This document shows, one piece after another, positions 1-31,578 of a stretch of DNA of 31,578 nucleotides. This DNA comes from a virus: positions 21,820-53,397 of IMG/VR virus record IMGVR_UViG_3300030099_000192. One strand, written 5' to 3'. Every line of letters begins with the position of its first letter. Positions within the stretch are counted from its first letter, which is position 1. The notes under the pieces are model-generated. The model saw nothing but the letters and a program-made list of their open reading frames with translations. It made no database searches and had not been told where the DNA came from. A program made the position numbers and the translations under genes.

Positions 1-49
1 AACCCTTTACTACTTTTCTTACTTTTCTTTTATTCTGCTTTGAAATCAT
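1..49 (-). CDS. Partial CDS, N-terminus of a basic small protein (cut by window edge)
   Basis: An open frame begins with ATG at 49-47 on the minus strand and runs off the window. The visible start reads MISKQNKRKVRKVVKG, strongly basic. The ATG overlaps the TAA stop of the upstream gene (TAATG), the same coupling used by several neighbours, which is the main reason for believing it. No strong Shine-Dalgarno is visible. The product cannot be named from 16 residues. Confidence 0.55.
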   Translation of the reverse strand, partial: MISKQNKRKVRKVVKG

Positions 50-285
50 TAGACATCAAAGCCCATATTACGCACAGCAGTCTTGCCTTTTTCTGTTTTA
101 GCTAATTGTTTTAATCCTTTGTTTGGTAGATTGTCCGTAACATTACCACCTGCTGAATACATATGCTTTTTACCATTAGCTGTACCGCCCATAGCCATTT
201 CAGCCTTTTTCATTTTTTCTAGTTTCTTTTTAGGAATACTTCCAACACCAATAGAAACAACCATAACATCATCTTTTTTCCCCAT
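49..285 (-). CDS. Hypothetical phage protein, 78 aa, with GGNV motif
   Basis: A small basic protein with a Lys-rich stretch near residues 18-27 (PKKKLEKMKK) and a MYSAGGNV motif about the middle. Short motifs of this G-G-[MN]-V kind also occur in two other minus-strand proteins of this window (the 257 aa and 813 aa products), so a virion-related role is possible, but that is inference. It starts with ATG overlapping the stop of the 257 aa gene (TAATG). An AAGGAG ribosome binding site lies inside the end of that gene at a good distance. No known domain recognised. Confidence 0.75.
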   Translation of the reverse strand: MGKKDDVMVVSIGVGSIPKKKLEKMKKAEMAMGGTANGKKHMYSAGGNVTDNLPNKGLKQLAKTEKGKTAVRNMGFDV

Positions 286-1058
286 TACTTTCTCCTTTTA
301 AGTCTATCGACAGTTGAAATTACCATACCACCTTTTCTAAAATCTGTCATGCCAATCTTAGAACGTCTATCTCTTAATATGTTTTCATCAGACATCATTT
401 CACCCAACGCACGTCCTAGCTTCTTTTTATCCAATGCTCTATCTTTTGCAGGTGTATCACCTTGTCTTTTGAGCATTGCTTTTATTCTTGCACTTCTTGC
501 AAACTGTTCTAGTTGTCTAGGTGTTGGATTTCTAACATAGTCTGTCTTCTTTGCACCCTTTGGTAAATCATCCATGCTTTTAACATTTTCAAATATTTCA
601 CCAGTTTCCCTATTCATGTAAGTTCCCGGTTCAAGTTTTTTAGCGGTAGCTGATTTAGTTTGTCCTGCACGTCTGCGACTTGATGCATATTCTTTTTCTT
701 GTTTCTTTATAATTTTATTATATATATCTGGAAACTCTTTTTCCAATTTATTCATAAGTTTTGGATTATAATTACTATACTTTACTTGGTCAGTTAAAAA
801 ATTTGCCATAGACTTTTTGCCTACTGTCATGTTTTCAACTTTACTACCTTTTAATTTAACGGCTGTTTCTAACTCACGAGATATTTGCTCTTCAAATTTA
901 TTAGGCATTCCCAAATCAATATCTTTGTTCTTGCCAAACTTAATACCTTCTTGTGTAGGTTTCTTTCGTCTCGCAGCTATCTGTGCATCTGTCAAATCAC
1001 CTGCTTTGCCAAGAAACTTCAGCAACTTATTTACAGGTATTATCTTTGTTTTACTCAT
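285..1058 (-). CDS. Hypothetical phage protein, 257 aa, basic, KGGMV tail
   Basis: A Lys/Arg-rich protein without membrane segments or a recognised domain. The C-terminal third is highly charged and ends FRKGGMVISTVDRLKRRK; the KGGMV motif also appears near residue 55 of the 813 aa protein on the same strand. The AGGAG ribosome binding site before the ATG is clear. It follows the 97 aa gene after 9 bases and is stop-start coupled to the 78 aa gene, so it belongs to the leftward unit driven from the control region. By strand it groups with the virion genes; function unknown. Confidence 0.8.
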   Translation of the reverse strand: MSKTKIIPVNKLLKFLGKAGDLTDAQIAARRKKPTQEGIKFGKNKDIDLGMPNKFEEQISRELETAVKLKGSKVENMTVGKKSMANFLTDQVKYSNYNPKLMNKLEKEFPDIYNKIIKKQEKEYASSRRRAGQTKSATAKKLEPGTYMNRETGEIFENVKSMDDLPKGAKKTDYVRNPTPRQLEQFARSARIKAMLKRQGDTPAKDRALDKKKLGRALGEMMSDENILRDRRSKIGMTDFRKGGMVISTVDRLKRRK

Positions 1059-1067
1059 TCGTATCTC

Positions 1068-1361
1068 CTACCATTTAGTTTTATGCGCCCAATACCTTGC
1101 TGAAAACTTATCAGGATTAGGGTCTTGTGCGCTATGCCTAGCATAGTAGCTACGCTTACGTGCTTTATCTTTTGCTGTCTTAGGATTCTTGCCAGCACCT
1201 TTTACGCCTTGTTGTCCAAAACGAATCAACTTTATCTCATGCCCCTTTTGAGCTAATACGACATGCGACTTTGTTTTATGGTTAGGAGTACGCTTTGGTT
1301 TATTAACACCTGACAAACCATGTTTTTTTAATAAAGCTTTTTTCCTATCTTCATGAGCCAT
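1068..1361 (-). CDS. Conserved small basic phage protein (DUF6321-like), 97 aa
   Basis: The sequence carries the pattern I associate with a conserved marine phage family of unknown function: an early SGVNKPKRTPNHKTKSH segment, then KLIRFGQQGVKGAGKNP, a Lys/Arg-rich middle (KARKRSYYARH) and the ending SARYWAHKTKW. The family assignment (DUF6321) is from memory and not computed. The protein is very basic, without membrane segments or cysteines, so nucleic acid contact or packaging is conceivable but unproven. Its ATG overlaps the stop of the 77 aa gene (TAATG). Confidence 0.8.
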   Translation of the reverse strand: MAHEDRKKALLKKHGLSGVNKPKRTPNHKTKSHVVLAQKGHEIKLIRFGQQGVKGAGKNPKTAKDKARKRSYYARHSAQDPNPDKFSARYWAHKTKW

Positions 1362-1594
1362 TATAAAGAAACTTTCGCTTTTCTAATATCACATCTATAT
1401 CTAAAGTTATAAAAGTTTGTTTGTATATATGGTCTTTGTGTACGAAACATTACAAGAGAATCTTTTATCATCTCTTGTGTCCGTGCCGTACATTCTTGTC
1501 TCGTTGCATAAGGCCCACGAGTATCTTCTATTATCATACAGCCCAACTCCTTGATTGGGGTGCATGCTAATACTAATGCAAAAAACATATCCAT
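1361..1594 (-). CDS. Hypothetical 77 aa protein, possible exported protein
   Basis: The N-terminus MDMFFALVLACTP is hydrophobic and ends in a cysteine at position 11, loosely like a lipoprotein signal, but the n-region has no positive charge and the lipobox is imperfect. Three more cysteines follow (about 19, 35 and 68), which would suit a disulphide-bonded periplasmic product. The ribosome binding site is weak. Position between the 69 aa and 97 aa genes, with a stop-start overlap to the latter, supports a real gene. Function unknown. Confidence 0.6.
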   Translation of the reverse strand: MDMFFALVLACTPIKELGCMIIEDTRGPYATRQECTARTQEMIKDSLVMFRTQRPYIQTNFYNFRYRCDIRKAKVSL

Positions 1595-1596
1595 AA

Positions 1597-1806
1597 TTAT
1601 TCTTTTTCACTCCATCCTTCTGCCTTCATAGCATTCTCTACTTCCAATAAAGAAAACTTTCTACCGTAACGGGCTTCAACTGCTGCTCGCACGTAAAAGA
1701 CATCACTATGGGGAATATGTAATTTATCTAAATTGCCTTTAGCTAAACCATCGTAGAAAGCTTCGATGACATTATCTGTGTATAGTTTTACGGATTTCCT
1801 TGCCAT
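1597..1806 (-). CDS. Hypothetical small phage protein, first gene of leftward unit, 69 aa
   Basis: The ATG at 1806 is preferred over an upstream in-frame GTG at 1815, because the Shine-Dalgarno AAAAAAGGTG lies about 7 bases before the ATG but would abut the GTG. The sequence has a segment HSDVFYVRAAVEARYGRKFS and a C-terminus EVENAMKAEGWSEKE, a helical pattern seen in small conserved phage proteins of unknown function. As the first gene after the perfect leftward promoter and operator-like repeats it could be a regulator (inference from position only). Confidence 0.75.
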   Translation of the reverse strand: MARKSVKLYTDNVIEAFYDGLAKGNLDKLHIPHSDVFYVRAAVEARYGRKFSLLEVENAMKAEGWSEKE

Positions 1807-1833
1807 TGTCAACACCTTTTTTCTCTAGCACGG

Positions 1834-1926
1834 AAATAACACTTAATGTGTTATGCGACTTCTCATTTAAATGTACATTTAAGTGTATTTATAGTATAAC
1901 TAAATAACACTTAACTGTTACAGTTA
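1834..1926. repeat. Cluster of operator-like repeats in the leftward leader
   Basis: The 13-base word AAATAACACTTAA occurs at 1834-1846 and 1902-1914 in direct orientation. A one-base-shorter inverted copy (AAATACACTTAA on the minus strand) lies at 1879-1890. Interleaved are three dyads: TAACAC-5-GTGTTA (1837-1853), the perfect 12-base palindrome AAATGTACATTT (1869-1880) and TAACTG-TTA-CAGTTA (1912-1926). This density, immediately downstream of the predicted start site, looks like a multi-site repressor operator or an iteron array. Confidence 0.65.
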
Positions 1927-1953
1927 TACTGTGGGGGCATTCTGTTATATATA

Positions 1954-1982
1954 ATTATACTCCATAATGAGATAGCTGTCAA
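1954..1982 (-). promoter_or_regulatory. Perfect sigma-70 consensus promoter, leftward
   Basis: On the minus strand the -35 hexamer TTGACA (1982-1977) is followed by exactly 17 bases and the -10 hexamer TATAAT (1959-1954), matching consensus at all twelve positions. Transcription would start near 1947 and leave a leader of about 140 bases before the ATG at 1806. No phage RNA polymerase gene is seen in the window, so recognition by host sigma-70 polymerase is expected. The operator-like repeats at 1834-1926 lie just downstream of the start site. Confidence 0.85.
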
Positions 1983-2492
1983 GCATTAATTTACATGTGC
2001 ATAATATTTGTGCAAGTGTCTATATATAAGGCAATATGTAAAGTGGTTAACAGATAAAAAACCTAATCTGTGTATTTATTCAAGCACATAACGCATACAC
2101 CCCCCAGTGGCACACGCCCATACCCCCATATGTGTGCGTCAGATGCATGCAGACGCATGTATTTGTGCGCTGGTGTGAGCAAATGCGTAGGCATGTGACA
2201 CCAAAGCTCGCTCAAGTGCTTGTATTTGTGAGCTTTTGTGATGTGTGGCAAGTGTTATGTCATCAGTTGCCATTGTTACACCCTACCCCAAACACAAAAT
2301 ATGCACCACTACCCCATGTTGCAGTGGCGGAGCATATACCCTACCACCAACCTCGCATGCACACACGAGTTTCGCACACGAACTTCAGAAGCTACGCTTC
2401 TTGCAGTCGCACAGGAAACGACCCACGCAGAGGATAGCGCACGAGGAAACCGAATCACCCTATACTTATGTTGTTTTAGTGTTACGAGAAAA

Positions 2493-2522
2493 ATATATCT
2501 CATATACTTATGAGAGATATAT
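2493..2522 (+). promoter_or_regulatory. Hairpin/dyad ahead of the first rightward gene
   Basis: TCTCATA (2498-2504) and TATGAGA (2509-2515) pair around a TACT loop. The outer arms ATATATCTC (2493-2501) and GATATAT extend the stem past a two-base bulge. The word TATACTTATG within the dyad also occurs at 2461-2470, 42 bases upstream. A weak promoter can be drawn (TTGTTT 2471-2476, 17 bases, TATATC 2494-2499). Likely an operator or leader structure controlling the early block; the exact promoter is uncertain. Confidence 0.45.
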
Positions 2523-2557
2523 TGTTTCTCTTTAACACACAACATAAGGATAAGAAG

Positions 2558-3100
2558 ATGACAAACACAAAAACACAAACTTTCTCCGAGAAGCTTGCTT
2601 CTGCTTTCAACACTCTTGAGACAAGAGGTCAAGTCATTGCGAAAGAGTACAAGGTACTCACCAATGCTGAAAAGCATCTAGCAAAACGTAATAACGTTTT
2701 CGATACGGCTCTTGGCGAACTTATGTTCGAACTCAAGTGCGAAGCTGATGGCAAGCGTATTCCAACCTCTAGGTTGCAAGATTGTGGTATTCACAATATC
2801 CCAAAGCAACGCAGAGCAGATGCTCTGTTCTATGTCGAGAACAAGTCGGAGTGCGACAAGGTTGCCGAATCCTCAGAGAAAGGATTCACAAACATGAACG
2901 CTCTCGTGAAAGCCACGCAGAAAGCTCGCAAGGCTGAAGCCAAGTCCGACATAGGACTAACGGCTGAACAGATTGTTGAGCAAGCTCTTGCGAAGTGCGA
3001 CAAGCACAACGTGAGCCGTGAGCAACTGTTGCTTGCATTGCGAGATGCGTTAGCACCCAAAGCTGACACTCAGCCAACACAACTTGCCAAAGTTGCCTAA
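2558..3100 (+). CDS. Hypothetical early protein, 180 aa, first rightward gene
   Basis: The ATG at 2558 is chosen because AAGGA lies seven bases upstream; a longer reading from 2510 starts inside the leader hairpin. The product is charged and helical, without membrane segments, with a C-terminal segment DIGLTAEQIVEQALAK followed by VSREQLLLALRDAL that could form a helical DNA- or protein-binding bundle. Being the first gene of the early block it may act on host takeover or regulation, but no family was recognised. One copy of the AGTCC/GGACT palindrome lies inside it (2942-2959, coding KSDIGL). It is stop-start coupled to the next gene. Confidence 0.8.
   Translation: MTNTKTQTFSEKLASAFNTLETRGQVIAKEYKVLTNAEKHLAKRNNVFDTALGELMFELKCEADGKRIPTSRLQDCGIHNIPKQRRADALFYVENKSECDKVAESSEKGFTNMNALVKATQKARKAEAKSDIGLTAEQIVEQALAKCDKHNVSREQLLLALRDALAPKADTQPTQLAKVA
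2942..2959 (+). repeat. Palindromic repeat copy 1 (AAGTCC-GACATA-GGACTA)
   Basis: Arms AGTCC (2943-2947) and GGACT (2954-2958) flank a six-base loop. It lies inside the first early gene and is read as KSDIGL. It is related to copies at 3588, 4029 (inverted) and 5517. Confidence 0.5.
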
Positions 3101-3306
3101 TGGCAAAGCAAGTGCAACCAACACACATAGGTAGGTATCATGTCCGCAGCTCATGGCCTGCCTATGTGCAAGAGCGAGACACAACACCAATCATCTATCG
3201 TAGTGGTATTCTACCAACGTGGAAAGCTGACTACGAAAGAAAACAACTTGACAATGATAATGAGAAAGCATTATCAATACTTAACGAAATATTAAACGGA
3301 GTTTAA
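3100..3306 (+). CDS. Hypothetical protein, 68 aa
   Basis: Begins with ATG overlapping the stop of the preceding gene (TAATG), so translation is probably coupled. The product has a Trp-rich N-terminal half (SSWPAYV, LPTWKADY) and an acidic, helical C-terminus (NDNEKALSILNEILNGV). No domain recognised. Confidence 0.6.
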   Translation: MAKQVQPTHIGRYHVRSSWPAYVQERDTTPIIYRSGILPTWKADYERKQLDNDNEKALSILNEILNGV

Positions 3307-3309
3307 CCA

Positions 3310-3519
3310 ATGAAATTTATAGCCAACTTAGCAATACTACTCGTATCAACTGCCTATCTTTTTGTAGCAGTACACCTTGTGAACATGATGGAAAGCACCA
3401 AGGTTGCTGACTTAGGATACAACTATGTTGATGTTTACCTATTCATCTTTGCTTGCATCTTCTTTGCTTTCAGCACATTCGGTTTTATGTTTGTGGCATT
3501 GCAAAGTGATAAAGCTTAA
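3310..3519 (+). CDS. Small membrane protein, 69 aa, two TM segments
   Basis: Two hydrophobic stretches are clear, about residues 4-26 (ANLAILLVSTAYLFVAV) and 42-64 (DVYLFIFACIFFAFSTFGFM), joined by a short acidic loop. GGAG precedes the ATG by nine bases. Such small inner-membrane proteins are common in phage early regions. Roles such as superinfection exclusion or host membrane modification are possible but not indicated by any motif. Confidence 0.7.
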   Translation: MKFIANLAILLVSTAYLFVAVHLVNMMESTKVADLGYNYVDVYLFIFACIFFAFSTFGFMFVALQSDKA

Positions 3520-3520
3520 A

Positions 3521-3580
3521 GTGTATCATGATAAAAATACTTGATACTTTAGTGAAAGTATTTTATATCATAAGATACAC
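3521..3580 (+). promoter_or_regulatory. 60-base interrupted dyad with an embedded promoter-like sequence
   Basis: The outer arms GTGTATC (3521-3527) and GATACAC (3574-3580) match perfectly, next come TGATA and TATCA, and an inner hairpin ATACTTT-AGTG-AAAGTAT spans 3544-3561. Alternatively AAAATACTT (3534-3542) pairs with AAGTATTTT (3556-3564). Inside lies TTGATA (3541-3546), 17 bases, TATATC (3564-3569), with TATCAT at 19 bases as an alternative -10. It could be an operator over an internal promoter, a transcript-processing structure or a terminator of the first three genes; a terminator is less likely because no U-tract follows. Confidence 0.5.
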
Positions 3581-3623
3581 ATTAACCAAGTCCGATGTAG
3601 GACTACAACAATTTGGAGATTAA
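3528..3623 (+). CDS. Possible 31-residue small ORF within the dyad
   Basis: ATG at 3528 opens a frame of 31 codons ending TAA at 3621-3623. It has a hydrophobic middle (VKVFYII) and the ending KSDVGLQQFGD. That ending resembles the C-terminus of the 144 aa protein at 5124 (KSDDGLQQPTKGD) in the same frame, which favours coding. Against it, there is no clear ribosome binding site and the DNA is simultaneously a large dyad. It may be a degenerate gene or a recombination relic. Confidence 0.35.
   Translation: MIKILDTLVKVFYIIRYTLTKSDVGLQQFGD
3588..3611 (+). repeat. Palindromic repeat copy 2, upstream of a gene start
   Basis: AAGTCCGATG, two variable bases (TA), then GGACTACAACAA. It matches the copy at 5517-5540 in 22 of 24 positions. 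It ends four bases before the GGAG ribosome binding site of the next gene. Confidence 0.6.
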
Positions 3624-3624
3624 A

Positions 3625-3855
3625 ATGAGAATTGAACATATCGCAGAAAACTTAGTTCGTGTTGTACAAGTTTCCCCTATCAGTGGGAACATCAACACAA
3701 TGGAATTGCCTATTCGTCAAGGGCAAATCGAGTATTGGCAAGCGAGTGGTGAGCTTGTGCAAAACGTGTTCCCACATCTCAACGCTGATGAGCGTGAGTT
3801 CCTCATGACAGGCATTACGCCTGAAGAATGGTCAACAGCTTTTGGAAAGGAGTAG
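3625..3855 (+). CDS. Conserved small phage protein, 76 aa
   Basis: The ATG at 3625 is chosen because GGAG lies six bases upstream; an in-frame TTG at 3613 has no site. The C-terminus FLMTGITPEEWSTAFG is a pattern seen in small phage proteins of unknown function. Residues 1-45 look beta-rich and residues 45-76 helical and acidic. Followed closely by the 56 aa gene. Confidence 0.7.
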   Translation: MRIEHIAENLVRVVQVSPISGNINTMELPIRQGQIEYWQASGELVQNVFPHLNADEREFLMTGITPEEWSTAFGKE

Positions 3856-3859
3856 CTTA

Positions 3860-4030
3860 ATGGCTTATGTAATAGCAAATATTAACTTTGTTAAGATAGA
3901 TGAAGACGGCAACGAAAAAGTGGACAGTAAAGGTAATATTATTACCTATGTTCCCAAAGGCAGATGGAAAGAACTAGAGTATCTCTGTGAGGACAGAGAT
4001 GATGATGAATTTGAAATTGAGAAGGAGTAG
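3860..4030 (+). CDS. Hypothetical acidic protein, 56 aa
   Basis: Starts at ATG 3860 with AAAGGAG seven bases upstream, located in the end of the previous gene. The C-terminus is very acidic (CEDRDDDEFEIEKE). Residues 3-35 look like a small beta sheet. Acidic miniature proteins of this type in phages sometimes mimic DNA or inhibit host enzymes; nothing here proves that. Confidence 0.65.
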   Translation: MAYVIANINFVKIDEDGNEKVDSKGNIITYVPKGRWKELEYLCEDRDDDEFEIEKE

Positions 4031-4045
4031 TCCTATGTCGGACTT
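4029..4045 (-). repeat. Palindromic repeat copy 3 (inverted), over a start codon
   Basis: AGTCC (4029-4033) and GGACT (4040-4044) bracket the ATG (4035-4037) of the GP88-like gene. Read on the minus strand it is AAGTCCGACATAGGACT, identical to copy 1 over 17 bases. Confidence 0.5.
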
Positions 4046-4679
4046 CACAGTAAAACAAGCATGGGAAGAAGTGGGCGGATTGTCCAAGCCTTCCAAGATG
4101 CCAAGCTACGGATACTCATTGAGTGCCTACAAATGTATCATTGGTGCAAAGCTACGCAAGGTGAAAGGCTCTACATGCGGTGGCTGCTATGCACTCAAGG
4201 GTAGGTATGTATTCCCCAACGTGCAAGATGCACTTGACCGAAGACTTGAGAAAGTCAATCACAATCCCAAGTGGGTTGACGCTATGGTGTTTCTCATACT
4301 GTGGTATTGCATCAAAACCAAAGTCTTTAGATGGCACGATAGCGGTGATATCCAAAGTCTCAAGCACTTGCGTATGATTGTGCAAGTGGCAGAGAAAACA
4401 TCACACATCAAGCATTGGTTGCCTACACGAGAAGTTGGCATGGTGAAAGAATACCTTAGAAGGTATGGTGACTTTCCTAGCAATCTTGTGGTGCGGATTA
4501 GTGCCACTATGGTCAATGGCATGCCACACAAGTTTCACAAGCACAGTAGCACAGTTGCTACAAGTGCAGACTTGTCGCTTGGCCACCTATGCCCAGCACC
4601 CACACAAGGTAACAAGTGTGGCGATTGTCGTGCATGTTGGGATACCAATGTATCCAACGTAACTTATTTAGAACACTAA
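4035..4679 (+). CDS. GP88-like phage protein, 214 aa
   Basis: I recognise the GP88-type phage family of unknown function by the order of motifs. First comes a CGGCYALKGRY cysteine motif near residue 40, then FRWHDSGDIQS near residue 97, KHWLPTRE near residue 128, LVVRISATMVNG, and a cysteine-rich end CPAPTQGNKCGDCRACWD. The cysteine clusters at both ends suggest a metal or Fe-S site. The ATG at 4035 has AAGGAG seven bases upstream, and both are next to or inside a small palindrome that could mask initiation. The family name is from memory; the biochemical role is not known to me. It sits among early accessory genes. Confidence 0.7.
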   Translation: MSDFTVKQAWEEVGGLSKPSKMPSYGYSLSAYKCIIGAKLRKVKGSTCGGCYALKGRYVFPNVQDALDRRLEKVNHNPKWVDAMVFLILWYCIKTKVFRWHDSGDIQSLKHLRMIVQVAEKTSHIKHWLPTREVGMVKEYLRRYGDFPSNLVVRISATMVNGMPHKFHKHSSTVATSADLSLGHLCPAPTQGNKCGDCRACWDTNVSNVTYLEH

Positions 4680-4694
4680 CGAAAGGAGAATGAT

Positions 4695-4952
4695 ATGACA
4701 TTAAACGAAATATTAGCAATACAAAAAGTATTAACCAACAGAAACTTACCTAGCGATATACTCGACTATGCAGAGCAACAGCGTGTGAGCGAAAGCACAG
4801 GCAAAACGCAAGTGATAGGTGAGTGTGATATCGTACATGTATTGAGGATACTATTGAAGGAGAACCGAAATGCGAAAAATAAATCTAATAAATCCAGTCG
4901 CAAAGGCTTTGTTCCAATCACGTCCACGAAAGCAAGTCGTGTTGCCACGTAA
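4695..4952 (+). CDS. Hypothetical protein, 85 aa, start of overlapping chain
   Basis: The AAAGGAG site is well placed before ATG 4695. Residues 1-58 are helical and acidic/neutral (NEILAIQKVL, CDIVHVLRILLKE); the last 27 residues are Lys/Ser-rich and lie where the next gene is read in another frame. That 83-base overlap suggests the basic tail is an extension constrained by the overlapped gene. Function unknown. Confidence 0.65.
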   Translation: MTLNEILAIQKVLTNRNLPSDILDYAEQQRVSESTGKTQVIGECDIVHVLRILLKENRNAKNKSNKSSRKGFVPITSTKASRVAT

Positions 4953-5037
4953 GGGCAAGAAAGCAAAGTACAACCGTAAACAAGAAAAGGAGCGTACAAA
5001 TGCGGAAGCAAGAAGTATTGACATTTCAAAAGATTAG
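4870..5037 (+). CDS. Short basic phage protein (DUF7230-like), 55 aa
   Basis: ATG at 4870 follows AAGGAG by a good spacing. The start MRKINLINPVAKALFQSRPR and the following RKQVVLPRKGKKAKYNRK match my memory of a widespread short phage family: INPVA.AL..SR, then QVV and a basic tail. It overlaps the preceding gene by 83 bases and the next one by 38 bases, in different frames. Strongly basic, so RNA or DNA binding is plausible. Family label not computed. Confidence 0.7.
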   Translation: MRKINLINPVAKALFQSRPRKQVVLPRKGKKAKYNRKQEKERTNAEARSIDISKD

Positions 5038-5140
5038 GATTAAACCTAAGATTAAGAAACAGTATAAAGATGCGGAGAAGAAAGCTAATCGCAGAGCCAA
5101 ACTAAAATTGAGGGAAAGGAATTATGCGAGAACTTATTAA
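5000..5140 (+). CDS. Very basic mini-protein, 46 aa
   Basis: ATG 5000 is preceded by AAAAGGAG with seven-base spacing, as good as any in the operon. The 46-residue product is about 40 percent Lys/Arg and probably one long helix. It overlaps the 55 aa gene (38 bases) and the 144 aa gene (17 bases). No homology recognised; the ribosome binding site and packing are the evidence. Confidence 0.55.
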   Translation: MRKQEVLTFQKIRIKPKIKKQYKDAEKKANRRAKLKLRERNYARTY

Positions 5141-5558
5141 CAGAAAAGTACGAGTGTATTGGAACTTACACAAGAAGTGTTGGTCTATTCAAGATACCAA
5201 AACCAATCGTGTTATAGACCATACATTCGCACTCAATCTTGTTGACGCTAAATTTGTAGTGCAACAAGGTGGCAAAGAGCGTGTGCGTAGAGAAGGTAGA
5301 AAAAACGTACATGCTTTTGTGGTGGGTACTGTCGATGAAGAACAACCTATGGTTGGGTCACACAATGGCGCAGTCAAGGTGACATACAACCCATACAGAG
5401 ATGATACATTTGTAGACGTATACTGTGAGAATCACACACCTGTTACAAATGCATTCATAGTAACGCTAGGTGCATATGGTGGTATACCATCTGTGTGGGC
5501 GTTAACTAAACAACCCAAGTCCGATGACGGACTACAACAACCAACGAAAGGAGACTAA
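5124..5558 (+). CDS. Conserved hypothetical phage protein, 144 aa
   Basis: The start has AAAGGA four bases before ATG 5124, inside the preceding gene. The N-terminus (NRKVRVYWNLHKKCWSIQ) is a pattern found in many phage proteins of unknown function. The middle is beta-rich (AVKVTYNPYRDDTFVDVYC). The C-terminus KSDDGLQQPTKGD is written by copy 4 of the palindromic repeat and resembles the end of the 31-residue frame at 3528. No catalytic motif seen. Confidence 0.75.
   Translation: MRELINRKVRVYWNLHKKCWSIQDTKTNRVIDHTFALNLVDAKFVVQQGGKERVRREGRKNVHAFVVGTVDEEQPMVGSHNGAVKVTYNPYRDDTFVDVYCENHTPVTNAFIVTLGAYGGIPSVWALTKQPKSDDGLQQPTKGD
5517..5540 (+). repeat. Palindromic repeat copy 4
   Basis: AAGTCCGATG, AC, GGACTACAACAA. 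AGTCCG (5518-5523) and CGGACT (5528-5533) form a perfect six-base stem with an ATGA loop. It lies just before the AAAGGAG of the next gene, like copy 2. Confidence 0.6.
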
Positions 5559-5560
5559 CT

Positions 5561-5941
5561 ATGTCTATTCAAACAATTAAATTTCACAAGCGTTCAACTG
5601 GTAAAACAGGTCAAGTGTTAGCATCTGCGGAAGTAGAGTACAAGCTTGCACGAGTAGAGAGACTTTTCAAAGTGTATCATGGTGTACCACTTGGCAGATA
5701 CAAGCTTTACAATCTTGCGTTGGAGCATGCAAGAGAGTCCAAAGAAGATGTAGGTGGATACCTACAGTACACAACACAAGCCGTTGTGGGTGTAATCTTG
5801 GACAAGATGCACAAAGAGTTGTCGCAAGCTTGCTATACTAGAGAGACAAAGGAATTGTCTGTCGAGATAGGCACACTACAAATTGACAACCTACGTGAAC
5901 TTGCAAGGCAAGGGCGTGGCAAAGCTAAGAAGTCTGCCTAA
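5561..5941 (+). CDS. Hypothetical protein, 126 aa
   Basis: A clear AAAGGAG precedes ATG 5561. The product is soluble and mixed alpha/beta, with a basic C-terminus (RQGRGKAKKSA). Segments such as GRYKLYNLALEHARESKEDV and GVILDKMHKEL look helical. No family recognised. Stop-start coupled (TAATG) to the 58 aa gene. Confidence 0.7.
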   Translation: MSIQTIKFHKRSTGKTGQVLASAEVEYKLARVERLFKVYHGVPLGRYKLYNLALEHARESKEDVGGYLQYTTQAVVGVILDKMHKELSQACYTRETKELSVEIGTLQIDNLRELARQGRGKAKKSA

Positions 5942-6117
5942 TGCATTGGGATGTAGGCATACAGATAGGTGAGGAGCATGGCCAAATTACCGTGCAACCT
6001 CACCAAGTGAAAGAGGGTGAATGGAAGTCTGCGGTTGAACTTGCATTAGAAATGGCGCAAGCAACCCACCCAAATGAGAAGATTGAATTTCTATATGTAA
6101 AGGAGTGGCAAGAATGA
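5941..6117 (+). CDS. Hypothetical protein, 58 aa
   Basis: ATG 5941 overlaps the stop of the previous gene, and its own TGA overlaps the methyltransferase ATG (ATGA). The N-terminal part looks like a beta hairpin (HWDVGIQIGEEHGQITVQP), the rest an acidic helix. Its end carries the AAGGAG that serves the methyltransferase. Function unknown. Confidence 0.6.
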   Translation: MHWDVGIQIGEEHGQITVQPHQVKEGEWKSAVELALEMAQATHPNEKIEFLYVKEWQE

Positions 6118-7244
6118 ATTGTAAACAAGGTATAAAGGTATTAAGTTTGTTTGACGGTATGAGTTGTACACAGATTGCACTTAATAGGTTAGGCTTAGAC
6201 GTTGATGCCTATTATGCAAGTGAGGTGGACAAGTATGCTATCAAAGTTACGCAAGCGAACTGGCCAGACACGGTGCAGCTAGGTGACGTGCGTGGTGTTA
6301 CACGTGAGAGTGTCGGTACAGACGTTGACCTTATTGTGGCTGGTAGTCCGTGCCAAGATTTATCTTTTGCTGGTAGGGGCAAAGGCTTGATTGAGGGTGA
6401 GCGTTCCAACCTATTCTTTGAGTTCGTCCGTATTCTTGACGAGTTCAAGCCAAAGTATTTCTTCTTGGAGAATGTTCGCATGAAACAAGAGTACCAAGAC
6501 ATCATCACTGACATGCTTGGTGTACCACCTATTGCTATCAACAGTTCTCTAGTGTCGGCACAAAGTCGTAACCGTTTGTATTGGACAAACATTCCGCAGA
6601 GTGGGATGCCAACTGACAAAGGTATTGTGTTGAAAGATATCCTAGAGGACTTACCCTTTGAGGAGATACCCAACTATCTCAACAACACATGGTGTGGCAG
6701 AAAGCGTGGAGATATGGTGAAGTCTGTTGATGACCCAAAGGCTTCATGTCTTACTGCATCTATGTACAAAGGGCAGATACCTACGTTTGTCAAGTCACCC
6801 ATCCATGTTGGCGATGCTACCAATATCAATGGCTATGATATCATCAAACGTGTTTACCACGAAGATGGCAAGTCACCAACGTTAACCACTATGCAAGGTG
6901 GGCATCGTGAACCAAAGGTTGCTATCACTGGTGGTGCGATACGTGGCAGATACAAAGTCAATGGTGTGCGACAAGACCACAAGCATAGTGTGGCTGGTAT
7001 GACTACGCAACAGCTAGAGCTACGTCTTGACGAGAAGACAAACTGTCTGACCACAGTGCAGAAAGATAATGTGGCAGTCGATGCTACGCATTGGTTGTAT
7101 AGAAAGCTGACACCCAAAGAGTGTGAGCGTTTACAAACTGTGCCTGACGACTACACAAACCATGTGTCCAAGACGCAACGATACAAGATGCTTGGCAACG
7201 GTATGACTGTTGATGTCTTGTGTCACCTTATGAAAGGAGTATAA
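6114..7244 (+). CDS. C5-cytosine DNA methyltransferase, 376 aa
   Basis: All main motifs of the DNA (cytosine-5) methyltransferase family are in order: motif I VLSLFDGMSC (residues 9-18), motif IV GSPCQDLSF with catalytic Cys80, motif VI FLENVR, motif VIII QSRNRLYW, and motif X LGNGMTVDVL at the C-terminus. It transfers a methyl group from S-adenosylmethionine to cytosine carbon 5. The start at 6114 has AAGGAG eight bases upstream; an in-frame GTG at 6105 overlaps that site. No restriction endonuclease is adjacent, so it is an orphan enzyme, probably protecting phage DNA or affecting regulation (inference). Target sequence not predictable here. Confidence 0.93.
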   Translation: MNCKQGIKVLSLFDGMSCTQIALNRLGLDVDAYYASEVDKYAIKVTQANWPDTVQLGDVRGVTRESVGTDVDLIVAGSPCQDLSFAGRGKGLIEGERSNLFFEFVRILDEFKPKYFFLENVRMKQEYQDIITDMLGVPPIAINSSLVSAQSRNRLYWTNIPQSGMPTDKGIVLKDILEDLPFEEIPNYLNNTWCGRKRGDMVKSVDDPKASCLTASMYKGQIPTFVKSPIHVGDATNINGYDIIKRVYHEDGKSPTLTTMQGGHREPKVAITGGAIRGRYKVNGVRQDHKHSVAGMTTQQLELRLDEKTNCLTTVQKDNVAVDATHWLYRKLTPKECERLQTVPDDYTNHVSKTQRYKMLGNGMTVDVLCHLMKGV

Positions 7245-7247
7245 CTA

Positions 7248-7739
7248 ATGAATAGATTTATTGTTGACTATGACCCCCAAACCATAGCGGAAGCGTTATG
7301 TGACCAACACATAGTCAAGATGCCACTAGAGGAAGCACAGATGTTGTGTACAACCTTGTGGCATCACAACCCACAGTATGCAGAGGAGCATGACTTGTAC
7401 AAGCCTGTACATCAGAAGCACCCATGCACATTGTGGGCAATGCATAGCCGTAGCAACTATGAGTTTGCCTACAGTTTGTACTGTGCCATGTTAGGTGAAT
7501 ACCACCACCGATATGGTAAATGGCATGGTGCAGGTAAGCATAGTATTGCTTTGTCTAAAGGTGGGCAGTTCCTACCTGAATTTGGATTGACTAAACACCC
7601 ACAGTGTTTTAGTGGGCATGACGATTGTAAGACAGATGAGTTCTTTCCTATTGTTGCCTACCGTGCTTTCTACAAAGTAGATAAGTTAAGGTTTGCTAGG
7701 TATAATAAAGGTAGACCTATGCCAAGGTGGATGCAATGA
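7248..7739 (+). CDS. Conserved phage protein with DxHIVKMPLEEAQML motif, 163 aa
   Basis: The N-terminal segment (CDQHIVKMPLEEAQMLCTTLW) followed by HPCTLWAMHSRSNYEFAYSL and a C-terminal AYRAFYKVDKLRFARY is typical of a frequent phage family. Its function is not firmly known to me; some members are compared with pyrimidine-dimer DNA glycosylases, which I cannot confirm. It is rich in His, Cys and aromatic residues. It follows the methyltransferase by three bases and is ATGA-coupled to the cell wall hydrolase. Confidence 0.75.
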   Translation: MNRFIVDYDPQTIAEALCDQHIVKMPLEEAQMLCTTLWHHNPQYAEEHDLYKPVHQKHPCTLWAMHSRSNYEFAYSLYCAMLGEYHHRYGKWHGAGKHSIALSKGGQFLPEFGLTKHPQCFSGHDDCKTDEFFPIVAYRAFYKVDKLRFARYNKGRPMPRWMQ

Positions 7740-8158
7740 TTGTTGAAGCCTTGATGTGTCTTGCGATGAATATATATCACGAAGCACGTGACCAACCTTT
7801 GCTTGGGCAGATTGCTGTTGCAGAGGTGGTGATAAATAGAGTCAGTGACCCACGCTATCCCAATACGGTATGTGAAGTAGTGCGTGAAGGACCTACGTAT
7901 AAATACTCACCCGGATTGCCTGTGCGTCACAAGTGTCAGTTTAGTTGGTGGTGTGACGGTAAGTCAGACAAACCTCGTAACGAAGAAGCATGGATGAAAG
8001 CTATAGATGTAGCAGATTTAGTGCTTACAGATAAGGTAGGTATAAATGTAGTGGGTAAGAGTACGCACTATCATGCTTACTATGTACGCCCAGCTTGGGC
8101 AAAAACCAAAAGAAAAGTGGTGCGTATTGAAGACCACATCTTTTACATATGGGAATAG
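7736..8158 (+). CDS. Cell wall hydrolase, SleB/Hydrolase_2 family, 140 aa
   Basis: The family signature is seen: AMNIYHEARDQPLLGQIAVAEVVINRV with the probable catalytic Glu in YHEAR, the middle CQFSWWCDGK, and the C-terminal STHYHAYYVRPAW. These enzymes cut peptidoglycan, and in phages they serve as endolysins or entry hydrolases. The ATG at 7736 overlaps the previous stop (ATGA). No signal peptide is present, so release would need a holin. Its place on the early strand, followed by a DoxX-like gene and four tiny membrane proteins, is unusual for a lysis enzyme. Confidence 0.88.
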   Translation: MIVEALMCLAMNIYHEARDQPLLGQIAVAEVVINRVSDPRYPNTVCEVVREGPTYKYSPGLPVRHKCQFSWWCDGKSDKPRNEEAWMKAIDVADLVLTDKVGINVVGKSTHYHAYYVRPAWAKTKRKVVRIEDHIFYIWE

Positions 8159-8169
8159 GAGGTGTATAA

Positions 8170-8586
8170 ATGAAAAAATTATTTATGAAGATACCAAACT
8201 TTTACCAATCTCATTGGTTATTACGAGTGCCTTTGGCTATCGTATTTATACAACAAGGTTGGTGGAAAATGCCTATCAATGTGGCAGATGCAGAATCCTA
8301 TGGGTTGTCCTACCTCACATGGTGGGTTGTAACCTATGGCGAGTTTCTTTCGGGCATAGGATTATTGGTAGGCGGATTTCTTACCGTTGCATGGATGTAT
8401 GACATGCCTAATTCGGTAGGAGATATAATCACAAGATTTAGTGGTATAACAATGTGTTGTATCATGACAGGTGTAATATGGATAGGCGACCCCGAAAGTA
8501 TATTAGACGTATTGTTCTATGACAATCTACATGTGCTTTTATGGATGGGTGGTTTATATTTTGCATTGAGAGGTAACAAAGTATGA
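8170..8586 (+). CDS. DoxX-like membrane protein, 138 aa
   Basis: The sequence fits the DoxX/DoxD-type family: an amphipathic start with LLRVPLAIVFIQQGWWKMP (first TM), then GEFLSGIGLLVGGF, a third TM near IITRFSGITMCCIMTGVIW and a fourth near LHVLLWMGGLYFAL. Four helices and about 140 residues match the family. Cellular DoxX proteins are linked to quinone/respiratory or redox functions; the phage role is unknown and could be redirection of host membrane energy metabolism (inference). It lies 11 bases after the hydrolase, with GGAGG ahead of the ATG. Confidence 0.75.
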   Translation: MKKLFMKIPNFYQSHWLLRVPLAIVFIQQGWWKMPINVADAESYGLSYLTWWVVTYGEFLSGIGLLVGGFLTVAWMYDMPNSVGDIITRFSGITMCCIMTGVIWIGDPESILDVLFYDNLHVLLWMGGLYFALRGNKV

Positions 8587-8663
8587 GTAAGTTCCCCATA
8601 ATATTACTGATATGTGCAACCACAATATTTGTTTTGATAACTGTAACTGTGGTGATGGCATGA
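8583..8663 (+). CDS. 26-residue single-TM peptide
   Basis: ATG 8583 overlaps the DoxX-like gene stop (GTATGA) and its TGA overlaps the next ATG (GCATGA). The product MSKFPIILLICATTIFVLIT is almost entirely one hydrophobic segment. Double stop-start coupling and membrane character argue for a real gene, although the ribosome binding site is modest. Possible holin-like or regulatory peptide. Confidence 0.5.
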   Translation: MSKFPIILLICATTIFVLITVTVVMA

Positions 8664-8863
8664 GTGACGAGATAAAACAAGCATGTCAAAAACAAGCTGA
8701 AGATGCATATAAGATGTTTCTTTGGTTTTGTAAATGGTTTTCTTATTACTGCATATTTATTCTTGTATTGTTAGCATCATGTAACTTTGGTGTAGATGGT
8801 ACAGGTGGTAAGAGTAATGGAGATTTACATGAAGAGTATAAAGAAAGGATGGGTTTAAAATGA
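8660..8863 (+). CDS. Small membrane/lipoprotein-like protein, 67 aa
   Basis: Residues 1-18 are hydrophilic, followed by a hydrophobic stretch ending in LLASC, a good lipobox with the cysteine at 41. A hydrophilic 27-residue tail (CNFGVDGTGGKS...) follows. An internal ATG at 8714 would give a conventional lipoprotein signal (MFLWFCKWFSYYCIF...LLASC). A very short outer-membrane lipoprotein next to a peptidoglycan hydrolase resembles an o-spanin, but this is inference. Coupled at both ends by ATGA. Confidence 0.6.
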   Translation: MSDEIKQACQKQAEDAYKMFLWFCKWFSYYCIFILVLLASCNFGVDGTGGKSNGDLHEEYKERMGLK

Positions 8864-9105
8864 AACCATATCATAATGAAGGATTTGGGTGGGCATTTTT
8901 ATGGATTTGTATTGTGTTCTTAGTCTTGCCTTCCATCATCATGTTATCAATAGATAACGGATGGGAAAAATATGTAAACATGCGTGGCTTTGGTGGTGAC
9001 TGTTGGGAAAATAGTAAACACGAAAAGGTATGCAAAGATAATAATACATGTAAGTTTGGACGCAACTTCTGTATAGAAGAAGTGTACCGATGGAGAGCCG
9101 AATGA
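8860..9105 (+). CDS. Small membrane-anchored, Cys-rich protein, 81 aa
   Basis: One transmembrane segment at about residues 10-30 (WAFLWICIVFLVLPSIIML) is followed by a hydrophilic domain with four cysteines (DCWENS, VCKDNNTCKFGRNFC). These probably form disulphides if the domain is periplasmic. ATG overlaps the previous stop and its stop overlaps the next start. The topology (N-terminal anchor, exported domain) would fit an inner-membrane lysis or exclusion protein. Confidence 0.65.
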   Translation: MKPYHNEGFGWAFLWICIVFLVLPSIIMLSIDNGWEKYVNMRGFGGDCWENSKHEKVCKDNNTCKFGRNFCIEEVYRWRAE

Positions 9106-9197
9106 ATAATGAAGGCTTGAATTTAATAGCACTTATGCTAATATGTATCATAGGCACACTATGCTTGAACGCATTGGTGTGGTCACTAACCAACTGA
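9102..9197 (+). CDS. 31-residue single-TM peptide
   Basis: Starts at ATG 9102 overlapping the preceding TGA. After a short polar start (MNNEGLN) the remainder is one hydrophobic helix (LIALMLICIIGTLCLNALVW). It closes the cluster of four tiny membrane proteins; the next gene has its own AAAGGAG site. Confidence 0.5.
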   Translation: MNNEGLNLIALMLICIIGTLCLNALVWSLTN

Positions 9198-9211
9198 AAG
9201 GAGAATAACCC

Positions 9212-9589
9212 ATGCAAAATTTAGATAGACAGATAATAAAATCTTTGAGAAACAAAATCCAAGACACACTGACAGCCAACACCATAGATGGTTTTGAAAC
9301 AACTGTTGGCAACGCAAGCTATACGGACACAGAGGTTACGTTCAAGGTTAACTTGCGTTTGCTTGGAGCAAAGTCACAGTCTGAAAAAGACTTGGAAACC
9401 TTTGCAATGTTTGATGACTTAGACATTGACAAGATTGCTAACATAAATGGCAAGACATTTAAGTTGTCAGGATACAGACGAAAGGCAAGGACTAAGCCAT
9501 ATCTCATGAAAGATGTGGCCAGTGGTAATGAATACATTACAACTGAAGACACAGCCAAGCGTTACTTTAAAAAGGAGAACCAACAATGA
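9212..9589 (+). CDS. Conserved hypothetical phage protein, 125 aa
   Basis: AAAGGAG precedes ATG 9212. The C-terminal half contains a pattern common in marine phages (GKTFKLSGYRRKARTKPYLM, then EDTAKRYFKK). The first half looks helical then beta. No enzyme motif is visible. ATGA-coupled to the DUF3846-like gene. Confidence 0.72.
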   Translation: MQNLDRQIIKSLRNKIQDTLTANTIDGFETTVGNASYTDTEVTFKVNLRLLGAKSQSEKDLETFAMFDDLDIDKIANINGKTFKLSGYRRKARTKPYLMKDVASGNEYITTEDTAKRYFKKENQQ

Positions 9590-9915
9590 AAGCATTTTTA
9601 ATTGACCCAAAAAATCAATCTATCACAGAGGTAGATTATGATAACTCTGACTATAAAAACATTTATAAACTTATTGATTGTGGTACGTTTACAACAGTAG
9701 ACATCAACAAAGAGGGTGATTGCATATATGTAGATGACGAAGGACTTTTGTATATTGACATTAAATATATGTTTACCTTGGATGGTAATCGTAACACCAG
9801 TTATGCTGGTAAAGGTTTAGTGTTAGGCACAGATTCTGATGGAGAAAGTTGTGAACCAATCATTACACTTGACGAACTCAAAGAGCGAGTGACAGAGTTT
9901 TGGGAGTTTGCCTAA
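9586..9915 (+). CDS. DUF3846-like phage protein, 109 aa
   Basis: Starts MKAFLIDPKNQSITEV, then IYKLIDCGTFTTVDIN and the hallmark IYVDDEGLLYID, as in the DUF3846 family of short phage/plasmid proteins of unknown function. The protein is acidic, with a helical C-terminus (LDELKERVTEFWEFA). Its TAA overlaps the integrase start codon, so the two are co-translated. Family call by eye. Confidence 0.65.
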   Translation: MKAFLIDPKNQSITEVDYDNSDYKNIYKLIDCGTFTTVDINKEGDCIYVDDEGLLYIDIKYMFTLDGNRNTSYAGKGLVLGTDSDGESCEPIITLDELKERVTEFWEFA

Positions 9916-11027
9916 TGGCACTTCCTAGATTTGTGCAATCACGAACCAATCGTGACGGCTCTAAGTCTTATCGTTTTAACCCAGCGCAACGACTTGTTGA
10001 CGAGGGCATTGTAGAACGAGTAGAACTAGGCACGGACTTGCGTACTGCAAAGGCGCAAGCTCGTGACCTTAACAAAACCATTGACGATTGGCGAGAGAAA
10101 CAAGCAGAGATAATTGTTATTCACAAGAGCAGCACGTTGGAATTATTAGTGCAGTCGTACTATAAATCTAATGATTTCAATATGTTACGAGAAGAAACTA
10201 AACAAGATTACAGATACTTTTTGTCTGTTTTATTGCATGACTTGGGGCATAGACCATTTCAATCTGTGTCCACAAAGCAGGCCAAGCATGTGTACGAAGA
10301 GTGGGTGAAGCGTGGTATACAGTTTGCAAACCACGTATGCACCTGTGCGTCACGTGTGTATAGGTATGCGTTGGACATGGAGTACGCAACAGTCAATCCT
10401 TTTGCGACAGTTAGACGCAAGACACCCAAACAAAGGAAGATAGTGTGGCAAGAAAGTGACATGAAAACTTTTCTTGACACATGCTACAGTGAATTTGCCT
10501 ACAGAAACATAGGTTTGATTGTGCATATGGCATACGAATGGTGTCAAAGGTTGGGCGATATCCGATTATTGGAGTGGGATAACCTTGACTTTGAACAAAA
10601 GAAACTGTTCTTGGAACAAAGTAAACGCAGAGCGCAAGTAACTTTACCAATCAGTGACAATTTATTAGAGATGTTGCAACAACAACACAATGACTTTGGT
10701 TTTCAAAGGTACGTAGCACCTCGTCCAAAGCCTGTAGAGGGGGTGTATCACCCTTACAGTATGGAGAGACTATCCAAGGCAGGAAGGGCTGTCATGCGTC
10801 AATGTGGGCTGTCTGACGAGCTACGGCTGATGGACTTACGAAGAACTGGTACGACTGAAATGGTTGAAGCTGGTGTCGGCATCGGACAAATCATGTCGGT
10901 TACAGGACACAGCAATCCACAGTCGGTAAAACCTTATATGAAAAATACATTTACAAGTGCAAATTATGCATTGACGACACGAAAGATGCATGATATAAGC
11001 ACTTACAAGTGCCACAGAGGAGAGTGA
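9915..11027 (+). CDS. int: Tyrosine recombinase (phage integrase), 370 aa
   Basis: The C-terminal catalytic domain shows R212 (EWCQRLGD), K237 (SKRRAQ), R309 (DLRRTGT), H332 (TGHSN) and nucleophile Y341 (VKPYMKN). The position normally His in HxLR is Met306 (MDLR), an atypical substitution. An N-terminal arm-binding part (residues 1-65) and a core-binding SAM-like domain (about 75-165) precede it. The ATG at 9915 overlaps the previous stop and is preferred to an upstream TTG at 9900. It would integrate or excise phage DNA at att sites; none was identified nearby. Located between the accessory genes and the replication genes, as in some integrase-bearing marine podoviruses. Confidence 0.9.
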   Translation: MALPRFVQSRTNRDGSKSYRFNPAQRLVDEGIVERVELGTDLRTAKAQARDLNKTIDDWREKQAEIIVIHKSSTLELLVQSYYKSNDFNMLREETKQDYRYFLSVLLHDLGHRPFQSVSTKQAKHVYEEWVKRGIQFANHVCTCASRVYRYALDMEYATVNPFATVRRKTPKQRKIVWQESDMKTFLDTCYSEFAYRNIGLIVHMAYEWCQRLGDIRLLEWDNLDFEQKKLFLEQSKRRAQVTLPISDNLLEMLQQQHNDFGFQRYVAPRPKPVEGVYHPYSMERLSKAGRAVMRQCGLSDELRLMDLRRTGTTEMVEAGVGIGQIMSVTGHSNPQSVKPYMKNTFTSANYALTTRKMHDISTYKCHRGE

Positions 11028-11030
11028 TAT

Positions 11031-11798
11031 ATGTACATAGATATATATAACATTATAAGTGATTTAGATATACAGAATGGTAATACCAAAAGAATGGATT
11101 GCCCTAACTGTGGCGGTATAAAAACATTTACAGTTACTAACAACATGGGTTCTCTTGTATGGAATTGTTACAAGGCTTCATGTAATGTAAAGGGTGGCCA
11201 ACGTGTACACTTATCTGTAGATGACATACGTGCAGGATTTTCCGGGGCGGAAGAATTTGCACAAGATAAATTTAATTTGCCCGATTATGTCGTGCCACAT
11301 ACATTTGACGTGGCGGAATGGGCAATGGAGTTATACGGACTTGACGCACAAGAGTTAGGACTTTTGTATGACGTTAAGGAGAACCGTGCCGTGTTTCCAA
11401 TTCTTCATGAGGGAGAAACTGTCGATGCCACAGGTCGTGCGCTCGGAAAAAGACTTCCAAAATGGAAGAAATATGGAAATAGTGGCTTGCCATATACCGT
11501 AGGTTGTGGTAATGTCGCTGTAGTTGTCGAGGACTGCGTAAGTGCTGCAGTTGTAGGTGGTGATGTTTGGTCTGGGGTTGCCGTGTTGGGAACATCATTA
11601 TCTGATTCACACAAGAAGTATTTATCGCAGTTCTCTACAGCTATTATTGCATTAGACCCTGATGCTTTACCAAAGACTCTATCAATAGCGAAGGAGCTAC
11701 GAGGATATGTGAATAATGTTCGTGTTCTGAAGTTGATAGATGATTTAAAGTATCGTAACCCAACAGATTTAGAAAACCTAACCAACATAGGAGTGTAA
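11031..11798 (+). CDS. DNA primase with zinc finger and TOPRIM, 255 aa
   Basis: The N-terminal zinc-binding motif uses C24, C27, C46 and C51 (CPNC ... CYKASC). A TOPRIM-type core follows, with VVVEDCVSAAVV (E167) and IIALDPDALP (D209, D211). This is the primase half of a T7 gp4-like protein, here encoded separately from the helicase, which begins four bases after it. It synthesises RNA primers for lagging-strand replication. GAGGAGAG precedes the start. At 255 residues it matches a primase domain alone. Confidence 0.85.
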   Translation: MYIDIYNIISDLDIQNGNTKRMDCPNCGGIKTFTVTNNMGSLVWNCYKASCNVKGGQRVHLSVDDIRAGFSGAEEFAQDKFNLPDYVVPHTFDVAEWAMELYGLDAQELGLLYDVKENRAVFPILHEGETVDATGRALGKRLPKWKKYGNSGLPYTVGCGNVAVVVEDCVSAAVVGGDVWSGVAVLGTSLSDSHKKYLSQFSTAIIALDPDALPKTLSIAKELRGYVNNVRVLKLIDDLKYRNPTDLENLTNIGV

Positions 11799-11801
11799 CA
11801 T

Positions 11802-13025
11802 ATGGAGCTATCCCTTATCAGAAGTCTGATGGATAAATCATTCTACGATGACCATCGTGGAGCGAGGTGTCCTGATAGACTTTTCAGTAAGGATGTTCGC
11901 AAGATAAAGCAGTCGATTGACTCTGCTATGGACAAGTATGAACGTACTGTCTCACCAGATGAAGTCGAAGCTTTATTTATGTCGGACAATCCAACGCTGA
12001 CAACTGCACAGAAACAAAGCTACAGTAGTTTGTTCTTGCAGATAAAGAAAGAATCACCGATGGGTGGTGATATCGCACAAGAAGTGTTGTCAAAGCTATT
12101 CCAACAAGTTGTTGGGGAAGATGTAGCCAATATAGGTTTTGATATGGTGAATGGCACAGCTACCACGATGGAGAAACTTAGACTGTTATTAGAACAGTAT
12201 GGTGATGACTTTACACCCAATCTAAATATTCAATGGGAAGATATTAGTATCGAAACATTGATGGCGAAAGCAGAGCTTGAAGCAAAGTGGGCATTTAATA
12301 TTGCACCCATTACACGCAAGATTGAAGGAGTGTCAGGTGGGCAACTGATAGAAGTAGGCGCACGTCCGAACACAGGTAAGACTTCCTTTCATGCAAGCAT
12401 TATCGCATCGCCTAATGGCTTTGCATCGCAAGGTGCAAGGTGTATTGTTCTTTGTAATGAAGAACCACCGCATCGTGTAGGTGCAAGATACCTAACTGCA
12501 GCCACAGGCATGTCGGCACGAGAAGTTCGTAATGATATGCAGAAAGCTAAAGCAATGTATGAGCCTGTCAAACGCAACATATTGTTGAAGGAAGCAGGTG
12601 GCAGAGACATGGCATGGGTAGAGTCAGTATGTAAAACATACAAGCCTGACATACTTGTGCTTGACATGGGCGACAAGTTTGCAAGGCAAGCTGGGTTTGC
12701 TAGACCAGATGAAGCACTCAAAGCAAATGCTATTCATGCAAGAATGATTGCGAAAGAATATGATTGCGCTGTGTTTTACATGTCACAGTTATCGGCTGAA
12801 GCAGAAGGACGTACTGTATTGAATCAATCCATGATGGAAGGTTCACGTACGGGTAAGGCAGCAGAAGCTGACCTTATGTTTCTTATTGCAAAGTCACCGT
12901 CTGTCGAGGGTCAAGAGGAAGAGAGTCCACTTAGACATGTCAACATTGTGAAAAACAAGTTGAATGGTTGGCACGGTATGGTAAACTGTGAACTTAATTA
13001 TTTAACAGCGAGGTACGAAGGATGA
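11802..13025 (+). CDS. Replicative DNA helicase, DnaB/gp4-like, 407 aa
   Basis: A RecA-fold ATPase: Walker A GARPNTGKTS (residues 186-195), Walker B DILVLDMGD, and a later GSRTGKAAEADLMF segment that matches the DnaB-type core. The first 150 residues are helical and probably bind primase or aid hexamer assembly. It unwinds DNA ahead of the fork. The end overlaps the polymerase start by four bases (ATGA), giving a primase-helicase-polymerase operon. Confidence 0.85.
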   Translation: MELSLIRSLMDKSFYDDHRGARCPDRLFSKDVRKIKQSIDSAMDKYERTVSPDEVEALFMSDNPTLTTAQKQSYSSLFLQIKKESPMGGDIAQEVLSKLFQQVVGEDVANIGFDMVNGTATTMEKLRLLLEQYGDDFTPNLNIQWEDISIETLMAKAELEAKWAFNIAPITRKIEGVSGGQLIEVGARPNTGKTSFHASIIASPNGFASQGARCIVLCNEEPPHRVGARYLTAATGMSAREVRNDMQKAKAMYEPVKRNILLKEAGGRDMAWVESVCKTYKPDILVLDMGDKFARQAGFARPDEALKANAIHARMIAKEYDCAVFYMSQLSAEAEGRTVLNQSMMEGSRTGKAAEADLMFLIAKSPSVEGQEEESPLRHVNIVKNKLNGWHGMVNCELNYLTARYEG

Positions 13026-15064
13026 AGTTAGTTCTTGATGTAGAAAATAGTGTTACCAAAAGAGATGGTAAGCTTCACCTTGACCCTTTTGAATCCACTA
13101 ATTCTTTAGTAATGGTGGGTATGCTGACTGATAACAATGAAGAAAAGCTTGTGACGTTTGACCATGCAGATAAACCTATGTCTGACAATGCACGTTTTGA
13201 TGTGCAAGATTGGTTAAACAAAGCAACTATTCTAATATGTCATAATGCACCACATGATTTGATGTGGCTATGGGAGTCCGGGTTTAAGTATGAAGGTCCT
13301 GTCTTTGACACGATGCTTGTCGAATATGTATTGCAACGTGGACAGAAGCAACCTCTATCATTGGAAGCGTGTGCAGAACGATACGAGTGTGATACAAAAA
13401 AACAAGACACACTAAAGCAATACTTTGATAAAGGTTATAGTGTTCGTGATATTCCTTGGGATGAACTGTCATCTTATCTGTCGGCTGACTTGCATGCAAC
13501 AAAGCAGTTGTCTGACAAACTGTGGACTAAACTAAACACGCAAGCGTATAGTAAACTCATGAGTACAGTTACACTTACCAATCAAGTATGTGTATCACTC
13601 GCACGTATATATCAGCGTGGGTTTGCTGTAGACAAAGATGCTTTAGAATCAGTGCGTCAAGAGTTTGAGCAAGAGCGTAAGCAACTTGAGATTGATTTAC
13701 AAAAGCATGTGCGTGAGTTGATGGGTGACACACCTATAAATCTAAACAGTCCAGAGCAATTGGGTTGGGTTGTTTATTCTCGTAAGGTTAAAGACAAAGA
13801 GTATTGGGGCAACACCATTGACCCATACATGTCTGAACACGACTTTCGTAGTTTAATTCACGGATGTACAGATGTATTACGTAAGACATATGCATCCCAA
13901 TGTTCAACGTGCAAAGGCACAGGAAAGATATGGAGAACCAAGAAAGATGGAACACCTTTTGCAAGACCCAATATTTGTAAGATATGTGACGGTGCTGGCT
14001 ATAGCTTTGTTAATACTTCTGATGTTGCGGGTCTTAAATTTAAGCCGCCCAATGGTAAGTGGGCTAGTGCAAATGGTTTTAGCACAAGCAAACAGAATCT
14101 TCAGACGTTAGAGAATGTTGCACGTTCTAAAGGTATGAAGGATGCAGAGGACTTTCTGTTTAAGGTGCGAAGATTATCGGCTGTAGAAACTTATCTATCA
14201 TCATTCGTTGATGGTATAGCTACACATACTAAGTCTGATGGCATGTTACATGTCAGATTACTACAACACAGAACATCGACTGGTAGACTTTCGGGTGCAG
14301 ACCCAAACATGCAGAACATGCCTAGAGGTGGTACGTTTCCTGTGAAGAAAGTATTTGTATCACGATGGGAAGGTGGGTATGTGTTGGAAGCTGACTTTGC
14401 ACAGTTAGAGTTCAGAGCTGCTGCATTTTTATCACAAGACAAAACAGCTATGGATGAAGTAGCTACAGGTTTTGATGTGCATTCTTATACCGCAAAAGTT
14501 ATATCAGATGCAGGCCAGCCAACAGATAGACAAACTGCAAAGGCACACACGTTTGCACCTCTATATGGAGCAACTGGATTTGGTAGAACAAAAGCTGAAG
14601 CAACTTATTATCAACACTTCAACAAGAAGTATGGTGGTATATCCAAGTGGCACAGCAAGTTAGCAAAGGAAGCTATCAATGAGGGTATCATTACGACACC
14701 ATCAGGTAGGCAGTATGCATTCCCGGATGTAGAACGCAAAGCGAGTGGTAAAGTGTCGCACTTCACTCAAATAAAGAACTATCCAGTGCAAGGTTTTGCT
14801 ACCGCAGATATTGTGCCTATCGCTTTGTTATACATCGAGAAACGATTAGATACCATGAAGTCTTGTATTGTAAATACTGTTCATGATTCTATCGTTATTG
14901 ACGTGCATCCCGAAGAGAAGAATCAAGTTATTTTTCTTATAAATCAAACCAATAAAGCGTTACCTAATTTAATACTTGAGAGGTGGGGAATTGATTTCAA
15001 TGTACCTCTATTATTAGAAGCAAAAATAGGTTCTAATTGGCTTGACACAAAAGATGTTGCGTGA
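13022..15064 (+). CDS. Family A DNA polymerase with DnaJ-like zinc insertion, 680 aa
   Basis: The exonuclease domain is at the N-terminus: D6/E8 (LDVEN), NAPHD 75-79, and YLSAD 152-156. A module with C294xxC297 and C319xxC322 (CSTCKGTG and CKICDGAG) sits between exonuclease and polymerase, as reported for HMO-2011-type phages. Polymerase motifs: TSTGRLSG near 420, motif A EADFAQLEFR with D458, motif B R503/K507/F511/Y515, and motif C VHDS with D622. Motif C has Ser where Pol I has Glu. F511 aligns with E. coli F762, not the Tyr of T7 polymerase. It replicates phage DNA with proofreading. Confidence 0.95.
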   Translation: MKLVLDVENSVTKRDGKLHLDPFESTNSLVMVGMLTDNNEEKLVTFDHADKPMSDNARFDVQDWLNKATILICHNAPHDLMWLWESGFKYEGPVFDTMLVEYVLQRGQKQPLSLEACAERYECDTKKQDTLKQYFDKGYSVRDIPWDELSSYLSADLHATKQLSDKLWTKLNTQAYSKLMSTVTLTNQVCVSLARIYQRGFAVDKDALESVRQEFEQERKQLEIDLQKHVRELMGDTPINLNSPEQLGWVVYSRKVKDKEYWGNTIDPYMSEHDFRSLIHGCTDVLRKTYASQCSTCKGTGKIWRTKKDGTPFARPNICKICDGAGYSFVNTSDVAGLKFKPPNGKWASANGFSTSKQNLQTLENVARSKGMKDAEDFLFKVRRLSAVETYLSSFVDGIATHTKSDGMLHVRLLQHRTSTGRLSGADPNMQNMPRGGTFPVKKVFVSRWEGGYVLEADFAQLEFRAAAFLSQDKTAMDEVATGFDVHSYTAKVISDAGQPTDRQTAKAHTFAPLYGATGFGRTKAEATYYQHFNKKYGGISKWHSKLAKEAINEGIITTPSGRQYAFPDVERKASGKVSHFTQIKNYPVQGFATADIVPIALLYIEKRLDTMKSCIVNTVHDSIVIDVHPEEKNQVIFLINQTNKALPNLILERWGIDFNVPLLLEAKIGSNWLDTKDVA

Positions 15065-15070
15065 TATAAC
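15042..15070 (+). promoter_or_regulatory. Strong sigma-70-like promoter at end of polymerase gene
   Basis: TTGACA (15042-15047), 17 bases, TATAAC (15065-15070): eleven of twelve consensus positions with ideal spacing. Transcription would begin near 15077, forty bases before the ATG at 15117 and upstream of its AAAGGAG. It would boost the ssDNA-binding protein, nucleases and RNR genes relative to the polymerase. Confidence 0.75.
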
Positions 15071-15116
15071 ATACACTCATTCACTTTAAAAAACTCACAG
15101 AAAGGAGTACACATAT

Positions 15117-16010
15117 ATGACAACACAAGTAACAACAATAGATACAAATAACTACGCTGTAATGGCAAAGGCTATGGGAATAGCATCGGAAGGTGGTGGA
15201 GAGAAATCGAAGTCAAGCAATCTTGCACGACTACGCATTAATCACTCACCTATTATGGGCGAAACAGAAGTAAAAGGTAAGAAGGTAAACATGGAAGTTG
15301 TTTCAGGTGGCACATATAAGCTTGAGATACCTGACGGTCCTACTTACTATGCACCCTCTGTTAATATACGTCCATATCTACAACGTTTTATGTACAAGCG
15401 TTTTATCAAGGGCATGGGCGATAAACCCAATCGCTATGTTAAAACTGTCATGGCTGATAATCTCAATGTAGATTTGAAAGATAATGATGGTGGATTTAAT
15501 TGTGGTAAACCTGCTGGCTTTATAAAAGATTGGGCATCGTTACCTGAAAAGACACAAAACTTAATAAGGGAGATAAAACGTGTGCGTGTTATTTTAGGTA
15601 CAGTCGAATTAATTCAACCCATTGATAATAAAGGTAACGATGTTTCTGTAGATACAAAACCATTTATATGGGAGATTGAGAACAGAGATGCGTTTAAAGA
15701 TGTTGGTGTGGTATTTACCAAGCTTAACAAAATGAAACGTCTACCTGTTCAACATTTGATTACGGCAAATACAGAGGAGCGTAAGTTACCTAATGGTAAT
15801 AGTTTCTACTTGCCTACCGTATCACTTGACCTATCAAATACTCTTGACTTGACTGACACTGAACAGAATACGTTTGGTGACTTCATGGCATGGGTGCAAA
15901 ACTACAACGAATATATCATCAACTCTTGGTCTGAGAAAGTTCAGAAGCAAGGCGAAGACATTGATGGTATTGACGACATCGTTGACTTTGATGAGGTGGA
16001 AGTAGCATAA
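15117..16010 (+). CDS. Probable single-stranded DNA-binding protein, 297 aa
   Basis: The position between polymerase and exonuclease, a mixed beta-rich body and an acidic C-terminal tail (DIDGIDDIVDFDEVEVA) resemble phage ssDNA-binding proteins such as T7 gp2.5, whose acidic tail contacts replication partners. Direct homology was not recognised, so this is inference. It is the first gene behind the strong promoter at 15042, consistent with a protein needed in large amount. AAAGGAG precedes the ATG. TAATG-coupled to the exonuclease. Confidence 0.5.
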   Translation: MTTQVTTIDTNNYAVMAKAMGIASEGGGEKSKSSNLARLRINHSPIMGETEVKGKKVNMEVVSGGTYKLEIPDGPTYYAPSVNIRPYLQRFMYKRFIKGMGDKPNRYVKTVMADNLNVDLKDNDGGFNCGKPAGFIKDWASLPEKTQNLIREIKRVRVILGTVELIQPIDNKGNDVSVDTKPFIWEIENRDAFKDVGVVFTKLNKMKRLPVQHLITANTEERKLPNGNSFYLPTVSLDLSNTLDLTDTEQNTFGDFMAWVQNYNEYIINSWSEKVQKQGEDIDGIDDIVDFDEVEVA

Positions 16011-16765
16011 TGACAAATCGTATGTTGAGTAACAATGCGTTTCAAGCGCACGGCATTCATCATCTATCCCCAAGTAGTATTAATACTTATATCAGTGACC
16101 CACCTATGTGGGTCGCTAGGTATTTATTTAATGTTAAGTCTTCAACTGGTCCTGCCGCAGTGCGTGGAATAGCCACTGAATTTTCTCTAGCTAAAAAGTA
16201 TGAGGAAGGCACGTTTGATTATGAAACACTAGAAGCAAAGTTTATAACTTTGTGTGCAGAATCAATGATAAATCTTAATGATAAAAAAACAGAAAAGGAG
16301 AAAAAATTATTAAGAAGCTTTGGAGAAATCATTGATAATAACTTTAAATATAAGAACTTAAAAAGCTATCAAGAGAGAGTCGAAGTACAACTTGAAGATT
16401 TACCCATACCCATTATGGGTTATGTAGACTTTAGATTCACAAATAAAATTGTAGATTTAAAAACTACAACTAGAATGCCTTCTCAACCTACAGAAGCGCA
16501 AAAAAGACAGATGGCATTTTATTCTATGGCATACCCAAATAATAGTTTAGATTTATTTTTTGCTACACACAAAGATTATAAAAAATTTACATTAAACAAC
16601 TTAGAGGAGTATAAAAAACAGCTAGAAAAAGTTGCTTACAGCATACAAAGATTCTTATCTCTTAGCAGTGATAAGTATGAATTAGCTTCTTTCGTTTATC
16701 CTAACTTTGATTCTTGGACATGGAGTTATAAGATGAAAGAAGAAGCTAAGAAAATATGGAACTAA
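16010..16765 (+). CDS. PD-(D/E)XK exonuclease (RecB/Cas4-like), 251 aa
   Basis: The nuclease core is visible: LSPSSINTYISDPPMW at the N-terminus (typical of this family), RGIATE near 52-57, the metal site D140 (MGYVDF) and D149-L-K151 (VDLKTTT), and the Q167xxxY171 motif (QMAFY). It probably degrades host or recombination-intermediate DNA, as T7 gp6 does functionally. The DNA becomes noticeably richer in A+T after about 16180 than its neighbours. ATG 16010 overlaps the stop of the preceding gene. Confidence 0.8.
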   Translation: MTNRMLSNNAFQAHGIHHLSPSSINTYISDPPMWVARYLFNVKSSTGPAAVRGIATEFSLAKKYEEGTFDYETLEAKFITLCAESMINLNDKKTEKEKKLLRSFGEIIDNNFKYKNLKSYQERVEVQLEDLPIPIMGYVDFRFTNKIVDLKTTTRMPSQPTEAQKRQMAFYSMAYPNNSLDLFFATHKDYKKFTLNNLEEYKKQLEKVAYSIQRFLSLSSDKYELASFVYPNFDSWTWSYKMKEEAKKIWN

Positions 16766-16782
16766 AAGAAAGGAGTATATAA

Positions 16783-16989
16783 ATGACCGAAACATATGAT
16801 GAACTACAAACGGAAATTCGTGAGCTAGAACAAACTCTAGCCATGAAAAAGAAAGAGTATCGTGAACTCAAGACCGCAGGTCTGAGGGCAGCTATGGATG
16901 CTCGCAACGAAGCTGAAAAAGCTGTCAGAGATGAACTACGAAATCTAGGTTATAGTGGTTACGCTTGGACGAATCGTTTCACTTTGTAA
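16783..16989 (+). CDS. Small coiled-coil protein, 68 aa
   Basis: AAAGGAG precedes ATG 16783. Residues 3-53 form a continuous charged helix with heptad-like leucines (ELQTEIRELEQTLAMKKKEY), probably a coiled coil. The end GYSGYAWTNRF is aromatic. The stop overlaps the endonuclease start (TAATG). Function unknown; adjacency suggests a partner of the nuclease or replication complex. Confidence 0.65.
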   Translation: MTETYDELQTEIRELEQTLAMKKKEYRELKTAGLRAAMDARNEAEKAVRDELRNLGYSGYAWTNRFTL

Positions 16990-17447
16990 TGTTAAGTCCT
17001 CATAAAAAATTCCGTTATGCACGGAAGATGGGGTATCGCAGTGGGCTAGAGTATTCTGTATCTCAAGCACTTGAATTTCAGAACGTTAAGTTTCAATATG
17101 AGTGCATGAAGATTGAGTGGGAAGACCTAGCCTACCGCACATATACACCTGACTTTGTATTAAATAATGGAATTATTATAGAAACAAAAGGTATGTTTAC
17201 AGCTGCGGACAGACGCAAGCACCTAGCAATTAAGAAACAACACCCAAAGCTAGACATACGTTTCGTTTTCGAAAACAGTAAACGTAAACTACGTAAGGGT
17301 GCAAAGTCTACCTATGCCCAATGGTGTATGAAATATGACTTTGATTATTATGATAGAATTATACCAGAAGAATGGATAAAGGAGAAAGGCAGAAAGAAAT
17401 ATCCAAAGTTAATAAAGTTTAGAGGTAACAAAATAAAAAGGAGATAA
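16989..17447 (+). CDS. Endonuclease I (T7 gp3-like Holliday junction resolvase), 152 aa
   Basis: Matches the T7 endonuclease I family: YRSGLEYSVSQAL with E21, TPDFVL with D55, and IIIETKG with E65 and K67. This is nearly the same spacing as the T7 active site E20/D55/E65/K67. The family pattern RRKHLAIKKQHPKLDIRFVF and TYAQWCMKYDF follow. It resolves branched DNA and debranches replication intermediates. The ATG at 16989 overlaps the preceding stop; a longer reading from 16965 lacks a good site. The basic C-terminal tail (GNKIKRR) may contact DNA. Length matches T7 gp3 (149 aa). Confidence 0.93.
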   Translation: MLSPHKKFRYARKMGYRSGLEYSVSQALEFQNVKFQYECMKIEWEDLAYRTYTPDFVLNNGIIIETKGMFTAADRRKHLAIKKQHPKLDIRFVFENSKRKLRKGAKSTYAQWCMKYDFDYYDRIIPEEWIKEKGRKKYPKLIKFRGNKIKRR

Positions 17448-17450
17448 CAT

Positions 17451-17801
17451 ATGAAAATCACTGACTTTGATGTCAACGACTTTAATATTAAAGTAAGACC
17501 AATGCAATACGAAGACGGTACTTGGACAGGAGAGATTGATGTAACTGTTATCGCCAGTCCAGACAACGACATGTTTGATGAAGACTACGATGAAGTCATG
17601 CACTTCTGTAAGATGATTGCATCAACTGTTCCGTTAATGGAAACCAACAAAGAACTACGAGAACTTGTACATAGATATGTCAAAAAATTTGTTGACCCAG
17701 ATACAAATTTAGAGTTTCCTTCTGATGAAGAACGTGTTAAAAAGGATGGTAACATCATACGTATAGACTTTAAACAGAAAAGAAATGGGAGATTGCAATG
17801 A
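17451..17801 (+). CDS. Hypothetical protein, 116 aa
   Basis: AAAAGGAG lies before ATG 17451. The protein is acidic in the first two thirds (VNDFNIKV, SPDNDMFDEDYDEVMHF) and basic at the end (KQKRNGRLQ). Mixed alpha/beta, no membrane segment. ATGA-coupled to the DUF3310 gene. No family recognised. Confidence 0.7.
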   Translation: MKITDFDVNDFNIKVRPMQYEDGTWTGEIDVTVIASPDNDMFDEDYDEVMHFCKMIASTVPLMETNKELRELVHRYVKKFVDPDTNLEFPSDEERVKKDGNIIRIDFKQKRNGRLQ

Positions 17802-18085
17802 GAGTAAAAGAATTAATTGAATTTGATGGAGACTATGATATTATGCAAGAACAAATGAAGAAGAAAGATATGGTGAACAGTCCACCACATTATAATAAAG
17901 CTGGCATCGAATGTATTGATGCTATTCGTGCCGCCACAGATAGTGGATATGAATATTATTTACAAGGTAATATCATGAAGTATGTATGGCGGTATCGTTA
18001 TAAGAATGGTAAAGAAGATTTGGAAAAAGCACGATGGTATTTAGATAAGCTTATCTCTGAGGTCAGTGATGAGAACAGTAGTTAA
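17798..18085 (+). CDS. DUF3310 phage protein, 95 aa
   Basis: Residues from about 27 show the DUF3310 signature: MVNSPPHYNKAGIECIDAI, then GNIMKYVWRYRYKNGKEDLEKARWYLDKLI. Members are frequent in phages beside nucleotide or replication genes, and some are annotated as nucleotide kinase-like without proof. The 26-residue acidic leader before the domain is variable in the family. Starts ATGA-coupled; the next gene overlaps by 17 bases. Confidence 0.85.
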   Translation: MRVKELIEFDGDYDIMQEQMKKKDMVNSPPHYNKAGIECIDAIRAATDSGYEYYLQGNIMKYVWRYRYKNGKEDLEKARWYLDKLISEVSDENSS

Positions 18086-18239
18086 GATATATCTAACGAT
18101 ACATGTAGACCCAGAAGAATATCCAACCCCTGCCGATGGGGATATTGCTTCTGATATCGAAGATGCCATGAATGAATTTATACACGACATTGATGGTATG
18201 AAAATTAAAACACTTAACGTAATACAGGAGACAGATTAA
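18069..18239 (+). CDS. Small conserved phage protein, 56 aa
   Basis: ATG 18069 lies inside the end of the DUF3310 gene and the TAA overlaps the RNR start (TAATG). The sequence MRTVVKIYLTIHVDPEEYP, then GDIASDIEDAMNEFIHDI and DGMKIKTLNVIQE is a beta-alpha-beta pattern I recall from many small phage proteins next to replication genes. Function unknown. Confidence 0.68.
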   Translation: MRTVVKIYLTIHVDPEEYPTPADGDIASDIEDAMNEFIHDIDGMKIKTLNVIQETD

Positions 18240-20161
18240 TGAACAACATGCTACCCACAGACTACCAACAATTTATCGCTTTGTCTCGTTATGCACGATG
18301 GAAAGAAGATGAACAGAGAAGAGAAACTTGGACAGAAACAGTCACAAGATACTTTGACTATATGTCAACACACCTAAAAGAAAAATATAATTATGTCCTA
18401 GACAAAGAACTAAAAGATGAATTAGAAAATTCTGTTCTTAACTTACAGACTATGCCAAGTATGAGAGCTTTGATGACCGCAGGTCCTGCCTTGCATCGTT
18501 GTCATGTTGCTGGATACAATTGTTCTTACATACCTGTAGATAGTCCACGTGCATTTGACGAAACAATGTATGTGTTGATGTGTGGTACTGGTGTTGGTTT
18601 CTCTGTAGAAAGACACAACGTAAATAAACTACCTATCGTGAACGAACACTTTGAAAAGAGTAGTACAGTTATTAAGGTAGCAGATAGTCGTCCCGGATGG
18701 GCAAGAGCATTCAGAGAATTGATTGCTATGTTATATGCTGGACAAATACCAAAGTGGGATGTATCAGAGGTACGTCCTGCAGGAGCTAGGCTTAAAACAT
18801 TTGGTGGTAGGGCAAGTGGTCCTGCACCGTTAGAAGATTTGTTTGCTTTTTGTATAGACAAGTTTAAGAAGTCAGCAGGCAGACGATTACATCCAATTGA
18901 GTGTCACGATATTATGTGTAAGGTTGGAGAAGTTGTTGTAGTGGGTGGTGTTAGAAGGTCAGCCTTGATATCTTTGTCTAATTTAAATGATGACCAAATG
19001 CGACACGCTAAGTCAGGACAATGGTGGGAAGGTGAATCACAACGTGCCTTGGCAAACAATAGTGTAGCGTACAAATCCAAGCCAGAGATGGCTACATTTA
19101 TGCGTGAATGGGTATCCCTATACGAAAGTAAATCAGGTGAGCGTGGTATCTTTAATAGACAATCAGCAACTAAACAAGCATCACTGAATGGTAGAAGAGA
19201 TACAGAGCATGACTTTGGTTGTAATCCATGTAGTGAAATAATTCTGCGACCCTATCAGTTCTGTAATCTTACAGAGGTTGTAGCACGAGAGTATGACACA
19301 CAAGAAACTCTTAAACAAAAGGTAAGACTTGCGACAATACTTGGCACATTCCAAGCGACACTTACTGACTTTAAATATCTACGTAAGATATGGAAAGATA
19401 ATACAGAAGAAGAAAGATTACTTGGTGTATCATTAACTGGTATTCAAGATTGTCCATTGTTGAATGATATTAGTGGTAACATATCTACATTCTTACGTGA
19501 ATTAAAACAGATTGCTATTAATACCAACAAAGACTTTGCAGACCTCATTGGCATACCACAATCTACGGCTGTTACAACAGTCAAACCAAGTGGCACAGTA
19601 AGTCAGCTAGTAGATAGTGCAAGTGGTATTCATGCAAGGCATAGTCCTTATTATATTCGTACAGTTCGTGGTGACAACAAAGACCCATTAACACAGTTCA
19701 TGATTTCACAAGGTATTCCAAATGAGCCTGATGTGATGAAGCCTGACGCAACAACAGTCTTTAGTTTTCCCATGAAGTCACCAGACTCTGCGGTAACACG
19801 AGAGGAGAACACCGCAGACTTTCAACTTGGTTTATGGCTAATGTATCAAAGACATTGGTGTGAACACAAACCAAGTATCACTGTATCTGTCCGTGAAGAA
19901 GAATGGATGGAAGTAGGAGCATGGGTGTATGAACACTTTGATGAAATATCAGGCATAAGTTTCTTGCCATATAGTGAACACACCTATAAACAAGCACCCT
20001 ATCAAGAGTGCAACTACGGAACATACGATAAAATGTTAGAAGAGATGCCTGAAGATATTGATTGGTCTTTGCTTTCAGAATATGAGAAAGAGGACACAAC
20101 TTCAGGTGGGCGAGAACTCGCTTGTTCTGCTGATGTTTGTGAAGTAGTAGACATAACTTAG
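18239..20161 (+). CDS. nrdJ: Class II (adenosylcobalamin-dependent) ribonucleotide reductase, 640 aa
   Basis: Reduces ribonucleotides to deoxyribonucleotides using a 5'-deoxyadenosylcobalamin-generated thiyl radical. Active-site residues align with the Lactobacillus enzyme: C95 (YNCSYIPV), N329-P-C331-S-E333 with the radical cysteine C331, and C342 (PYQFC). The C-terminal shuttle pair is C629/C634 (CSADVC). A VKPSGTVSQL phosphate-binding loop is near residue 495. It is a monomeric-type enzyme, somewhat shorter than the 739 aa cellular homologue. TAATG-coupled to the preceding gene. It requires host cobalamin, which limits likely hosts to B12-using bacteria (inference). Confidence 0.93.
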   Translation: MNNMLPTDYQQFIALSRYARWKEDEQRRETWTETVTRYFDYMSTHLKEKYNYVLDKELKDELENSVLNLQTMPSMRALMTAGPALHRCHVAGYNCSYIPVDSPRAFDETMYVLMCGTGVGFSVERHNVNKLPIVNEHFEKSSTVIKVADSRPGWARAFRELIAMLYAGQIPKWDVSEVRPAGARLKTFGGRASGPAPLEDLFAFCIDKFKKSAGRRLHPIECHDIMCKVGEVVVVGGVRRSALISLSNLNDDQMRHAKSGQWWEGESQRALANNSVAYKSKPEMATFMREWVSLYESKSGERGIFNRQSATKQASLNGRRDTEHDFGCNPCSEIILRPYQFCNLTEVVAREYDTQETLKQKVRLATILGTFQATLTDFKYLRKIWKDNTEEERLLGVSLTGIQDCPLLNDISGNISTFLRELKQIAINTNKDFADLIGIPQSTAVTTVKPSGTVSQLVDSASGIHARHSPYYIRTVRGDNKDPLTQFMISQGIPNEPDVMKPDATTVFSFPMKSPDSAVTREENTADFQLGLWLMYQRHWCEHKPSITVSVREEEWMEVGAWVYEHFDEISGISFLPYSEHTYKQAPYQECNYGTYDKMLEEMPEDIDWSLLSEYEKEDTTSGGRELACSADVCEVVDIT

Positions 20162-20175
20162 AAGGAGAACAGCGT

Positions 20176-20607
20176 ATGGAAAAATTACAACCCAAACAAG
20201 CCGACAGAAAAAAGTTTGACCTTGACTTAGAGTATGGCAAGGTACGAGAGGAACTTGTAGCAGAAATGTTGCAAGACAAAAAGATTGAAGTTAAGAGTGA
20301 GCGTAACCTTTGGCAAAAGACAGGCAACATTGCTGTTGAGTATGAGTGCTATGGTAAACCTAGCGGTATCAATGCAACAGAGTCTGACTATTGGTTTCAT
20401 AATCTGTGCATAGATGATGAAGTCTTTGCCACTCTTGTCTTTAATACAAGTAATCTAAAAAGAATAATAAACAACCTAGATTACAAAAGAACAGTGTCGG
20501 GTGGAGATAACAATGCTTCTAAGATGTATCTATTAAACATTCAGAAGTTATTTTCCTCTGATGTAATTAAGGCATTTAAGGAGAACAACAATGGACTTAG
20601 CAACTGA
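20176..20607 (+). CDS. Putative PD-(D/E)XK-type nuclease, 143 aa
   Basis: The core FDLDLEYGKVREELVAEML followed by KKIEVKSERNLWQKTGNIAVEYE and GKPSGINATESDYW matches small phage proteins regarded as restriction-endonuclease-fold nucleases: an Asp/Glu helix, then E-V-K and a glycine-containing beta element. The metal-binding residues would be D15 or E19 with the E-x-K pair. AAGGAG precedes the ATG. It overlaps the MazG gene by 17 bases. Confidence 0.65.
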   Translation: MEKLQPKQADRKKFDLDLEYGKVREELVAEMLQDKKIEVKSERNLWQKTGNIAVEYECYGKPSGINATESDYWFHNLCIDDEVFATLVFNTSNLKRIINNLDYKRTVSGGDNNASKMYLLNIQKLFSSDVIKAFKENNNGLSN

Positions 20608-20968
20608 GGTAGAACAATGGTTAGAGAGGAGATATAAAGGAATGAAATTTGAAGAATATGAAGAGATAGTAAAACAAACAGCCGTGTATCCAAAAACGCA
20701 CAAGATATTATATCCAGCGTTGGGCATGGCTGGAGAAGCAGGCGAGGTTGCCAACAAAGTAAAAAAGATTATAAGAGATGGGGTGACTAATCAACCTAAA
20801 GATTGGCGAGAACAACTGGCCAGTGAGGTTGGTGATGTGCTATGGTATTGTGCAGCAATTGCACAAGATTTAAACATGCCTTTGGCAGTCATAGCATCTA
20901 AAAATAAAGACAAGCTCCTATCACGAAAGGAGCGTGGAACACTAAGCGGTTCGGGAGACACTAGATAG
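20591..20968 (+). CDS. MazG-like nucleotide pyrophosphohydrolase, 125 aa
   Basis: The MazG fold signature is present: ALGMAGEAGEVANKVKKI with the ExxE metal site and ASEVGDVLWYCAAIA with ExxD. The ending NKDKLLSRKERGTLSGSGDTR is also typical. These enzymes hydrolyse NTPs or dNTPs to monophosphates; in marine phages a role in recycling nucleotides or altering (p)ppGpp has been suggested. With RNR it forms a nucleotide-metabolism pair at the end of the rightward unit. AAGGAG precedes ATG 20591. Confidence 0.88.
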   Translation: MDLATEVEQWLERRYKGMKFEEYEEIVKQTAVYPKTHKILYPALGMAGEAGEVANKVKKIIRDGVTNQPKDWREQLASEVGDVLWYCAAIAQDLNMPLAVIASKNKDKLLSRKERGTLSGSGDTR

Positions 20969-21030
20969 TGGAAACAGATGGTTGGTGGAGAGTTGAATTT
21001 TGGCAAAGAGATTAGAGGTTCTTCTCTAAT
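20969..21030. terminator. Convergent junction with a weak hairpin
   Basis: The rightward and leftward blocks meet here with 43 bases between stop codons. ATTAGAG (21011-21017) pairs with CTCTAAT (21024-21030) around GTTCTT, across the stop of the leftward gene. Only a short A/T tract follows on each strand, so a bidirectional intrinsic terminator is possible but weak. Confidence 0.3.
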
Positions 21031-24000
21031 AATTTACCTAAGTCAATTGCTCGTTTGTAGTGATTAACATTTGGCTCTTCCCTAACCATTTCTATTACAG
21101 ACTTACCATACTTAGTCATGTAATACTCGTCAGCTAATCTTGTTTGAATATCAGTTAGCTTACCATATTGCGCCCTATCAAAAGGTGTAAACGATTTCTC
21201 ACCTTTCATAGCTTCTGTTTCAGCTTCCATAACGGCAAGCTCTTTCGCAAACAGTCGCAATACTTTCATATCTCTCTTCAACATACCGCGCTTTTGTGTA
21301 TCAGTCGCATTAATGTATGCATCAGATTGCACAAGCTCTGATATATCTCTTTCAACAAAAGGTCCTAGATGTTTCTTCACAAGAGCATCGGCTGTTTTGT
21401 CACCAGAGTTAGGAACTAATGTAAATGTTTTGATACCTAGTCGTGCAAATTCTTCTTCTGCAGGATTACGTCTTGGTTCTCTACGTGGCATACCTATCTG
21501 TCCTAGCAATGGACTCTGACGATAGATGTCACCTTCTCGTGTTGGACTTTCTATTGGCGGTAAGCCTTTAGATAAGCTAGGTAAATCTTTATATAATGTA
21601 TTATCAAAAGCTGACTTAGCTCTCTCTGCAAAACCTATGCCTTCTGTTTGTTTAGCATCACGTACTACAGCAGCTTCTGTATCGTAGGCAGCTTGTATAT
21701 CTCGCACGATACGCAATGGTGTGGCATATCCACCTGTAAGTTCCGCAGCGTAGCCACCCAACAACTCTCCCATTCTTTCTTGTCTTATAGGGTCGCCTTT
21801 ACCTATCTCTGAAATAAGCTGTTCTGCATTGTCAAGAATGTAAGAACTTGCACCAGTTCTAAACTGAAATCCTGTAAAGGCTTCTGCAACTTCTTTGAAA
21901 TTAATCTTATCAGTATCACCAGATGTATGCTTTACCCATAAATCTGCTATAGCTAAGTACGGTACGAGAGGAAAGAAAGGACGTAAATCGCCTGTCGTTC
22001 CATCTGCGTTTTTATATTCATAGAAGTTTATATCTTGGTTATTACTACGATATTGTATTGCAGCATAAAAAGCAGCCGCTCCTACTGTAGCTTTAGAGAA
22101 ACCATCACGTGCTTCTGCTAGTTGTTGACTTGCTTTATCTGATAGTGCCTTGCCTACCTTTGCATCCTCTGCTGCCTTTGAAAGCACTTTTGTGTGAGCT
22201 GCTTGGGCAGTTCTATAGATAGCATTCACAGAGCTTAACGGTGAGTAATTATACTGAAACTGTAATGCATTTACCATAAACCTAGCAAATGGCATAGCTG
22301 CCGTACCGACTGGGGCAGGCACAGGACCTATAGCTTCTGTAAATTTAATAAAGTGATGACCTACTGTTCCTTTTTGTGGCATCAATGAGAATGTAAAAGA
22401 TAGAGATTCTTCTACAGAATCAGACAATACTTTTGCTGGTAGGGATTTACCTGACGCTATAAACTCTTCCAAGTTCTTAAACTGATTAGCGTTGGTAGGT
22501 TTCTCTACAATAATACCCGCACGTCTAAGTTTCTTATCTATACTGTTTGTAAAGATAGCACGTCTGAAAAAGATATCTTGAGCAATGTTTAACCCATTCA
22601 TAGTACGAGTAAAAGCACTTAGACTTTCATCATCTGTTGCTTCTTGAAGTGTTCTGTCCATACGACTCGCAAGACGTGAGTTATGTTTTAGCAATGCTTC
22701 TGATAATTCCGCAGTGTCAACAACTTGTCTTAGTCTATTTAATCGTCCAAAGCTATCACGAATAATCTCTTTATAACTAAAACCTGTACTGCTTAGTGGC
22801 ATGTTGCCCGTCATAGCAGCATTGAAACCTTTACCCAACTGAAAGATAGTGCTTTCCATAGCATCAGATGTACTTTCCATACCTAAACGTATAGCACCTG
22901 TAGCTACGTTACGTACTGTTGTAGCTATCTGTGTAACCATCAAGGCACGTCTTTCACGGTCAAGTCTATTCATGACCTCGTGTGCTTTACTAAAAAAGCC
23001 TTGTCCGACATCAGACTTGCTACTCTGCATGAGTATAGCTTTTAATTCTGGGTCAACCTCTCCAAGACCTTTGATAATCTTTCCAACATTACTTGCAGTA
23101 TTTAAGAATTTACCAGCATCACTATAAGATACACCCATAGCATTTACAAACTGCTTATTAGTTAGTCCTGCACGAGAAATAGCAGCTTCTAGTGTGTCAC
23201 CACTAAACTCTCCTATCTCTTTTAAGATACCTTCTTTACCTGTTAATAGCTGTTCTGTCTGTTTCTTTATAGCATCCGCAGATTTACCTTCAGCTTTCGC
23301 TAAAGAGTCTTGTACAAGTTTACCAATAACCTCTGAAGCTTTTGTATCTTCATCAACTATCTGTCCTAACCTACCATCTGTAGCCATTTCCTCTACAGTA
23401 TCAGTAACTACTTTACCAACACGCTTCATCAGTTCAGTATTAAATTGCATCTGCGCCATGAAGTCAGCATCATCAGATATTGTGCCTAACTTATCTAATG
23501 TTTCACGACCTTCTTTTATATCAAATATACCTGTCGCAGTTTGTGTTGTTGTTTCATCACTAGCTTTAGTAGATAAACTTGCATTACGAGCATCTAATGC
23601 TTCTTTAATCTTCTTTTGTTTTGCTACAGCTTCTGTAGCATTGTTAACTAGTTTCTCTCCGCCTAAACCGCCAGATAATTTAGCACCTATAGCACCTATA
23701 CCTAAACCTACTCCACCAGCAATGCCAGCTCGTCTATAATCATAGTCTTCGGCTGTATATTCACCTTTTTTCTCAGATAACATCTCTAGCTCTTGCAGTT
23801 TTAAATCTTGCACAGCTGCAACACCTGCTTCTGCTACAATGCCACCACCAATAATCTTACCAGTTTTACCTCTAAATATTCCTTTTGAACCATATTTAGC
23901 AGCTTCTTGTAAGGCAGCTTTCTTGCCACCTTCCTTTAGTGCTTTAATAATACCACGAACAGCCACTTGTTTTGCAACTGCACCTGCACCAAATCCAATA

Positions 24001-24512
24001 TAATTAAATGGGTCTGTAAGTAGAGACTTACCAAAATCTCTAACGGCTGATGCATAACCTGTTCCACCCTCTTCATAGAAAGAAGGTAAACGAGATAGTT
24101 GCATATATAAATAACCAAATTGTATGCGCTTATCTTTATCAGCATTACGCACCCAATCAAGTTGTCTACCTAAATCTATACTATTAAATTCAAACTCACG
24201 AGTATGGGTTAGAAAACGTTTAAGATATTCTTCATCAGTTTCATCTTTTCCTTGTGCGCCACTCTCTCCAAATCTATCATTATTATAATCACGGAGCATA
24301 TCCATATATTCATCATCAGATGCAAGTTGTGCAAAAGACAAACGCTCTTCTTGGTCTGCTTCTTGTGCGGAATCAAACGTCTTTGGTTTAGGTACTTCAA
24401 ATTCAGGGGGGATAGGATAGGATTTTATAGTCTGTAATTCAGGAGGTGTAGGCAATAAAGGTTTTACAGACTCTTTTTTATTTAGTCCAAGAAACGGATT
24501 AAATTCTGCCAT
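21012..24512 (-). CDS. Large virion protein, probable internal/ejection protein, 1166 aa
   Basis: The largest product and the last gene of the leftward virion block. The N-terminal 90 residues are Pro-rich then acidic. There is an amphipathic/hydrophobic Gly-Ala region between about 165 and 290 (YIGFGAGAVAKQ, GGIVAEAGVAAV, GGVGLGIGAIGAKLSGG), and long helical stretches follow. In T7-like phages the largest late protein without enzyme motifs near the tail genes is the internal core or ejection protein (gp16 type) that crosses the envelope; the hydrophobic segments fit this. No lysozyme motif was seen. GAGGTG lies before ATG 24512. Confidence 0.75.
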   Translation of the reverse strand: MAEFNPFLGLNKKESVKPLLPTPPELQTIKSYPIPPEFEVPKPKTFDSAQEADQEERLSFAQLASDDEYMDMLRDYNNDRFGESGAQGKDETDEEYLKRFLTHTREFEFNSIDLGRQLDWVRNADKDKRIQFGYLYMQLSRLPSFYEEGGTGYASAVRDFGKSLLTDPFNYIGFGAGAVAKQVAVRGIIKALKEGGKKAALQEAAKYGSKGIFRGKTGKIIGGGIVAEAGVAAVQDLKLQELEMLSEKKGEYTAEDYDYRRAGIAGGVGLGIGAIGAKLSGGLGGEKLVNNATEAVAKQKKIKEALDARNASLSTKASDETTTQTATGIFDIKEGRETLDKLGTISDDADFMAQMQFNTELMKRVGKVVTDTVEEMATDGRLGQIVDEDTKASEVIGKLVQDSLAKAEGKSADAIKKQTEQLLTGKEGILKEIGEFSGDTLEAAISRAGLTNKQFVNAMGVSYSDAGKFLNTASNVGKIIKGLGEVDPELKAILMQSSKSDVGQGFFSKAHEVMNRLDRERRALMVTQIATTVRNVATGAIRLGMESTSDAMESTIFQLGKGFNAAMTGNMPLSSTGFSYKEIIRDSFGRLNRLRQVVDTAELSEALLKHNSRLASRMDRTLQEATDDESLSAFTRTMNGLNIAQDIFFRRAIFTNSIDKKLRRAGIIVEKPTNANQFKNLEEFIASGKSLPAKVLSDSVEESLSFTFSLMPQKGTVGHHFIKFTEAIGPVPAPVGTAAMPFARFMVNALQFQYNYSPLSSVNAIYRTAQAAHTKVLSKAAEDAKVGKALSDKASQQLAEARDGFSKATVGAAAFYAAIQYRSNNQDINFYEYKNADGTTGDLRPFFPLVPYLAIADLWVKHTSGDTDKINFKEVAEAFTGFQFRTGASSYILDNAEQLISEIGKGDPIRQERMGELLGGYAAELTGGYATPLRIVRDIQAAYDTEAAVVRDAKQTEGIGFAERAKSAFDNTLYKDLPSLSKGLPPIESPTREGDIYRQSPLLGQIGMPRREPRRNPAEEEFARLGIKTFTLVPNSGDKTADALVKKHLGPFVERDISELVQSDAYINATDTQKRGMLKRDMKVLRLFAKELAVMEAETEAMKGEKSFTPFDRAQYGKLTDIQTRLADEYYMTKYGKSVIEMVREEPNVNHYKRAIDLGKLLEKNL

Positions 24513-24518
24513 GACACT

Positions 24519-26225
24519 TTATTGCACCTCTAACCCAAACTTGTTAGGATTTTCTGGAGATATGTATTGCACTCCTTTATCATCTTCGTATAAATATTGT
24601 CCACTAAATTCACCTCTATCAGACAATAATTTTTGAACTCGTTTAGGTTGATATCCTTGTGGTAACGTCATCACATTCATAGCAGACATTGAACGTTGCA
24701 TTGCTCCTAGTGTTTTAGGTAAGTTAGCAATTATAGCATCTGTTTCTTCTATGAATTTCTGCTTCAATTCTTCATCTTGTATTCTTCTAGCGGCTCCATC
24801 AATAATAGTTTTATAGTTTTTCAAATTTTCTACAATAAAATCTTCTCCAAACTCTTTTACTATTCCATCAAAATAATCTTTTGGATTTGAACCTATATAT
24901 TTATATAGATTATTGGTGGCTTCTGTTTGGTTCTTACCTGATATAACTGTATTATCTACTCCAACTACATAATTAAATTCATCACCGCCCATGTCAACTG
25001 TTTCTACATTCTCTTGTGCTTTAGGTAATTCTCCAACAAAGTCTGTCTTACCCACAACTTTAGTTTCTGTAGTATCGGTTGTTTCTATTTTTGTTTTGTC
25101 TTCTTCTTTTACTTTACCCATACGTGTATTAATATTTTTCATAGCTAATTCATATGCACCATCTACAAATTGACCAGCTTTCCACAATGCTTCTTTGTCA
25201 CTTGATTGCCAATCTCCACTAGGTGTCAACAAAGTATTTTCTATAATATCAGCGTGTTCTTGTAATTGTAGTTCTTTGAATCTTTTATTAGCTTTTTCAC
25301 CAGTAATAACTTCTCCATCAACTACAATAGATAATTGCTCACCAGCTCTTCCGTATTGAATACTTTTTAAAAATTCATCCTTTCGTTTACTTATTAGTTG
25401 AGCAGTTAAAGATGTAGACAAACCTTTATCTGTAGCAGACTTTTTAGCTAACTCAAAAGAAGATACGGCAGATAATATTTCTCCTTGTTGTTTTTCTAAA
25501 TTTAAAATTTCATCTGCTTGGGTTATGGGGTCTAATTGTGATATTTCGTAAGTCAAATAATTATATTGTTTTTCTAAATTACCCACAGAATTTTTCATTT
25601 GCATTTCAAACTTTTGTTTGTCCATTTGAAATTGCATAGCAGACTTTGTACCTGATGGGTCAAAGGTAGCACCTATAAGACCCTCAATAACTTGTTTCTT
25701 ACGAGGTGGTACTAATTTATTAATATCATCTGAAATGCCTTTTCCTGCATCTTTTAATCCTAATCCTATTTTACCTAAGTTACTAGTATCTTTAAATGCA
25801 CTAGCAGATATAGGTTTAACATCCATACTAATAGAACCAAGTGCATCTTTCCTAGATAGGTCAGCGAATTGTTCTAAGTCAATATTATCAAACTTAAACT
25901 TTTCATTAATATCATAATCAAGCCCAACCATACGTGTGTCATCAAGATTTTTGATGTAAGCTTCAGCTGCGTCCACATCTCCACCTACAGCTTTATAGGC
26001 AGCTAGTCCTTTAGCAATGTTACCATCAAACTCATTAATAAATCTGTTGAGTGCTTTTGATGCACGTCTGTCATGAGCATCAGCTAAGTCAGCTTTCTGT
26101 GCTTGTCTCGCTCGCCAAAATTGTCTAGCACGAGATAGTTCTTCTTGTCTTCTATCTAATGCGGCTTGCAAGTTACCAGAAATACTTTGAGCTGCGCCTG
26201 TAACTAATCCTGTTAAAAATGACAT
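24519..26225 (-). CDS. Virion protein, probable internal protein, 568 aa
   Basis: A long helical protein. The start MSFLTGLVTGAAQSISGN is weakly hydrophobic, followed by a charged coiled-coil-like region (RRQEELSRARQFWRARQAQKADLADAHDRRASK). Residues 205-275 are again helical. GAGGAG precedes the ATG, which overlaps the stop of the 173 aa gene (TAATG). It lies six bases before the 1166 aa gene; the pair resembles the gp15/gp16 arrangement of T7-type ejection proteins by order and size only. Confidence 0.7.
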   Translation of the reverse strand: MSFLTGLVTGAAQSISGNLQAALDRRQEELSRARQFWRARQAQKADLADAHDRRASKALNRFINEFDGNIAKGLAAYKAVGGDVDAAEAYIKNLDDTRMVGLDYDINEKFKFDNIDLEQFADLSRKDALGSISMDVKPISASAFKDTSNLGKIGLGLKDAGKGISDDINKLVPPRKKQVIEGLIGATFDPSGTKSAMQFQMDKQKFEMQMKNSVGNLEKQYNYLTYEISQLDPITQADEILNLEKQQGEILSAVSSFELAKKSATDKGLSTSLTAQLISKRKDEFLKSIQYGRAGEQLSIVVDGEVITGEKANKRFKELQLQEHADIIENTLLTPSGDWQSSDKEALWKAGQFVDGAYELAMKNINTRMGKVKEEDKTKIETTDTTETKVVGKTDFVGELPKAQENVETVDMGGDEFNYVVGVDNTVISGKNQTEATNNLYKYIGSNPKDYFDGIVKEFGEDFIVENLKNYKTIIDGAARRIQDEELKQKFIEETDAIIANLPKTLGAMQRSMSAMNVMTLPQGYQPKRVQKLLSDRGEFSGQYLYEDDKGVQYISPENPNKFGLEVQ

Positions 26226-26746
26226 TAGTTTCTCCTCGCCATTAGACCAGTAGGCTCTTCTGTTGGTTCTTCTTCGACAGTTTCTTCATCTAAATTTTCA
26301 AAGTCAACCTCTTCTAGTTTATCTTTGTATTGCATTGCAACTTTTGTAAGCAAAGACTCACGTGTAGGATTGCTTGTTTTTATTTCATTTGGATTGTCTA
26401 AACCTGTATTGTACTCTATTTCGGCACTATCACCAATCATCATCAGCATTTCCATAATAAGAGGAAGTACAAGCATACCAACATCAAGATTGTGTACACC
26501 ATTCATAACGTTTGACATTTGTATTGTGTTTGCCAAGGTTGTAACAGGCACACCCATTTCTAGCGTGTCAACAAGTTGCACCATAAAATCTTCTGATGAC
26601 ATACGCTCCATATAATAATCAATTGCTTCATCAACAGTTGTATATTGTGATGGATTTTGCCAAGGCCTAGCACCTAACTCATGGGTTAGTGACTGTCCTG
26701 CAATAGGTCTATCAAAACTTGGTTCGTTACTTAGTGGTTGTGCCAT
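26225..26746 (-). CDS. Conserved marine phage structural-region protein, 173 aa
   Basis: Shows a pattern I recall from marine phage virion regions: DRPIAGQSLTHELGARPWQNP, a helix SEDFMVQLVDTLEMGVPV, SNVMNGVHNLDVGMLVLPLI, and a very acidic C-terminal region ending EEPTGLMARR. The GLMARR ending is similar to GLLSRK inside the neighbouring 71 aa protein. Probably a small virion or assembly protein. It overlaps the upstream gene by 20 bases. Confidence 0.72.
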   Translation of the reverse strand: MAQPLSNEPSFDRPIAGQSLTHELGARPWQNPSQYTTVDEAIDYYMERMSSEDFMVQLVDTLEMGVPVTTLANTIQMSNVMNGVHNLDVGMLVLPLIMEMLMMIGDSAEIEYNTGLDNPNEIKTSNPTRESLLTKVAMQYKDKLEEVDFENLDEETVEEEPTEEPTGLMARRN

Positions 26747-26942
26747 TCATTTCATTCCTAAAGTTTCTAATAACTTGCATTTGTTTTGCAACTCTTACGG
26801 CAGGATTATTATAATCTATCCCACTTGTTTCTGTTTTACGAGATAACAAGCCAGTAGCTTCTTTCACTGGTTTATCTTCGGGAAGATTCTCAATATCCAT
26901 AGCTTTGTAAGCCATAGCAGCAGTGTTATACAAATTGGACAT
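26727..26942 (-). CDS. Small structural-region protein, 71 aa
   Basis: GAGGAG precedes ATG 26942, which lies within the end of the 813 aa gene. The product is soluble, with an ATGLLSRK motif in the middle and a basic helical C-terminus (VRVAKQMQVIRNFRNEM). No family recognised; both ends overlap flanking genes, supporting a real gene. Confidence 0.65.
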   Translation of the reverse strand: MSNLYNTAAMAYKAMDIENLPEDKPVKEATGLLSRKTETSGIDYNNPAVRVAKQMQVIRNFRNEMNGTTTK

Positions 26943-29367
26943 GTTTGCTCCTCTTCTTATTTATAATATAATCCATAAACTGTTTTGTTGCCCACTTAAA
27001 TAGTGGCTTATCGGAAATAAACTTAGCGTATTGTTTACCATATTTACCATATAGTTTCTTAAACCATTTAGGTGCATCATGTTGTAGCCACAAGCGAAAC
27101 ATAAACCACTCAGGATTACCTTTACCATATACCTCTCTTGCCACCCAACAAAGAATCCAAGCACTACCGAGTGTACCAATTAATTGTCCAACAGCATTAC
27201 CTGCCGCAGTAGATGCTTGTTCATCTGCTATTTCTTTTCTAGCTGTTGCATCTAGTTCAGCAATAGCCATAGCACTAATTCTATCTTGTGCATTTTCGGC
27301 TGAAGTCCATGCCCACTCCATACTATCACCATAAAACTGCCACAAGTTAGCATAAGCTTGATTGGATATATTTAACATAGCTGTTGCATTAAGTTCATTG
27401 GCTCTGTTAATGGCAGCTGTATCGGCTGTTGCTATTTGTCTTCGCCACGTAGCATTACTTTGTGCAATAACTAATTGGTTTTGTGCATTGAATTGGTCAC
27501 GTTGATTATTTAATTCGGCATTAAATCTTTCAACAACATTTTGTTGACCAGCATTATACTGTGACTGTGCATTTGCTTGTGTAGCATTAAACTGTGATAT
27601 GTTGTTGGCAAGATTTGCCATAAATGTATTTGTTTGATTTTCAGATGAAGCATTAAACTGACTTGCAGCATTGAGAGATGCTTGGTCAGATAACAACGCT
27701 TGCGCTGTTTGTTGTGCTTTCAACAAAGATGTTTGCTGTGTATTTGAAAGATTAGCCATATCCATTTGTAGAAAGGCTTGTGCATTCATAACAGCAGCTT
27801 GTTGTGTGTTACTTAAATTTTGTGAATCTAATTGTGCTAACGATGCAGCTTCTGCCATCACAAGAGCTTGTGAGTTAGATAAGTTTTGCAAGTTCATTGT
27901 GTTTGCAATCTTACTATTCTCTAAGGCAACTTGTTGTTGAGCCGTAAAGTTCATATTGGCTATGTCAGATATCTTAGATGCATTCATTACACGAGATTGG
28001 AACTCTTGTGTAAAGTCCATTTCTAAAAACTTAGCACGTTGCTCTGCGGCCATCATGGCAGCTTGCTGTCTATTTGATAAGTTCTGACGCTCAAAGCTTG
28101 CAGTCATAGATGCGTCTGCTTGTGCAATAGGTAATGCAGATTCTAAAGCTGCTTGTACAAGAGCTTGTCCAGCAATAGACGATGCACCTAATCCACGTTG
28201 TGCAAGTTTAGCATTGACACCTCTTAATGCTCCTGCTGCCCAAGCTGGTGGATTTTTTAAATCAAAGTTATCTGTGAGGTCTGCCATCTGCCCTTGAACA
28301 GTAGCTTGCTCTGATGGTGTAGCTGTAGCAGCTTGTACTTGTGCAGTAACTTGCTCTACCTTTGAAGCATCCACAGCACTACCGCTAATTAATTCACCCT
28401 CTTGAATTTCTCTTTGCTGTGGATTGTTCATTAGAATAGCAGTGCCTTGTGCTTCTTCTAATTTACCTACAGATGATTCAGTTGTTTGAGCAGCTTGTAC
28501 TTGAGCATCTTCACTCACTTCACCTTGAGCCGCTTGCAGATTTTCTTGCTCTGCTTTCATTGCTTCAGTTACAGTAGCAGCTTGTATTTGGGCAGCTTGA
28601 ACTTGTTGTGGTTGCGCGGCTTGGGTAGTTGTTGCTTGTGCTGTTGGAATAGCAAGTGAACCAGATACTTGACCTACATCTGGACTAATTAATTGGTCTT
28701 GCGATTGTATAGTGCCTTGTGCTTGTACAGCAGCTCCGGGTGCTAATCCGGGATTTTGTAACATAGATGTTGTTACATCCCCTACGGACATACCCTCTGT
28801 AAAAGCTTGCCCATAAACAGGAGCTTGAGCAGCAACAGGCGCAATAGTTGGTGTAGATATTGGAGGACCTGTGGGTGTTGAAGGTGGTAATGAAGACCCT
28901 TGGTTTTGAAATTGTGATGGTGTAGAGGTTGTTGGTGTTGTTGTTACAGTTGGTTCAGGTGGAGTTGCTGCAATCATAGGCTGTGGTGGTGCAGTCATTA
29001 CGGGTGGTGCTACAAATGTAGGCTGTGTCATATCACTTGGTGGTGGTCCTCCACCAGACATCACACCCAAATTTTGTGGTGGTATTGATGCTCCACCAAA
29101 TCCCATGCTCATGTTTGGGGGTGGTAATCCTACTCCTCCACCACCTTCGATGGGCATAGTTTCAAGTGGCATACCACCATTGCTAAACTTACGTACCATA
29201 CCACCTTTTGCCATCTTCTTTGCAGCGGTGGTGTATTGTTGCATTTGTTTTTTACGAGTTTCATCACCTTCGACAAACTCTTTAAATTTAGACATGTCGC
29301 CTTTATAACCCATTGCACCTGCAATTTTATTTAGTGCATTAGGTTTAAATCCTTTGAATTGTAACAT
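26926..29367 (-). CDS. Repeat-rich virion protein with NLSNxQQ units, 813 aa
   Basis: Four zones are visible. Residues 1-70 are basic with MAKGGMVRKFSNGGMP. Residues 70-170 are Pro/Gly/Thr-rich. Residues 170-370 are Gln/Ala-rich and low in complexity (VQAAQIQAATV). Residues about 425-640 are helical with imperfect units of roughly 20-25 residues containing NLSNxQ(Q) (at least four copies) and later FNAxxxNxxxQFNA variants. The last 80 residues are a distinct aromatic/basic domain (CWVAREVYGKGNPEWF, APKWFKKLYGKYG) that I recall at the C-terminus of other marine phage virion proteins. A long fibrous tail or internal protein is likely. Confidence 0.8.
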   Translation of the reverse strand: MLQFKGFKPNALNKIAGAMGYKGDMSKFKEFVEGDETRKKQMQQYTTAAKKMAKGGMVRKFSNGGMPLETMPIEGGGGVGLPPPNMSMGFGGASIPPQNLGVMSGGGPPPSDMTQPTFVAPPVMTAPPQPMIAATPPEPTVTTTPTTSTPSQFQNQGSSLPPSTPTGPPISTPTIAPVAAQAPVYGQAFTEGMSVGDVTTSMLQNPGLAPGAAVQAQGTIQSQDQLISPDVGQVSGSLAIPTAQATTTQAAQPQQVQAAQIQAATVTEAMKAEQENLQAAQGEVSEDAQVQAAQTTESSVGKLEEAQGTAILMNNPQQREIQEGELISGSAVDASKVEQVTAQVQAATATPSEQATVQGQMADLTDNFDLKNPPAWAAGALRGVNAKLAQRGLGASSIAGQALVQAALESALPIAQADASMTASFERQNLSNRQQAAMMAAEQRAKFLEMDFTQEFQSRVMNASKISDIANMNFTAQQQVALENSKIANTMNLQNLSNSQALVMAEAASLAQLDSQNLSNTQQAAVMNAQAFLQMDMANLSNTQQTSLLKAQQTAQALLSDQASLNAASQFNASSENQTNTFMANLANNISQFNATQANAQSQYNAGQQNVVERFNAELNNQRDQFNAQNQLVIAQSNATWRRQIATADTAAINRANELNATAMLNISNQAYANLWQFYGDSMEWAWTSAENAQDRISAMAIAELDATARKEIADEQASTAAGNAVGQLIGTLGSAWILCWVAREVYGKGNPEWFMFRLWLQHDAPKWFKKLYGKYGKQYAKFISDKPLFKWATKQFMDYIINKKRSKHVQFV

Positions 29368-29370
29368 ATA

Positions 29371-29601
29371 TTAATCTTTCTGTAAAACTCTATCCAACTT
29401 GTCTTCTACACGATGTAAGGCTTCCATTACTTGATGCATCTCGCTTTGCATATCACGTCTTGTAGCGTACTCTTCTCGTGTTTTATTTAATAATATATCT
29501 AAACGTTTAACCTCGCCTATCAGTAAGCGAAATGCCCACACTGCAGGAGCTATTACTAATGTTAATATAATATTCCAAAACATCCATGCACTAATTTCCA
29601 T
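29371..29601 (-). CDS. Membrane-anchored coiled-coil protein, holin/spanin-like, 76 aa
   Basis: One N-terminal membrane segment (WMFWNIILTLVIAPAVWAFRLL, residues 6-27) precedes a charged coiled coil (EVKRLDILLNKTREEY, EALHRVEDKLDRVL). This shape is common in small phage proteins beside tail genes, annotated as holin or i-spanin-like. It is a plausible lysis component on the late strand. AGGAG precedes ATG 29601. Confidence 0.7.
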   Translation of the reverse strand: MEISAWMFWNIILTLVIAPAVWAFRLLIGEVKRLDILLNKTREEYATRRDMQSEMHQVMEALHRVEDKLDRVLQKD

Positions 29602-29635
29602 GTGCTACTCCTATATAGTAATAGGGTCAAACATG

Positions 29636-31171
29636 TTACCCTTCTAATTTAGCTATTCTTGCTTCAAGTTCTTGTATTGTCTTTACTAATAATGGTACTA
29701 GTTTAGATTGGTCTATGCCTTGCATCACTGCATCACCATTTTCATCTACTTCATCTTTTGTTCCTGTAACAGCTTCTGGTACTATAGAAGAAACCTCATG
29801 TGCTAAAAACCCATCTACTGTTGTGTCTTTATCTGCCTTAAAATTAAATCTACTTGGTTTAAGTTGTTTTAATCTTGATGTAGCATCCCAATCTGTAACT
29901 ACGTTTTCTTTTAATCTGTAATCTGAAGATGTGTTATAACTTGTTGCAGAACCTGAAATGCTTATTGTTCCAACTGTGCCATTTGGATTAATAAATACCA
30001 TAGCATTTCTGGTATTAGTTGAATCTTTTGCACTTTGAAAAGAACCACCACCACTATCAGGTTGGAAAGACATTGATGGTGCTGATGCACTTGTAGCTCC
30101 AAAAAGTATATTACCAGAGCTATCTATTATCATACGTTGATTAGAAGAACCATTAGTAGAAAATATCATGTTAGATGCGTCACTCGTAATTAAACGCATT
30201 GGATTAGTTGTTGAAATAATATCAATACCAGAGCCACTTGGAGCAATTTGTAAATTTCTTCCAGAACCATCATCTACTTGTAACCTTGCACTAGGACTAT
30301 TCGTACCAATACCAATTCTATCGTTTCCTGCATCTACAAAAAACATATTAGCATCACCATCACTCTCAACACGGAAGTTTACATCTGCACTATCTTGATT
30401 TATTACAAATTCAGCATCAGCAGAATCTATTGCAGTAATTTCTGAACCACCTTTTAAATGTTTAAGAGTAAATTTGGAAGATTCTGAACCATCAGCAGCA
30501 GCTTTAATTTGTGTGTCTAATCTTGCATAGGTTGTATTATTACCTGCACTATCTCTACCATCAAATCTAATTCTACCAAGTAAGTCATCATCTGCACCTG
30601 TTACTGCTCTTTTTAAAACAAGAACTGGTCCAGTACTTGCATCTGTATCTGTACAAGCAAGTGTTACAGTATCTCCATTACCTGTTGTTTCAATATTTAA
30701 TACACCACCATGGTCTGTTCCTGTATTTATACAAACATGGTCATTACCTGCATCTACAAACAAACCAAAAACACTATTATCTGTTTCTACACGAAAGTTT
30801 ACATCTATGCTATCCTCGTTAAACACAGTTTCACCTGCATCTACAAATATTCTTGACCTTTCTGTACCTGCAACCATAGTATTGATGGCTAGTTTACCAT
30901 CCTCTGTGCCGTCAGAAGCATCGCTTATTATTGCTGTGATACCTGCATAGCCTATATCCTCTGGTGTACCTGCATCATTGTGTCCAACAAAATTTATCTT
31001 ACCTAGCAAATCTGAGTCGGCTGCACTAGCAGACTGTCTGTCCATTCTTAGAGTTGGTCCTACACTTGCGTCTGCATCTGTTGTAATCAACTTTAAGTTT
31101 TCAGAGTTATCTGATACGGTGATTGAACCACCACCTGCTATGAGTTTTGCTAAGTCTGCTGCTCTTGTCAT
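29636..31171 (-). CDS. Tail fibre-like protein with S74 intramolecular chaperone, 511 aa
   Basis: The C-terminal domain (about 416-511) is a Peptidase_S74 endosialidase-type chaperone: SSDYRLKENV with the expected self-cleavage site at Ser416-Asp417, LKPSRFNFK, GFLAHEV, VPLLVKTIQELEARIAKLE. It trimerises the fibre and is then cut off. Residues 30-148 and 173-290 are two copies of one domain (TDADASVGP/TDTDASTGP, LLGKINF/LLGRIRF, DVNFRVE, FVDAGND). The N-terminus MTRAADLAKLIAGGGSIT is typical of marine phage fibres. It binds host surface structures (inference). AAAAGGA precedes ATG 31171. Confidence 0.9.
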   Translation of the reverse strand: MTRAADLAKLIAGGGSITVSDNSENLKLITTDADASVGPTLRMDRQSASAADSDLLGKINFVGHNDAGTPEDIGYAGITAIISDASDGTEDGKLAINTMVAGTERSRIFVDAGETVFNEDSIDVNFRVETDNSVFGLFVDAGNDHVCINTGTDHGGVLNIETTGNGDTVTLACTDTDASTGPVLVLKRAVTGADDDLLGRIRFDGRDSAGNNTTYARLDTQIKAAADGSESSKFTLKHLKGGSEITAIDSADAEFVINQDSADVNFRVESDGDANMFFVDAGNDRIGIGTNSPSARLQVDDGSGRNLQIAPSGSGIDIISTTNPMRLITSDASNMIFSTNGSSNQRMIIDSSGNILFGATSASAPSMSFQPDSGGGSFQSAKDSTNTRNAMVFINPNGTVGTISISGSATSYNTSSDYRLKENVVTDWDATSRLKQLKPSRFNFKADKDTTVDGFLAHEVSSIVPEAVTGTKDEVDENGDAVMQGIDQSKLVPLLVKTIQELEARIAKLEG

Positions 31172-31188
31172 ATTATTATCCTTTTATT

Positions 31189-31521
31189 TTACCAAGGCAT
31201 TCCAGTTGATTTAGTCTTAGCCTTTTCTATTTGAGCTGCACACTTTTCTGCCATCCTTTTTTCAATAGCATCTACTTTCATTCTTTCATCAGACTGTGCA
31301 TCACAAGCTGATTTTACCCAACCTATAACATCACTTTCTTTCAAGTCATCATATTTAATGAAGCTACTTGCTGAAGCATCATAGGTACAAGTATACTTAC
31401 CTGCTTCTACTGCTCTTGCATCTCCATCTACGCCAGAACATTCCCATCTGACTTCTGTTACACCACCATCAGCAGTTGTTCTCTGCATCTGGTTTATCTT
31501 CCAAGTTATTGTTGCTGCCAT
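31189..31521 (-). CDS. Conserved marine phage protein near fibre genes (DUF7936-like), 110 aa
   Basis: Begins MAATITWKINQMQRTTADGG, then a beta-rich middle (VTEVRWECSGVDGDA, GKYTCTYDAS) and FIKYDDLKESDVIGWVKS, with a helical, Cys-containing end. The beginning and the VIGWVK segment match a family I recall beside tail fibre genes of marine phages; it may be a beta-sandwich virion decoration. Family label from memory. AAGGAG precedes ATG 31521. Confidence 0.72.
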   Translation of the reverse strand: MAATITWKINQMQRTTADGGVTEVRWECSGVDGDARAVEAGKYTCTYDASASSFIKYDDLKESDVIGWVKSACDAQSDERMKVDAIEKRMAEKCAAQIEKAKTKSTGMPW

Positions 31522-31522
31522 T

Positions 31523-31578
31523 TTATTCTCCTTCTAATGTTGTTAATCTTGCTTCTATTGCTGTAAATCTGCTTTCAT
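31523..31578 (-). CDS. Partial CDS, C-terminus of a coiled-coil (fibre-like) protein
   Basis: The frame enters from beyond the window and ends at TAA (31525-31523). The last 17 residues are ESRFTAIEARLTTLEGE, a coiled-coil ending close in style to the S74 protein C-terminus (ELEARIAKLEG). It overlays the ribosome binding site of the 110 aa gene. Probably another tail protein. Confidence 0.65.
   Translation of the reverse strand, partial: ESRFTAIEARLTTLEGE

Follow-up and report, generated by a model that had tools for sequence, protein, structure and literature searches.

The window analysed here is a stretch of 31,578 nucleotides covering positions 21,820–53,397 of a 53.4-kb virus record. 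Its DNA polymerase shares 72% identity with that of the SAR116 phage HMO-2011 and 69% with that of roseophage CRP-345, and on sequence grounds the phage is of the HMO-2011 type, a group for which the relatives compared have alphaproteobacterial hosts. As in HMO-2011, a single intergenic region separates two divergent blocks: the replication block runs rightward, and the leftward block begins, in HMO-2011, with small genes of unknown function followed by the lysozyme, terminase and virion genes. A promoter and an array of short operator-like sites form the head of this leftward, mainly structural, gene block. The leftward unit opens with the gene for a 69-aa protein without known family (positions 1597–1806, minus strand), which is modeled as three helices (pLDDT 70) and is the first gene downstream of the leftward promoter in the relatives examined. 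The divergent rightward unit opens with the gene for a variable 180-aa protein (2558–3100, plus strand), whose model is all-helical and which is considered below as a candidate array binder. The phage also encodes a tyrosine integrase, about 8 kb from the array, and no tRNA was found in the window.

Relatives were gathered with the 69-aa protein in four IMG/VR scans, each listing at most 80 loci of several hundred matches, and removal of identical leaders left 141 distinct leaders among the matches listed. Some of the IMG/VR loci are redundant and some are fragments; non-redundancy was set by shared k-mers, without a tree.

The leftward promoter lies on the minus strand at 1982–1954. Its −35 hexamer TTGACA (1977–1982) and −10 hexamer TATAAT (1954–1959) are exact matches separated by a 17-bp spacer, so that all twelve consensus bases are present, as the initial annotation had reported. 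This is the sole exact TTGACA-17-TATAAT in the 31,578 bases, compared with 0.02 expected from shuffles. Both hexamers recur in the leaders of relatives: among the matches listed, a 12/12 promoter is found in 101 of 141 distinct leaders, 95 of these with 17-bp spacing, and a promoter of at least 11/12 in 129 of 141. Selecting promoters by score inflates this hexamer conservation; the flanks were not used in the selection. Directly before the −10 hexamer, most relatives carry the extended −10 trinucleotide TGG (GAG in the window), and just 3′ of it a box with the family consensus TATRTATAAC, here TATATATAACA (1943–1953, minus strand), shows positional conservation across 49 non-redundant promoters. 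The distance from the promoter to the start codon of the 69-aa gene ranges from 89 to 306 bp across the 141 leaders. Because this distance varies while the promoter stays, its conservation does not simply reflect recent common descent. The closest relative among the matches listed, L298, is 77% identical here and keeps a 12/12 promoter with a different spacer. With its −35 and −10 elements 16–18 bp apart, a spacing kept in relatives, the leftward promoter is by its sequence of the host sigma-70 type, and transcription is predicted to start near 1947, about 7 bp past the −10 hexamer.

Several further promoter-like features were observed. A second 12/12 promoter lies at position 31754 of HMO-2011 (L087), within the structural block and without an operator array. 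The more distant CRP-207, CRP-603 and CRP-2 (L091, L092 and L096) have promoters of 10/12, 11/12 and 12/12, respectively, with long leaders that carry different repeats (e.g. GTTAAACATTAATGTTAAAAC) and CTCCTC runs before the same 69-aa gene. In the window (1806–1813, minus strand; CTTGACAATG) and in relatives, TTGACA nearly always directly precedes the 69-aa start codon, where a clear Shine–Dalgarno sequence is often absent. A rightward promoter sharing the array was also considered and rejected, as the upstream region has no conserved strong rightward sigma-70 promoter.

The array occupies the transcribed leader, downstream of the promoter and not upstream of it, and is built from pseudo-palindromes of 10–11 bp such as CACTTAAGTG and CACTTTAAGTG. 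The window leader contains six CA-N-core-N-TG pseudo-palindromes, two of them overlapping, compared with 0.42 expected from dinucleotide shuffles. On the minus strand we delineated site S1 (CAGTATAACTG, 11 bp, 1921–1931), whose arms are fully palindromic; S2 (CAGTTAAGTG, 10 bp, 1908–1917), paired with S1 across a 3-bp gap; S3 (TAGTTATACTA, 1892–1902), an 11-bp palindrome of the TAG-arm type found in L012 and L025; S4 (CACTTAAATG, 10 bp, 1876–1885); S5 (CATTTAAATG, 1864–1873), paired with S4 across a 2-bp gap; and S6 (CACATTAAGTG, 11 bp, 1840–1850). In L298, site S3 is identical, CACTTAGGTG stands at the place of S6, and most sites are found at corresponding places with changed letters.

The initial annotation had described the array through two direct copies of the 13-mer AAATAACACTTAA (1834–1846 and 1902–1914), an inverted near-copy, TAAATACACTTAA (minus strand, about 1879–1891, about 10 of 13 positions), and the palindrome AAATGTACATTT (1869–1880). 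All of these are present, but the shorter pseudo-palindromes make the better unit: the 13-mers and AAATGTACATTT represent their shoulders and junctions, AAATGTACATTT being formed where S4 meets S5. Promoter and sites are conserved in relatives; L298 does not preserve the 13-mers themselves. The broader proposal of a maximal host sigma-70-type promoter combined with an operator-like array is borne out, both elements being kept in close and distant relatives. The lack of such conservation, which the annotation had named as refuting its reading, was not observed.

Across the family, 38 non-redundant leaders contain 137 sites, compared with 15.8 expected from shuffles, and site density is 5.7 times lower in the 400 bp upstream of the promoter than in the leaders. 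An EM search started from unrelated seeds arrived de novo at the same motif, at about four per leader. Sites are usually paired, with centres 12–15 bp apart and pairs recurring after 32–49 bp, and among non-redundant promoters the first site usually starts 16–31 bp past the −10 hexamer. The HMO-2011 genome has one site cluster only, in the leader. The remainder of the record to which the window belongs has no other site cluster like that of the leader; a three-hit cluster at position 27552 of the window lies within a repetitive coding region.

The arms of the sites carry further information. Among 11-bp sites, 72 of 159 have fully complementary arms, compared with 29.0 ± 4.6 after re-dealing the arms, while the 10-bp sites show weak arm co-variation (37 versus 26.3 ± 4.4) and are asymmetric, mostly CAC..ATG. 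Arm identity within a phage is 0.466, against 0.364 ± 0.010 by chance, and in some phages whole arrays are of another type, CATTATAAATG or TAGTTTAACTA (the CATTA.. and TAGTT.. types). At least three natural site types are known, namely CAC, CAT and TAG. If each phage had one protein, differing in specificity, that read all of its sites, shared arm types within a phage would be expected, and the pattern fits an array read by one sequence-specific DNA-binding protein per phage. A simple symmetric dimer would not explain all sites, because the 10-bp sites are asymmetric and co-vary weakly, and two site lengths (10 and 11 bp) are unusual for one dimer.

Given this arrangement, we consider it probable that the operator array just within the transcript represses or road-blocks the activator-independent promoter of the leftward block. 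Positions 1982–1806 would then control the leftward block, which is mainly structural. The host's RNA polymerase, carrying the main sigma factor, would recognize the full-consensus promoter without needing an activator. The operators, mostly side-by-side pairs, would start about 10 bp within the transcript and would be bound cooperatively by a sequence-specific, probably dimeric protein that blocks promoter escape or elongation. The leftward block would remain off for as long as this protein is neither removed nor overridden nor diluted by replication. The repression or road-block step we infer from the anatomy of the region, since a position past the start suits repression; a dimeric binder, repression and not activation, and a role in timing are likewise inferences. 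Phages usually delay their late genes by an activator, an antiterminator or a polymerase of their own. A promoter matching the full consensus would be expected to fire upon entry, and a block containing late genes needs to be delayed.

Leader arrays could alternatively pause polymerase or serve replication. An RNA leader in the leftward transcript, acting as an attenuator, a pausing signal or an antitermination signal, would agree with the position of the array within a leader of 100–250 nt in most relatives and with a mid-leader CTTTGTTAATAC stretch common to many of them. However, the mean folding z is −1.8 in sense and −2.1 in antisense, with no common fold, 11-bp palindromes, their centre being 1 bp long, are unable to form stable hairpins alone, and no Rfam family was found, riboswitches included; we regard this explanation as quite improbable. 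We give very little credence to an iteron-type replication origin, or integrase arm sites, beside the promoter. The repeats do lie at the divergent junction, and the cumulative G–C skew of HMO-2011 has its minimum here (~53 kb) and peaks close to the convergent junction, but gene direction also explains the skew, no initiator protein was recognized, and the sites are paired pseudo-palindromes, not in-phase direct repeats; nothing points specifically to an iteron origin. For arm sites, the tyrosine integrase speaks in favor, whereas its distance from the array and the lack of a tRNA in the window speak against.

The nearest published case is that of the CtrA-site phage arrays. In other alphaproteobacterial phages, TTAA-N7-TTAA arrays between divergent genes bind CtrA, and a deferral of lysis has been proposed (PMC9437464). 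The gap region of vB_BsubS-Delta resembles our locus in its dense short TTAA sites between divergent phage genes, in the alphaproteobacterial hosts and in the delay of lytic genes proposed there (PMC9437464). A host regulator, most plausibly CtrA, might by this analogy read the present array, given that the hosts are alphaproteobacterial, that TTAA stands at the centre of many sites, and that a phage with such a TTAA-rich divergent gap region has been published (PMC9437464). In contrast to those arrays, the sites here are 10–11-bp pseudo-palindromes with phage-specific arms, and TTAA-N7-TTAA is not enriched: the N7 spacing occurs 8 times, versus 17 for N6, 17 for N8, 19 for N10 and 15 for N11, with N9 also above N7. 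TTAA is moreover not invariant, and strong phage-specific information lies in the arms outside it. A reading by CtrA or another host regulator appears quite unlikely to us.

Other known systems share parts of the preferred repression model. The stoperators of L5-type mycobacteriophages are read by a repressor, asymmetric and spread over the genome (PMC9283540, PMC6550527). They are alike in having many copies of a short site and one phage repressor, with a specificity that drifts between phages, and also in that they can stop elongation inside transcripts. They differ in that the sites here are mainly symmetric and form a single cluster, both in the HMO-2011 genome and in the window's record; in a stoperator-type orientation test, the 11-bp sites were symmetric with co-varying arms and the 10-bp sites were biased to CAC..ATG. 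MetJ, Arc and omega of pSM19035 are ribbon-helix-helix repressors that act on tandem palindrome operators. Those operators are likewise short palindromes lying side by side at a promoter and bound cooperatively there, but differ from the present array, with its centres 12–15 bp apart, and no ribbon-helix-helix protein was recognized among the early and first late genes scanned. The OL/OR regions of lambda combine a strong sigma-70 promoter with several operators in a divergent region, which is where the likeness lies. Unlike in lambda, the operators here are entirely downstream of the start, a CI/Cro-like gene is absent from the early genes scanned, and apart from the integrase nothing points to a lysogeny module. 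We found no mention of such promoters or operators in the literature on the HMO-2011 group that we searched.

These differences bear on the late/lysogeny switch suggested by the initial annotation, of which the lysogeny part is not supported. That no CI-like repressor is recognizable, as the annotation had noted, extends to the early genes scanned with Pfam, PHROGs and NCBIfam, in which neither a CI/Cro-type helix-turn-helix repressor nor another DNA-binding regulator was recognized. A scan of 84,980 genomes for the 69-aa gene returned 5 contigs only, all in metagenome-assembled genomes (MAGs) with implausible taxa. These phage-like contigs (L290–L294), of which two measure 55 and 63 kb, are assigned to MAGs of Bacteroidetes, Flavobacteriales and Neomarinimicrobiota, with two contigs shared by two MAGs, and are probably mis-binned phage contigs. 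Evidence for a prophage or an attP site was sought and set aside, since the genome scan gave such apparently mis-binned contigs and the window holds no tRNA. CRP-3, from a different subgroup, does integrate (PMC6918029).

Among the early proteins scanned against the known families of Pfam, PHROGs and NCBIfam, no DNA-binding regulator was recognized. The 69-aa protein is unlikely to bind the array. Across the family it is 59–81% identical to that of the window, whatever the site type, and its distance is unrelated to arm type (partial r −0.03, p 0.58; 32 non-redundant loci). It was rejected as the specificity determinant because it is near-invariant while the sites change and because site type cannot be predicted from its distance. 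Its AlphaFold model (pLDDT 70) gave no fold match. The 56-aa protein, which the initial annotation had put forward as a possible binder along with the 69-aa and 180-aa proteins, gave no family match.

A more tentative candidate, which we consider possible but somewhat doubtful, is the phage's own 180-aa protein: variable and made early, it would read the operator array and keep the late block off. Arm type tracks the distance between 180-aa proteins (partial r 0.56, p < 1/3000, after control for the 69-aa gene and for 2 kb of flanking sequence; 32 non-redundant loci), although such Mantel-type tests leave some effect of phylogeny in these correlations, and the 69-aa gene, which is nearer to the array, shows no such tracking. 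TAG-type arrays all accompany one 180-aa subtype, SQRxSEAK as opposed to RRRSEA or QRRSEA, and L012 differs from L017 in its sites and its 180-aa protein although their 69-aa proteins are almost the same. The 180-aa model is all-helical with a basic helix (pLDDT 80). It has, however, no significant fold match, several of the weak matches being TetR-type regulators. Once the TAG clade is removed, the correlation is weak (0.20) and equals the genomic background (0.20), and L068 shares its six sites with L166 while their first rightward genes lack detectable N-terminal similarity. The first rightward proteins are modular and without known family, combining shared C-terminal stretches (L068 with L194, L146 with L166) with N-terminal parts that have no detectable similarity. 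The full proposal, that the 180-aa protein is made early, belongs to a new family of helical, modular proteins and represses a maximal host promoter via a co-evolving paired-palindrome array, is speculative and in our judgment doubtful.

At its opposite end, the intergenic region holds a near-perfect hairpin of about 85 nt in the rightward leader (2465–2549, plus strand; z = −7.9). It stands directly before the first rightward gene, as do hairpins in L001, L012, L016, L019, L047, L167, L236, L254, L262, L271 and L276. The hairpins of these relatives differ widely in sequence, many being equally long, with dG of −33 to −44 and z of −5.5 to −12; in L298 the core (2484–2534) is identical. No Rfam family matched the hairpin at threshold. 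It is possibly an RNase III site or a leader RNA of the early block.

Phages of the HMO-2011 type are an abundant group of ocean viruses, and their leftward block is started by a textbook promoter followed by conserved mirror-symmetric sites. A conserved control region with a predicted start and at least three site types makes the question of its control testable and also provides a marker by which the late promoter can readily be recognized in metatranscriptomes. If the proposal for the 180-aa protein is true, the late block would be under a phage-specific, hetero-immunity-like control without a known repressor fold, an undescribed system in a group that ranks among the most abundant marine phages.
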